From IMG/VR virus record IMGVR_UViG_3300032240_001607, positions 1-46,113 of that record: a stretch of DNA of 46,113 nt; one strand, 5' to 3'. Source of the stretch: a virus. The notes below the pieces were generated by a model. That model saw only the letters and a list, made by a program, of their open reading frames with translations, was not told the DNA's origin and did not search any database. The first letter of the stretch is position 1. Each line of letters begins with the position of its first letter. Shown here piece by piece: positions 1 to 46,113 of the stretch. A program made the translations under genes and the position numbers.

Positions 1-84
1 CTTGTTACGTTGGAAGCCATTAGCCATAAATAGCTGTTTTCCCCCCTTCGGCCGGCTATGGCTAATGGCTTCCAACGTAACAAG
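1..84. repeat. Long palindrome H1
   Basis: Arms 1-28 and 57-84 are perfectly complementary over 28 bp around a 28-nt loop. The outer 13 bp contain the constant TTGTTACGTTGG; the inner part (AAGCCATTAGCCATA) is specific to this copy. Read on the minus strand, the loop carries a G6 run, then AAAACAGCTATT next to the arm. It lies beyond the terminator of the minus-strand operon that ends at 192. It begins at base 1 of the window, so further flanking structure may be cut off. Confidence 0.9.
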
Positions 85-103
85 TTTGGCGCAGAAAGGG
101 AAA

Positions 104-132
104 ACCCCCAGCAAAACAGGTCTGCTGGGGGT
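104..132 (-). terminator. Rho-independent terminator
   Basis: ACCCCCAGCA pairs with TGCTGGGGGT. Read on the minus strand the stem is followed by TTTT. It sits 60 nt after the stop of the last gene in the 1856-192 operon. Two other stems (134-164, and 170-192 which overlaps the stop codon) lie between the gene and the terminator. Confidence 0.75.
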
Positions 133-191
133 CGGACAGGTCAGAAAGAGAGAAAGAACCTGTCCCTGAGCGTGTAGTAGGGGGCTACACG

Positions 192-368
192 CTAAGATTT
201 GGGCTGGAACATGGCTCTAGTAACCTTATTGAACCGCGCCTCTAGGACTAACCACTCCATAAAGTCCTTAGAGCAATCGTAACACAGGCTTTCGTCACCT
301 GCAAGAGCATTACCAATAGGCTCTTTACAGGCAATACACTTCTTTATGGATACGCGTTCGTGGCTCAT
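192..368 (-). CDS. 58-aa putative zinc-ribbon protein
   Basis: The product has 58 residues and is too short for usual ORF cut-offs. Two cysteine pairs, CIAC near residues 11-14 and CYDC near 29-32, are 14 residues apart, which fits a small treble-clef or zinc-ribbon fold of the DksA/TraR kind; the rest has no recognisable domain. The ATG overlaps the stop of the preceding gene as ATGA, which indicates translational coupling, and it is the last gene before the terminator. DNA or polymerase binding is possible but is inference. Confidence 0.7.
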   Translation of the reverse strand: MSHERVSIKKCIACKEPIGNALAGDESLCYDCSKDFMEWLVLEARFNKVTRAMFQPKS

Positions 369-454
369 TGGTTATCCTCTAGGTGACACTCGCAGTTTAT
401 GCCAAAGGCACTAAACTCTACGCCACAGGTGTCGCATACTTCGTTGTCGCTCAT
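365..454 (-). CDS. 29-aa Cys-rich microprotein
   Basis: This 29-residue ORF contains CDTC and a later CEC-H cluster that could bind a metal ion. Its ATG overlaps the stop of the XRE-type gene upstream (ATGA), and its own TGA overlaps the ATG of the next gene the same way. The double coupling is the main reason to accept so short an ORF. Function unknown. Confidence 0.55.
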   Translation of the reverse strand: MSDNEVCDTCGVEFSAFGINCECHLEDNQ

Positions 455-831
455 GCGTTTTCCTCGCTTTCTAGGGCTTGTAGGGTCTGTTTCTTAGGAT
501 TATAGTAGCCTAGCACAGTTAGTAGGTCATTAGGCGATACACGCAGGGCATAGCAGAGTTTATCTATGTGTCCAATGTTGATAACGCTATTACCTCTAAA
601 CCAGCCTGATACAGTTCCAGCAACTACGCCCTGTGGGTTTTTCTCACAGAACTCGGCAATAGACTTATAGCCTAACTGCTTTACTCTAGCCCTGAACCAC
701 TTGTGGTTGTTTTTCCAACGCTGTTCGTATAAGTTGCGGTAGGCAACCCAATCGCGTTGTGCGTAGAAATACTCAAGCAACTCGGCATTGTTCATACTTG
801 CTGTCTGGTTTATGGTGTCCATAATGGTCAT
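451..831 (-). CDS. XRE/Cro-type helix-turn-helix protein
   Basis: The 126-residue product has a Cro/C1-like DNA-binding region at about residues 55-110. Features seen are SIAEFCEKN (helix 2), GTVSGWFRGN (recognition helix region) and IDKLCYALRVSPNDLL (helices 4-5), the usual XRE layout. The N-terminal 50 residues are helical and charged and match nothing I know. ATG at 831 is preceded by AGGAAA. It follows the Api92-like gene by 75 nt without a terminator or conserved box, so it is probably in the same operon. It is the only clear sequence-specific DNA-binding regulator in the left arm, and so a candidate for binding the repeated GTTAYC sites (inference). Confidence 0.75.
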   Translation of the reverse strand: MTIMDTINQTASMNNAELLEYFYAQRDWVAYRNLYEQRWKNNHKWFRARVKQLGYKSIAEFCEKNPQGVVAGTVSGWFRGNSVINIGHIDKLCYALRVSPNDLLTVLGYYNPKKQTLQALESEENA

Positions 832-906
832 TTGGATTTCCTAATAAGTTTGGCTTGTAATACAGATAGTCGGATTATGATACGGCTCAATAGGGCGATT
901 AGGGTC

Positions 907-1608
907 TTATTCATCATTACCCCAGTCATTACAACAGTCTAGGTTACAGTAACCGCGTATGTCAATACCGAAATCGTGGGTAATCTCGACCTCGGTTTCG
1001 TCAAAGTCGCCGTTTTCCCAGTCAGCAGACATAGCCCAGTTATCGCTCTCGTCAATGCTATCAAGGTGGATAGTCACATCTGGGTATTGCTCGGCTAGTT
1101 TGTGTAGTGCCTCTACAGGTGGCGACCACGCACTTCTAACCTCATACACGATACGCATACAGGTCGGGTCATCTAAACAGGTTTCATAAGCAAGGATACG
1201 GCTACCCTCGTCATCAGTGTCCCATTTAGTTCCCCAGTTGCGACAGTTCCACTCATACCAGCCCTGTCCTGTTGCCATTTCTTGCAGGATTGTGGTCATA
1301 AGGTCTTTGGGGTCAAAAGAGGCTTGTCTATCAGCCTTGTCAATCTCTAACAGTTGTGGGTCAGACCTAACAAGGTTACTAAACGCCTTTTTGTCAATCT
1401 CTAGGTAAGCGTGCAGGTCGGTAGGCTTTACTATGTTCCATAGCAGGAAGTCGCCTGTAACAGACCTGTTAGGCATTGGCTCGCCTGTAATCTCGTTAGG
1501 CTGTCCGTTCCACGGGCTATCGTAAGGCTGGCTCATTTGTGCCTTGATAGCGATAATGTCTTTTGCTTTGCCACGAATAGTGATGTGGCTACTTGCCCAG
1601 TTCGGCAT
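907..1608 (-). CDS. Api92-like (DUF1281/YubB-type) protein
   Basis: The 233-residue product starts with MPNWASSHITIRG and carries WYEWNCRNWGTKWD near residues 117-130. Both are hallmarks of the Api92/DUF1281 family, a ferredoxin-like fold found in phages and conjugative plasmids and usually encoded with anti-restriction and accessory genes. The molecular role is unknown. Its ATG overlaps the stop of the upstream gene by one base (TAATG). The C-terminus is acidic with a CNLDCC cluster. Confidence 0.8.
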   Translation of the reverse strand: MPNWASSHITIRGKAKDIIAIKAQMSQPYDSPWNGQPNEITGEPMPNRSVTGDFLLWNIVKPTDLHAYLEIDKKAFSNLVRSDPQLLEIDKADRQASFDPKDLMTTILQEMATGQGWYEWNCRNWGTKWDTDDEGSRILAYETCLDDPTCMRIVYEVRSAWSPPVEALHKLAEQYPDVTIHLDSIDESDNWAMSADWENGDFDETEVEITHDFGIDIRGYCNLDCCNDWGNDE

Positions 1609-1856
1609 TAGTTCTCTCCCTCTAGTTTCTCTTTCAGCAGGTCAGAAATCTCTGCGCCTGTATTGGTGAAGTCAAGGTGGCTGTTCATAGTGTCTTGACA
1701 CTCCTCAATAATCTCTCGCCAAGCCTGTTCTACCTGAATAGGATTTGGCAAACTCTCAATGGTGTTGCTGGCATACTCTAAATCAAACCACGCCAAAACA
1801 ATGTGGTCATCAGGCTCGTATTGCTTTAGAGCCTTGATTACATCTCTTACTCTCAT
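1608..1856 (-). CDS. Small phage protein of the MRVRDVIKAL type
   Basis: The 82-residue product begins MRVRDVIKALKQYEPDDHIV, which resembles small phage proteins with an N-terminal 'V.D.I..L....PD..V' motif and unknown function. I chose ATG 1856 over ATG 1886 because AGAAAGGGTAAAGAG lies just upstream and the family normally starts at this methionine; the longer form would add ten basic residues. First gene of the operon that continues into the Api92-like gene. Confidence 0.65.
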   Translation of the reverse strand: MRVRDVIKALKQYEPDDHIVLAWFDLEYASNTIESLPNPIQVEQAWREIIEECQDTMNSHLDFTNTGAEISDLLKEKLEGEN

Positions 1857-1931
1857 CTCTTTACCCTTTCTAGTGGTATTACCCATAATACCCTTTTTTC
1901 CCCAAATCGCGAAATCCTATGCACTCTCTAC

Positions 1932-1970
1932 GATAACGATTAGGTCACAGTAAGGTAACGGATTGGTAAC
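1932..1970 (-). promoter_or_regulatory. Two GTTAYC-type sites upstream of the 1856 operon
   Basis: Read on the minus strand, GTTACC-AATCC-GTTACC (1954-1970) and GTGACC-TAATC-GTTATC (1932-1948) are 22 bp apart, centre to centre. They have the GTTAYC-N5-GTTAY form seen before the other minus-strand operons. The CTCTCCCGCCG box of the other cassettes is degenerate here (CTCTCTACG at 1923-1931). Confidence 0.6.
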
Positions 1971-1979
1971 GGAAACAGG

Positions 1980-2064
1980 CTTGTTACGTTGGTAGCCTAT
2001 TTGCCTTTGCCGTCGTTCGCGGCAAAAAAAGCTGTATAGGCAAATAGGCTACCACCGTAACAAG
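1980..2064. repeat. Long palindrome H2
   Basis: Arms 1980-2006 and 2038-2064 pair over 27 bp with one mismatch. Outer constant CTTGTTACG; inner stem TAGCCTATTTGCCT. The loop contains a sub-hairpin (TTTGCCG/CGGCAAA) followed on the plus strand by an A-tract and AAGCTGTAT next to the right arm. Confidence 0.9.
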
Positions 2065-2091
2065 TTTGCTACAGGTTTCGGGCATAAAAAA

Positions 2092-2125
2092 ACCCCCAGA
2101 GCCCTAGGTGGGGGGCTCTGGGGGT
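2092..2125 (-). terminator. Rho-independent terminator
   Basis: ACCCCCAGAGCCC pairs with GGGCTCTGGGGGT; on the minus strand a run of T follows (A-tract at 2085-2092). It lies just beyond the stop at 2165. A second stem, GCTAGGG/CCCTAGC, occupies 2131-2157. Confidence 0.8.
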
Positions 2126-2164
2126 GATTGCTAGGGCTACCAGTGGTAACCCTAGCAAGCCTAT

Positions 2165-2719
2165 TTACTCCTCTATTGTGAGGTCGTCTTGGTCGAAATC
2201 GCTGACCGAAACTTCACTGTGCCAAGTGCTACCTGTGACCGATACATCTACATTTAGCGTGTCATCTAGGTTGTCCCAGTCAAAACCGCGTGGGGCTGTG
2301 ACCTCAACTGTGCCTGACACTGTGATTGTAATAGTCTTGGTAACTTCTTGCTCAATGTCGAACATCTCGCATAGTTCCTCGCGAGTTCCCTCGTGCATTG
2401 TGTCCCAGTTCTCGTCTAGGTATTCCTCTAGTCGAGATACTTTCATACGCAGGGTGTTTAGTTTGGAACGCTCACCGCGCGCCTCGTATTCGTGGTTTGC
2501 AATAATCTTGTGGAGTTTTGCGAGTTCCTGCTGGATAGTCACATCATCACGCCCGACATAGTTGTAGTTCTCGTCGTAGCCGTAGTGCTTGACTTCTAGC
2601 CCTAGTGCTGTGGCTAGTGGTGCAACTTTGGTTTCTGCCAGTTCAGTCAAACCTGCGGTTGCCAACTTCTCGGCAATAGTAGGTTCGGTGACTGCTGGGG
2701 TTTCTGGGGTTGTGTTCAT
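2165..2719 (-). CDS. Acidic hypothetical protein, 184 aa
   Basis: No family recognised. Residues 1-35 are Thr/Pro/Ala-rich and probably disordered. Residues about 60-105 look helical or coiled (HKIIANHEYEARG to LEEYLDENWD), and the C-terminal 60 residues alternate Thr/Val/Ser as in beta strands, ending in an acidic DFDQDDLTIEE tail. ATG at 2719 has AGAAAGAG six bases upstream. Monocistronic: a terminator follows and palindrome H3 with a 32-bp dyad precedes it. Its profile fits a small early accessory protein, but this is not shown. Confidence 0.6.
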   Translation of the reverse strand: MNTTPETPAVTEPTIAEKLATAGLTELAETKVAPLATALGLEVKHYGYDENYNYVGRDDVTIQQELAKLHKIIANHEYEARGERSKLNTLRMKVSRLEEYLDENWDTMHEGTREELCEMFDIEQEVTKTITITVSGTVEVTAPRGFDWDNLDDTLNVDVSVTGSTWHSEVSVSDFDQDDLTIEE

Positions 2720-2745
2720 GGCTCTTTCTTATCTAGTTGGTTTAG

Positions 2746-2764
2746 CAAGGCTCTCTCTGCCTTG
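2746..2764 (-). other. 5' leader stem-loop of the 2719 gene
   Basis: CAAGGC pairs with GCCTTG around a 7-nt loop, in the untranslated leader between the promoter-like region and the start codon. Equivalent stems occur in seven other minus-strand leaders. Confidence 0.55.
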
Positions 2765-2796
2765 TAATACAATCTAACCATAAAAACCCTGATTGG

Positions 2797-2838
2797 CTCT
2801 CCCGTCGTTACCATTTCGTAATATTACAAATTGATAAC
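2797..2838 (-). promoter_or_regulatory. Promoter box and 32-bp operator dyad
   Basis: CTCTCCCGTCG (2797-2807) abuts a perfect-length dyad: GTTACC-ATTTC-GTAAT (2807-2822) followed head to head by ATTAC-AAATT-GATAAC (2823-2838). On the minus strand the order is dyad, then GGGAGAG, then a possible -10 region about 17-25 bp further on (TATGGTTAGATT), then the 5' stem-loop. Confidence 0.6.
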
Positions 2839-2853
2839 GGTGGCTAATCAAAC

Positions 2854-2942
2854 TTGTTACGTTGGATGCCTTATTGCCTAACTGCTTTTTTTAGCCGTCA
2901 CTACGTTTAAACGGCTAGGCAATAAGGCATCCAACGTAACAA
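2854..2942. repeat. Long palindrome H3
   Basis: Arms 2854-2880 and 2916-2942 pair perfectly over 27 bp; inner stem ATGCCTTATTGCCTA. On the minus strand the loop reads sub-hairpin (TAGCCGT/ACGGCTA), A-tract, GCAGTTA, then arm. Orientation is opposite to H2. Confidence 0.92.
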
Positions 2943-2970
2943 AGCCGGTTAGCTTGCCCCAGAAACGCCA

Positions 2971-3000
2971 ATAGCCCCTCAGCGGTCACTGAGGGGCTAT
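2971..3000 (-). terminator. Strong hairpin after the DUF932 gene
   Basis: ATAGCCCCTCAG pairs with CTGAGGGGCTAT over 12 bp with a 6-nt loop, 17 nt past the stop. No clear T-tract follows on the minus strand, so termination efficiency is uncertain. Confidence 0.6.
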
Positions 3001-3016
3001 TGGAGGCTGTTTCAGG

Positions 3017-4024
3017 CTAGAGAGCGAACTCTAGCACCGAACCGAGAATGCGGGCTTTCTCGGCATTTACAACAGGGTCGAAACCAGAAGCGGCACCAAT
3101 CAAAGCCTCGCCACCCTTGCGACCTGTGCGGAAATAGTCAATCCGTTCGGTCAGCGTGTTTAGCGCGCCCCATGCCGTGTTCTTGATGTTGGCGTTGGTG
3201 ATGCTGTCGTTCCACAAGCCTTGCAAGATGTCAATCTTGTCTGTGTAACGAGTTTGCGCTACCTTTGCCGAGGTTGTGTCTGGCGCAGGGTAGATGTCGG
3301 CAACCAACTTTTCGAACTCTAGGTCGGTCATTTCGGTTTCGAACAAGTGTTTTGCCATGTTTTCGAAACTATCCATGTGGTCGAATGTTAGCCCTAGCAC
3401 TCGTCTAGCCTCGTCAATGCGACCGCCGACAGTGGCAGTGTGACGAATCTTGAACGATTGCTTAGAACCCCTGATTGCCATGTTTAGCGTATTCTGGCAG
3501 ACTACGCGAACAGGCGTGATGTTTGCCTGAACCGCGGTTGAACCATCGTGCGAGGTATGAACTAGCAGATAGGTCGTTGTCTTGTCGTTCGCGCCTTCTG
3601 GGTCTAGAACGAACTCTCGCGGAACTACGAGAGAACCGAAAACCACCTTGCCGTTCTTGATAGAACCTGCCGATTCCCATGTTGCACCGCCGTCAAGGAT
3701 TCCGTCACCGAACGCGAATAGTTCCTCGTTCTGCACGACCTTATACCTGTCACCCACAACCGACAAGACATCAACGCCGTTGTCGAATGGATTGTCGCGC
3801 ACGACGAGTTGGTTGTTGCTAGTGTCGCGATAGCCGTCAGGCATGGTAAGCGGTTCTAAACGAACATTCCAATCGTTTAGTTTTGCGCCTTGTAGCATTT
3901 CGGCAGTGCTGACATTTGCATCAGCATCGAACAAGGCGTTAGCCAAGCCGTGCCATGCAGGTTCGCCACGCAATGCGAACGCGACCTGCCCTGTTGTTTC
4001 ATCTATTTCTAGTGCATGCGCCAT
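3017..4024 (-). CDS. DUF932 phage/plasmid-like protein (TIGR03299 type)
   Basis: The 335-residue product opens with MAHALEIDETTGQVAFALRG and EPAWHGL, the characteristic start of the DUF932 / TIGR03299 family. Later motifs match too: YKVVQNEELFAFGDGIL, LLVHTSHDGSTAVQANITPVRVVC and the C-terminal helical part ending in NAEKARILGSVLEFA. Length is normal for the family, which is widespread in phages, plasmids and actinobacteria and has no firmly established biochemical role. Start ATG 4024 has AGAAAGAGG 9 bases upstream. It forms its own cassette between H3 and H4. Confidence 0.88.
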   Translation of the reverse strand: MAHALEIDETTGQVAFALRGEPAWHGLANALFDADANVSTAEMLQGAKLNDWNVRLEPLTMPDGYRDTSNNQLVVRDNPFDNGVDVLSVVGDRYKVVQNEELFAFGDGILDGGATWESAGSIKNGKVVFGSLVVPREFVLDPEGANDKTTTYLLVHTSHDGSTAVQANITPVRVVCQNTLNMAIRGSKQSFKIRHTATVGGRIDEARRVLGLTFDHMDSFENMAKHLFETEMTDLEFEKLVADIYPAPDTTSAKVAQTRYTDKIDILQGLWNDSITNANIKNTAWGALNTLTERIDYFRTGRKGGEALIGAASGFDPVVNAEKARILGSVLEFAL

Positions 4025-4046
4025 GAGCGCACCTCTTTCTGTTTTG

Positions 4047-4064
4047 GTAGCCGTTCTTGGCTAC
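4047..4064 (-). other. 5' leader stem-loop of the DUF932 gene
   Basis: GTAGCC pairs with GGCTAC around GTTCTT (plus-strand reading), upstream of the ribosome-binding site. Confidence 0.55.
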
Positions 4065-4096
4065 ATGTATAAATCTACGCTATTAGGCTAGGCTCA

Positions 4097-4171
4097 CTCT
4101 CCCGCCGTTATCAAATCGTAACATCAGGTTTCTCTCAGCTAACTCTCAGCTAGCTGTTACCGGTTTGTTAC
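4097..4171 (-). promoter_or_regulatory. Promoter box, two GTTAYC sites and CTCTCAG pair
   Basis: The box CTCTCCCGCCG (4097-4107) adjoins site GTTATC-AAATC-GTAAC (4107-4122). CTCTCAG occurs at 4132 and 4143, 11 bp apart. A second site, GTTACC-GGTTT-GTTAC (4156-4171), runs into the left arm of palindrome H4, so the palindrome's own GTTACG is half of an operator-like site. A possible -10 on the minus strand is TAATAG, about 19 bp past the box. Confidence 0.6.
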
Positions 4172-4255
4172 GTTGGCTTCTTATCTGCTTATCCGTTTAC
4201 ATAGTGGTAACGGATAAAAAAAGCAGTTAAGCAGATAAGAAGCCAACGTAACAAA
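4164..4255. repeat. Long palindrome H4
   Basis: Arms 4164-4191 and 4228-4255 pair perfectly over 28 bp; inner stem CTTCTTATCTGCTTA. Plus-strand loop: sub-hairpin TATCCGTT/AACGGATA, A-tract, GCAGTTA, right arm. Confidence 0.92.
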
Positions 4256-4267
4256 ATAGGCACAAAA

Positions 4268-4303
4268 AAGCCCCTAGTCGCTTAGGGGAACGACTAGGGG
4301 CTT
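4268..4303 (-). terminator. Rho-independent terminator
   Basis: AAGCCCCTAGTCG pairs with CGACTAGGGGCTT; on the minus strand the T-tract corresponds to A's at 4264-4269. It is 50 nt past the stop at 4355. Confidence 0.8.
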
Positions 4304-4354
4304 AGGTGTGGCGCGAGGGGAAATGAAAGATAGAAACCCTCGCACCAAGTTTAT

Positions 4355-4579
4355 TTAGTTATTTGGGTCATCACACTCACAGTTCATCTCAAAGTCGCAA
4401 TCTGGGCAGAAAGCGGTGTGAGCCGAACTATCAGTGTGTTTCAGGTTTAGGTGCTGGCACTCACAGAGTTCGCACTTGCTATCACCGCAAGGCGCGTTCT
4501 CTATGTGGCTTGCCCTAGCCTCTGCCATAAGTTTCATGGCAGAGTCTAGCGCGCTGTCTAGGCTAGTGAAATCGGTCAT
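4355..4579 (-). CDS. 74-aa Cys-rich putative zinc protein
   Basis: Cysteines and histidines are grouped as CGDSKCELCECQHLNLKH and FCPDCDFEMNCEC in residues 32-70, enough for one or two zinc sites, but I do not recognise the family. The first 30 residues are helical. It is translationally coupled to the upstream gene by an ATGA overlap (4576-4579). Last gene of its cassette. Confidence 0.65.
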   Translation of the reverse strand: MTDFTSLDSALDSAMKLMAEARASHIENAPCGDSKCELCECQHLNLKHTDSSAHTAFCPDCDFEMNCECDDPNN

Positions 4580-4962
4580 TTGACCGACCTCACTAGAACC
4601 AAGACCTCAATCAAGAGGCTATCTGGTGCTTGTTCCAAGCCCTTAGCAATCTCGGCGCGAAAGAACTCAGCCAGAGTTGGCGAGGTTGGTTCAGGCTTGA
4701 TAGATACCGGCAGTTGGCTAGGGTGATTTGCCTTGTCCTTAGCCTTTATGCGTTCTGCACGAACCATAGCGCGAGCCTTAGCCAAAGCCTTAGCCTTTGT
4801 TTTTCGCCTAGATGAAGCAAGTTGGCACTCGCGACACTGATAGGTGAGTTCGTTGGTTTTCTTGTTTAGCCCCACATAAAGCGAGGTGTCCTTGTCCCTG
4901 ACATCATGTCCTTTGACACAATAGTCTTTTTTGGCAAGGCTGTTGCTAGTTGGATTTTTGAT
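4576..4962 (-). CDS. C-x3-H / C-x2-C zinc protein with apparent ATC start
   Basis: Residues about 15-53 hold CVKGHDV...CREC, the 'C.kGH......CraC' motif common in phage HNH-like and zinc-finger proteins. A Lys/Ala/Arg-rich helix and a helical C-terminus follow. A GTG at 4875 would begin after the first half of the motif and so lose CVKGH. No ATG, GTG or TTG exists in frame between the upstream TAG and that point. ATC at 4962 aligns exactly with the ATG of the DUF932 gene: both follow GAAAGA and then CGCTCAT. Either an ATC start is used or the start has been mutated. Product 128 residues from ATC. Confidence 0.6.
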   Translation of the reverse strand: MKNPTSNSLAKKDYCVKGHDVRDKDTSLYVGLNKKTNELTYQCRECQLASSRRKTKAKALAKARAMVRAERIKAKDKANHPSQLPVSIKPEPTSPTLAEFFRAEIAKGLEQAPDSLLIEVLVLVRSVK

Positions 4963-4989
4963 GAGCGTATCTTTCTTTGATTTTTTGTC

Positions 4990-5005
4990 GTAGCCTTTTG
5001 GCTAC
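4990..5005 (-). other. 5' leader stem-loop of the 4962 gene
   Basis: GTAGCC-TTTT-GGCTAC, a perfect 6-bp stem, 28 nt upstream of the ATC start. Confidence 0.55.
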
Positions 5006-5036
5006 AAATACAACAGTAGTGCTACCCCATGACATT

Positions 5037-5079
5037 TCTCTCCCGCCGTTATCAAAATGTAATATTACGGAATGATAAC
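5037..5079 (-). promoter_or_regulatory. Promoter box and 32-bp operator dyad
   Basis: CTCTCCCGCCG is followed by GTTATC-AAAAT-GTAAT (5048-5063) and the inverted ATTAC-GGAAT-GATAAC (5064-5079). Layout matches 2797-2838 exactly, with palindrome H5 starting 5 bp further on. Confidence 0.6.
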
Positions 5080-5083
5080 GGTC

Positions 5084-5164
5084 TTGTTACGTTGGATTGC
5101 TATTGGCTATTGAAAGGTCCCCCCACAAACAGCTCTTATAGCCAATAGCAATCCAACGTAACAA
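5084..5164. repeat. Long palindrome H5
   Basis: Arms 5084-5110 and 5138-5164 pair perfectly over 27 bp; inner stem ATTGCTATTGGCTAT. The plus-strand loop has a C6 run, then ACAAACAGCTCTT next to the right arm. It resembles H1 in the opposite orientation and lacks the sub-hairpin of H2, H3, H4 and H6. Confidence 0.9.
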
Positions 5165-5177
5165 ACTCAGGGCAAAA

Positions 5178-5210
5178 AAATAGCCCCCAGCGATTTGCTG
5201 GGGGCTATTT
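5178..5210 (-). terminator. Rho-independent terminator, possibly bidirectional
   Basis: AAATAGCCCCCAGC pairs with GCTGGGGGCTATTT around a 5-nt loop, with A-tract on the left and T-tract on the right. It lies 8 nt past the stop at 5218. Confidence 0.85.
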
Positions 5211-5217
5211 TACTTAT

Positions 5218-5274
5218 TTAGGCTATTGCGACTATCCCGAAGATTACAACAGCAACCAACCAAAGCCACTCCAT
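5218..5274 (-). CDS. 18-aa putative membrane micropeptide
   Basis: MEWLWLVAVVIFGIVAIA is almost wholly hydrophobic and could span a membrane once. Its ATG overlaps the TAA of the preceding gene (TAATG), like the other coupled genes in this arm, and its stop is just before the terminator. A leftover ORF is possible, but coupling plus composition makes expression plausible. Confidence 0.4.
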   Translation of the reverse strand: MEWLWLVAVVIFGIVAIA

Positions 5275-5495
5275 TACTCGGCCTCCTCCTCGTCATCTCG
5301 GCAGGTGAAGCAAGACTCATCAGCGTCAAGTTCGCCGTTGCAGTCTTTGCAAACTCGCTCAATCTCATAACTTTCGGTGCTGGAGTAGTGCGAGTTGAGG
5401 TCAGCCAAGAAGTTCTGTTCTGCCTCCTCTGGCGTGTGTCCCTCCACAATCCCCTCATACTCATAAGTGGCGGTTATCTTGTAGTAGCGTAGCAT
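5274..5495 (-). CDS. 73-aa zinc-ribbon protein
   Basis: The N-terminal half (MLRYYKITATYEYEGIVEGH) looks like an alpha/beta fold with alternating strands. The C-terminal half holds CKDC and CFTC 14 residues apart, a zinc ribbon, then an acidic tail. Family not recognised. The ATG overlaps the stop of the upstream gene by one base. Confidence 0.7.
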   Translation of the reverse strand: MLRYYKITATYEYEGIVEGHTPEEAEQNFLADLNSHYSSTESYEIERVCKDCNGELDADESCFTCRDDEEEAE

Positions 5496-5815
5496 TACGC
5501 CACCTCCTCCTCTGCGCTGTCGCGCTCGTCAATGATTGCCTGAATAGCGATTGAGTAGTGGTGCTGATAGTAAAGATAAAGGTCGGTTTTCATCAAGTCC
5601 TCAATCCTGTCTGGTAGTTCAGTGGTTAGTTCGCTGAACTTGTTTGAGTATTCGTCTGGCAGGTCGCGCCAATCCTGAATAATGTCGCTGTAATAGATAG
5701 GCACGGCGCTGTCGGCGTATTCGTGAGCCGAGTCCTCGGGGTGCGTCTGTCTTAGAATGTGGGCTTTGTCGCCCTCAATCTCTTTTGTGATTTGTTCGGG
5801 TGTATAAAGTGCCAT
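5495..5815 (-). CDS. Hypothetical acidic protein, 106 aa
   Basis: No known domain recognised. It is acidic and mostly helical, with an aromatic cluster LYLYYQHHYSIAIQAIID near residues 79-96. I chose ATG 5815 because AAAGAGG lies 9 nt upstream; the TTG at 5824 would touch that ribosome-binding site. First gene of a three-gene coupled operon with the zinc-ribbon protein and the membrane micropeptide. Confidence 0.65.
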   Translation of the reverse strand: MALYTPEQITKEIEGDKAHILRQTHPEDSAHEYADSAVPIYYSDIIQDWRDLPDEYSNKFSELTTELPDRIEDLMKTDLYLYYQHHYSIAIQAIIDERDSAEEEVA

Positions 5816-5840
5816 TTCGGGCAACCTCTTTCATTTAGGT

Positions 5841-5862
5841 TTATTAGCATTTTTGCTAATAA
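5841..5862 (-). other. 5' leader stem-loop of the 5815 operon
   Basis: TTATTAGC pairs with GCTAATAA around ATTTTT. Longest of the eight leader stems (8 bp). Confidence 0.6.
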
Positions 5863-5890
5863 GACTAGATTACTATCTTTTAGGCTCGCG

Positions 5891-5965
5891 CTCTCCCGCC
5901 GTTACCTAAATGTAACATTTGATTTCTCTCAGCCGGCTCTCAGGTTATCGTTACCAAACCGTAAT
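5891..5965 (-). promoter_or_regulatory. Promoter box, GTTAYC sites and CTCTCAG pair
   Basis: CTCTCCCGCC adjoins GTTACC-TAAAT-GTAAC (5901-5916). CTCTCAG is at 5926 and 5937 (11 bp apart). GTTACC-AAACC-GTAAT is at 5950-5965, immediately before palindrome H6. A possible -10 on the minus strand is GATAGT, about 21 bp past the box. Confidence 0.6.
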
Positions 5966-5969
5966 AAAG

Positions 5970-6051
5970 TTGTTACGTTGGTTGCCTTGTTGCCTAACTG
6001 CTGCTTTTGTCCGATACACACGGACAGGCAACAAGGCAACCAACGTAACAA
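5970..6051. repeat. Long palindrome H6
   Basis: Arms 5970-5995 and 6026-6051 pair perfectly over 26 bp; inner stem TTGCCTTGTTGCCT. On the minus strand: sub-hairpin TGTCCG/CGGACA, A-tract, GCAGCAGTTA, then arm. Same orientation as H1 and H3. Confidence 0.92.
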
Positions 6052-6054
6052 ATC

Positions 6055-6106
6055 GTTATCAAATCGTTACCTGAGTTTGCAGGGCCGGCCGTTACCAAAC
6101 TGTTAT
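6055..6106. promoter_or_regulatory. Two GTTAYC sites on the far side of H6
   Basis: GTTATC-AAATC-GTTAC (6055-6070) and GTTACC-AAACT-GTTAT (6091-6106) lie between palindrome H6 and the terminator of the upstream gene. Palindrome H6 is therefore flanked by sites on both sides. AGGGCCGGCC separates them. Confidence 0.6.
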
Positions 6107-6121
6107 AAACATTATGGCAAA

Positions 6122-6157
6122 AAAATACCCCCTGCCTTTTTCGGCAGGGGGTATTTT
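6122..6157 (-). terminator. Rho-independent terminator
   Basis: AAAATACCCCCTGCC pairs with GGCAGGGGGTATTTT around TTTTTC, 36 nt past the stop at 6194, with T-tracts in both directions. Confidence 0.85.
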
Positions 6158-6193
6158 GTGAGTGTGACAGACACTCGGCTGGTTAGGGCAACT

Positions 6194-6766
6194 CTATACT
6201 GCAACCTCTAAGCCTAGATTAGATAGTATCCAGTCCGCATCGAGGGTGAATAGTTTTTCGATAGCAACTAGAGTTTCAAACTCATCATCGCTATACCACT
6301 TGGTGACTGTCTCGCCATCGCTTGCGGTGAATACCTTAGCGGTTTCGACTGTGACAAAATAGACATCGCCAGAGAATACGGCATCGAGTTCGGTTACAAC
6401 ATCGCCTAGCCCTCTTACTGTCCAAGACTTATCAGGCGACCAAATAACTAGGTCTAACCATTCGCCCTGTCCATAGCCTGTTAGGTTAGCAACCGCAAAC
6501 GGCACACCAGCGCCCTCTAACGCGTCACTAACGCCTCGCTCAACATCATCAGGTGACCAGCCTTTTAGCCCTTCATCAATGATGCCTTGAACATAACTGC
6601 TGTAATCGCCCTCAACAGACACATCGCCTGAATACAGGGTTGGTCTGTATAGTGTTGCACAGGCTAAGCCATAGTTTTTCACTATTGATGCCAGACTGGC
6701 AGGGTATTCATCGACCTTTGCGATTACTCGCTGTGTTGCACTTATTTGGAATACTTGCTCGCTCAC
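6194..6766 (-). CDS. Hypothetical protein, 190 aa
   Basis: GTG start at 6766 with GAAGGG upstream. Contains GYGQGEWLDLVIW near residues 99-111, resembling the 'GYSQGdWadv' motif of actinophage proteins of unknown function. The fold looks alpha/beta, with an acidic surface and no Cys clusters. It has its own promoter-like box (6847-6871) but no palindrome upstream, so it may also be read through from the 7219 gene. Confidence 0.65.
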   Translation of the reverse strand: MSEQVFQISATQRVIAKVDEYPASLASIVKNYGLACATLYRPTLYSGDVSVEGDYSSYVQGIIDEGLKGWSPDDVERGVSDALEGAGVPFAVANLTGYGQGEWLDLVIWSPDKSWTVRGLGDVVTELDAVFSGDVYFVTVETAKVFTASDGETVTKWYSDDEFETLVAIEKLFTLDADWILSNLGLEVAV

Positions 6767-6799
6767 TTGTGAGCCCTTCTTTCTTTAGATTTTTTGCCC

Positions 6800-6813
6800 T
6801 AGCCTTTTGGCTA
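6800..6813 (-). other. 5' leader stem-loop of the 6766 gene
   Basis: TAGCC-TTTT-GGCTA, a 5-bp stem of the same type as 4990-5005. Confidence 0.5.
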
Positions 6814-6846
6814 TGACATAACTTTACTGCCCTATTACAGCCCCTC

Positions 6847-6871
6847 GCTCCCGCCGTTACCTAAACGTTAT
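6847..6871 (-). promoter_or_regulatory. Promoter box with single GTTAYC site
   Basis: GCTCCCGCC precedes GTTACC-TAAAC-GTTAT (6856-6871). This is the only cassette start without a palindrome or a second site; the region to the gene end at 6917 has no convincing terminator. Confidence 0.55.
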
Positions 6872-6916
6872 AGAGAGGGGCGAGCCCTTTTTACGCCATG
6901 GCTCAGGGCGGTGGTT

Positions 6917-7219
6917 CTAGTCCTCGACTATTTCGATGCCGTTGCGATAGTCCTCGATTGAGGCGTAACGCTTGCTATCGACTGAGATAGTCCCGTTGTC
7001 ATACAGCAAATAATCTTGCCCTGATAGTTCGATTGCGATTGACAGTTGTTTTAGCAACCTTATCGCGCCCTTGCGAGTAAGGTCTAGCGACTGTTGTGGC
7101 AAAACTGCAAACACGCCATCGCCGTCAATGTAAGCGTTTAGGCTTACGTGGATTTCGTATAAGTCCTTGCTCGCGTCATGCGTGCTGACGTTTTGGACTA
7201 CTTTTAGATTTTTGTTCAT
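6917..7219 (-). CDS. Hypothetical protein, 100 aa
   Basis: No family recognised. Alternating strands and helices (YEIHVSLNAYIDGDGVFAV, then LTRKGAIRLLKQLSIAIELSG) suggest a compact alpha/beta domain. ATG 7219 is preceded closely by AGGGAA. Own cassette with the three-way-junction element J1 upstream. Confidence 0.6.
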   Translation of the reverse strand: MNKNLKVVQNVSTHDASKDLYEIHVSLNAYIDGDGVFAVLPQQSLDLTRKGAIRLLKQLSIAIELSGQDYLLYDNGTISVDSKRYASIEDYRNGIEIVED

Positions 7220-7242
7220 GTTTCCCTAATGGTCGGTGGTGC

Positions 7243-7257
7243 AAGCCTCTTTGGCTT
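7243..7257 (-). other. 5' leader stem-loop of the 7219 gene
   Basis: AAGCC-TCTTT-GGCTT, next to the conserved TTATTAC-like segment on the minus strand. Confidence 0.5.
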
Positions 7258-7290
7258 ATGTAATAAGACTAGGGTATGTTTTGGCTCTCG

Positions 7291-7370
7291 CTCTCCCGCC
7301 GTTATCAAACTGTAATCTCAGCTAACTCTCAGGTTATCGTGACCTAATCGTTATGTAACAATATGGTAAC
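7291..7370 (-). promoter_or_regulatory. Promoter box, CTCTCAG pair and 32-bp operator dyad
   Basis: CTCTCCCGCC adjoins GTTATC-AAACT-GTAAT (7301-7316). A TCTCAG and a CTCTCAG (7315 and 7326 registers) are 11 bp apart. The dyad is GTGACC-TAATC-GTTAT (7339-7354) against GTAAC-AATAT-GGTAAC (7355-7370). The three-way-junction element begins 2 bp later. Confidence 0.6.
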
Positions 7371-7372
7371 GG

Positions 7373-7478
7373 GCCGACTCAACAAAAACTATTGGCAAAA
7401 GGCCTAGCGGCCTTTAGCCTAATAGTTTTAGCCATAGTATATGGTGAAGCATATATACTATGGCGTTGTTGAGTTGGC
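7373..7478. repeat. Three-way-junction element J1
   Basis: The outer stem GCCGACTCAACAA (7373-7385) pairs with TTGTTGAGTTGGC (7466-7478), with one G.T pair. Inside are two independent hairpins. The first is AAACTATT..AATAGTTT with an inner AAAGGCC/GGCCTTT. The second is GCCATAGTATAT paired with ATATACTATGGC. CGGGC before and GCCCG after could extend the outer stem across a bulge. No tRNA features (no T-loop or anticodon arm). Confidence 0.88.
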
Positions 7479-7499
7479 GCGACACGCCCGGGTGACATC

Positions 7500-7516
7500 G
7501 TTATCAAATCGTTATC
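7500..7516. promoter_or_regulatory. GTTATC site on the far side of J1
   Basis: GTTATC-AAATC-GTTATC lies between J1 and the hairpin at 7529, the same place as the sites beyond H6. Confidence 0.6.
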
Positions 7517-7528
7517 AACCCCGAGGGG

Positions 7529-7558
7529 GCCGGCCAGTGTAGGGGAACACTGGCCGGC
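7529..7558 (-). terminator. GC-rich hairpin after the 7820 gene
   Basis: GCCGGCCAGTGT pairs with ACACTGGCCGGC, 7 nt past the stop at 7566. No T-tract, so it may be a terminator or an mRNA 3' protecting stem. Confidence 0.6.
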
Positions 7559-7565
7559 AAGTCTG

Positions 7566-7820
7566 CTAACTAGATTTAGTTAGTTCATCTAGTTCGGCCT
7601 GCAACCTGTTTCGTTGCTCGCCTAGGCTTTGGATTAGCGGGTGAAAATCTTGTTGCTGGTATAAAGCACCTCTAACAAATGCCTTGTCCCAGATTTGACG
7701 GAAGTTTACGACTGTGTAAATGTCCACGCCTTCTTTGTCTGCATAGGCCTTGACTTCGTCGTAGAACTCCCAAAAGTCCTTCTCACTAGCCTGCGATAGG
7801 TTGTTGATTTCTTGGTTCAC
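7566..7820 (-). CDS. Hypothetical helical protein, 84 aa
   Basis: GTG start at 7820 with AAAGG seven bases upstream. Predicted almost wholly helical, ending in a coiled-coil-like segment (LGEQRNRLQAELDELTKSS). No family recognised. Its leader (CACCTAAAAAAYGAARGGCACAAA before the start) closely matches that of the 8976 gene. Last gene of the operon starting at 8471. Confidence 0.6.
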   Translation of the reverse strand: MNQEINNLSQASEKDFWEFYDEVKAYADKEGVDIYTVVNFRQIWDKAFVRGALYQQQDFHPLIQSLGEQRNRLQAELDELTKSS

Positions 7821-7863
7821 TTTGTGCCTTTCATTTTTTAGGTGGTAGTGGTGAGCCTTTTAT

Positions 7864-7881
7864 ACCACTTGCTCAGGTGGT
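7864..7881 (-). other. Intercistronic hairpin with CTGAGCAA loop, copy 1
   Basis: On the minus strand ACCAC-CTGAGCAA-GTGGT, 44 nt upstream of the 7820 start. The loop is the same as at 9013-9030 and near-identical at 7991-8006, while the stem differs compensatorily. An unrelated stem GCGGTT/AACCGC is at 7905-7924. Confidence 0.55.
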
Positions 7882-7990
7882 TCGCCTAATCATTATTTAC
7901 CTTTGCGGTTCAAGGCTCAACCGCATTGGCAGAGGGTTTCCAATCAGCACCCACAACTAACTTACCCTTGATAGGGGATAAGCCTTTTAG

Positions 7991-8006
7991 CCACTTGCTT
8001 AGGTGG
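7991..8006 (-). other. Intercistronic hairpin with CTAAGCAA loop, copy 2
   Basis: CCAC-CTAAGCAA-GTGG on the minus strand, six nucleotides past the stop of the 8471 gene. The stretch 7821-8012 otherwise holds only a dubious 14-codon GTG ORF (7910-7954). Confidence 0.5.
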
Positions 8007-8012
8007 TGAAAC

Positions 8013-8471
8013 TTAGCAGATTTGGAAGCCACCGCAATCGGCTAAGAACTCTGCGAAGTCTTTGACGTTTTCCACGTCGAACGGGTAACTCGTTTGCCAA
8101 TCATCGACCTTGCCAGCGCCACCGCAAATCGTGCAGGTAGTCATTTCATCATGACCGAGTTTTTTAGTTTTGCCAAGACCCTCGCAAACGTGGCATTCGA
8201 CCTGAGGCAACGCGTCAAGTTTTGCCTGACGTTCGTCTTGCCAGCGTTTTGCGGTTCCGTCGTAATACCGCTTGAGCAAGATTTCGCTCAGTGTGGCAGA
8301 ACCAGCACCATCTAACCCCTGCCCAGAGTTGTTGTCGCCATCAACATCAGCGACCAACTCGCCAGCGACTTCCTGAACAAACGCCCAGAGTGGTCGCCAA
8401 TACCACCAATTATTGCGGAAGTAAGAACCGCGTTCGCTGGTTGCCATTTTGCCATAAACATCAACACCCAT
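8013..8471 (-). CDS. MGVDVYG-type phage protein with DnaJ-like zinc motifs
   Basis: The 152-residue product starts MGVDVYGKMATSERGSYFRN and continues WWYWRPLWAF, a signature of a phage family of unknown function. Residues about 93-122 carry CHVCEGLGK and CTICGGAGK, two CxxCxGxG repeats as in the DnaJ zinc domain; two such repeats can bind one zinc. The C-terminus (residues 130-152) is helical and ends in Cys. First gene of its cassette, downstream of element J2. Confidence 0.75.
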   Translation of the reverse strand: MGVDVYGKMATSERGSYFRNNWWYWRPLWAFVQEVAGELVADVDGDNNSGQGLDGAGSATLSEILLKRYYDGTAKRWQDERQAKLDALPQVECHVCEGLGKTKKLGHDEMTTCTICGGAGKVDDWQTSYPFDVENVKDFAEFLADCGGFQIC

Positions 8472-8502
8472 TTTTTGGAGTGCCTTTCCCTAGAATAAAT
8501 AC

Positions 8503-8518
8503 CAAGCGTTTTTGCTTG
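8503..8518 (-). other. 5' leader stem-loop of the 8471 gene
   Basis: CAAGC-GTTTTT-GCTTG, just after the conserved TAATCTTATTAC segment on the minus strand. Confidence 0.55.
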
Positions 8519-8551
8519 ATGTAATAAGATTAGGCTATTATCCAGCCCACG

Positions 8552-8642
8552 CTCTCCCGCCGTTACCAAACTGTAATATCAGGTTTCTCTCAGGCTTCTC
8601 TCAGCTAAACGTTATCAAACTGTTATATAACGATTGCATAAC
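8552..8642 (-). promoter_or_regulatory. Promoter box, CTCTCAG pair and 32-bp operator dyad
   Basis: CTCTCCCGCCG adjoins GTTACC-AAACT-GTAAT (8562-8577). CTCTCAG is at 8587 and 8598. The dyad is GTTATC-AAACT-GTTAT (8611-8626) against ATAAC-GATTG-CATAAC (8627-8642). Read on the minus strand, TAACGG and GATAAT are 17 bp apart, the spacing of a sigma70-type promoter. Confidence 0.62.
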
Positions 8643-8644
8643 GG

Positions 8645-8738
8645 GCCAACTCAACAAAAGCTATTGGCAACGAAGTTGCCTAATAGCTTTAGCCCTATGC
8701 TATGCGAAGCATATAGCATAGGGCGTTGTTGAGTCGGC
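8645..8738. repeat. Three-way-junction element J2
   Basis: The outer stem GCCAACTCAACAA pairs with TTGTTGAGTCGGC except for one A.C opposition, at the position of the G.T pair in J1. Inner hairpins are AAAGCTATT..AATAGCTTT (with GGCAAC/GTTGCC) and GCCCTATGCTA / TAGCATAGGGC. Several inner base pairs differ from J1 on both sides. Confidence 0.88.
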
Positions 8739-8757
8739 GACACGCCCGGGCTGCATT

Positions 8758-8773
8758 GTTATCAAACTGTTAT
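8758..8773. promoter_or_regulatory. GTTATC site on the far side of J2
   Basis: GTTATC-AAACT-GTTAT, in the same position relative to J2 as 7500-7516 is to J1. Confidence 0.6.
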
Positions 8774-8786
8774 AAACCCCGAAGGG

Positions 8787-8816
8787 GAGGGCTGGTGTAG
8801 GGGGACACCAGCCCTC
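8787..8816 (-). terminator. GC-rich hairpin after the 8976 gene
   Basis: GAGGGCTGGTGT pairs with ACACCAGCCCTC, eight nt past the stop. As at 7529-7558, no T-tract follows. Confidence 0.6.
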
Positions 8817-8823
8817 TGGTCTA

Positions 8824-8976
8824 TCAGTCCCTCGCCATCTCGGTCATGGTGATTGCAAACAGAATACCCGAGGCAACTTTTACCTGCCAAGGCGCTACAT
8901 CAAATAGCCAGAATAAAATTGTGAAACCACAGGTGATTGCAACTAGCATCTGGATTAGTCGAAATACTTTTTTCAT
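8824..8976 (-). CDS. 50-aa putative two-segment membrane protein
   Basis: MKKVFRLIQMLVAITCGFTI begins a hydrophobic stretch to about residue 25, and a second (VKVASGILFAITM) covers about 32-44, with a positive N-terminus. It is shorter than usual ORF cut-offs. The leader closely matches that of the 7820 gene, and a CTGAGCAA-loop hairpin separates it from the upstream gene. Function unknown; a small inner-membrane accessory protein is the simplest reading. Confidence 0.65.
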   Translation of the reverse strand: MKKVFRLIQMLVAITCGFTILFWLFDVAPWQVKVASGILFAITMTEMARD

Positions 8977-9012
8977 TTTGTGCCCTTCGTTTTTTAGGTG
9001 GTGAGCCGTTTT

Positions 9013-9030
9013 ACAACTTGCTCAGGTTGT
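9013..9030 (-). other. Intercistronic hairpin with CTGAGCAA loop, copy 3
   Basis: ACAAC-CTGAGCAA-GTTGT on the minus strand. The middle stem pair differs on both sides from copy 1 (ACCAC/GTGGT), while the loop is identical. Confidence 0.55.
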
Positions 9031-9035
9031 TTGGT

Positions 9036-9470
9036 TTATGCGAATGTAACTTGGTTAGTGCTGTCGCAAGCATTGCACCTAACATCAGTGAGCCCGCTTA
9101 TCCAGTGGTTTTGCTCGTTTGTCTGTTCGCATCTGGCACAGTCAAAAGTCACTGTGAATGTCGGTGCCGGCACAGGGTGAGTGATGAAATAAGTTTCACC
9201 CTTAGCCTTGACTGATAGCACAGTGTCAAGCGGAATAGAGCGAATAGCGCGGTCTGGCGTGGTGCGGTTTGCGATTACATCAAGCACAACTAACAAGCCC
9301 TTAGACTTGGCATCATAAGCCGCTTGACCGCCTGCAAGTTTGCTAACAAAGTTAGTAGTTGCAAGCATCTTGCGACGCGTGCCATCGGTGCGCTTGATGA
9401 ACTCGACTGAGAACATCTTGCCGTCAAGACTTGTCAAGAAGTCTCTCAAGTCGTTTAGCGATAGTTCCAT
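9036..9470 (-). CDS. SH3/Sm-like domain protein with C-terminal zinc ribbon
   Basis: The 144-residue product has MFSVEFIKRTDGTRRKMLAT near residues 19-38 and IRSIPLDTVLSVKA near 77-90. This pattern occurs in small phage proteins with an SH3- or Sm-like beta barrel ('F.V.fiK.DGt.R.m ... rsIpld.i..v'). A zinc ribbon follows (CARC and CNAC, about 21 residues apart). ATG 9470 has AGGGGC upstream. First gene on the minus strand next to the divergent junction. Function unknown. Confidence 0.65.
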   Translation of the reverse strand: MELSLNDLRDFLTSLDGKMFSVEFIKRTDGTRRKMLATTNFVSKLAGGQAAYDAKSKGLLVVLDVIANRTTPDRAIRSIPLDTVLSVKAKGETYFITHPVPAPTFTVTFDCARCEQTNEQNHWISGLTDVRCNACDSTNQVTFA

Positions 9471-9501
9471 TTGGTATTGCCCCTAATCTAGTAGAATGAA
9501 C

Positions 9502-9518
9502 CAAGCCTGTTTGGCTTG
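9502..9518 (-). other. 5' leader stem-loop of the 9470 operon
   Basis: CAAGCC-TGTTT-GGCTTG, following TTAGTCTTATC on the minus strand. Confidence 0.55.
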
Positions 9519-9552
9519 ATAAGATAAGACTAAGGCATAATCCGCCCCTCTC

Positions 9553-9577
9553 TCTCCCGGCGTTACCATTCCGTTAT
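9553..9577 (-). promoter_or_regulatory. Rightmost minus-strand promoter box with GTTAYC site
   Basis: CTCTCCCGGCG overlaps GTTACC-ATTCC-GTTAT (9562-9577). On the minus strand TAACGC and GATTAT are 17 bp apart. This is the last copy of the box; none was noticed in the right arm. Confidence 0.6.
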
Positions 9578-9580
9578 AAT

Positions 9581-9913
9581 CGAATTTTTGTTCGAATAAT
9601 CACGCGCGGGGGGGTAGGGTTAGGCGAACAGATGTTCGAGGGGCTGGGCAGGCCACAGATACGACTGAAGGGTCAAAAAGGCAGGCAGTAGCCCAAATGT
9701 CGGGTGCAGCGATTACGGCAAGATTTGTCAAATTCGATACCTAATGGTTTTTTTCAGGCGGCATATGCGAATCTCAACAATTATTTGATTGTCCTGGTTT
9801 TAATAGGAATATAGGAATTGATTGAAGTAGCAGTGATAGCTGTGCCGCCCTAAGCTACCATTTGCACACTTCCTGCAAAAAAACCGTCAACTAGATATCA
9901 TCACTTTTTGTGC
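9581..9913. other. Non-coding divergent junction
   Basis: About 330 bp without a supported gene, between the minus-strand and plus-strand transcription units. It holds two small TTCG palindromes (CGAATTTTTGTTCG near 9581 and CGAACAGATGTTCG near 9627), a G7 run near 9606-9613 and AT-rich stretches around 9775-9830. No tRNA, iteron array or terminator could be supported. An origin or early control region is possible only by position. Confidence 0.4.
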
Positions 9914-9919
9914 TATACT
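9904..9919 (+). promoter_or_regulatory. Putative extended -10 promoter
   Basis: CTTTTTGTGCTATACT contains TGC-TATACT, an extended -10 motif, about 30 bp before the first plus-strand start codon. No good -35 box is present. Similar TTTTG..GTANANT sequences precede the portal and 26986 genes. Confidence 0.5.
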
Positions 9920-9947
9920 GCTGAGCCTGAGAGGATAAACTATACCA

Positions 9948-10133
9948 ATGGAACCTAAGAAAAAGCAAACAGAGCCAGTGACCCACCAGGGCATCATCTG
10001 GGGACCTACCCACAAGGGCGACAGAGCAGAGTGCTATGACTGCAACTGGCTTGCCGACAAGATGTTTGGTGGCCAGTACGTGCCACGCCCGAACGACCCG
10101 CCTAAAGAAGAAAAAGAAGGCGACAGTAAGTAG
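9948..10133 (+). CDS. Small hydrophilic protein, 61 aa
   Basis: First gene of the rightward unit, with AGAGGAT upstream. It contains ECYDCNW in the middle and a Lys/Glu-rich tail; the single CxxC is not enough to claim a zinc site. No family recognised. The next gene starts 3 nt after its stop. Confidence 0.6.
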   Translation: MEPKKKQTEPVTHQGIIWGPTHKGDRAECYDCNWLADKMFGGQYVPRPNDPPKEEKEGDSK

Positions 10134-10135
10134 CC

Positions 10136-10363
10136 ATGAAGCCACGCGGGCTATACGAAGAGTTTAACCACGGCCGCGCGCCGGAACTACACCAGGTGCT
10201 AGGTGTATTCACCCAAAATAATGCCGTTTTAGGACTGAATGTCATGGATGCTCGTAGAATTAATGATGGTATCTTTAGTGGCCCAAAGGGTGCCTACCAA
10301 AGGTATGATGTATCTAGTAACGCTACTAACGTGGCCCAAGTACCTTACGGAAGCGCACAATGA
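10136..10363 (+). CDS. Hypothetical protein, 75 aa
   Basis: Short hydrophilic product without a recognised domain. Tightly packed between its neighbours: starts 3 nt after one stop and overlaps the next ATG by four bases (ATGA at 10360). Its position upstream of structural genes suggests a minor head or assembly role, which the sequence does not show. Confidence 0.55.
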   Translation: MKPRGLYEEFNHGRAPELHQVLGVFTQNNAVLGLNVMDARRINDGIFSGPKGAYQRYDVSSNATNVAQVPYGSAQ

Positions 10364-10569
10364 TTCCCAAAGACCGCCAACTAAACCCTGAGCCTGCGGG
10401 TGAGCCTCACTTCTCTGTCGAAGAGAACGAGGACCTAATGCGCCACGCCCCAGAGTCTGAGCCTATGACTTCGGAAACCATTGAAGAGATGTATCACGAA
10501 CACATCAAGGGCGAGCGTCACAAGGAAGTTTACGGCGGCTTTCCAGGCGACCAGCCTAAGCCCTTTTAA
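10360..10569 (+). CDS. Hypothetical acidic protein, 69 aa
   Basis: Acidic, Pro-rich and probably partly disordered (FSVEENEDLMRH, SETIEEMYHEHI). No family recognised. Translationally coupled to the previous gene. Confidence 0.55.
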   Translation: MIPKDRQLNPEPAGEPHFSVEENEDLMRHAPESEPMTSETIEEMYHEHIKGERHKEVYGGFPGDQPKPF

Positions 10570-10577
10570 GGATAATC

Positions 10578-10913
10578 ATGGCTGAAAAGAAACCTGTTAA
10601 GAAAAAGGGTACCCTCGCCGGTACCACCAAAGACGGCAAGAAGGTCTACGGCCCGTTCAAGGGCTCGAAGTCTAATGGCGGTCGCCCTATGATGTCTGTT
10701 CTTAATAAAGATGGCTCACGCACATCTATCTCTGCTGCTAAGTATAAGTATGAGAAGGCCACCGGCAAAAAGCTCCCAAAGGGCACTGACGTTGACCACA
10801 AAAACAACAATCACTCTGATGACAACATCAAAAACCTTCGCCCTCTAAAACACGGTAAGAATACCGCTAAAGAGAACAAACGCCGCGTCGGCAAAAAAGA
10901 AAACGATAAATAA
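10578..10913 (+). CDS. HNH homing-type endonuclease
   Basis: The 111-residue product carries a classic HNH core near residues 72-96: DVDHKNNNHSDDNIKNL followed by RPLKHGKN, with the paired His/Asn residues expected to bind the catalytic metal. The N-terminal half is Lys-rich and resembles the DNA-contacting part of small phage HNH proteins. HNH genes near terminase genes sometimes assist packaging-related cleavage, but here the terminase is 5.7 kb away, so a free-standing nuclease is equally likely. RBS AAGGAT upstream of ATG. Confidence 0.82.
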   Translation: MAEKKPVKKKGTLAGTTKDGKKVYGPFKGSKSNGGRPMMSVLNKDGSRTSISAAKYKYEKATGKKLPKGTDVDHKNNNHSDDNIKNLRPLKHGKNTAKENKRRVGKKENDK

Positions 10914-10919
10914 TTCGAT

Positions 10920-10976
10920 TTAGGTAAGAAATCTTACCTAACTAGCGCCATACTTGAATATGACGCTAAGCGCACG
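10920..10976 (+). other. Two hairpins between HNH gene and the 990-aa gene
   Basis: TAGGTAAG-AAAT-CTTACCTA (about 10920-10939), then an imperfect AGCGCCATA..TATGACGCT stem (about 10945-10968). Neither has a T-tract directly after it, although CTTTTT follows at 10979-10984. A weak terminator is possible. Confidence 0.4.
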
Positions 10977-11010
10977 CGTCTTTTTACACATCTCTAGAGA
11001 AAGGCCTTAA

Positions 11011-13983
11011 ATGGCTCTGAACAACCTGGGAGACGTAACCGATAGCGGTACGCTTCTCGTAAACACAACCGCGATTGTAAACGCGGCTACTACAGCTAGC
11101 ACTAGCGTTGTAATTACCGCAGTTAACGCAAACATATTTGTAGGTCAAACTGTAACTGGTCCTGGCGTACAGCAGGCTAACGGTATCGTTGGCCCTACTA
11201 CTATCACCGCTATTCAAACTGACGGTGTAACACTTACTCTAAGCAACCCTGCTACTTTTGTAGCTGGTGCTGTTCTTACCTTCTCATCTACTTATGCTCC
11301 AGTTACTTCTCTGTCAGTAAACGGTGCAATCTCAAGCTCAACTACCTCAGTAACTATTCAGTCTAACAGCCTAACCGCTGCTGGTCAGCTTATTTCTGGC
11401 CCTGGTATCACAAGTGTTAACAGCATTTCTTCAGTAACGAGCGCTACCGCAATCGTTCTTGCTGTTCCTGTTACTACTGTTGCAGATAAAGCTGTTTTCA
11501 CTGTATGGTCACTAGTTACACCTAACGTAGCTGTTGACTTTGTATGGAAAAACCTACCAATCCAGCCAAACGATGACCGCAACACTACTGCGGTTAACCA
11601 GGGTGGTGCAGGTGTACAGAGCGTATACATTACAGGTGCATCTAAGCCAACCACAAGTACAATCCAGTACACCACAAATGCAGCTCACGGCCTTTCTATT
11701 GGTGACGTTGTAAGCACTGGTGCGTATGCAACTGGTGGTACTCCAGGTGTAACTGTTACCCTTACAGGTGTATCAAACACTGCTGGTACCACTACATTTA
11801 GCTATGGTAACAGCAACTTGACTACCGCAACTGGTTCACCACAGGTTGGTGCGGTTCTAAACAAGACTGCTGGTACTGGTGTTTTTGCTTCTGGTGGTAA
11901 CGTTATTACTAGCGTTGACACTACCGCAAAGACCTTTACAGTAGCTGTAGCACCTACAACTGACTTTAGCAGCGCGACTTTGATTACAGGTGGATTCCCT
12001 GTAACCACATCAACCGCTACCTTTAGCTCTGCTACTAAGGATTCAACACTGCTTACCCAGGAAATCACTACTACAGGTACGCACTACATTGCTCCTGGAA
12101 CTAACGTAGTTCTAGCCACCGCAACTCCGTCGGTTTATAGCACATCACCTAACGGAACTTATGTTGTACTAGGAGCGAAAGACAAGACCAAGTTCACTAT
12201 CAGCACGCTTACTACCACCCTAAGCACTAACAACATTGGGTCTAAGGATGCAGCAACAACCTCGTCAGGCGCGCTATCAGCCATTACCACTCTCTCGTAT
12301 TACCCACTTGACGTCAAAGAGCTAAAGGTTATTGCAGTTCCTTCAACAACTACATTTGTTGTTGCAAGTACCAACGGTTGGAGCGGTGACTCGAGTGACA
12401 CTGGTATTGCCGCTGTTAGCTCAAAGACTGGTTCATTGGCTCTTATTGCTGACTCATCATGGGCTGATACTACAAAGGCAGGTAGCTCACGTCTAGACGG
12501 TGGTTCAATCAACACTACTCGTAACTACCTAAACTATGTAACCCCTACCTATGACACCTATGCAACTGGTGCTTACGGTACCTTCCCTAACTACATCCCA
12601 GGTAAGTTTGCTGTTCCTACAGTTACTGCTACTACTAACTACATTGTTTACTCAGCTGTAAACAACTTGACCACAAGCAACACGCTTAACGTTAGTGGTA
12701 TTAGCAACCCTGCATTCAACCAGAGCGGCGCAACTATCGTAGCGGTTAAGGGTGACACTATTGTTACCTCAAACCCAAGCGCAAGCGCAACCGGTACTAC
12801 CTCTGGCTCAAGCAACATAGTAACCCTAAGTTCAGCTAATAACGCAATCAAGGTTGGTATGTCAATTACTAGCGGTGCCTCTTCAGGTACACCAAAGGTA
12901 GTTGCAGTTTCAGGTGCCACTATCACTCTAGACATTGCACAATCCCTAAGCTCTGCTTCGCTAACCTTCAAGATTAACCCTGGAACTACCCTAAAGGGTG
13001 AATACGGTGTTGCTAGCGCAGCTAACTTTGGTATTGCTAACTACAACGTGACCGCGGCTTCTGGTGTAAGCGGAACAATCACTTACACGGCTCAGAACAA
13101 CCTAGTAGCAAACGACTCAGTGAACATCACTGGTCTAAGCAACAGCGCGTTTAACTTGAGCGGTGTATCGGTTGTTTCAGCCAATGCCACTAGCTTTACT
13201 GTAAGCAACTCTGGCGCTAACGGCATTACCGTTACTGGTCAGGTTGGTAAGGTCGAATATGCAAATGCTGCTTCTAACGTTGACGGCGGATTCGTTTCAG
13301 GCACTTATTACCCACAGGTTCCAAGCCTAGTTGGTCTTACAGCTACACAGGCTTCAGACGCGTTCCTTGACCGCGGTCTAACTGGTCTAGCTGCTTCAGG
13401 TTCAACTAGCGGTGCAGTCCCTACTACCTCTCCAAAGGGTAGCGGTTCGGTCTCATCTGCGTTTGCTCGTGTAGCCGGCTCTAACGTGCTTGAAATTACC
13501 GCTAAGGAAGCAATCACTAACATCACTGGTGGTAACAGCTCTACTTCAGGTAACACACTGATTGCAGCTGCTAGCCCAACAACCGCTGCGGCTAACGTTA
13601 AAATTGGTATGAAGTTGACTGTAAACAGCCCTTCATTCACAGCTAACGTAACCGCAGTTGACTACAGTACAGGTACTATCACTTTTGATGGTGCGGCTCA
13701 GTCAATTGCTAACTCGGCTACGGTATCATTCGCCGGAACCGGTTTTGTAACTGGTGACGCGGTTGTAGTAAGCGGTGGAGATGCAACTGTAAACGGTGAC
13801 CAGACTGTTACTGTTCTGGACTACCAGACCTTGCTTATCAACACAGGCTCTACTGCTGCTTACAGCGGTACAACTGCGTTGACAATCACAGGTAAGACAG
13901 GCTACGTACACCTACAGTCTGTTGCTGCGGGAACTGCAAGTCAGGCTCCTTCAACTGCTGTTACTTACAGCGTCTGGGGTTAA
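11011..13983 (+). CDS. 990-aa Thr/Ser/Ala-rich virion-type protein with PASTA-like motif
   Basis: The product is dominated by short beta-rich modules. One type (GQTVTGPGVQQANG.., later KVGMSIT and KIGMKLT) occurs near residues 30-95, 100-165, 595-650 and 835-900. Another (AHGLSIGDVV near 226, PNGTYVVLG near 378) also recurs. NNLTTSNTLNVSGIS near 551 and NNLVANDSVNITGLS near 696 are clear internal repeats. Near residue 770, VPSLVGLTATQASDAFLDRG matches the start of a PASTA domain, which in bacteria binds peptidoglycan fragments. No signal peptide. It is probably a large surface, head-fibre or adhesin protein; attachment to the host wall is inference. RBS GAAAGG; a strong terminator follows. 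Confidence 0.7.
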   Translation: MALNNLGDVTDSGTLLVNTTAIVNAATTASTSVVITAVNANIFVGQTVTGPGVQQANGIVGPTTITAIQTDGVTLTLSNPATFVAGAVLTFSSTYAPVTSLSVNGAISSSTTSVTIQSNSLTAAGQLISGPGITSVNSISSVTSATAIVLAVPVTTVADKAVFTVWSLVTPNVAVDFVWKNLPIQPNDDRNTTAVNQGGAGVQSVYITGASKPTTSTIQYTTNAAHGLSIGDVVSTGAYATGGTPGVTVTLTGVSNTAGTTTFSYGNSNLTTATGSPQVGAVLNKTAGTGVFASGGNVITSVDTTAKTFTVAVAPTTDFSSATLITGGFPVTTSTATFSSATKDSTLLTQEITTTGTHYIAPGTNVVLATATPSVYSTSPNGTYVVLGAKDKTKFTISTLTTTLSTNNIGSKDAATTSSGALSAITTLSYYPLDVKELKVIAVPSTTTFVVASTNGWSGDSSDTGIAAVSSKTGSLALIADSSWADTTKAGSSRLDGGSINTTRNYLNYVTPTYDTYATGAYGTFPNYIPGKFAVPTVTATTNYIVYSAVNNLTTSNTLNVSGISNPAFNQSGATIVAVKGDTIVTSNPSASATGTTSGSSNIVTLSSANNAIKVGMSITSGASSGTPKVVAVSGATITLDIAQSLSSASLTFKINPGTTLKGEYGVASAANFGIANYNVTAASGVSGTITYTAQNNLVANDSVNITGLSNSAFNLSGVSVVSANATSFTVSNSGANGITVTGQVGKVEYANAASNVDGGFVSGTYYPQVPSLVGLTATQASDAFLDRGLTGLAASGSTSGAVPTTSPKGSGSVSSAFARVAGSNVLEITAKEAITNITGGNSSTSGNTLIAAASPTTAAANVKIGMKLTVNSPSFTANVTAVDYSTGTITFDGAAQSIANSATVSFAGTGFVTGDAVVVSGGDATVNGDQTVTVLDYQTLLINTGSTAAYSGTTALTITGKTGYVHLQSVAAGTASQAPSTAVTYSVWG

Positions 13984-13990
13984 TACCCTT

Positions 13991-14030
13991 AATAGAAAAG
14001 CCCCGGCCAATTGGTCGGGGTTTTTCTATT
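13991..14030 (+). terminator. Rho-independent terminator
   Basis: AGAAAAGCCCCGGCC pairs (with G.T wobbles) with GGTCGGGGTTTTTCT around AATT. It directly follows the stop of the 990-residue gene. Confidence 0.88.
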
Positions 14031-14069
14031 TAATAAGATAAATACACTAAAAAGAAATACAATTTAAAC

Positions 14070-14702
14070 ATGACAGCAACCGAACGCTCACGCGCAGAAG
14101 CAATTGCTAAATCAGATAAATACTCTGGTGCAGGCGCTAAAAACATATTAAGCACGTTGTTTTTAAACAGGCTTATGAACGGCCGTGGCAGAGGCGGCGG
14201 AGGCGGTAAATCTGCTGAAGACTGGCGTAACGAAGTTCTAGCTCACCGCTATAAGCTTGAAGCAGAACACGAGTTTGGACAACAGGCTGCCGATGCTGCG
14301 GCAAAACGAACAGTAGACACGCACAAACAACAGCTAGACACTGTTATTGGCGGGATTGATACGCTCAAAAAAAGACACGGCGGTATTCCGCTAAGCATTA
14401 AGCATGGCACTACCAACATTAATTTCGGGGCTAATCATCCGGGATACGGTAATGGCGCACAAGGAACTAGCACTCAGCAAACTAAACCTGGCGGAAGACA
14501 ATCTAGAACTTCTACGCCTAACCTTAAACCGGGAGAAACTGCTGGTCAAGCCGCAGCTGCTGCCTCTGCTACTAAGTCGCCTACAGCCGCAGCCGTAGCA
14601 CGTCAACGTAAGGCCGCCTCTAGCTATGCAATGGTAATGCCTAATAAATCAGCGCTACCTCCAGAGACCAAAGCACAAAACGCCGCTTTTAGAACTTATT
14701 AA
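14070..14702 (+). CDS. Hypothetical protein, 210 aa, low complexity
   Basis: A Gly-rich linker (GRGRGGGGGK near residue 40) precedes a helical region (residues 48-105). A Thr/Ala/Pro-rich tail (QAAAAASATKSPTAAAVARQ) and a basic C-terminal part follow. No domain recognised. The composition suits a flexible internal virion or scaffold-like protein, but nothing specific supports this. First gene after a terminator, so a promoter is expected in 14031-14069, where only AT-rich sequence is visible. Confidence 0.6.
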   Translation: MTATERSRAEAIAKSDKYSGAGAKNILSTLFLNRLMNGRGRGGGGGKSAEDWRNEVLAHRYKLEAEHEFGQQAADAAAKRTVDTHKQQLDTVIGGIDTLKKRHGGIPLSIKHGTTNINFGANHPGYGNGAQGTSTQQTKPGGRQSRTSTPNLKPGETAGQAAAAASATKSPTAAAVARQRKAASSYAMVMPNKSALPPETKAQNAAFRTY

Positions 14703-14707
14703 AATTA

Positions 14708-14911
14708 ATGCCTGACGTTAAAGTAGATATACGACGCCACGGTCGGCTTAGAGAGCTTACCGGGGCTACTACGTCTACAGATACGTATGAAGCTTTAGAG
14801 CGCCCTATGGGGCGTTCTAGGGAGTTCTGGGACGCTATTATGCGTGTCTCGGCCCCAGTTGTATCAGGAGTACCTACTCACATGAAAGAGCAGGGGCGAT
14901 GGGACAGCTAA
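14708..14911 (+). CDS. Hypothetical protein, 67 aa
   Basis: Small product with a basic start (VKVDIRRHGRLRELTG) and no recognised domain. It overlaps the next ATG by 13 nt. Part of a packed series of small genes leading to the terminase. Confidence 0.55.
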   Translation: MPDVKVDIRRHGRLRELTGATTSTDTYEALERPMGRSREFWDAIMRVSAPVVSGVPTHMKEQGRWDS

Positions 14912-15075
14912 ACCGCAAAAAAGCTGTAAAAGAGTTTAAAAAAGAGGCGTTGTTTAAGCCTGCACAAGTGAATGACACGCGCTTCGGTATACGTAGAATC
15001 TATCTGAACCAGAACGAAAAACCGTCTATCCCATCGTACATGGACCCAGGTACTAACTGGTGGGGCTCAGTCTAA
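14899..15075 (+). CDS. Basic hypothetical protein, 58 aa
   Basis: Starts at ATG 14899 inside the end of the preceding gene, with AGGGGC upstream. Begins MGQLNRKKAVKEFKKEALF, strongly basic, and ends PSIPSYMDPGTNWWGSV. Its tight packing and normal codon use support it as a real gene despite its length. Function unknown. Confidence 0.6.
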   Translation: MGQLNRKKAVKEFKKEALFKPAQVNDTRFGIRRIYLNQNEKPSIPSYMDPGTNWWGSV

Positions 15076-15084
15076 TAGGAACCT

Positions 15085-15354
15085 ATGTCTACCGACCAAT
15101 TAATTGCGCTTTTGTCTACCCTGTGTGCATTTCTTAGCCTTGGCGGCTTTATTGTTGCTCGTCTAGTTAAAGGCTATACATCTGAGATAGTCAACACACT
15201 TGTAAAAGACTATTTGTCAGAGCTTAAGCCAAACCACGGTTCGTCTCTTAAGGATGACATTGTGTGCATAAAGTCTGACCTAAGTGACCTTAAAGTAGAC
15301 GTAGCCACCCTAGAAGGCAAATTTAGCCAGCATATTAAAGAAGGCAGCAAATAA
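15085..15354 (+). CDS. Membrane protein with coiled coil, holin-like
   Basis: The 89-residue product has one transmembrane segment (about residues 6-28, IALLSTLCAFLSLGGFIVA). ELKPNHGSSLKDDI follows near 46-59 and then a predicted coiled coil. A single N-terminal membrane helix followed by 'ELkPNgGSSlkD' occurs in actinophage membrane proteins often annotated as holins or DUF2746-like. No endolysin gene is adjacent, so a lysis role is uncertain. RBS TAGGAA. Confidence 0.6.
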   Translation: MSTDQLIALLSTLCAFLSLGGFIVARLVKGYTSEIVNTLVKDYLSELKPNHGSSLKDDIVCIKSDLSDLKVDVATLEGKFSQHIKEGSK

Positions 15355-15372
15355 GTCTGGTAGACTGTCTAT

Positions 15373-15588
15373 ATGCGAATTACTAGACGACAGGCTTATC
15401 AAGCCCACCCAATCCCTAGTCACGCGTATTATCCTCCAGAAGACCCGCTAGAGCCTGAGATTACTCGGCAGTCTAGCGCATACGCTGAAAGCTTCGAAGA
15501 GCAGCAAGATGAGCGCGTGTTTCGTTGCAGACCTTGTGGCGACATTATGTTTGAGTCTGACATCGAAGAGCATGAGTGTGAAGAATGA
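15373..15588 (+). CDS. Small protein with C-terminal zinc-finger motif
   Basis: 71 residues. The C-terminus contains CRPCGDIMFESDIEEHEC, spaced as C-x2-C-x12-H-x-C, which could bind zinc. The first 50 residues are Pro/Glu-rich and probably disordered. Overlaps the next gene by four bases (ATGA at 15585). Confidence 0.6.
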   Translation: MRITRRQAYQAHPIPSHAYYPPEDPLEPEITRQSSAYAESFEEQQDERVFRCRPCGDIMFESDIEEHECEE

Positions 15589-16013
15589 GCGTTTTTGGCG
15601 GCAGAAGTTCAGATACTAAGTATTGGCTAGACCAACTACTATATGGGTCAGAAGATGGCGCACCTGATGACGACTTTGAAATTGATGACCCGTCTGTGTC
15701 AATGCCGAATATGTTGCCTACGACGTCAAGTAAGCCCGAACGCCCTAGAACTATTAAAGCTGGATTTGACTACAAAAATAATAAGATGATTGTGGTCTTT
15801 CGTGACGGCACTTGGTGGCAGTATAATGGTGTTCCAGTAGAAATTTGGGAAGGCTTTAAATCAGCCCCGTCAAAAGGTAAGTACCTTTATACTTCGGGAC
15901 TGGATGCGTGGCCTGATATGGGCGAGGCCGACATGGACACGCTATCAGTAGCGCAAAAAACACAGATAAACGACATGAAATCTTACCTGAACTACCTATA
16001 CAGAGGAAAATAA
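15585..16013 (+). CDS. KTSC-like domain protein
   Basis: 142 residues. Residues about 56-105 match the KTSC pattern: a strand (IKAGFDYKNNKMIVVFRDG), an aromatic YNGVP turn, then WEGFKSAPSKGKYLY. KTSC domains are small, found in phage and bacterial proteins, some fused to lysyl-tRNA synthetases, and of unknown function. The N-terminal 50 residues are acidic and disordered. The next ATG starts directly after the TAA. Confidence 0.7.
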   Translation: MSVFGGRSSDTKYWLDQLLYGSEDGAPDDDFEIDDPSVSMPNMLPTTSSKPERPRTIKAGFDYKNNKMIVVFRDGTWWQYNGVPVEIWEGFKSAPSKGKYLYTSGLDAWPDMGEADMDTLSVAQKTQINDMKSYLNYLYRGK

Positions 16014-16268
16014 ATGCAATCATTCGGTTCACTATACGTTGATACGATTAAACTGAAACACCCGCTCGCTCCCGTATTTGAATGGGGCTGGAGCCAAGAG
16101 ACTGAGCACCCTTACCGAGAGAGCAAAGTTTGCTTAGTAATATGGGTACCTTTCGTACCGCGTGGTTATGCAATTGGTTTATGGGGCAATCCTGTAGATG
16201 AGGACGAGGCTTTGGGTAAGGTCTTGCGTAAGTTTGACGTTAGCTCAGAGGAGATTAAGAAGTGGTAA
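16014..16268 (+). CDS. Hypothetical protein, 84 aa
   Basis: Aromatic-rich alpha/beta product (WGWSQETEHPYRES, LVIWVPFVPRGYAIGLWGN) with no recognised family. Start adjoins the preceding stop. Overlaps the next GTG start by seven bases. Confidence 0.55.
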   Translation: MQSFGSLYVDTIKLKHPLAPVFEWGWSQETEHPYRESKVCLVIWVPFVPRGYAIGLWGNPVDEDEALGKVLRKFDVSSEEIKKW

Positions 16269-16507
16269 GTTTTAAAAAGAAAAACTGGGATAAGCCATTT
16301 CCTGAAAAGATTGCTAAGCGCGTAGCTCGTATTAGCACTGGTGAGCTACCTACATGGGCAGACCAGACTCTGTACGAAATGGGTCGTCTACTGGGTATTT
16401 ATGAGCGCACACGCACACCAGAGGCTGCTCAAGAGTTAGCCACCAGCGCTGAAGCCTTACATGCGATAATTGAAGAAATTAATAAAAGAACTGTCAGGAA
16501 ATTCTAG
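16262..16507 (+). CDS. Hypothetical helical protein, 81 aa, upstream of terminase
   Basis: GTG start. Basic N-terminus followed by helices (TWADQTLYEMGRLLGIYERT, AAQELATSAEALHAIIEEIN). It lies in the usual place for a small terminase subunit but is shorter than typical TerS proteins and shows no clear helix-turn-helix, so I do not assign it. Followed by a strong terminator. Confidence 0.5.
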   Translation: MVSFKKKNWDKPFPEKIAKRVARISTGELPTWADQTLYEMGRLLGIYERTRTPEAAQELATSAEALHAIIEEINKRTVRKF

Positions 16508-16568
16508 TTATAGCATTTTCTGTGTTATTATTAATTTGCCAACCTCTCTTCTCTCCCGTGTGGCACTT

Positions 16569-16601
16569 AGTAACCCTGAGTCTTACCGGCTCAGGGTTAC
16601 T
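16569..16601 (+). terminator. Rho-independent terminator
   Basis: AGTAACCCTGAG pairs with CTCAGGGTTACT, followed by TTACTTT. It lies directly before the terminase gene, so the terminase start region must be reached by read-through or by a promoter in the short gap. Confidence 0.85.
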
Positions 16602-16618
16602 TTACTTTAAGGCATAAT

Positions 16619-18199
16619 ATGGATGAATACGACGACTTTGAAGAACTAGACCCTGAAGAATTAATCGAGGACTACGAACCCGAGCTTGAAGAAGAGGGCG
16701 ATGGCCTAGACGAGCTATCTCGCGAGTTTGTAAACCAGCTAATTGATAAGATTATGGTTTTTATGACCGCGCTAGTTGGGCATGAGCTACGCCCTTACCA
16801 ACAGCCACTAGCCCGCAGAATCATCGAGTCTGTAGTCATCAATGAGGGTGAAGAAATCACCGCTCTAGCCTCACGTCAGTCAGGTAAGTCTGAGACCGTG
16901 GCTGACACTGTAGCCGCGCTGATGGTCATCCTACCGCGACTTGCCAGAATGTACCCTGACCTACTGGGTCGCTTCAAAGACGGTTTGTGGGTAGGACTAT
17001 TTGCTCCCGTCGAAGGCCAGGCAGAAACACTATTCTCTCGCGTTATCTCGCGCCTAACCAGCGAGCACGCTTTGGCTGTTCTAGAAGACCCAGAGATTGA
17101 CGACGAAGCTAAGAAGGTTGCTGGCGTTACCAAACAGGTCAAACTTCTCAAGTCCAACTCCTCGGTTATGATGATGACCGCAAACCCTAGAGCCAAGATT
17201 GAGTCTAAGACCTTTCACCTTATCGTTATCGATGAGTGTCAAGAAGCAGATGACTTTATCGTGGCTAAGTCTATTGGCCCTATGCTTGCGTCTACAAACG
17301 GTACTATGGTAAAAACTGGTACACCTACCACGCATAAAAACAATTTCTATCGTGCAATCCAACTCAACAAGCGCCGCTCTACCGGACGTGGCGGAAAGCA
17401 AAACCACTTCCAGTGGGACTGGCGTGACGTCGCCAAAGCCAGCGATGACTACGGCAAGTTCGTTCGTAAAGAGATGTTGCGTATTGGGGAGGACTCTGAC
17501 GAGTTCCAGATGGCTTACAACTGCAAGTGGTTGCTAGAGCGCGGTATGTTCGTTACATCCACAGTCATGGACGAACTAGGTGATACCAGCCAAAGAATCC
17601 AAGAAGCGTGGCACCGTACCCCAGTTATCGTGGGCATTGACCCTGCCCGTAAGATGGACTCTACTGTCGTGACCGTGGTCTGGGTAGACTGGGACCGCCC
17701 TGATGAGTTTGGCTACTTTGACCACCGCATCCTTAACTGGCTAGAAATCCAGGGCGATGACTGGGAAGACCAGTACTTTCAGATAGTTAACTTCTTAGAG
17801 AACTACAACGTGCTATATGTAGGCGTAGACGCCAATGGTGTAGGTGACGCAGTAGCCCAGCGCCTTCGTTTGCTATTGCCACGTTCTGAGGTTATCTCGG
17901 TAGGTAGTAGCCAGCAAGAGCAATCTAAGCGCTGGAAGCACCTGAAAACCCTGATGGAACGTCGCCTTATTGGTTGGCCAGCTCACGCCAAGACCCGCGG
18001 CCTACGTAGGTGGAAGCGTTTTTATCAACAGATGACTGACCTTGAGATTAAGTTCCAAGGCCCTAACTTTTTAGCCCACGCGCCTGAAGAAGCTCACGCT
18101 CACGATGACTTTGCTGATAGCCTAGCCATAGCAGTGAGTCTAACTCTAGAAATGACAATGCCTTCGGTAGAAGTTAGCAGTTCACCTTTCTACCAATAA
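16619..18199 (+). CDS. terL: Terminase large subunit
   Basis: The 526-residue packaging motor cuts and translocates phage DNA into the prohead. The ATPase half has Walker A SRQSGKSET (about 84-92), Walker B LIVIDECQEADD (about 200-212) and a GTPT coupling motif near 233. The RNase H-like nuclease half has VGIDPARKMDSTVV (about 338-351), a central acidic stretch (YVGVDANGVGD near 402) and HDDFADSLA (about 496-504), giving the expected acidic triad. Length is typical. The N-terminal 40 residues are unusually acidic. Confidence 0.95.
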   Translation: MDEYDDFEELDPEELIEDYEPELEEEGDGLDELSREFVNQLIDKIMVFMTALVGHELRPYQQPLARRIIESVVINEGEEITALASRQSGKSETVADTVAALMVILPRLARMYPDLLGRFKDGLWVGLFAPVEGQAETLFSRVISRLTSEHALAVLEDPEIDDEAKKVAGVTKQVKLLKSNSSVMMMTANPRAKIESKTFHLIVIDECQEADDFIVAKSIGPMLASTNGTMVKTGTPTTHKNNFYRAIQLNKRRSTGRGGKQNHFQWDWRDVAKASDDYGKFVRKEMLRIGEDSDEFQMAYNCKWLLERGMFVTSTVMDELGDTSQRIQEAWHRTPVIVGIDPARKMDSTVVTVVWVDWDRPDEFGYFDHRILNWLEIQGDDWEDQYFQIVNFLENYNVLYVGVDANGVGDAVAQRLRLLLPRSEVISVGSSQQEQSKRWKHLKTLMERRLIGWPAHAKTRGLRRWKRFYQQMTDLEIKFQGPNFLAHAPEEAHAHDDFADSLAIAVSLTLEMTMPSVEVSSSPFYQ

Positions 18200-18222
18200 A
18201 TTTACGTTTATCCTGTAAATTT
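18198..18222 (+). other. AT-rich hairpin after terminase
   Basis: AAATTTAC pairs with GTAAATTT around a 9-nt loop right after the terL stop. AT-rich GTATAAAACTTGTATAG follows and could hold a promoter for the 18277 gene, but no -35/-10 pair is convincing. Confidence 0.35.
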
Positions 18223-18276
18223 CGGCATTTAGTATAAAACTTGTATAGAGGCCTCAACCTTTATTAGGAGATATTA

Positions 18277-18675
18277 ATGTCAATTGCACCAGACCCACAA
18301 TTCCCAGAGTCTGCACCCATCGTTTACGACCGTAAAATGGCAGCCGCAGTTCCTGGTCAGCGCGGCCCTCTTCGTTTCGAAGAAGGTATCGCAACAGACA
18401 CGGACGTTCCAGACCAGTTTATTCTTGGTGCACAGCAGGGCTACACCCCAGCTGCTGGCCGTCCAAACCGTAATGCTGCTGTTCACACCAAGACTGCTGA
18501 AGAGACCATGAGCGAGCGCGCTCACGTCGGTTCGGCTGCGTGGGTGGAATCGCACGATTACCTAAGTGAGTTCTCAGGCGCAGCCTTTGAGGACCACGGC
18601 TCGAACGTTATTGAAGAAGTTATGCGTAACGGTTCGCGTCAGCAACACCAGAATCCTGCTCAGGTTCAGGACTAG
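18277..18675 (+). CDS. Conserved head-region hypothetical protein, 132 aa
   Basis: Strong RBS (AGGAGA) before ATG 18277. Contains TMSERAHVGSAAWVESHDYL near residues 77-96, reminiscent of small proteins between terminase and portal in actinophages. The rest is Pro/Ala/Gln-rich. Good translation signals suggest abundant production, perhaps as a minor virion protein (inference). Confidence 0.6.
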   Translation: MSIAPDPQFPESAPIVYDRKMAAAVPGQRGPLRFEEGIATDTDVPDQFILGAQQGYTPAAGRPNRNAAVHTKTAEETMSERAHVGSAAWVESHDYLSEFSGAAFEDHGSNVIEEVMRNGSRQQHQNPAQVQD

Positions 18676-18693
18676 GTAAAGACTTCTTAGGCT

Positions 18694-18726
18694 ACCCCGT
18701 ACCCCACTGATGATGGTGTGCGGGGT
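18694..18726 (+). other. Imperfect GC-rich hairpin
   Basis: ACCCCG pairs with CGGGGT, with partial inner pairing, followed by GGTTTAAGG. It could be a weak terminator or an intercistronic stem. Confidence 0.35.
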
Positions 18727-18753
18727 GGTTTAAGGACCTTAAGGTGGTGTATT

Positions 18754-19071
18754 ATGGCTCTGATTAAGGGTCAAGAAGTAAAAGAAACTCCCAAGGAGTA
18801 CCCCGCCAACCCCCGCCTGTGGAACATGATTACCACTCAGGCAAAAACCCGTTTTGCTAAGTACCCTTCGCCAGCTGCTGCGCACTGGGTACACACTAAG
18901 TACATACAACTTGGTGGTCAATTCGTAGACTCTGAGAAAAAGGTCGACCCGCGTATGCGTGACCGAGCTAAAGAGGCGCAAGACAAAAAAGAAGAGCAGC
19001 AAAAAGCAGCTGTTCGTAGCGATGTATTGAAAAAAGTAACTAAAAAAGTTACTAAGCCAATTGCTAAATAG
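18754..19071 (+). CDS. Basic hypothetical protein, 105 aa
   Basis: ATG 18754 is preferred to ATG 18718 because AAGGTGG lies just upstream. The central WNMITTQAKTRFAKYPSPAA and AHWVHTKYIQLGGQFVDS resemble the short 'W..i..qA..kf..ypS.aas.wv...Y...GG.f' proteins of actinophages. The C-terminus is a Lys/Glu helix. Lies directly before the portal gene; function unknown. Confidence 0.65.
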   Translation: MALIKGQEVKETPKEYPANPRLWNMITTQAKTRFAKYPSPAAAHWVHTKYIQLGGQFVDSEKKVDPRMRDRAKEAQDKKEEQQKAAVRSDVLKKVTKKVTKPIAK

Positions 19072-19093
19072 CTAAACAATAAAAACAAATAAG

Positions 19094-19108
19094 ATTTTGC
19101 GGTACACT
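19094..19108 (+). promoter_or_regulatory. Putative promoter before portal gene
   Basis: ATTTTGCGGTACACT resembles the extended -10 at 9904-9919 (TTTTG then TANACT) and lies 41 nt before the portal start. No -35 box. Confidence 0.3.
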
Positions 19109-19148
19109 ATTAGTAGCAACAGTCCTCTAGCCGGAAGCACACTCTCGT

Positions 19149-20879
19149 ATGTCGATTGATTTTTCACCCCCGTCATATAGAGCCGCATCGTCTGACCTTA
19201 CTATCAGCATTTCCCCATTGGGCCTTGTCGAGCTTGCTGACGAAGAATTTGAAGTCCACGGTCCTCGTCTAAACCGTTACTCACTTAACTGGGCCATGTA
19301 TCTTGGCCACCACACATCTTTCCGCCGCCAAGCTGGCGAGCCGTCGATTATTCTTAACTACTACCGAGCTATTACTGATTTTATTATTAATTTCACATTT
19401 AGCAAAGGTGTTCAGTTCCGTAGCGTTAAAGCTACCGAAGCAATCGTACCTTCGCTACTAGAGCGCGTCTGGGAAGTTGACAACAACAAAGCAACCGTGC
19501 TTTGGGAAATTGGCCAGCAGGGTTCTGTATCTGGTGACTGCTTTATTAAGGTAGCTTACGAAGAGGGTTACGAAGACTCTTCAGGCGCTATTCACCCAGG
19601 CCGTGTTCGTATCTTGCCACTTAACTCGTCGTTTGCGTTCCCAGAGTTCCACCCGCACGACCGTGAGCGCCTAGTTAGATTTAAACTTAAGTATCGCTTC
19701 TGGGGTACGTCGCTAGAAGGTACTCGTCAGGTTTACACCTACACTGAGATTCTTACTGACGACATGATTGAAGAGTACATCAACGATGAAATGATTGACT
19801 CGCGCCCTAACCCACTAGGCGTTATCCCAGTTATTCACATCCCAAACATTCGTGTGTCAGGTTCGCCTTGGGGCTTGGCTGACTGTAACGAAATGATTAA
19901 CATCAACCGTACCTACAACGAAGTTGCTACGGACATCGCGGACATCATTAACTACCACGCTGCTCCTGTGACCGTTATTATCGGTGCTAAGGCTAGCCAG
20001 CTAGAAAAGGGCGCTAACAAGGTTTGGGGTGGCCTACCTAAAGACGCTAAGGTCGAGAACCTTGAGGGTGGCGGACAGGGTCTAAAGGGCGCCATGGACT
20101 TCATGGACCGTCTAAAGAAGGCCATGCACGAAATGACTGGTGTACCTGAGTCTGCTCTAGGTCAGGCTATGCCTGTATCTAACACATCAGGTGTTGCGCT
20201 TAGCATTATGTTCCAGCCTTTGATGAACCGCTACCACCAAAAGATTGTGCAGTACGCACACGGTATCGAGCGCGTCAATGAGCTAGTGCTTCGCACTCTA
20301 GCAATTAAAGAGCCTGAGACATTTACGCTTAACCCTGACGTAGATACTATGCCTAAGCCTGAGCAGTTGGTTGAACTTGACCCTAACGACCCAGAGACTT
20401 ACCGTACATACGCGCACTTCCCACCACCGCTGCCTCTAGACAAGTTGATTCTTCTAAACGAAGTTCAATCGTTGCTATCTCTTGGTCTACAGTCTAAGGC
20501 TGGCGCTTTGCGTGACCTTGGCGAAGAATTCCCTGAGGCTAAGCTTCAGGAAATTCGTAAAGAGCTTATTGATGATGCAGTTGCCGATGGTGCTCTACGC
20601 CTTGTACAGACTGAAGTTGACCAAGAGATTATGTCTCTAACGGGTCAGATGATGTCTCCTGATGGCACCACTGCTGGCGGTGGCGCTACTCCTGGCGCAG
20701 GTGCTCCTGGCCCTGCTGCTGGTGCTGCCGGTACCCCAGGCGCTGCCGGTCCTGCACTAGACCCGCAGACACTAGATAACTTGGACATGGGTGAGTCTGA
20801 ACTAAGAACTCGACTCGTCACAGAAGCTTACGGTAGTCGCCTCCCACAGAGACAAGTGCCGCAAGATTACCAAAAATAA
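19149..20879 (+). CDS. Portal protein
   Basis: The 576-residue product would form the dodecameric ring at one head vertex through which DNA passes and to which the neck binds. Evidence: position between terL and the scaffold, length, and portal-type segments (LGVIPVIHIPNIRVSGSPWGLADCNEMININRTYNE near 222-258, MHEMTGVPESALG near 330-342, SGVALSIMFQPLM near 350-362). The C-terminal tail has a Gly/Ala/Pro-rich linker (residues about 510-545). It is an SPP1/HK97-like portal rather than T4 gp20-like, as far as motifs allow. Confidence 0.9.
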   Translation: MSIDFSPPSYRAASSDLTISISPLGLVELADEEFEVHGPRLNRYSLNWAMYLGHHTSFRRQAGEPSIILNYYRAITDFIINFTFSKGVQFRSVKATEAIVPSLLERVWEVDNNKATVLWEIGQQGSVSGDCFIKVAYEEGYEDSSGAIHPGRVRILPLNSSFAFPEFHPHDRERLVRFKLKYRFWGTSLEGTRQVYTYTEILTDDMIEEYINDEMIDSRPNPLGVIPVIHIPNIRVSGSPWGLADCNEMININRTYNEVATDIADIINYHAAPVTVIIGAKASQLEKGANKVWGGLPKDAKVENLEGGGQGLKGAMDFMDRLKKAMHEMTGVPESALGQAMPVSNTSGVALSIMFQPLMNRYHQKIVQYAHGIERVNELVLRTLAIKEPETFTLNPDVDTMPKPEQLVELDPNDPETYRTYAHFPPPLPLDKLILLNEVQSLLSLGLQSKAGALRDLGEEFPEAKLQEIRKELIDDAVADGALRLVQTEVDQEIMSLTGQMMSPDGTTAGGGATPGAGAPGPAAGAAGTPGAAGPALDPQTLDNLDMGESELRTRLVTEAYGSRLPQRQVPQDYQK

Positions 20880-20906
20880 TTTTGGTATTTAGCAACAAAA
20901 AATATA

Positions 20907-20929
20907 AATATCAGGTGAAACTTGATATT
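20907..20929 (+). other. AT-rich hairpin between portal and scaffold genes
   Basis: AATATCA pairs with TGATATT around a 9-nt loop, about 80 nt before the scaffold gene. Not a clear terminator. Confidence 0.35.
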
Positions 20930-21008
20930 AAGAACACATCGTGTGGCTATACGTGCTAAGTGTCGCAAGACATATATGAAAAACGCCCCCTAGAAAATAA
21001 GGATATAA

Positions 21009-21809
21009 ATGAGTACATCAGATTCAATCGCAAACGCTGATGCCTTTCAGGCTGAAGCAGGAGTGACTCCGACAGTAGCAACGCCTGACGCTGACGCGTC
21101 AATTGCTACATCAGTGTCTACTTCCGATGAACCTCAGAGGTCTAAAGTCTATACAGACGATGATTTAGCTAAGGTTCGCACACAGGAAAAAGACAAGCTT
21201 TACCCGCAAATCGATTCACTAAAAGCCGAACTCGCAGAGATTAAGCGTCAACGCGAAGAAGAGCTAGCAGCGAAGCGTGCGGAAGAAGAGGCTCGTGCCG
21301 CTGAAGAGCGTGCAAAAGCCGAAGCTGATATGGACGTTCGTGACCTTCTACGTCAGAAGGAATCCGAATGGCAGGAGCAATTGGAGCGTGAACGTCAAGA
21401 ACGTGAACGCGCATTTGCTGAGTTGGACCGTGAAAGACAGTACTCGGAACTTACCAGTTACAAGCAGCAAGCGCTTGAAGCTGAGCGGGATAACATTATT
21501 CCCGAATTGTTAGACCTTGTAACGGGTAACACTCCAGAAGAGGTCGCCGCGAGCATTGAGGGTTTGAAAGAGCGCTCAGCTCGTATCCTTGATTCGGCAC
21601 AGGCAGCGATGCAGAACGCCCGCAAGGAAATGACGGGTAGTCGGGTAACCGCACCACCCACCGGACCATTGGATATCAATTCGGAACAACGTACGCTTAC
21701 GGCTCAAGAAATTGCAGCCATGCCGATGAATGAATATGCACAATATCGTCAACGTCTATTGAGTGATAAAGCTCGTGGACGCGGACAGGGTTTGTTCGGG
21801 AACCCATAA
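21009..21809 (+). CDS. Head scaffolding protein
   Basis: 266 residues. A Thr/Ser/Asp-rich N-terminus is followed by a long charged coiled coil (about residues 55-160, rich in Glu/Arg/Lys: EELAAKRAEEEARAAEERAK and onward). A helical segment and a basic C-terminus follow. A long helix between portal and capsid genes is the hallmark of internal scaffolds that guide prohead assembly and are then lost. No separate prohead protease gene is visible nearby. RBS AAGGAT. Confidence 0.85.
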   Translation: MSTSDSIANADAFQAEAGVTPTVATPDADASIATSVSTSDEPQRSKVYTDDDLAKVRTQEKDKLYPQIDSLKAELAEIKRQREEELAAKRAEEEARAAEERAKAEADMDVRDLLRQKESEWQEQLERERQERERAFAELDRERQYSELTSYKQQALEAERDNIIPELLDLVTGNTPEEVAASIEGLKERSARILDSAQAAMQNARKEMTGSRVTAPPTGPLDINSEQRTLTAQEIAAMPMNEYAQYRQRLLSDKARGRGQGLFGNP

Positions 21810-21845
21810 AACCATAAAGTCACTTTAAACTAGGAGCCCACACAA

Positions 21846-22934
21846 ATGGCATCAGGTATTACGGGTACCGGCAATCTAGCTGCCGCCCCAACCTCGTACT
21901 CAGGTACAAACACCCAACTAACCCAGGCGATTCAGCAAATCTGGTCAAAGGAAATCCTTTTCCAGGCCATGCCGATTCTCCGTTTCGAGCAGTTCGCGGT
22001 TAAGAAGACAGAACTAGGTGTTGCACCTGGTCTTCAGATTAACTTCCTGCGTTACAACAACCTCGGCTTTGCTTCGGCACTTGTCGAAGGTGTGCGTATG
22101 CAGACCAACGCGTTGACAGCACAGCAGTTCTCAATCACCGTTTCAGAGCACGGATACGCACTTGCTGTATCAGAGCTTTTGCTAAACGCGTCGTTTGATG
22201 ACGTTATGGCTTCGGCATCGCGTCTACTAGGCCGCAACATGGCTATTTACCTAGACAAGCTAAGCCGCGACACCCTATACGGTGCGACTTCGAAAATCTA
22301 TGGTGAAGACCGCACTAACTTGACCGCTATTACCAACGGAACTGGTAACTTCAACCAGTACGGTTATGGTACTAACGCTACAAGCAACGCCACGATGACT
22401 GGTAACGCCTTCTTGACCCCACGTACCGTTAAGGACGCAGTCGAGTCGCTAGCAACCAAGAACATCCCAAGGCTAGGCGAGACTTACGTTGCCTTCGTTC
22501 ACCCTCACCAATCACGTCGTCTACGCGACACTGCTGAGTTTATCGAAGTCACTAAGTACGCTGCTCCTGGTAACTTCATGCTAGGTGAAATCGGTCGTCT
22601 ATACGACACCGTGTTCATCGAAACCACTCAGGTCCGCAAGGTCGGTGGCGGTGCTGGTTCAGGTTGGACTACAGACACTGCTGTAGCTAACCCTACCCCT
22701 GCTGCTGGTGGTGGTTACATTAGCCCAGACGAGTTCACTGGTAACGGTACCGCAGACCGCTATGACGCCATCTTCATTGGTGACAACGCATTCGGTCACG
22801 CTATCTCGCTTCCAGTTGAGCTCCGCGATGGTGGTATTCTAGACTTCGGTCGTGAGCACGCCCTTGCATGGTACTCGATTTTCGGTCTTGGTCTAATCAC
22901 TGACCAGTCAGTTATCGTAGCCAGCACCAACTAA
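21846..22934 (+). CDS. Major capsid protein (N4-gp56-like)
   Basis: 362 residues with an HK97-type capsid pattern. The N-terminal region TQLTQAIQQIWSKEILFQAM and then LRFEQFAVKKTELGVAPG match the N4 gp56 family. ALAVSELLLNASFDDVMASA and LGRNMAIYLDKLSRDTLYGA (about 100-145) form the spine helix region. HPHQSRRLRDTAEFIEVTKY (about 220-240) and GDNAFGHAISLP (near 312) follow. Strong RBS (AGGAG) as expected for the most abundant virion protein. Confidence 0.9.
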   Translation: MASGITGTGNLAAAPTSYSGTNTQLTQAIQQIWSKEILFQAMPILRFEQFAVKKTELGVAPGLQINFLRYNNLGFASALVEGVRMQTNALTAQQFSITVSEHGYALAVSELLLNASFDDVMASASRLLGRNMAIYLDKLSRDTLYGATSKIYGEDRTNLTAITNGTGNFNQYGYGTNATSNATMTGNAFLTPRTVKDAVESLATKNIPRLGETYVAFVHPHQSRRLRDTAEFIEVTKYAAPGNFMLGEIGRLYDTVFIETTQVRKVGGGAGSGWTTDTAVANPTPAAGGGYISPDEFTGNGTADRYDAIFIGDNAFGHAISLPVELRDGGILDFGREHALAWYSIFGLGLITDQSVIVASTN

Positions 22935-23013
22935 GTTGTTCGGAAGGGGGTCAGCAATGGCCCCCTTCTACAACACCCCTGCAATACCGAGACACTAATT
23001 AGGAGAATACCCC

Positions 23014-23382
23014 GTGGCAACACAAAAGAAACCGGCCGACTTTACAGGCCGCCAACGCGACGCTCAAGTCGCACAGCAACTAGAAGACCAAGCAGCTCGC
23101 GCAAGTGAACTTGCTATGGCTACCTTTGAAGCTAATCGCAAGCTTGAAGAAGAGGTTATCGACGCTACTAAGCCAACTAAGGCTGAGCCAATCGTCGTAG
23201 ACCAAGTTGTTAAAAGCGAAAACAAGGATGCTACCGTTACTATCCGCGTGTCGGATACTATCGAAGCCATGACTTTTGGCGCTGGCAATTACTACAGCTT
23301 TAAGGCTGGTCAGAAGTACGAAGTTACTCCAGACCTTGCAGCGCACTTAGAAGAAAAAGGCTACGTATCAGCTCGATACTAA
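23014..23382 (+). CDS. Head-region protein, 122 aa (decoration or neck candidate)
   Basis: GTG start with AGGAGA upstream. The N-terminal half is a charged helix. The C-terminal half (YYSFKAGQKYEVTPDLAAHL then EEKGYVS) resembles the 'F..G..Y.vp..lA.hL...G.v' end found in proteins encoded just after the capsid gene. Whether it decorates the capsid or joins the neck cannot be told from sequence. Terminator follows. Confidence 0.55.
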   Translation: MATQKKPADFTGRQRDAQVAQQLEDQAARASELAMATFEANRKLEEEVIDATKPTKAEPIVVDQVVKSENKDATVTIRVSDTIEAMTFGAGNYYSFKAGQKYEVTPDLAAHLEEKGYVSARY

Positions 23383-23394
23383 GCTTTACTTCCT

Positions 23395-23428
23395 AACGAG
23401 CAGCAGGCCTAGTGCCTGCTGTTTCGTT
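23395..23428 (+). terminator. Terminator after the capsid block
   Basis: AACGAGCAGCAGGC pairs with GCCTGCTGTTTCGTT around CTAGT, with small bulges and a short T-rich tail. Confidence 0.8.
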
Positions 23429-23494
23429 TATCCAGACTTTTTGCACGTTCTAAGTCATCATAGTAATGACTGATTTTGTTAGGTTGGGCTTATT

Positions 23495-24556
23495 ATGGCG
23501 GTACTTTCAGACCTTATCTCTAAGGTACGCACTGAGCTAAACGACCAAGCTCGACAATTTACTAAAGTATTTACGTCCCTAGACGGTGTTACTAAGGACT
23601 TTACTCTGGGCTATAAACCCTTAGACACCACTACTTTGATGGTGAAGGATAACAGCACTACGCTGGCTAATCCTACCACGTATACGGTCGAGGAACTGTA
23701 TGGCGTTGTTCACACTGTTACTGCTCCTGCTGCTGGTCACACACTTACTGTCACGGGTAACGTTTATAGATATTTTACCGATGCCCAGCTTACTTATTAT
23801 GTAAACACTGCTGTCTTGCAGCACACTACAAACCGCACAAACAGTTTTGGAAGCGCTATTACTATTGATACGCTACCAGCTATCGAAGAGTATCCTGTAA
23901 CCCTCCTAGCCACCATAGAAGCCCTCTGGGCCCTAGCTACGGATGCGGCCTTTGATATTGATATCCAAGCCCCAGACGGCGTTAGCATCCCTCGTTCAGA
24001 GCGTTTCCGTCAGCTTAGCGCAATTATAGAATCCCGCAAAGAGCAGTATCGTAATTTGTGTGCCGCCCTTAACATCGGCGTTTGGCGCATTGAGATGGGT
24101 ACGCTACGTCGAGTCAGTCGTACTACTAATAAGCTTGTTCCTGTTTATGTCGCTCAAGAGATTGATGACTCAACTAGCCCAGAGCGCGTTTACATGCAAA
24201 ATGACCTTAATGGCCGCACAGTGCTTCCTAGCACTGTTCCTATCTACGATATGGTCATCATGCAGGGCGACACATTCTCGGTCATTCTTGACTTCCCTGA
24301 CACTATGGACTTTACGACAATGACGTTTAAAGCCCAGATTAGAACTTACCCTAATTCTCCTACACTATGGGCAACATTCACTGTCGTTGTTTACGACGCA
24401 GGCCTAAAGAAACTTAAGTTAAGCCTAGACGCTGATACCACTGCTATCTTGCCAGTGCGTTGCTTCTGGGACATCCAGGCTACGTCGTCAGTTGATAACA
24501 GCGTTACTACCTATCTACGCGGACAGGTATTTACTTATCCACAGGTGACTCAGTAA
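23495..24556 (+). CDS. Virion protein with C-terminal BppU-like domain
   Basis: 353 residues. The N-terminal 200 residues (VLSDLISKVRTELNDQ, then a beta domain, then helices to about 195) resemble head-to-tail connector proteins of actinophages. From about residue 250, VIMQGDTFSVILDFPDTMDF and FKAQIRTYPNS form the 'qGd.f...i...d...l.g.t..a.vR' start of a BppU/fibre-attachment-like beta domain. This looks like a fusion of two modules. Its stop overlaps the fibre gene start (TAATG), consistent with the C-terminal domain anchoring the fibre (inference). Confidence 0.6.
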   Translation: MAVLSDLISKVRTELNDQARQFTKVFTSLDGVTKDFTLGYKPLDTTTLMVKDNSTTLANPTTYTVEELYGVVHTVTAPAAGHTLTVTGNVYRYFTDAQLTYYVNTAVLQHTTNRTNSFGSAITIDTLPAIEEYPVTLLATIEALWALATDAAFDIDIQAPDGVSIPRSERFRQLSAIIESRKEQYRNLCAALNIGVWRIEMGTLRRVSRTTNKLVPVYVAQEIDDSTSPERVYMQNDLNGRTVLPSTVPIYDMVIMQGDTFSVILDFPDTMDFTTMTFKAQIRTYPNSPTLWATFTVVVYDAGLKKLKLSLDADTTAILPVRCFWDIQATSSVDNSVTTYLRGQVFTYPQVTQ

Positions 24557-26748
24557 TGACCGACACTATTATCGTTACGCCATCACCGGCTGTAGAGGTA
24601 ACAGTTACACCGACAACTACCTCTAATAGTACTCCTAGCACAATTGTGGTATCGGCTACCACTTCGTCTAATACGCAAGTTACTAGCCCAATAACTAATA
24701 CCGGAACTAATACTGCTCCTATTATTGGTATTAACCAGACTTTGCTTTCGCTGACTAAATCTCAAGTAGGTTTAGGTAACGTAGATAATACATCTGATAT
24801 TAATAAGCCTATTTCCACAGCCACGCAAACTGCTTTAGATGGAAAACAAGCTACTGGTTCTTATTTAACATCTGTCCCTGTAGCATCTACCAGCGTTTCT
24901 GGAACGGTTATAGTAGACGGAACAACCATTACTATCAATGGTTCTGGCGTTATTTCAGGTGCTAATATTTACTCGCTGCCTACCGCTTCTGGCTCTGTTC
25001 TTGGTGGAGTTAAAGTAGGAACTAACCTATCTATTGATGGCTCAGGCGTCCTTAGTGCAACTGTTCCTGCTGCATCTACTACAACACCATCGATGGATGG
25101 CACCGCCGCCGTTGGTACAGCCACTACTTATGCTCGTGCTGACCACGTTCACGCTACTGACACTTCATTAGCATCTTTGGCAGGCAATAACTCATTTACT
25201 GGTGCAAATACTTTTGCCCCTAGCACTACTAACGCAGTCGCCTTGACACTTACCCCTAACGGCACGGGCAATCAAATCACGGGTTCAAACTTCAGCGTTT
25301 CATCAGGTGGCACAATTACGCAAGGCACATCAACCGCCACTTTTAAAGTTGACGCCAGTTACGGACAGGTCTCAATTCGAAATTCTGGTGCAAACATTGG
25401 TTCGCTCACAGTTGGTTCGGGTAACGTCACAACATTAGGCGTCGTCGTCAAGGGTGTTGGTTCACAAACCGCAGACTTGATTCAACTACAAAGTTCTGCA
25501 AGCGTTATTCTCGGCGGCGCAAATGCCGCTGGTCAAATTTACGCAGGTGCAGTGCCTGCAACAACAGGAAACGGCTACACTTACACACTTACATCAGTAA
25601 CAGCAAACTCGGCTACAAGCGCAACATTTACTTATGCTGCAACTACTCAATACGCTGCCGCAGGTCAAACCGTCACAATTACAGGCATGACAGGATTCAA
25701 CGGCACATGGCAGATTGCTTCTGTTGCAACCGTGTCAGCAGGTGTGACTTATTCGTTTACTGTCACAGGCACTGGCTTTACAGGTTCGCTGACAGCGGCA
25801 GGTAAGTTTGGGCTTAGTTCGGCAGGGTCATTCACTGCAACCACGGCTTATTCACCTGCAATTATTGCTAAGGGCGCAGCAAGCCAATCATCAGCCTTGC
25901 AAGAATGGCAAGACTCAACAGGCGCAGTTAAAGCCTCTATTAGTTCAAGCGGCGCTTTATATACAGACACAATTAATGGGCAAACATCGCTTTCTGCGAC
26001 TATTTCAATTGGTTCTTCTAGAAATCTTGCCTTAGTTACCGCTTCGCCAAGTTACGGCAGCGGCGCAGGTGTCATTATGATTGGCAACGCGGCAACACCG
26101 CCAAGCACAAGCCCAACTAATGGTGGCGTGCTTTACTCTGACTCGGGTGCGCTTAGGTGGGTAGCCCCAACCTCATCTGCTAGTTTTGTTCCTGCCAGCA
26201 GTTTAGTAGGCGCTACTGCTATGAAGACTGGATATTATTACACGACCCCAGGTTCTTTTGTCACTACTTCGGGTTTGATGACACCTACTATTAACACTGT
26301 TTATGCAGTACCTATAGTGGTCACTACCAGCGCTACAGCAGTTAAACTTGGTATTTTTATCAGCACATTGGGTGGAGCTACCAACAGCACTGAATTGGGT
26401 ATTTACTACAATGCCGCAGGTGATGTGCCAGGTGCGCGACTGCTTGATGCTGGTGCGATAGACACCTCAATTAACGGAAGCGCAACAACTTTTGCTAGCG
26501 TAACTATCTCCCAAGCACTAACTCCTGGACTATATTGGCTCGCTTTGCTATCCACTTCTACGACTTCTGCGTCTATTTCACAAGCACAGATGGTTCAGAA
26601 CTTTAGCCAGCCTGTTACCTCAACTGCTTCTCCTACTAACATTACAAACAACGGTGGATGGCGTATGACTGGTCAGACAACTCTACCTGCAACATTTACC
26701 GCAACTTGGGGTTCTACTAGCAACCCGGCAATTTGGATTGGATTCTAA
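24556..26748 (+). CDS. Tail fibre or receptor-binding protein
   Basis: 730 residues. A Thr/Ser/Val-rich N-terminus leads to LTKSQVGLGNVDNTSDINKP (about residues 67-86), a phage tail-fibre motif. Repeated beta-rich segments include one module with AAGQTVTITG and GFNGTWQI (about 366-386). The C-terminal 180 residues (from MKTGYYYTTPGS near 555) look like a separate beta-sandwich head with LTPGLYWLALLSTST. Codon choice in about 25.24-26.13 kb differs from the flanks, suggesting an acquired segment. Probable role: host receptor binding. Confidence 0.72.
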   Translation: MTDTIIVTPSPAVEVTVTPTTTSNSTPSTIVVSATTSSNTQVTSPITNTGTNTAPIIGINQTLLSLTKSQVGLGNVDNTSDINKPISTATQTALDGKQATGSYLTSVPVASTSVSGTVIVDGTTITINGSGVISGANIYSLPTASGSVLGGVKVGTNLSIDGSGVLSATVPAASTTTPSMDGTAAVGTATTYARADHVHATDTSLASLAGNNSFTGANTFAPSTTNAVALTLTPNGTGNQITGSNFSVSSGGTITQGTSTATFKVDASYGQVSIRNSGANIGSLTVGSGNVTTLGVVVKGVGSQTADLIQLQSSASVILGGANAAGQIYAGAVPATTGNGYTYTLTSVTANSATSATFTYAATTQYAAAGQTVTITGMTGFNGTWQIASVATVSAGVTYSFTVTGTGFTGSLTAAGKFGLSSAGSFTATTAYSPAIIAKGAASQSSALQEWQDSTGAVKASISSSGALYTDTINGQTSLSATISIGSSRNLALVTASPSYGSGAGVIMIGNAATPPSTSPTNGGVLYSDSGALRWVAPTSSASFVPASSLVGATAMKTGYYYTTPGSFVTTSGLMTPTINTVYAVPIVVTTSATAVKLGIFISTLGGATNSTELGIYYNAAGDVPGARLLDAGAIDTSINGSATTFASVTISQALTPGLYWLALLSTSTTSASISQAQMVQNFSQPVTSTASPTNITNNGGWRMTGQTTLPATFTATWGSTSNPAIWIGF

Positions 26749-26930
26749 TGCAAATAGTTACATATGGTGAAGGCGGGTATGACCCATCTCTGCCAAACAA
26801 CAATATCATTGAGCAATATGAGGTTTCAGACCCGGAGCCTACTCCAGAAGAGCTGGCAAAGCAAAGTGCTATAGCTAAATTGTCTGCACTCGGTCTTACA
26901 GAAGATGAAGTTAAGGCTCTATTAAATTAG
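26748..26930 (+). CDS. Small protein following the fibre gene, 60 aa
   Basis: ATG 26748 overlaps the fibre stop (TAATG); the ATG at 26733 would lie in the end of the fibre gene. The C-terminal half, TPEELAKQSAIAKLSALGLT then EDEVKALL, is a helical tail motif common in small phage proteins encoded beside fibres, where it may be a chaperone or tail-surface piece. Function not established. Confidence 0.65.
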   Translation: MQIVTYGEGGYDPSLPNNNIIEQYEVSDPEPTPEELAKQSAIAKLSALGLTEDEVKALLN

Positions 26931-26945
26931 CTTTTGCCGTAAAAT
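26930..26945 (+). promoter_or_regulatory. Putative promoter before the 1025-aa gene
   Basis: CTTTTGCCGTAAAAT fits the TTTTG..GTANANT pattern of 9904-9919 and 19094-19108. Positional support only. Confidence 0.3.
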
Positions 26946-26985
26946 TAACCCAGGTTCATGTTTTAACCAAATTTAGGAATGTAAA

Positions 26986-29900
26986 ATGACCGTAAATAAC
27001 CCTCAGTTGGATGCTACCAATAAACTTCGTATGACTGCGCCACAAGCGCTGATTGATACCGACTTTGAGTATGGTACCCAGGTATCTAAGTGGGAGAACT
27101 TGGCGTTAACCAATAACCGCCCATTTGTATACCCAAAAAGCACGCCTATTTCTTATACAGACATTAAAATTACTAACCGTACTGTTACTGTAACTTTGGG
27201 TTCTACCACAGGTCTTGCTGTAGGTACCCCTATTGTAGTTACTGATACTTTTCAATCTATCGCAAATGGTACATTTGTAATTGAAACTCTTGTTCTTAAC
27301 ACAAACTTTACCTACACAGCCAGAGCTGCCACCTCTCTTACTGCCGGTACTTCTATTAACGATGCTAATAAAACAGTTATTTCACAGGGAAATTACTACA
27401 CTGCAAGCCAAATTAACCCTACAAATATCACTGCAGCAACTAGCGGAACAGCTGCTAATACCATGGTTTCAGATGCCGCCGCTGGCGCTTCAAAAATTAG
27501 CGTTTATTTAAACGTTGCTCACGGCCTTTCAATTGGTAACGAAATTCAAGTAGCCTCAACTACTGGATACACAAATGCTATCGGCGCTTTTTACGTTGCT
27601 CAAATTATTAGCCCTACCGCGTTTGCTTATTACAGCCGAGCTACTGTAGCCTCTGCTAGCGCCCCATCCGACATTAAAATTTTTGCTCGTGCACAGGGCT
27701 CGGTTCTTCACCGCCCATTTGATGGTGGAGTTATATTTTCTTCTAATGGTGGGTCAAACTACGAACAGCAAATTCGTCAGACTCGCCGTTATTTCCGATA
27801 CCAGTCGGGTAAAGGTATTCAAATCTCTTCCGGAACTATTCTTAAACCTAATTTCCAGGTAGATAAGATGTCAGTAGTTGCTTCTACTGGAGTTATCACA
27901 ATTGTTCTTAAAGACGTTCACAACTTACAAACTGTACCGCCTGATGCTCAAATAACTATTTATGGCGCTAATGAATCAGGATTCAATGGCTCATTCTATG
28001 TAACTAACGTAATTAATTACAACACATTTACAGTAACTACCTCTACTACAGCGTTTGCTGCTGATACAACAGCTTCTGGAAACTACTATGTTTCTACTTC
28101 TGGATGGTATGGGGCGGTAAACCGCCTTGGTATTTTTGACCAGCAAAATGGTTTGTTCTTTGAGTATGATGGGCAAACGCTGTATGCAGTTCGCCGTAGC
28201 TCTACCTACCAAGTTGCTGGTCGTGGAAAAGTAGCTAAAGATTCTACTGCCGTCACGGCTAGCACATTATTTACTACTACCGCGTATACTAAGCAGCTAA
28301 CTGGTGGAGATTTTGTTGTAATTAAAGGTCAGTCTTATCGTGTTGAAAGCGTTACAGATGATAGCAACTTTACTATTTCTCCAGCTTATCGTGGTGCCGA
28401 TGCCGATAACGTAATTATTTCTAAAACTATTGATACTAAAGTCCCTCAGTCACAATGGAATTTGGACAAAATGGACGGTAGCGGTAGTAACGGAACTAAC
28501 GGAAGCGCTTTAACTTCTCCATCGGGCTACGTTTTAGACCTAACTAAAATGCAGATGTTCTACATCGACTTCTCATGGTACGGTGCTGGATTCGTTCGTT
28601 GGGGTCTTCGTGGCACCGACGGTGACGTAACCTACGTCCACAAGATGCAAAACAACAACGTAAACGCTGAAGCGTATATGCGTTCTGGTAACTTGCCTGG
28701 TCGTTATGAAAGCTCAACTATTCCCCCAGTTACTGCGGTTACTAAGAGTATTACTGCCACTGATAGCTCAATCACGGTCGCAGATACCAGTAACTTTCCT
28801 TCAACCGGCGTGTTGATGATTAAAAACAAAGACACTGTAGAACACGTTTATTACTCTTCAAAGACCGCTACATCTTTTAACGTGCAACGTGCATTAGGTG
28901 GTGCTAAGGTAACTTCATTTACTACAACAAAAGACAGTAACACTTTGAACTTAGGTTCTGCAACTTTTGCCACTGGTTCAGTATCTACTATTCAAATTGG
29001 CCAAAGAGTAATTGCCGATAGCCCTAACGTTTTTTCAGATACGTGTTTTGTAACCGGCATAAATGGCAGCACAATTACCCTCAGCAATGCTGCGCTATCG
29101 GCTACTTCAGGCATAATTTACTTTGTGCCTATGAGCTCAAGTAGCGGTCAAACATTTACGCCTGCAACTAACCCTGTGACCGTAGAACTTGGTTACCCAA
29201 CTTTGGCTCCTACAATTAGCCACTGGGGTACTTCGGTAATTATGGATGGCCGTTTTGACGATGACAAGTCTTTGCTATTTACTTACGGACAAAAAACCCT
29301 TACTGGTCTTACTCCAGTTGGTACTCCTACCCCTGCTGCAGGAACTATTAATACTAACCTAAACAGCTCTAATGCCACATTATCTACTACATCTGGTGTA
29401 ACTGTGGGTATGTATATTGTATCGGCTAACCTTCCTGCAAACACAATAATTACAAGTATTGGTGCATCTAGCACTGTTACATTAAGTGCTGCTGCTACTG
29501 CCACAGCGTCTGGAACTGCAACGTCATTTACTGTGGCTCAAAGCGCTGCTCTTATGGCTATTCGTGTCGCGCCTTCTGTTGATAATGGTAAGGGCTCCTA
29601 TTTCGGTTCCCGTGAACTTATTAACCGTATGCAGCTGGTTCTTCGTACTCTTGACGTTTCGCTTATTGGTTCAGGTAACATCCTTGTTCAAGCTGTGTTA
29701 AATAACAGCATTTCAACTGATATTGCTTGGACTAACGCTGTTGGAGATGTTGCAGGTTTACCTACGTCAAGCCTTGCACAAATTGCAGACTATGCGGGTA
29801 AAAACGTAGGTCTTCTTAGCACTCAACTTGGTGAAGTAACCGGTGGTTTCTTTGTTTCTACTACAGGTAGCATTGAGCTTGATAAAGTCCGTGACCTTGG

Positions 29901-30063
29901 TAACTCTATTTTAGGTGGAGGAGTTACCTCTTCCGCAACAGACTTTTCAAGTAAAAGCATTTACCCTGATGGCCCTGACGTTCTTACTATTTTTGTCACT
30001 AACGTTGGTAGCACAGGCTTAGCTCTGTCAAGCCGTTTGTCTTGGACGGAAGCTCAGGCTTAA
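26986..30063 (+). CDS. Large virion structural protein, 1025 aa
   Basis: The N-terminus (LRMTAPQALIDTDFEYGTQV, SKWENL) and the block RPFDGGVIFSSNGG..YEQQIRQTRRYFRYQSGKG (about 242-280) match a family of large structural proteins in marine T4-like and related phages. Beta modules of two types are embedded: AHGLSIGNEI (near 179) with FNGSFYV (near 332), and VGMYIVSANLPANTI (near 807). The C-terminal region (RVAPSVDNGKGSYFGSRELI onward) looks like a conserved compact domain. Likely on the virion surface or baseplate periphery. Confidence 0.7.
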   Translation: MTVNNPQLDATNKLRMTAPQALIDTDFEYGTQVSKWENLALTNNRPFVYPKSTPISYTDIKITNRTVTVTLGSTTGLAVGTPIVVTDTFQSIANGTFVIETLVLNTNFTYTARAATSLTAGTSINDANKTVISQGNYYTASQINPTNITAATSGTAANTMVSDAAAGASKISVYLNVAHGLSIGNEIQVASTTGYTNAIGAFYVAQIISPTAFAYYSRATVASASAPSDIKIFARAQGSVLHRPFDGGVIFSSNGGSNYEQQIRQTRRYFRYQSGKGIQISSGTILKPNFQVDKMSVVASTGVITIVLKDVHNLQTVPPDAQITIYGANESGFNGSFYVTNVINYNTFTVTTSTTAFAADTTASGNYYVSTSGWYGAVNRLGIFDQQNGLFFEYDGQTLYAVRRSSTYQVAGRGKVAKDSTAVTASTLFTTTAYTKQLTGGDFVVIKGQSYRVESVTDDSNFTISPAYRGADADNVIISKTIDTKVPQSQWNLDKMDGSGSNGTNGSALTSPSGYVLDLTKMQMFYIDFSWYGAGFVRWGLRGTDGDVTYVHKMQNNNVNAEAYMRSGNLPGRYESSTIPPVTAVTKSITATDSSITVADTSNFPSTGVLMIKNKDTVEHVYYSSKTATSFNVQRALGGAKVTSFTTTKDSNTLNLGSATFATGSVSTIQIGQRVIADSPNVFSDTCFVTGINGSTITLSNAALSATSGIIYFVPMSSSSGQTFTPATNPVTVELGYPTLAPTISHWGTSVIMDGRFDDDKSLLFTYGQKTLTGLTPVGTPTPAAGTINTNLNSSNATLSTTSGVTVGMYIVSANLPANTIITSIGASSTVTLSAAATATASGTATSFTVAQSAALMAIRVAPSVDNGKGSYFGSRELINRMQLVLRTLDVSLIGSGNILVQAVLNNSISTDIAWTNAVGDVAGLPTSSLAQIADYAGKNVGLLSTQLGEVTGGFFVSTTGSIELDKVRDLGNSILGGGVTSSATDFSSKSIYPDGPDVLTIFVTNVGSTGLALSSRLSWTEAQA

Positions 30064-30066
30064 TCT

Positions 30067-30597
30067 ATGCGCTCATATACCCCCGGTGGTAGATTTGACG
30101 CTGACTTTGAGTCTGATGACATCAGCGCAGGAATAACCGCTGACCGTACTAACCCTGTAGGTGCTATAGCGCAGTGGTGGAGCTTTAACACAAGCTTTGT
30201 TACTGACCCTATCTACGACGTAGAGCCTATCGGTGTTGGTCGTGTGTGGACTGGTCCTAAGTATGTTCCGGTAACTGCGACGTCAATTGGGCAGGGCGCT
30301 TCGGTCCTTAACGAGCGCGGTTTCTACAACGTGGACACCTTGCACTTGACCTTTAACATTGACGACGCGTTCGTAGTAGCGCCTGAATTGTTTGATGATA
30401 AAGGCTTGGTTAAGTCAAGTATTGACCTTGTAGATAAGTATAGAATTGTATTTAAGAACGAAGTCTACAGGCCAAACAAAGCTCAACCGGCAGGTTTGGT
30501 GGCTAACCGCCACACAATGCTTGTCATAGATTGCACACAGCTAGCCCCTGATGAGCTTGTAAACGACGTACAGTTCTTGGCTTACGCCCAACCATAG
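30067..30597 (+). CDS. Conserved virion-type protein, 176 aa
   Basis: Mixed alpha/beta protein without a recognised domain. Segments such as VEPIGVGRVWTGPKYVPVTA and LHLTFNIDDAFVVAPELFDD look globular. It starts 3 nt after the preceding stop, so probably acts with the 1025-residue protein. Role unknown. Confidence 0.55.
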   Translation: MRSYTPGGRFDADFESDDISAGITADRTNPVGAIAQWWSFNTSFVTDPIYDVEPIGVGRVWTGPKYVPVTATSIGQGASVLNERGFYNVDTLHLTFNIDDAFVVAPELFDDKGLVKSSIDLVDKYRIVFKNEVYRPNKAQPAGLVANRHTMLVIDCTQLAPDELVNDVQFLAYAQP

Positions 30598-30606
30598 GAG
30601 ATATAA

Positions 30607-30903
30607 ATGGCAGATTACGTAAATAAAAACGGCGAAAAAATTCTTGGCGGAAAGGGCGGTAAACCAGTTTCTGTAGAAGAGCAAAAGGGCTATGACAAAG
30701 TTAACAAGGCTGCCGTAGCTAAGCTGAAGTCGTGGCCTGGTTACAAGGCTGCTGAAGCTAAACAAAAGGCTGTTAAAGAAGCTGTTACTACCGCTAAAAA
30801 GCCAGCCGCTAAGCCAGCCGCTAAGCCAGTTGCTAAGAAAGCTGTTGCTGCTAAGCCAGTTGCTAAAGCTGCTGTTAAGAAAGCTACCCCTAAGAAGAAG
30901 TAA
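30607..30903 (+). CDS. Histone H1-like Lys/Ala/Pro-rich protein
   Basis: 98 residues. The last 40 are repeats of AAKP and VAKKA type, as in bacterial and eukaryotic H1-like tails that bind DNA without sequence specificity. The first 50 residues contain VNKNGEKILGGKGGKPVS and a short helix. Good RBS (AGGAGA). First of a run of about ten tiny basic proteins. A DNA-condensing or internal-head role is plausible but not shown. Confidence 0.6.
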   Translation: MADYVNKNGEKILGGKGGKPVSVEEQKGYDKVNKAAVAKLKSWPGYKAAEAKQKAVKEAVTTAKKPAAKPAAKPVAKKAVAAKPVAKAAVKKATPKKK

Positions 30904-31040
30904 TGCCTTTCAAGTCTAAACAGCAAGAAAAGTGGATGTTTGCTACTAAGCCGAAAATGGCTAAGCAGTGGGCAGAAGAAACCCCTAACCCAAAGGCTCT
31001 TCCTAAGAAAGTAAAGGCCAAAAAGAAAAATGGCAAATAA
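30903..31040 (+). CDS. 45-aa basic protein, MPFKSKQQ family
   Basis: MPFKSKQQEKWMFATKPKMA and then KQWAEETPNPKALPK match the widespread small phage protein family 'MPFkSkaQ..ymfa..P..A..wa..T'. Its ATG overlaps the preceding TAA (TAATG). Function unknown. Confidence 0.7.
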   Translation: MPFKSKQQEKWMFATKPKMAKQWAEETPNPKALPKKVKAKKKNGK

Positions 31041-31194
31041 ACCTGTCTGGGACAAGAAGAACCCAAAGAAGAAGCACAAGGACCTAAACGGCAAGCAAGA
31101 GTCTGCTGCTAAAGCTCGCGCTAAGGCTGCTGGTCGTCCTTACCCTAACCTCGTAGATAACATGGCAATTGCCAAAAAGGCAAAGAAGAAATAA
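31030..31194 (+). CDS. 54-aa basic protein
   Basis: Overlaps the end of the previous gene by 11 nt. Contains KARAKAAGRPYPNLVDN near residues 28-44, a motif of small phage proteins usually written 'ArAkAaGRPyPNlvDN'. Role unknown. Next ATG begins directly after its TAA. Confidence 0.65.
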   Translation: MANKPVWDKKNPKKKHKDLNGKQESAAKARAKAAGRPYPNLVDNMAIAKKAKKK

Positions 31195-31428
31195 ATGGCT
31201 AAAGTAACTGCTGGTGGACTTAAACATAAAGTCACTAAAAAACAAGAAGACCGCGGTGCTGGTAATAAGGGCGATATCATCGTCGAGCAAAATAGCAAAT
31301 CTGGTAAAAAAGAGCGTATGAATCTTACTAAACTTGCCGGTGCCAAGACTGTTAAGCAAGGCATTAAAGCTACTAAGTCTTATCACAAAAAGCACCCTAA
31401 TATTGCTAAAGGAAAAAGAAATGGCTAA
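31195..31428 (+). CDS. 77-aa basic hypothetical protein
   Basis: Lys-rich product (MAKVTAGGLKHKVTKKQEDR at the start; SYHKKHPNIAKGKRNG at the end) with no recognised domain. Overlaps the next gene by eight nt. Confidence 0.55.
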   Translation: MAKVTAGGLKHKVTKKQEDRGAGNKGDIIVEQNSKSGKKERMNLTKLAGAKTVKQGIKATKSYHKKHPNIAKGKRNG

Positions 31429-31732
31429 AACACCTGCTTGGGAGCGTAAAGAAGGCAAGAACCCTAATGGCGGACTAAACGCTAAGGGACGTGCTTCTGC
31501 TAAAGCTCAGGGCCACAATCTAAAGGCCCCAGTTAAGTCTGGCGACAATCCTCGCCGCGCATCTTTCCTGGCACGTATGGCTGGTAACCCTGGTCCAGAG
31601 CGTAAGCCAAATGGTGAGCCTACTCGCCTTCTACTGAGCCTACAAGCCTGGGGTGCTTCGTCAAAAGCTGATGCCAAGAAAAAGGCAGCTGCTATGTCTA
31701 AGCGACTAGAAAACAAAAAGAAAACCAAATAA
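31421..31732 (+). CDS. DUF6321-like small protein, 103 aa
   Basis: The true start is ATG 31421 (MAKTPAWERKEGKNPNGGLN); the longer ORF from 31334 runs through the previous gene in another frame. KEGKNPNGGLNAKGRAS, then LKAPVKS..PRRASFLARMAG matches the 'GGLnakGR ... RrkSFcaRM' pattern of the family I recall as DUF6321, found across phages with unknown function. Confidence 0.7.
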   Translation: MAKTPAWERKEGKNPNGGLNAKGRASAKAQGHNLKAPVKSGDNPRRASFLARMAGNPGPERKPNGEPTRLLLSLQAWGASSKADAKKKAAAMSKRLENKKKTK

Positions 31733-31740
31733 GGACAATA

Positions 31741-31797
31741 ATGCCTGACTGTAAGTGCGATAATTGTAAGTGTCGAAAGGACCAACCCCGTGGCTGA
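31741..31797 (+). CDS. 18-aa Cys-rich micropeptide
   Basis: MPDCKCDNCKCRKDQPRG has four cysteines in CxCx2CxC spacing, so it could bind metal. AAGGA precedes the ATG, and the next gene's GTG start lies inside it. Short length makes it uncertain. Confidence 0.4.
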   Translation: MPDCKCDNCKCRKDQPRG

Positions 31798-31999
31798 ACA
31801 CAAAAAACCAAAAGCTAAGAAGAAGCCACCTCTAGGTCAAGGTGGTCGTTTCAAGGCCATCGAAGAAAAGGCCAAGAAGTCTGGCGCAAAGAATCCTGCT
31901 GCGGTCGCCGCTGCTGCCGGTATTGCAAAGTACGGCGAAAAGAAAATGGTCAAGCTTGAACAAAAGGGCAAGCGCGATGCCAAGAAAGGCAAAAAATAA
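31790..31999 (+). CDS. 69-aa basic protein, GGRFKA..KYG family
   Basis: GTG start. Contains GQGGRFKAIEEKAKKSGAKN and AAAAGIAKYGEKKMVKLEQK, matching small phage proteins with 'GGRFkal ... P.alAa.iGrkKYGk.kf..la'. About a third of residues are Lys. Role unknown. Confidence 0.65.
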   Translation: MAEHKKPKAKKKPPLGQGGRFKAIEEKAKKSGAKNPAAVAAAAGIAKYGEKKMVKLEQKGKRDAKKGKK

Positions 32000-32220
32000 T
32001 GGCTTCTATTAGAAAGCTAAAAAAGGCTGGCGCTACTATGGAGCGTGCTGCCGGCAACCCTAACGCGAGCAAAAAAGCCAAGGCTATTGGAGTTAAAGCC
32101 GCCGCTGTTCAAAGCAAGGGTTTTGCCCCAGGAGCTAACAAAAAAGATTCTAAAGCAGCTGGAGCTGTTACCAAAGGGCAAGTAGCCTCATACGACAAAA
32201 ACGCTAAGAAAGGCAAATAA
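31999..32220 (+). CDS. 73-aa basic hypothetical protein
   Basis: Lys/Ala/Gly-rich with no recognised domain. Starts within the preceding TAA (TAATG). GAGAVTK-type spacing near the end looks disordered. Confidence 0.55.
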   Translation: MASIRKLKKAGATMERAAGNPNASKKAKAIGVKAAAVQSKGFAPGANKKDSKAAGAVTKGQVASYDKNAKKGK

Positions 32221-32222
32221 TC

Positions 32223-32474
32223 ATGGCTAAAAAAGACGATAAGTGCGGCAAGTGTGCCGGTTGTAAAAAGGGCCTAAAGTGCACCATGGCATGGGCTGGT
32301 TCAAAGGCTGACGAAAAGGCTGACAAGAAGACCATGACCGGCATGACTGCCGCTCAGAAAAAGGCATTCAAGACTAAAGACAAGGCAATGGACAAGAAGA
32401 AGCCTTCTAAGAAAGAAGACGAGAAGATGGACGCTGCCTTGGCTAAGAAGGTCAAGAAGACCGTTAAGAAGTAA
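32223..32474 (+). CDS. 83-aa Lys-rich protein with N-terminal Cys cluster
   Basis: CGKCAGCKKGLKC at residues 8-20 is a compact metal-binding candidate. The remaining 60 residues are highly charged Lys/Asp/Met helices, ending VKKTVKK. No family recognised. Confidence 0.55.
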   Translation: MAKKDDKCGKCAGCKKGLKCTMAWAGSKADEKADKKTMTGMTAAQKKAFKTKDKAMDKKKPSKKEDEKMDAALAKKVKKTVKK

Positions 32475-32476
32475 CC

Positions 32477-32953
32477 ATGGGTCCCGGTAGAAAAAAGGAC
32501 ATAAAAAAAGCTGTTAAAGCCACTGTTAGGGCCGCCGCCACAAACGGTACAAAAAACCCGCAAGAAAAAATAGCTGACTTACAGAAGTCGTCTAATGCAG
32601 GCAAAAGGGTTGAGTATAAGGTTAAGAGTGCTAGCGCTATCCCAGGTTCTGCGGTAGATAGGCAAAATGGTATTTCAGATGACGGCTCTAAAGGCTCTAG
32701 CGCAAAAAAGGCTATGCAAAAGCGAGTTAATCAATCTAAAATAGCTCGTGGAGATAAGCCGTATAGAGTCTACGTGACAAAGGCTGAAGCGGATAAAGTT
32801 GCCCGTAAACGCGGAAACTTGTACAGAAAAGCAAGGCTAGATGGCGGTACTCCTCCGGGAGACAATTCTATGGCTGCTCGTCAAGCTCACCGTAACGGAC
32901 TTCAGTGGCAAAAAGCTGAAACCGATAAAAAATCTGATGGCCCTAAGTACTAA
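32477..32953 (+). CDS. Basic hypothetical protein, 158 aa
   Basis: The longest of the basic cluster. It has a Lys/Ala-rich N-terminus, a Ser/Gly-rich middle and a helical C-terminal half (YRVYVTKAEADKVARKRGNL, ARQAHRNGLQWQKAETDK). No recognised domain. Followed by a terminator, ending the transcription block of tiny proteins. Confidence 0.55.
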   Translation: MGPGRKKDIKKAVKATVRAAATNGTKNPQEKIADLQKSSNAGKRVEYKVKSASAIPGSAVDRQNGISDDGSKGSSAKKAMQKRVNQSKIARGDKPYRVYVTKAEADKVARKRGNLYRKARLDGGTPPGDNSMAARQAHRNGLQWQKAETDKKSDGPKY

Positions 32954-32965
32954 ATAAAAAAGTTT

Positions 32966-32985
32966 AGCCCTGCGAAAGCAAGGCT
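32966..32985 (+). terminator. GNRA-loop terminator
   Basis: AGCC-C-TGC paired with GCA-A-GGCT around GAAA, followed by TTTCTTTT. One C/A mismatch in the stem. Lies 13 nt past the stop. Confidence 0.75.
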
Positions 32986-33065
32986 TTTCTTTTATCCTGA
33001 TAGTAGCCCTATGCGGGGGCGGAACCAAATTTGCGCTGTATTTTGCTTACTCCATTGGAGATTAT

Positions 33066-33227
33066 ATGCCTAGCTTAGATAGGGATAAGTACCGTAAGGT
33101 AACTCAACCCACTGAGGCGGACTTTATTCGCGGGATAGCCGACAGCGCCACCAAGAATAATAAAGCCGGACTTATATCTATGGCGGCTATGTTTCTGGTG
33201 AATAGAGCAATACGGCGGGGTAAATGA
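33066..33227 (+). CDS. 53-aa hypothetical protein
   Basis: MPSLDRDKYRKVTQPTEADF then a helix with SMAAMFLVNRAIRRGK. RBS TGGAG. Overlaps the next ATG as ATGA. Compact and hydrophobic at the end, but too short for a firm membrane call. First gene of the neck and tail block. Confidence 0.55.
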   Translation: MPSLDRDKYRKVTQPTEADFIRGIADSATKNNKAGLISMAAMFLVNRAIRRGK

Positions 33228-33550
33228 CTTTAGCATTTAACGAATCCGCAAAAACCTCTCTTAAAGACTTAAACAAAGCCCTAACTACTGAATTGCGCTC
33301 AGACGCATTGGCTGCTGGCTGGCCTAAAGAACTTGTCAAAGCCCTACAAGTCAGCATAAACAAGTTGTCAATAATGATTGACTACGACGAAAAATACGCT
33401 GTCAAGATTGAAGACCTGGAGTACGGTACCGAAGATACTAATCCTCGCCCTGTATTCCGTAAGTTTATTGATAAGCACGGCAGTATCGTCACGGGCGCTG
33501 TGACTGACTGGTCATTAAACTACTTAATGGATAGCGGGTTAATTCCATGA
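33224..33550 (+). CDS. Neck or head-completion candidate, 108 aa
   Basis: Helical N-terminal half (SLKDLNKALTTELRSDALAA), then a conserved-looking YGTEDTNPRPVFRKFIDKHG. Similar lengths and positions are typical of small head-tail joining proteins, but no specific family is recognised. Coupled to the next gene by overlap. Confidence 0.5.
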   Translation: MTLAFNESAKTSLKDLNKALTTELRSDALAAGWPKELVKALQVSINKLSIMIDYDEKYAVKIEDLEYGTEDTNPRPVFRKFIDKHGSIVTGAVTDWSLNYLMDSGLIP

Positions 33551-34161
33551 GTTTTATATTAGCTGAGGACCTGGCTCTTAAGACCCTACTTGGCGGCATC
33601 ACCGTAACTGATGAGAAAAATAACTCTAGGGCCGTTGGTGTTTGGTTTGCCAACCCTGACGTAGAATCTCGCAGCCAGAGCTACCCATATATTACTATTG
33701 AGCTAATTAATATGGAACCGGCTAAAGACCGTCAGCACTCCGGTATTTTTGAAGATAACGACTTACAGGGCACCATTGCTCCTACTAGCGGCTTTACTTA
33801 TTTTTATGAGAGCCCGGTAACCTGGAAGCTAATTTACCAGGTTACAACCTATGCTCGTCACCCTCGTCACGACCGCACTATTTTGGCCTACTTGCTTAAT
33901 AATGTATTTTTGTCAGACCGTGGGTATTTGCCTGTACCTAACGACCTCGGTACCGAGACAGGTTACAGGCATTTGCTATTAGAAGAGTTTGTTAAACGTG
34001 ATACCATTGAAGATAACCGCCGGTTACACCGAAGTGTGTTCACAGTCTCAGTAAGCAGCGAAAGCGACGTGGACTCTTATGTCTATGCCCAAGCTGTTTC
34101 TACCGTAAAAATTAATAAAAAGACAACAGCCGACATCCCATCTGGACAACAACCTATCTAA
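33547..34161 (+). CDS. Putative tail terminator or neck protein, 204 aa
   Basis: Alpha/beta product with SYPYITIELINMEPAKDR and WKLIYQVTTYARHPRHDRTI. The fold pattern (strands, then 'D..la.yll' helix) and the place directly before the sheath gene suggest a tail terminator or sheath-connector protein of contractile tails. Inference from context more than from motifs. Confidence 0.55.
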   Translation: MSFILAEDLALKTLLGGITVTDEKNNSRAVGVWFANPDVESRSQSYPYITIELINMEPAKDRQHSGIFEDNDLQGTIAPTSGFTYFYESPVTWKLIYQVTTYARHPRHDRTILAYLLNNVFLSDRGYLPVPNDLGTETGYRHLLLEEFVKRDTIEDNRRLHRSVFTVSVSSESDVDSYVYAQAVSTVKINKKTTADIPSGQQPI

Positions 34162-34200
34162 TATTCGTTCCCCTTTTAACTACAACCAAGGAGAAATCTC

Positions 34201-36723
34201 ATGGCGACATATAACCGCCCCGGAGTATACGTTGAAGAAGTATCATCTTCATTCCCCGTATCAACTGTACCTACTGCTACTGTAGCCACTTTTATGGGCC
34301 CGCTAGTGAAGGGTCCTATTGACTCTACTCTAGTATCATCGTGGACTCAGTTTACTGCTACTTTTGGTGACATCTTAGCTAACGCTGCTGACGCTGACGT
34401 AGCCACGGCTGTTTACCTGTTCTTCGCTAACGGCGGTAGCCAGTGCTACGTCCAGCGCGTTGTAGTGACTATGTCGGCTATCTCATCAAGCAGCGCAACC
34501 AGCAACACCACCGCTCTTACTGTAGCCGCTTACCAGAACCTTACCACTTCTGATGGTGGTTCGTCGGGAACTCTTGCAAAGGGTATGTTGATTACCGGTA
34601 CGGGTATCCCTTCCGGAACTACTGTTGCTAACGCAGTTAGCTCTACGTCAATCGTTTTGAGCCAAGCGGCCAGCGTACCTGCTAACACTACTCTTACAGT
34701 TGCTACCCCAATCTCTGCTTCAGTATCTCTCGTAGGTAACACTACTTCAGGAACTGGTGCAACCCTGGCTACTCAGACCCCAGTTAGTAACGCCGCTATT
34801 GCTACCCAAACTCCTACCGGCCCAGCTGGTGCTGTGGTTATTGCTACTGGTACTCAGGCGTTTACCGCCGGTCAGCTAGTTACTATCAACGGTGTTACCC
34901 CTGCTGGTTACAACGGAACTTGGACTGTTCAGTCAGGTACCACTACTACCAGCTTGGTTGTAAACATCGGTTCATCTGCTGCATCTTTGGGTGCTATTAC
35001 AGTTGCTGGTACAGTCGGTGCTACTGGTGTAGTAACCCTTACCACTAGCGCAGCTCACAGCCTAAAGGTCGGCCACACGGTAGTAATCGCTAGCACTGTG
35101 GCGTCTGCTCAGAGCAACACAAGCGCTTACAACGGCACCTTTGCTGTGACTGCTGTCCCTAGCAGCACTACCTTTACGGTAGCAAACTCACAGAACCCTG
35201 TGTCTCCGATTACAACTGCCGGTACCGTCACTATTCCTAGCGCTACTTCAGAACTTACGCTTACTGCTAAGAACGCCGGTGCCTGGAGCAACAGCCTTTA
35301 CTACGACGTTACTAGCTCTACCTCAAGCGCGACATACCCAGGTAAGTATTTCAACTTGGCTGTTTACTCTGGTGGAACAGGTGCAAGCAACATCGTTGAG
35401 CGCTTTACTGACCTGACTATGTTGTCTACAGATGCTAACTATGCGCCTACCGTAATTAACGCTGGCTCTAACTACATCACAGCTACTGACGCCAACTCTG
35501 CAAACCACACTGCGGCCCTGTTTGCTAACTCAAACACCCCACTGACGATTGCAATTAGCACGCAGACTGCGGTTTCTACAGTTGCAACTAGCGCCAGCAC
35601 TACAGTAATTTTGACTGCTGATGCCGGTATTAACTACGGTATGTATGCGTACGGTAGCGGTATTGCTAACGGTACTACAGTGAGCAGCTATGTTGCTTCT
35701 ACTAAGACTGTTACGCTAAGCGCTAACGCTACTATCCCAGCCGGTTCTGCACTTACTTTCACCAACACTCCGTTCTTGAACGGTAGCGATGGTACGACCG
35801 TAAACAACACTGCTGTTGCGTCTACCTCATCGTTGGCTAAGCTTGACGCAATTACCTCGCCAATCTTGCTTAACGCTCCTGGTGTTACCGAGCTTGCAAA
35901 CGTAAACAACCTTCTTACCTATGCTTACAACCGCGGTGACGTGTTTGTAATCATCGACCCTACGCAGGCTACTACAGACAGCACAAGCCAGTTGGCTTTG
36001 GCCAACACCTACACTGGTGGTTCTGCTGGTGCTTTGGCTTTGGGTTCTGGTGCGGTTTACTACCCCAACTTAACAATCCCAAGCCCTACGTCTAGCGTGC
36101 CGGGTGCAACTGTTACAGCCTATCCGGGTGGCGCAGTAGCAGCTAAGTTCGTTACTACAGACGCATCGCGTGGTGTCTTTAAGTCACCTGCTGGTCTAGA
36201 AGCCCGCTTGTCTGGTGTTGTATCAGTTCCTCGTCTAACTAACCAAGAACTAGATAATTTGAACAACGGCTCTGCTACGCCAAACACTCTATCTACTGCT
36301 ACGCCTATTAACGCAATCCGTTATATCCCAGGCTCGGGCATCGTAGTTATGGGTGCTCGCACACTTAACACTAGCTACCAGACTAAGTACATTTCGGTCC
36401 GCCGTAGCTTGATTTACTTACGCAAGACCCTGACTGACTTGACCTCGTTTGCTATTTTCGAGACCAACGACCAGCGCCTATGGAACCGCCTACAGACGAC
36501 CTGTGAAGCCGCTCTTATTAGCTTCTGGCAGTCTGGTGGCCTAAAGGGCGCTAACGCCTCTGACGCGTTCTTCGTTAAGTGTGACAACATCCTGAACACA
36601 ACCGCTAGCATCGCTGCCGGTGAAGTTCACCTAGAAATCGGTGTAGCCCTTCAGCGCCCTGCTGAATTTGTGGTAATCCGCATTAGCCAGTACGACAGTG
36701 GTTCTGTTGTAACCGTCCTGTAG
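34201..36723 (+). CDS. Contractile tail sheath protein with inserted beta modules
   Basis: 840 residues. RPGVYVEEVSSS at the start is the classic sheath N-terminus. The C-terminus (NQRLWNRLQTTCEAAL..SFWQSGGLKGA..DAFFVKCD near 760-805, then QRPAEFVVIRISQ) is the conserved sheath polymerisation domain. Residues about 89-346 and 448-520 are insertions of the small beta modules seen in other virion proteins (GMLITGTGIPSGTTV, GYNGTWTVQ, HSLKVGHTVVIA, YGMYAYGSGIANGTTV). They make the protein larger than the usual 380-660 residues. They probably project from the tail surface. RBS AAGGAG. Confidence 0.92.
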   Translation: MATYNRPGVYVEEVSSSFPVSTVPTATVATFMGPLVKGPIDSTLVSSWTQFTATFGDILANAADADVATAVYLFFANGGSQCYVQRVVVTMSAISSSSATSNTTALTVAAYQNLTTSDGGSSGTLAKGMLITGTGIPSGTTVANAVSSTSIVLSQAASVPANTTLTVATPISASVSLVGNTTSGTGATLATQTPVSNAAIATQTPTGPAGAVVIATGTQAFTAGQLVTINGVTPAGYNGTWTVQSGTTTTSLVVNIGSSAASLGAITVAGTVGATGVVTLTTSAAHSLKVGHTVVIASTVASAQSNTSAYNGTFAVTAVPSSTTFTVANSQNPVSPITTAGTVTIPSATSELTLTAKNAGAWSNSLYYDVTSSTSSATYPGKYFNLAVYSGGTGASNIVERFTDLTMLSTDANYAPTVINAGSNYITATDANSANHTAALFANSNTPLTIAISTQTAVSTVATSASTTVILTADAGINYGMYAYGSGIANGTTVSSYVASTKTVTLSANATIPAGSALTFTNTPFLNGSDGTTVNNTAVASTSSLAKLDAITSPILLNAPGVTELANVNNLLTYAYNRGDVFVIIDPTQATTDSTSQLALANTYTGGSAGALALGSGAVYYPNLTIPSPTSSVPGATVTAYPGGAVAAKFVTTDASRGVFKSPAGLEARLSGVVSVPRLTNQELDNLNNGSATPNTLSTATPINAIRYIPGSGIVVMGARTLNTSYQTKYISVRRSLIYLRKTLTDLTSFAIFETNDQRLWNRLQTTCEAALISFWQSGGLKGANASDAFFVKCDNILNTTASIAAGEVHLEIGVALQRPAEFVVIRISQYDSGSVVTVL

Positions 36724-36735
36724 GAGGAAAAATAA

Positions 36736-37365
36736 ATGGCACAGAGCGCAATCTCACGCTACTCAAAACTACAAACTGACCCTTTAAGAAATTTTAGGTT
36801 TATCGTTAACTTCCGCGTTACTGGTGACCTCGGCGTAGCTGGCTCAGCTCCTGCCGGTACCAACAGCTTCTTGAAGTTTACAGGTGGCTTTACGTCAGTA
36901 TCTGGCTTGAGCATTAACGTAAACAGCATCAGCTACCGTGAAGGTGGTATGAACACTACACTTCACCAGGTCCCTGGTACTGTGCAGTTCGCCCCAATCA
37001 CCCTTAACCGCGGTGTTATCCTTGGCCAGTCTGAGGCTATTAACTGGATGAGGCAACTATTTGCTGCGTCATCAGGTGAAGGTATCTCGGGCGTTGATGG
37101 CTCAAGTTTCCGTTGCGACCTAGACATTTACGTTCTAGACCACCCGTCAACAGGTGCTCCTACCATTAGCGCGCAAGATATCATCAGCACTGCGGCTTAC
37201 AAAATGAAGTTTACTGTCCACAACGCGTGGATTCAGTCACTTAGTTATTCGGACCTAAGCGCTACTGACAGCGCTCTGCTGTACGAAAACATCACGCTAA
37301 TTCACGAAGGCTTGTCGGTATCGCTAGCTAACTACGGCTCAAGCGTCTCGCCAACACTTACATAA
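36736..37365 (+). CDS. Tail tube protein (gp19-like)
   Basis: 209 residues. DPLRNFRFIVNFRV, the SVSGLSINVNSISYREGG block (about 57-74), then HQVPGTVQFAPITLNRGVIL and a closing SDLSATDSALLYENITLIHE are the standard signature of the T4 gp19 / phage tail tube family. It polymerises into the inner tube beneath the sheath. Strong RBS (AGGAGG) 6 nt before ATG. Confidence 0.93.
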   Translation: MAQSAISRYSKLQTDPLRNFRFIVNFRVTGDLGVAGSAPAGTNSFLKFTGGFTSVSGLSINVNSISYREGGMNTTLHQVPGTVQFAPITLNRGVILGQSEAINWMRQLFAASSGEGISGVDGSSFRCDLDIYVLDHPSTGAPTISAQDIISTAAYKMKFTVHNAWIQSLSYSDLSATDSALLYENITLIHEGLSVSLANYGSSVSPTLT

Positions 37366-37402
37366 TCTGTTAAAATATAAATATACTAATTAGGAGCACA
37401 AT

Positions 37403-38203
37403 ATGAATGAAATGATGAGCAGTGACCCAGCTCTTCTTGCGCAGCTAGCGGAAGAAGTAAGCAAGGACCCGGCAAAAGAAATTAAGACGGTTGCGCCGTC
37501 TAACTCTGATGTCATACTCCCGGGCGGCTTTATTTCTAAAGACGGCTCTGTAATTAAGTATGCAGAAGTACGTGAGCTTAACGGTATGGACGAAGAGGCT
37601 ATCTCTAGGTCAGGTTCAGTAGGCAAAGCGCTATCGTCAATGCTTCAGCGCGGTGTTACTTCTATTGGCCTAAGCGCAGTTGACAAGTCTGACCTAGACT
37701 CGCTGCTTAGCGGAGACCGAGATGCCTTGCTTCTAGGTATTCGTAGACTTACCTTTGGTGACACTGTGGAGTACACATTTCCGTGCCCACAGTGCCGCAC
37801 AGAGCTTGACATCACAGTCAACCTGACCGACGATATCCCTGTTAAGCAACTTGATGACCCTATTAACGACCGTGTATTTACATACATGTCCAAGAAGCAT
37901 GGGGCTATTGTCGTAGGCCTACCTACAGGTTCTGTGCAAAAAAAGCTTATTGAAAACTTTGATAAGACCAGTGCTGAGCTAAATACTATTTTGCTTTCTG
38001 GTTGTATTAAATCTATTAATGGTGAGCCTTCTCTTGGGGCCACGACTGCTCTTACTCTTGGTATGATTGACCGTGAGAACATCATTAATGATATTCTCGA
38101 ACGCAACCCGGGACCACGCCTCGGGGAGGTGAAGACGACTTGCGAGGCTTGCGGTGAGGATATTCCTATGCCGCTGTCGTTAGCTGACTTGTTTCGTCTA
38201 TAA
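37403..38203 (+). CDS. T4-baseplate-family tail assembly protein (zero-frame product)
   Basis: 266 residues. VRELNGMDEEAISR (about 54-67), LLSGDRDALLLGIRRLTFGD (about 97-116) and CPQC (near 123) match the T4 baseplate hub-assembly family (gp26-like, PF12322 type). In contractile-tailed phages it sits where tail-assembly chaperones are encoded. A second CxxC (CEAC, near 247) lies near the end. The ORF ends at TAA 38201-38203 and is followed by an ORF in the +1 frame that has no start codon of its own, indicating frameshifting. Confidence 0.85.
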   Translation: MNEMMSSDPALLAQLAEEVSKDPAKEIKTVAPSNSDVILPGGFISKDGSVIKYAEVRELNGMDEEAISRSGSVGKALSSMLQRGVTSIGLSAVDKSDLDSLLSGDRDALLLGIRRLTFGDTVEYTFPCPQCRTELDITVNLTDDIPVKQLDDPINDRVFTYMSKKHGAIVVGLPTGSVQKKLIENFDKTSAELNTILLSGCIKSINGEPSLGATTALTLGMIDRENIINDILERNPGPRLGEVKTTCEACGEDIPMPLSLADLFRL

Positions 38204-38342
38204 AGAAAAAGATTACGAACAACTACTCGACCAATTCGAAGCACTAACCCGAACATTTCCTGGATGGACCCTAGCCGACATAAAAGGCTTATCCGTAAGA
38301 GAACGTAAAAACTGGCTCTCAAGAGCTACTAGGAATAGGTAA
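38193..38342 (+). CDS. Frameshift extension of the tail assembly chaperone
   Basis: The +1 frame stays open from just after a TAG at 38180-38182 to TAA 38340-38342. It encodes FVYKEKDYEQLLDQFEALTR and continues to residue 49. No ATG, GTG or TTG start occurs in it. If the Phe tRNA on TTT (38192-38194) slips one base forward to TTC (38193-38195), the product joins the main ORF after residue 264 and totals about 312 residues. The tail (TRTFPGWTLADIKGLSVRER) is typical of the second half of a tail-assembly chaperone. Directly upstream of the tape measure gene. Confidence 0.7.
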   Translation, partial: FVYKEKDYEQLLDQFEALTRTFPGWTLADIKGLSVRERKNWLSRATRNR

Positions 38343-38353
38343 GGCGAGTATCC

Positions 38354-40285
38354 ATGAGCGTAGCAAACGCATTTGGTGGCGGTAAAACCGCTAGTAAAAC
38401 ACGCCTGGTTGCCGACCTTAACGCGGAATACCAAAAGCTTAATACCACCCTTGAGAAGACAGAAAAGCTGTCTAAAAGTATTGCACAAAGCCTTAAAAAC
38501 TCTGGTGGCGGTGGCGGTAGCTCTACCGGCGCTTCATCTATGGACTTTGGTTCTAACGCCGGCGGTAAACCTTCTAGCGGTGCTGGCTCTTCAATTGTAG
38601 CCTCTAATGGTGGGGGCGGCTGGGGTGACTTCAGCAAGAACGCTCCGTCTGCCTCATCTATGGGCTTTAAAAGCGCTGGCTTTTCTATGTCCAAGACTTT
38701 GGGCTCTATGGCGATGACCGCGGTCACTGCATCAGCTCAAGCAGTAGACCCTAGCGACTACATCGTTAACGACATTGCTAGACGCCGATTTGGTTTTATG
38801 TCAGGCAAGTACGGTGCTACTGCTGGCTCTATGTCTTTCCAGAGCATGATGAACGGCGGAACATCCATCAGCTCTATGGATGCCGCTAACGCTGCTATGT
38901 CTGGCGCGTCTATGGGTATCATGCCTGGATTGTCTAACTATAAGGGCATCGGAAACAGCGTTGCAAGTCTATCTAATCTAGTGCCGGGTGCTGGTCTAGA
39001 AGCCAGCATGGGTGCGGTAGCTTCTCTTAACCAAGGCTCTAGCGTAAACAAATTGCGCATGATTGGTATTAACGTTCGAGACAATAACGGCTACATGCGC
39101 GACATAGAATCTATTGCTAAAGATTTGTGGAAAACCATTAGCGCTAATAAAACTGGTAAGAGTGCCATCAGCCAGCAAGATTTGTCTTACTCGTTGCAGC
39201 CTGGTATGTCATTGGACATGCTGTTAAACCAATATTTTAATGGCGACCCTGTTCTTCGCGAAGGTATTGTTTCTTATTTGTATCAATTTGCATCTGGCCA
39301 GGGAACTGATAAAGCTCACTTGCTTAGTACCGGAGCTAACCCTGGGATTACTCAAAGCATTTCTCGTAGAAACGCGTCTGGCTATGCTCTACAGAATGCT
39401 GTAACTGGTGCTGGTATCGAGGGTATTCAAAAAGCTAACGACGAGTTGTCAATCTTATCGGATACTATGGCGACCCTAAACCCTGCGTTCTCTAGCCTAC
39501 GTGATGCCTTTGTTGCCGGAAATACCTATACCCAAACTATGGCTGGTGCTGGTAATGGTGCCGGAGGCACCATGCTTTCTAATCCGGTTTTGATAGCTGC
39601 TGCTGCGCTTTTGGGTATCCCCGCTTTGGCAACTTCTGGTTCTACTATGTCAGGTATTCAAAAAACTGGTTCTGATGTTTTGCCAAATAGTGCTTTGGCT
39701 CAAAGCGGTCTTATACCTAACGGTAAGGGCAATACAACCCCTAAAGCATCAGGAACAATCAAGTCTAGCGATTTAATTAATCAGGATAAACACACTCCTG
39801 GATTTGCACAGTCTACCGATAGCATTATTTCTTGGGCTGGAAAACTCATAAAAAGATTAGGTGGAACCCCTAATAGAGAAAATATAAGTGCGGTTTTGGG
39901 CTGGGTACAGGGAGAAAGCACCTCAAAAAATAACTGGCAGACTTGGAATAACCCGCTAAACGCCACCATTCAAAATGGTGACTATAATGCGTTGTCTAAA
40001 AATGGTGCGGGTGTTAAAGAATACGCTAATGAGGACCAAAGCATCGCCGCTACGGCAATGATGCTGGAACAGTCTAACTTTAAAGGCATTCATGATGACC
40101 TAGTTAATGGCGTAAATAGACGCCAAACGTTTAGGGATATTGCAGCAAGCCAGTGGGGAACTACTAGCGTGGGAAACGTCACTATTAACGTTGATGGCTC
40201 TAAGACCCCGGCAGAAACAGCAAAAGCTATTGCTGACTATCTAAAAAACCCTGATTTGTACGTGCAACAGCATAGGACTAACTAA
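38354..40285 (+). CDS. Tape measure protein with C-terminal lytic domain
   Basis: 643 residues. N-terminal coiled coil (about 15-50), Gly/Ser-rich linker, helices and two hydrophobic stretches (near 110 and LIAAAALLGIPALATSG near 415-431). About residues 490-585 (AVLGWVQGES..WNNPLNAT..YANEDQSIAATAMMLEQ) form a lysozyme or transglycosylase-like domain. The Glu in QGES is the likely catalytic residue. A tape measure sets tail length; at about 0.15 nm per residue it implies a tail near 95 nm. The lytic domain would help penetrate the cell wall. Confidence 0.8.
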   Translation: MSVANAFGGGKTASKTRLVADLNAEYQKLNTTLEKTEKLSKSIAQSLKNSGGGGGSSTGASSMDFGSNAGGKPSSGAGSSIVASNGGGGWGDFSKNAPSASSMGFKSAGFSMSKTLGSMAMTAVTASAQAVDPSDYIVNDIARRRFGFMSGKYGATAGSMSFQSMMNGGTSISSMDAANAAMSGASMGIMPGLSNYKGIGNSVASLSNLVPGAGLEASMGAVASLNQGSSVNKLRMIGINVRDNNGYMRDIESIAKDLWKTISANKTGKSAISQQDLSYSLQPGMSLDMLLNQYFNGDPVLREGIVSYLYQFASGQGTDKAHLLSTGANPGITQSISRRNASGYALQNAVTGAGIEGIQKANDELSILSDTMATLNPAFSSLRDAFVAGNTYTQTMAGAGNGAGGTMLSNPVLIAAAALLGIPALATSGSTMSGIQKTGSDVLPNSALAQSGLIPNGKGNTTPKASGTIKSSDLINQDKHTPGFAQSTDSIISWAGKLIKRLGGTPNRENISAVLGWVQGESTSKNNWQTWNNPLNATIQNGDYNALSKNGAGVKEYANEDQSIAATAMMLEQSNFKGIHDDLVNGVNRRQTFRDIAASQWGTTSVGNVTINVDGSKTPAETAKAIADYLKNPDLYVQQHRTN

Positions 40286-41595
40286 TGGCCGGAAATACCA
40301 GCAGTTCACCAAGCTCGCGTTCTGTAGGCTACGTATCTACTTCCAGCGCTGATAACACTACAGTTAATATCTATGTAGACAGCGCTGCTGATATCTATAG
40401 CCAGACTGCTGCACAGCAGCCTAACCAAATTAATTATGAGTTTGCCCCTGGCATTACTACGTCAAATAAAAAATCATATAGCTATGTTTCTACTGTCCCT
40501 ACCGTCAACGGCAAGTATGGTTTTGACTCACTTACTCCTACCGCATCGGCAACCACTAGCGTTCAAAAAATCGGTTCGTCTGTAAAGCTATCGCAGAGCA
40601 ATAACTCAAAGAAATCTTCTACTACTGCTGTAGCCGCGGCAGCTACTACACCTAAGTTTAACCAAAAGCCTTCTGTAACTTCTGATAATAAATTTAGTGC
40701 GTCTGTGCCTGTAGCCCCGCAAAACCCAGGTGATTATGAGTGGAACTTGCCCCCACACATGTGGAGTATGCCACGGTTGCCTAACAGTGACCCTAATAAT
40801 ATGCCGCCTAAGTCTAATAAAGTTGCGGCAGATGACCGTTATCGTAGAGGCCGTATTTGGTGGAAGGCCAGCGATACTTCTTTAAGCACCGTCGATAGCT
40901 CTGGAAAAGTTACTAAAATTGATAACTCTAGTAGGCAATACGGATTTCAGTTTTTATGGAACCCTACTAACTTTGGCACTAACGTGGCCGTTCAGATGGA
41001 CGCTACCCCTAACGTTAACGACCGATTCCTAAGCACCGTAGGCGCGTTTCCAGCCACCGAGTCTATTTCATTTACGCTTCGTATTGACCGCATAAACGAC
41101 TTTGCTTGTGCCAACGCTATATTCAAGCGCCCTAATAATATTGGCAGCGCGTTGGGTAACCCTGGAAGTAATAACTTTATTACGCCAGCTGAAGTCGCTA
41201 GGTTTATTCCTTACTACCAGAACAACGGTAGCTTTACTGCGTCTCTGATTCGCAACGGCAGGCGCAGTAGCGTTGAGAGCAAATTAATTGATTTGTTCCA
41301 ACGTGGTACTTTGGCTGACATTGAATATATCTATAAGGCTATTAACGGCGCTGGTCCAGGCAGCACTGCGTCTGGCGGAGATTACTGGAAGAACGGCCGT
41401 GGTATAATTACTGCGGATATTGGTTTTTTAATGCCTACTTTGCTAAATATCGATGTAGGCCCATTATCTTATATCGGCTATGTAAACTCTATGAGCGTTG
41501 TTCATAATATGTTTACTGCGGATATGACACCTATCCAGAGCGACATTTCGCTATCGTTCCAGCTACTTGCTACCGCGGGTATCGGTAATGGCTAA
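40285..41595 (+). CDS. Tail or baseplate protein, 436 aa
   Basis: The first 190 residues are Ser/Thr/Asn-rich and probably flexible. From about residue 190, RGRIWWKASDTSLS and YGFQFLWNPTNFGTNVAVQM begin a globular beta domain. A long helical and strand region ends in SYIGYVNSMSVVHNMFTADM. Similar proteins lie between tape measure and LysM-like genes in actinobacterial myoviruses. They probably cap the tube or belong to the baseplate hub. Starts within the TAA of the tape measure gene. Confidence 0.6.
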   Translation: MAGNTSSSPSSRSVGYVSTSSADNTTVNIYVDSAADIYSQTAAQQPNQINYEFAPGITTSNKKSYSYVSTVPTVNGKYGFDSLTPTASATTSVQKIGSSVKLSQSNNSKKSSTTAVAAAATTPKFNQKPSVTSDNKFSASVPVAPQNPGDYEWNLPPHMWSMPRLPNSDPNNMPPKSNKVAADDRYRRGRIWWKASDTSLSTVDSSGKVTKIDNSSRQYGFQFLWNPTNFGTNVAVQMDATPNVNDRFLSTVGAFPATESISFTLRIDRINDFACANAIFKRPNNIGSALGNPGSNNFITPAEVARFIPYYQNNGSFTASLIRNGRRSSVESKLIDLFQRGTLADIEYIYKAINGAGPGSTASGGDYWKNGRGIITADIGFLMPTLLNIDVGPLSYIGYVNSMSVVHNMFTADMTPIQSDISLSFQLLATAGIGNG

Positions 41596-41606
41596 GGAGA
41601 GTACTT

Positions 41607-41891
41607 ATGGCAGCCCCGTCGAATGATTCTCGTTACTACGACTCTACTATCGATTACTTTACTACACGGCCCGATGGCGACAATGCGCCTGTTATATTTT
41701 ACGACTTTAGCGATATCGGCCAAATTAATTACGTAGATTACTTATGGAAGGACGGTGACCGCATTGACAGCATTGCGGCTAAGTTCTTTTTGTTTCCTAC
41801 TCGTTGGTGGATTATCGCAGAGTTCAACCCTAAAATTAATGACTGGTTTAACGTAAATCCTGGAACTAACATTAGGATTCCGCGTGTCTAG
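41607..41891 (+). CDS. LysM-like baseplate protein (gpX/gp53 type)
   Basis: 94 residues. WKDGDRIDSIAAKFFLFPTR, then WWIIAEFN and NPGTNIRIPRV follow the tail-protein-X / LysM-like pattern 'GD.iD.IA.kf......WW.Ia..N.....l..G..l.iP'. It is a baseplate component expected to bind the hub. The next gene begins at a GTG within its last codons. Confidence 0.75.
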   Translation: MAAPSNDSRYYDSTIDYFTTRPDGDNAPVIFYDFSDIGQINYVDYLWKDGDRIDSIAAKFFLFPTRWWIIAEFNPKINDWFNVNPGTNIRIPRV

Positions 41892-43197
41892 TTTTGTATC
41901 GGTAGAGTTCCCAAATAGCACACAACAACTTAAGCGTGTATATAAAGCCAACTTGTCTCAAGATATGTTTGCTCACGACTATGGCGTGGTTTACTTTAGG
42001 GACTGGAACGTTGACCCCCTAAACATTAAACCGGGTTCACTTATGACCTTGACTATTAAAGGCAAAACTTTTCACGGCTACGTACATGACTTAGAAAACG
42101 TGCAGGAAAATAATAAGCATTTTACAAAGGTCGGGTTTATTGGCGCGTCGTTTGTGATGAAACAGGCTAGCCAAAAGATTTACCGGAATATGTCTGCTGA
42201 CCAAATAATCGCAGAGATTGCTAAGAAATATAGTTTTGCCTACAAAGTTACGCCGCACCCGCGCATCTATACGCAAGTATCTCAAGCTGGCATGAGTGAC
42301 TGGCAGTTTATGGTTTACCTTGCTAGGCAGTGTGGTTACTTTTTGCGAGCAGAAAACACTGAAATATATTTTCAGCCTATTACTGAAGACTTTATTGATT
42401 TAATATCCCAGACTATTAGCTTCCAGAAAGCCGATGGTGGATTTAAACCTATAAGACCTATTTATAACTTTAGACCTGTGGTCAGTGAAACGTTGGCAAA
42501 TTACGGATTTAAAAAGTCTGCCGTATCGGTGGCCGGTGTTAACCCTATTGATAAGTCTCAATTTAAAATTACTAATCAATCTAAGCTTGACCCTAGCCGT
42601 ACCTATTCAAACCCAGAATTATTTGATAGCCATGCCACTACTATTGTGGCAAACGATTACACTAGCGCAGTTCACTTGGCTAATGCGGCTAATGAGAACA
42701 GTCGTTTTCCGTATTCCGCTGATGTTGAGACTATCGGTGAGTCTTCACTAAGGCCTGGTCTTCCTGTATACCTAAACAACGTGGGCACGGAATACTCAGG
42801 TTACTGGACTATCCTTGGGGTTAACCATAAAGTATCTGAAGAAAACATGAACCACCAAATGTATACATGTGAAATGACAGTGGCGTCTGATTCACTCGGT
42901 ACTATTACAGACAACAGGATTCCTACTGTTCCGCCTGTTAATCCTACTCGCCGTATTGTTCCTAACCAAAAGAACAGAAACATTAAGCCAAAGACCGTTG
43001 TCTACAAGCCTAATAATATGGTTAAGAAAAATGGCAAAATTGAGTTAATTACTAGAATCAACCGAGCCGCGCAAACTGGGCCTTTTGTGGCTACTGCTCG
43101 TTGGGGTTCTACTCACAGAAACTTAAACAACAACTTTGTTGACGAACGTATGCCACAGGCAGTATTAGCAAAGGTCAGGTCAAATGCAGCGCTCTGA
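41884..43197 (+). CDS. Baseplate hub protein (gpD/gp27-like)
   Basis: 437 residues from a GTG start. YRNMSADQIIAEIAKKYSFA (about 98-118), MSDWQFMVYLARQCGYFLRA (about 137-157) and the beta-barrel segments before and after are typical of late control protein D / gp27 hub proteins, which form the ring above the spike. A basic, low-complexity region (about 355-395) links to a C-terminal strand region. Overlaps the spike gene by 14 nt. Confidence 0.82.
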   Translation: MSSFVSVEFPNSTQQLKRVYKANLSQDMFAHDYGVVYFRDWNVDPLNIKPGSLMTLTIKGKTFHGYVHDLENVQENNKHFTKVGFIGASFVMKQASQKIYRNMSADQIIAEIAKKYSFAYKVTPHPRIYTQVSQAGMSDWQFMVYLARQCGYFLRAENTEIYFQPITEDFIDLISQTISFQKADGGFKPIRPIYNFRPVVSETLANYGFKKSAVSVAGVNPIDKSQFKITNQSKLDPSRTYSNPELFDSHATTIVANDYTSAVHLANAANENSRFPYSADVETIGESSLRPGLPVYLNNVGTEYSGYWTILGVNHKVSEENMNHQMYTCEMTVASDSLGTITDNRIPTVPPVNPTRRIVPNQKNRNIKPKTVVYKPNNMVKKNGKIELITRINRAAQTGPFVATARWGSTHRNLNNNFVDERMPQAVLAKVRSNAAL

Positions 43198-43927
43198 TTT
43201 ATATTACGGTATCTATCGCGGTACTGTTATGAATACTAATGACCCGCTAGGGAAGGGTCGAATTACTTTGCAGGTTCCGCAAGTATCTGGTCAAGAAATT
43301 ACTGATTGGGCATGGCCCACCATTGGTATACCTGAAAATAAAAAAATTCCTTACGGCTCCTGGATTAGCACAGTTACGCAAACAACGGCAGATAATACTG
43401 TAAATAACATAATTGCGCTAGATGCTGATGAGGGTACTTACAATATAGACCTGATTAATCCCAGTACTACTACTCCGGCCACTTCTGCAATTAAATTTAG
43501 TCAAGCTGGTATTTACAATATTCAAATTTCTGCTCAACTGTACACCACGCTCGGTGGAAACGGGTATTTAAATGTGGATATGTGGATGAGACAAAATGGC
43601 GTAGATTTCCCAAATTCTACGGGCTCTATCTCAATGGGGTCTAAAAATCCTTTTACAGTTGTTAGCTGGAATTACATAGTAGACATTTCTGTTGGCGATA
43701 CTCTGCAATGGGTTTGGCACGTAAACACTTCTACTTCTACCTCTTTACTCGCCACTGCTGCTCAAGCTGGCCCGCCTGCTCAACCTGAAACTCCTTCATT
43801 TACCATATCTGCTACGTATGTTAGTGGCGATGTTCCGGTTAATAGCGTTCCGGCTCCTGGCGATTCGTGCTGGGTTATGTTTGAAGGCGGAGACCCTAAT
43901 TACCCTCTTTGGTTAGGAACATACTAA
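43184..43927 (+). CDS. Baseplate spike OB-fold protein with inserted jelly-roll domain
   Basis: 247 residues. Residues about 12-48 (RGTVMNTNDPLGKGRITLQV, then VPQVSG..TDWAWP) and 222-247 (VPAPGDSCWVMFEGGDPNYP, LWLG) are the two halves of a gp5/gpV-like OB fold. Between them, about residues 64-215 form a separate beta-rich domain (GIYNIQISAQLYTTL, YLNVDMWMRQNG, DTLQWVWHVNT) resembling a C1q/TNF-like jelly roll. No lysozyme domain and no C-terminal triple helix are present. Confidence 0.75.
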   Translation: MQRSDLYYGIYRGTVMNTNDPLGKGRITLQVPQVSGQEITDWAWPTIGIPENKKIPYGSWISTVTQTTADNTVNNIIALDADEGTYNIDLINPSTTTPATSAIKFSQAGIYNIQISAQLYTTLGGNGYLNVDMWMRQNGVDFPNSTGSISMGSKNPFTVVSWNYIVDISVGDTLQWVWHVNTSTSTSLLATAAQAGPPAQPETPSFTISATYVSGDVPVNSVPAPGDSCWVMFEGGDPNYPLWLGTY

Positions 43928-44352
43928 TGACTATTAAAATAATTGATTTTCCGTTTTCATTTAGCAAATCTGCTGATGGCGCTTATATTGCTTCTGTGGG
44001 CGCTACCTCGGATTTTAAAAAGATATGGCAGCACCGGGTGCTTCTAGTTCTGGCTACCCGCCCAGGTGAGCGTGTAATGCGGCCTGACTTTGGCTCTAAC
44101 TTGTATAGAGTCCTATTTGAATCAGAAGTTTCTGCTGGTGAAATTGCTAATGAGGCAATTGCAGAGGCTTTTGTAAAATGGCTTCCTGACCTAGAACTCA
44201 GGCAGGTAACCCCGTCATTCAGCCCATCTACGGGCCTTTTAACGGTTAATATTATATATGGTCTGCCAAATGGGGAGCCGGACAGTGTTACAATTAATAC
44301 TGGAGTATTTAACCGTTCTGGTGACCTAATTCAGGAGATAACTAATGGCTAG
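43927..44352 (+). CDS. Baseplate wedge protein (gp25/gpW-like)
   Basis: 141 residues from ATG 43927, which overlaps the preceding TAA; the upstream ATG at 43909 lies inside the spike gene. LLVLATRPGERVMRPDFGSNLYRVLFE (about 41-67) is the signature of the gpW/gp25 family, the conserved core wedge protein related to type VI secretion TssE. Overlaps the next gene by eight nt. Confidence 0.93.
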   Translation: MTIKIIDFPFSFSKSADGAYIASVGATSDFKKIWQHRVLLVLATRPGERVMRPDFGSNLYRVLFESEVSAGEIANEAIAEAFVKWLPDLELRQVTPSFSPSTGLLTVNIIYGLPNGEPDSVTINTGVFNRSGDLIQEITNG

Positions 44353-46113
44353 TACCGTTAACGTTACCAAAAACTATATTCCGCAAATTGATTACGTCTC
44401 TCGCGACTATACAGCAATTTTATCGGACCTTACGGCTATCGCCAAGCAGTTTAACCCTACCTGGGCTGTTAGTGACCCAGCAGACATCGGTGTTGCACTT
44501 CTTGAGACATTTGCCTATCTAGGTGACATCCTAAGCTTTTACACAGACCGTATGGCGTCTGAAGGCTTCCTCGGTACGGCAAGCCAACGCTCTAGCGTAT
44601 TGGCGATTGCAGCTATGTTGGGATACACGCCTACCCCAAGTAGCGCGGCTGTTGTTTCTTTAAACATCACAAACAACAACAGCTCTGGTGGAGCATCTAT
44701 CACCATACCGGCATTGAGCCAGGTTTCTTCTACCACAATCGTAAATGGTCAAAGCACTCAGGTTACTTTTGAGCTAGACACCGCGGTTACTGTAGCAGCT
44801 GCTGCTACTGTAGGTGCCACTGCTACGCAAGGTGTTACTACTAGCAACGAAGCTTTGGGTACATCTGACGGAACGCCAAGTCAACAATTTAAGCTTTCTC
44901 AAACCGGTGTTATTATCAACAGCACTGGTAGCAACATCAGCGTGTATGTCGGTGGTGTGCTTTACAATTACAGCAGCACGCTAGCTGATAACAGCGCGTA
45001 TGACTCTGTTTACACCACTACTATGGATGCAGATGGTTATACCTATGTCCTATTTGGTGACGGTGTAGGTGGTCGTATTCCGCCTGCTACTTACTCAATT
45101 ACTGCTACCTATCGCGTAGGCGTGGGTTCGGCTGGAAATATTGCTTTGGGCTCGTTGGCTTCTACCTTTACTAACTTAAACGTAAATGCCACTGTGACTC
45201 AACTGTCTGCCGGTATTGGCGGCGCTGATGATGAATCAACCGACTCTATTCGTATTAACACGCCTCGTGCATTGCGCACCCTACGTCGTGCCGTATCTCT
45301 TAAAGATTATGCATACTTGGCGTTAAATGTGACTGGTGTGTCAAAGGCTAACGCGGATGCTTCTGTCTGGTCAAACGTTAACCTATACATTGCGCCTTTT
45401 GGTAGCAGCGCTTTGAATACCTACACTTACACAGGCGTTACTGCGGTAGCACAGACAGCTATCGACGGCACAGCTGGAACAGGTTACCTTACCTATACCG
45501 CACCTAGCGGTACTTTTACCACGCTGACTGCTAATTCTAGCTATGTAACTATTACTGGCTCTGTTCCTGTGGCGTATAACATTTATACTCCCGCCTTGGT
45601 TACTAACGTAGCTGCTAGCGGAAGCACCTTTACAGTTCAAACTGCAATGACTGCTTTCCCTACCTATAGCTCATCTGCGGCTAGCACTATTGCAATTAGC
45701 GCGTACGGCACAAACACCTCGGCGTTTAACACTCTAGTGTCTGGTGTAGTTAACTACTTTACAGATAAGGTAGCGCCAAACGTTACGCTTACAGTTAAGC
45801 CTCCTACGTATGTCCCAGTAAACGTAGACATGACTTTGCACGTGCTACCTCAGTACAGCCAATCTACTGTGGTTACTCAAGTGAACAGCGCTTTGTCTAA
45901 CTTAGTGTCATACAATAACGCGTTTTTTGCTGACCGTATCCCTCCGCACTTTTTGCTAAACGCTATTACCAACATTGATGGTGTGGACTACGCAACTGTA
46001 GAGCACTTGCGCAGGAACTCGAACGAGCAGATATTTACTGTTAGCAACTGGACTAGAACTGCTAATACTGCAACTCTAAACACGACTAACACTCACAACA
46101 TCGTGCCTGGCCA
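44345..46113 (+). CDS. Baseplate J-like protein (gp6/gpJ), cut at right edge
   Basis: 589 codons are present without a stop. The N-terminus (YVSRDYTAILSDLTAIAK, then DIGVALLETFAYLGDILSFY near 43-62) is typical of baseplate J / gp6 wedge proteins that form the iris ring. YVLFGDGVGGRIPPATYSIT (about 236-255), TPRALRTLRRAVSLKDYAYL (about 302-321) and APNVTLTVKPPTYVPVNVDM (about 477-496) are further family motifs. A Thr-rich stretch (about 345-460) may be an insert. The last residues (NTHNIVPG) resemble the start of another beta module. Confidence 0.85.
   Translation, partial: MASTVNVTKNYIPQIDYVSRDYTAILSDLTAIAKQFNPTWAVSDPADIGVALLETFAYLGDILSFYTDRMASEGFLGTASQRSSVLAIAAMLGYTPTPSSAAVVSLNITNNNSSGGASITIPALSQVSSTTIVNGQSTQVTFELDTAVTVAAAATVGATATQGVTTSNEALGTSDGTPSQQFKLSQTGVIINSTGSNISVYVGGVLYNYSSTLADNSAYDSVYTTTMDADGYTYVLFGDGVGGRIPPATYSITATYRVGVGSAGNIALGSLASTFTNLNVNATVTQLSAGIGGADDESTDSIRINTPRALRTLRRAVSLKDYAYLALNVTGVSKANADASVWSNVNLYIAPFGSSALNTYTYTGVTAVAQTAIDGTAGTGYLTYTAPSGTFTTLTANSSYVTITGSVPVAYNIYTPALVTNVAASGSTFTVQTAMTAFPTYSSSAASTIAISAYGTNTSAFNTLVSGVVNYFTDKVAPNVTLTVKPPTYVPVNVDMTLHVLPQYSQSTVVTQVNSALSNLVSYNNAFFADRIPPHFLLNAITNIDGVDYATVEHLRRNSNEQIFTVSNWTRTANTATLNTTNTHNIVPG

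Follow-up and report, generated by a model that had tools for sequence, protein, structure and literature searches.

Recurrent intergenic repeats and the present elements

Inverted repeats that recur between the genes of a phage have been described in the Cluster K mycobacteriophages, in which ESAS carry 17-bp imperfect arms of subcluster-specific consensus and spacers of mostly 4 to 13 bp, lie beside the 13-bp SAS at the start codon, and are repeated upstream of a subset of nonstructural genes; their function is unknown (PMC3203893). In Bacillus phage SPbeta, the repeated SPBRE is a 15-bp motif bound by the repressor MrpR (PMC10516654). A further class is formed by inverted repeats subject to template switching between their arms, for which the published signature consists of arm homogenization, multibase cochanges, and spacer inversion (PMC8604942, PMC8794818).

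We analyzed a 46,113-nucleotide viral contig (IMG/VR record IMGVR_UViG_3300032240_001607, hereafter the window), the palindromes of which belong to a family with about 150 copies found on contigs from uncultured viral relatives of Streptomyces phages. Like ESAS, these are repeated inverted repeats kept with a gene family, with a group-specific arm consensus and a variable spacer, and they lie upstream of nonstructural genes and are conserved with the gene, as seen for 23 DUF932-linked elements and in the early-region array. Unlike ESAS, they have near-perfect arms of 20 to 31 bp that are constant outside and variable inside, and they are placed after a terminator. The SAS by the start codon (GGGATAGGAGCCC) was not found, the window holding one two-mismatch match (29592, structural region) against 0.5 expected; likewise, the 13-bp asymmetric stoperator of Cluster A (GGTGGMTGTCAAG) gave a single two-mismatch match against 1.5 expected. 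As with SPBRE, one intergenic element recurs along a single phage genome, in the regulatory regions of several units, but the present elements are long palindromes instead of a 15-bp motif, and we identified neither an SPBRE-type motif nor such a repressor. Integron attC sites also lie between gene cassettes and have conserved outer boxes around a variable self-complementary interior, whereas the cassettes studied here each come with a promoter and a terminator of their own. REP/BIME elements, too, are palindromes found between genes, close to gene ends and terminators; the present ones differ in occurring once per junction, without clusters, and the Y1 (HUH) transposase of REP/RAYT systems (PF01797) was found in 0 of 12 contigs. 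Finally, the arms show the homogenization, multibase cochanges, and spacer inversion of template-switched repeats, but those are scattered hot spots, in contrast to the defined, fixed-terminus family that the present genomes retain at each junction.

Class I palindromes and their relatives in the window

The preliminary description had listed six inverted repeats with arms of 26 to 28 bp, H2 being the sole imperfect copy, and had reported a constant outer stem enclosing an inner stem that changes in both arms together. All six were found where it had placed them, and these features were borne out. The class I elements, none of which is assigned to a strand, are H1 (positions 1..84; 28-bp perfect arms, with the left context removed by the contig end), H2 (1980..2064; 27-bp arms with one mismatch, T-C at pair 9), H3 (2854..2942; 27-bp perfect arms), H4 (4164..4255; 28-bp perfect arms), H5 (5084..5164; 27-bp perfect arms), and H6 (5970..6051; 26-bp perfect arms), with total lengths of 81 to 92 bp. 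They contain 11 exact and 1 one-mismatch occurrences of TTGTTACGTTGG, for which shuffling predicts 0.35 matches with at most one mismatch in the whole window. Apart from the H2 mismatch, arm pairs 1 to 12 are invariant across the six copies; pairs 13 to 26 are Watson-Crick in 6/6 copies, with two or three different bases at 13 of the 14 positions. Single-stranded RNA folding was far more stable than that of shuffles for the two elements tested (z of about −12), and the computed DNA-hairpin energies range from −29 to −35 kcal/mol. The list of six was nevertheless incomplete: related elements without an assigned strand, V7 (7370..7481) and V8 (8636..8740), have an outer stem GACTCAACAA/TTGTTGAGT that encloses two inner hairpins in a three-way junction, the outer stem of V7 being in class II order with one mismatch.

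H2 to H6 each lie between two leftward genes. In transcription order, terminator-like hairpins on the minus strand precede H1 (103..133), H2 (2092..2125, with a T tract), and H4 (4268..4303, with a T tract), and a bidirectional one, assigned to neither strand, precedes H5 (5177..5211). Operator-like repeats of the GTTAYCNAANNGTWAY type, such as that at 4107..4122 on the plus strand, number 18 in the window against 0.5 expected, and the HTH (Cro/C1-type) product of a minus-strand gene within the array (451..831) is a candidate reader of these repeats. The promoter-like box GTAACGGCGGGAGAG has 8 matches against 0.7 expected, one downstream of H6 (5891..5905, minus strand) and the others at 2797, 4097, 5038, 6846, 7291, 8552, and 9552. 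It had been proposed that each palindrome lies between a terminator and such a box; the box is present downstream of H3 to H6, but a search found none for H2, and the downstream side of H1 falls beyond the contig end. A terminator-like stem and a promoter-like box also occur together, with no such palindrome, in at least one junction (6767-6916), which speaks against the boundary function proposed below.

The family at orthologous junctions

The family was recovered by pattern and protein searches, with the DUF932 protein gene (PF06067; 3017..4024, minus strand) as a handle on relatives. H4 has orthologues in other contigs, where they lie upstream of DUF932 genes (group n=23). Since the same elements occur in many independent contigs, chance or assembly artifact was ruled out; a pattern scan of bacterial genomes gave only scattered or low-complexity matches, which we read as chance. 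Across the family, the outer stem reads either TTGTTnnGTTGG or GTTTGnGTTGG. A strict terminator precedes 112 of 147 elements versus 41 of 771 control positions; this criterion replaced a first, lax one that was met in 57% of controls. Downstream of the elements, 11 is the top periodicity lag in all three families, and the next ORF begins at a median distance of 118 nt. A link by which a metallophosphoesterase gene accompanies perfect hairpins and is lacking where they are not perfect was considered and rejected; it fits G001-G004 versus G010 but is inconsistent over 22 contigs, the gene being absent from G011 and G013 and present in G017.

A selfish or mobile palindrome with terminal inverted repeats, spreading by transposition or ectopic conversion and of no benefit to the phage, would fit the 11- to 12-bp inverted termini, which are identical or nearly so inside one genome and mixed in some genomes, as well as the mosaic interiors. 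However, the elements sit at nearly every comparable junction and are confined to the early array, as seen in the near-full contig G003. Among 414 flank comparisons, in which redundant loci are included, 376 gave an element-sized gap and none gave a precise empty site; no target duplication is evident. A search of 12 contigs for a phage-coded recombinase, transposase, or RNase III found none, including any Y1 transposase or serine or tyrosine recombinase. We thus consider a selfish origin distinctly unlikely.

The arrangement of one element per cassette would also suit attC-like exchange sites, whose folded hairpins would allow early-gene cassettes to be shuffled between phages. The presence in L016 of one cassette more than in L015, with its own element, agrees with this, as does the exchange of interior sequence between elements. 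On the other hand, array order is largely syntenic; the class I outer boxes run GTTGG...CCAAC, opposite to the RYYYAAC ... GTTRRRY order of attC, with class II fitting only in part; and the IntI-type tyrosine recombinase that would act in trans (PF00589) was detected in 0 of 12 contigs with positive controls, a host enzyme being conceivable. Cassette exchange therefore seems markedly improbable.

Apparent DNA-level copying of the arms and a possible boundary function

The arms contain 16 G-T and 9 A-C among 3043 pairs, while the neighboring terminators, taken from the same scan, contain 54 G-T and 2 A-C among 1601 pairs. The G-T fraction of the arms is below that of the terminators (P=3e-13), and the G-T:A-C ratio differs as well (P=3e-4); in a relaxed scan, inner arms gave 13 G-T versus 4 A-C, mostly from a few related elements. 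Homologous class I interiors were found in both orientations, so that loop orientation is not fixed. Because G-T wobble is rare and the loop is free to turn, we regard the elements as likely to act at the DNA level rather than as RNA, and the earlier preference for a DNA-level role is upheld by these two features together with the site after a terminator and before an operator or promoter. The terminators serve here as an internal control that retains the RNA wobble signature.

These data bear directly on the proposal that the palindrome is transcribed, perhaps antisense and ending at the upstream terminator, so that the hairpin is a small structured RNA or a processing site. Stable folds, three-way forms, and a recurrent A-rich/AGCTG bulge would suit such an RNA, and on the antisense strand of many TTGTT elements the -10-like CGTAATAAAC immediately precedes the hairpin. 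An antisense promoter abutting every hairpin was rejected, however, as the motif does not occur in the GTTTG family or in class II. Wobble pairing is far scarcer in the arms than in the adjacent terminators, class I interiors face both ways, and no RNase III gene is present in the 12 contigs; Rfam gave no family at the gathering threshold and only subthreshold matches to generic miRNA-like hairpins. A small RNA is thus unlikely. A Y RNA of a Ro protein, considered on account of a Ro-like gene in related isolates, was likewise rejected: the TROVE gene occurs in 0 of 12 element-bearing records and is present in BRock and LuckySocke, both of which lack GTTTG-type elements.

It had been argued that arms changing together are strong evidence of selection on the fold. 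The present data do not support this argument. Close orthologues differ by indels in both arms, by multibase cochanges, and in one case by an inverted spacer, and the cochanges cluster in the arms while the flanks are 90 to 98% identical. Between L098:5288 and L122:1889, for example, both-arm indels and clustered changes accompany flanks of 90 to 96% identity and an almost unchanged loop, and the spacer is inverted between L014:4572 and L015:4559 and, in the window, between H3 and H4. Arm homogenization and spacer inversion between close relatives are the template-switching signature. Since template switching copies one arm from the other, arm identity is possible without selection on the fold, and, judged by their sequences, the two halves of the palindrome look as if each had served as a DNA template for the other. 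Covarying arms, usually read as proof of a functional RNA structure, can therefore come from DNA-level copying, and the family, with about 150 palindromes of fixed ends and freely changing cores, amounts to a natural experiment.

Relatives that keep the sequence and lose the pairing, expected if the fold were not maintained, were found in part: several lineages keep the outer 11 bp at the same place with inner pairing absent, so a full-length cruciform is inessential there. Such lineages favor inverted pairs of protein-binding sites, or operators, read in linear duplex, with interior palindromy as a by-product of template switching, by analogy to the ESAS and SPBRE repeats (PMC3203893, PMC10516654). 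Yet 119 elements have arms of at least 16 pairs, more than a by-product readily explains, and separate operator-like repeats already adjoin the elements; operator pairs alone thus appear improbable. The presence of an outer-motif element at each junction is what we can call selected with most confidence, and the element looks less like an ordinary RNA structure than like a boundary marker that is still to be explained.

We tentatively favor a role as DNA boundary elements that would insulate head-to-tail early transcription units, one element per unit. In the leftward early region, the recurring arrangement is a gene and an intrinsic terminator, then the palindrome, operator repeats spaced by 11 bp, a promoter, and the next gene. 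The palindrome may form DNA hairpins, either as a predicted cruciform extruded in vivo or in single-stranded replication intermediates; template switching would keep its arms identical while copies trade sequence among themselves, and the conserved outer 11 to 12 bp are probably read by a protein. Just past a terminator, an extruded or protein-bound element could block residual read-through and soak up negative supercoils from the downstream polymerase, leaving neighboring early promoters undisturbed. A broader version, which we consider doubtful, posits an actinophage-related myovirus lineage with DNA-hairpin punctuation, in which each early unit would carry one extrudable palindrome and a genome-specific terminal code, a putative phage or host reader protein would insulate or time the units, and inner stems would be rebuilt by template switching. 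If the elements do insulate, they would offer compact new parts for head-to-tail gene stacking. The long-standing question of why phages like those of Cluster K retain inverted repeats at early genes becomes directly testable in a larger family.

A strand-specific role is possible for some elements, as class II and three-way interiors occur in a single orientation relative to transcription. The interior of H2 carries a AACAGCTTTTTTT-type bulge on the transcribed (minus) strand.

The palindrome family in the window and its relatives

The six palindromes of the preliminary description, H1 (1-84), H2 (1980-2064), H3 (2854-2942), H4 (4164-4255), H5 (5084-5164) and H6 (5970-6051), were all confirmed in the window. 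The window holds two more elements, at 7370-7481 and 8636-8740, which carry the outer stem in the order opposite to that of H1-H6 and each enclose two inner hairpins, and thus are predicted to fold as three-way junctions; the junction at 6767-6916 is without such a palindrome. Relatives were gathered via the DUF932 protein and by DNA pattern scans, yielding 151 elements, among which a few that came from the pattern scans probably matched by chance. By the order of the outer-stem sequence, 113 belong to class I (TTGTTnnGTTGG or GTTTGnGTTGG first) and 38 to class II (CCAACnnAACAA first).

The outer sequence is identical or nearly so inside one genome and differs from genome to genome: TTGTTACGTTGG in the window, TTGTTGAGTTGG in the related contigs L014-L016, TTGTTAGGTTGG mixed with TTGTTGGGTTGG in L013/L018, GTTTGGGTTGG in L019/L022 and GTTTGTGTTGG in many contigs. 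Some hairpins of L013 and L018 bear a different outer version in each arm, as if caught in transition. In most arrays that hold both classes, class II precedes class I in the order of transcription (open reading frames or flanking motifs set its direction in fragment loci), and the switch falls near the DUF932 gene. The interior may be a simple stem or a three-way junction, or else a stem that has an A-rich/AGCTG bulge and is topped by an apical stem; pairing is limited to the outer 11 bp in a few lineages (L027/L028, L186, L197, L202/L203, L208, L211 and L216). The class II element at L016:389-528 has perfect 64-bp arms that include operator-like repeats, GTTATCAAATCGTTATAA.

Place in the early array and proposed function

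A strict terminator stem precedes 112 of 147 elements versus 41 of 771 control positions. In each of the three families, the operator-like repeats downstream of the element have a period of 11 bp; in the window these read GTTAYCnAAnnGTWAY (18 matches versus 0.5 expected), and a GTAACGGCGGGAGAG box (8 matches versus 0.7 expected) comes after them. In the near-complete contig G003, the entire array occupies 37.3-46.2 kb, flanked by a leftward long-ORF block on one side and divergent late genes on the other, and the rest of that contig holds no such palindrome pairs. An element-sized distance separated the flanks in 376 of 414 flank comparisons (redundant loci counted), the exceptions being spacer length changes, and no precise empty site was found among the 414.

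The element is near-universal at comparable junctions, its place between terminator and operator is fixed and its outer motif is conserved; these data point to a function linked to each transcription unit. The simplest such function, and the one we infer, would be insulation, weighed here against an RNA, a selfish element, cassette exchange and a duplex operator pair. Immediately past the terminator, a hairpin, extruded or protein-bound, would stop residual read-through and absorb the negative supercoils behind the downstream polymerase.

In the GTTTG family (L027:5140-5215 and similar), the tandem repeats that lie beside the palindrome, upstream of early genes, read TTATCCACA, which is the consensus of the DnaA box. 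At L147:3167-6681, and alike in several relatives, genes for a VWA-domain protein and a MoxR-like AAA ATPase adjoin the last element of the array; neither was found in contig G010 by the clustering used.

Arm covariation and the level of action

The covarying arms had been taken as strong evidence for selection on the fold. Covariation is insufficient for this by itself, because the arm changes match those produced by template switching, which between inverted-repeat arms yields arm homogenisation and spacer inversion (PMC8604942) and is known to build and preserve hairpins with no need for stepwise compensation (PMC8794818). Where the flanks of orthologous elements share 82-98% identity, indels and clustered substitutions distinguish the arms, each matched in the partner arm (L098:5288/L122:1889, L098:4413/L122:1014, L098:6627/L122:3271, L175:9412/L178:7590 and L194:2042/L213:682). 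L122:1014 has an interior like that of a second element in its own genome, so parts are swapped between elements as well. As the covariation matches template-switching products, it indicates that the hairpins form in DNA during copying.

The mismatch counts bear on whether the elements work as RNA or as DNA. Of 1601 pairs in intrinsic terminators beside the elements, 54 are G-T and 2 A-C; such an excess of G-T among the non-Watson-Crick transition pairs marks an RNA hairpin, in which one strand is read. Element arms scored in the same way contain 16 G-T and 9 A-C in 3043 pairs. The ratio differs at P = 3e-4, an indicative value, as elements of related contigs are not independent. Template switching alone could reduce both counts and would leave the ratio unchanged. 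Class I interiors that are homologous can point either way with respect to transcription, as in H3 versus H4, and are inverted at the same array position between L014:4572 and L015:4559; class II and three-way interiors occur in one orientation only. Class II loops (e.g., L015:1630 and L122:1889) share CCCCTAATAAA in a fixed orientation to transcription, unlike class I loops.

Known systems and the viral setting

The nearest described kind is the extended start-associated sequences (ESAS) of Cluster K mycobacteriophages, inverted repeats with subcluster-specific arms kept alongside particular non-structural genes (PMC3203893). The present elements, however, fail the test for the start-associated motif (SAS), and their length, place and architecture are different. 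Nor did they pass the tests applied for attC, REP/RAYT, stoperators, Y RNAs or Rfam families.

The window record is a 46.1-kb linear fragment in IMG/VR whose terminase, portal, major head and tail-sheath genes indicate a myovirus. By major capsid protein, its nearest isolates are the Streptomyces phages BRock, LuckySocke, Alone3, GiJojo and pSt2308 (69-70% identity). The GTTTG-type element is absent from the whole genomes of BRock and LuckySocke, and both motif types are absent from the parts of them examined. Both LuckySocke and BRock encode a Ro-like (TROVE) protein and an RNA ligase, together with large tRNA arrays (L220:10965-12551; L221:21752-23323); the Ro gene is absent from the element-bearing contigs tested, which, like any gene absence in these contigs, is weak evidence, as they are fragments.

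The left 9.9 kb of the window holds mainly small, leftward genes, among others those for the DUF932 protein and an HTH regulator. Within the early array, a 109-aa protein (5495-5824) gives a weak ocr-like anti-restriction match (phrog_2568, E 3e-5). The window is probably a piece of a genome about 90 kb long. Contigs often start or stop in or beside a palindrome (the window at base 1, L014, L119, L127, G001, G005 and G009), which suggests that palindromes break sequencing or assembly.
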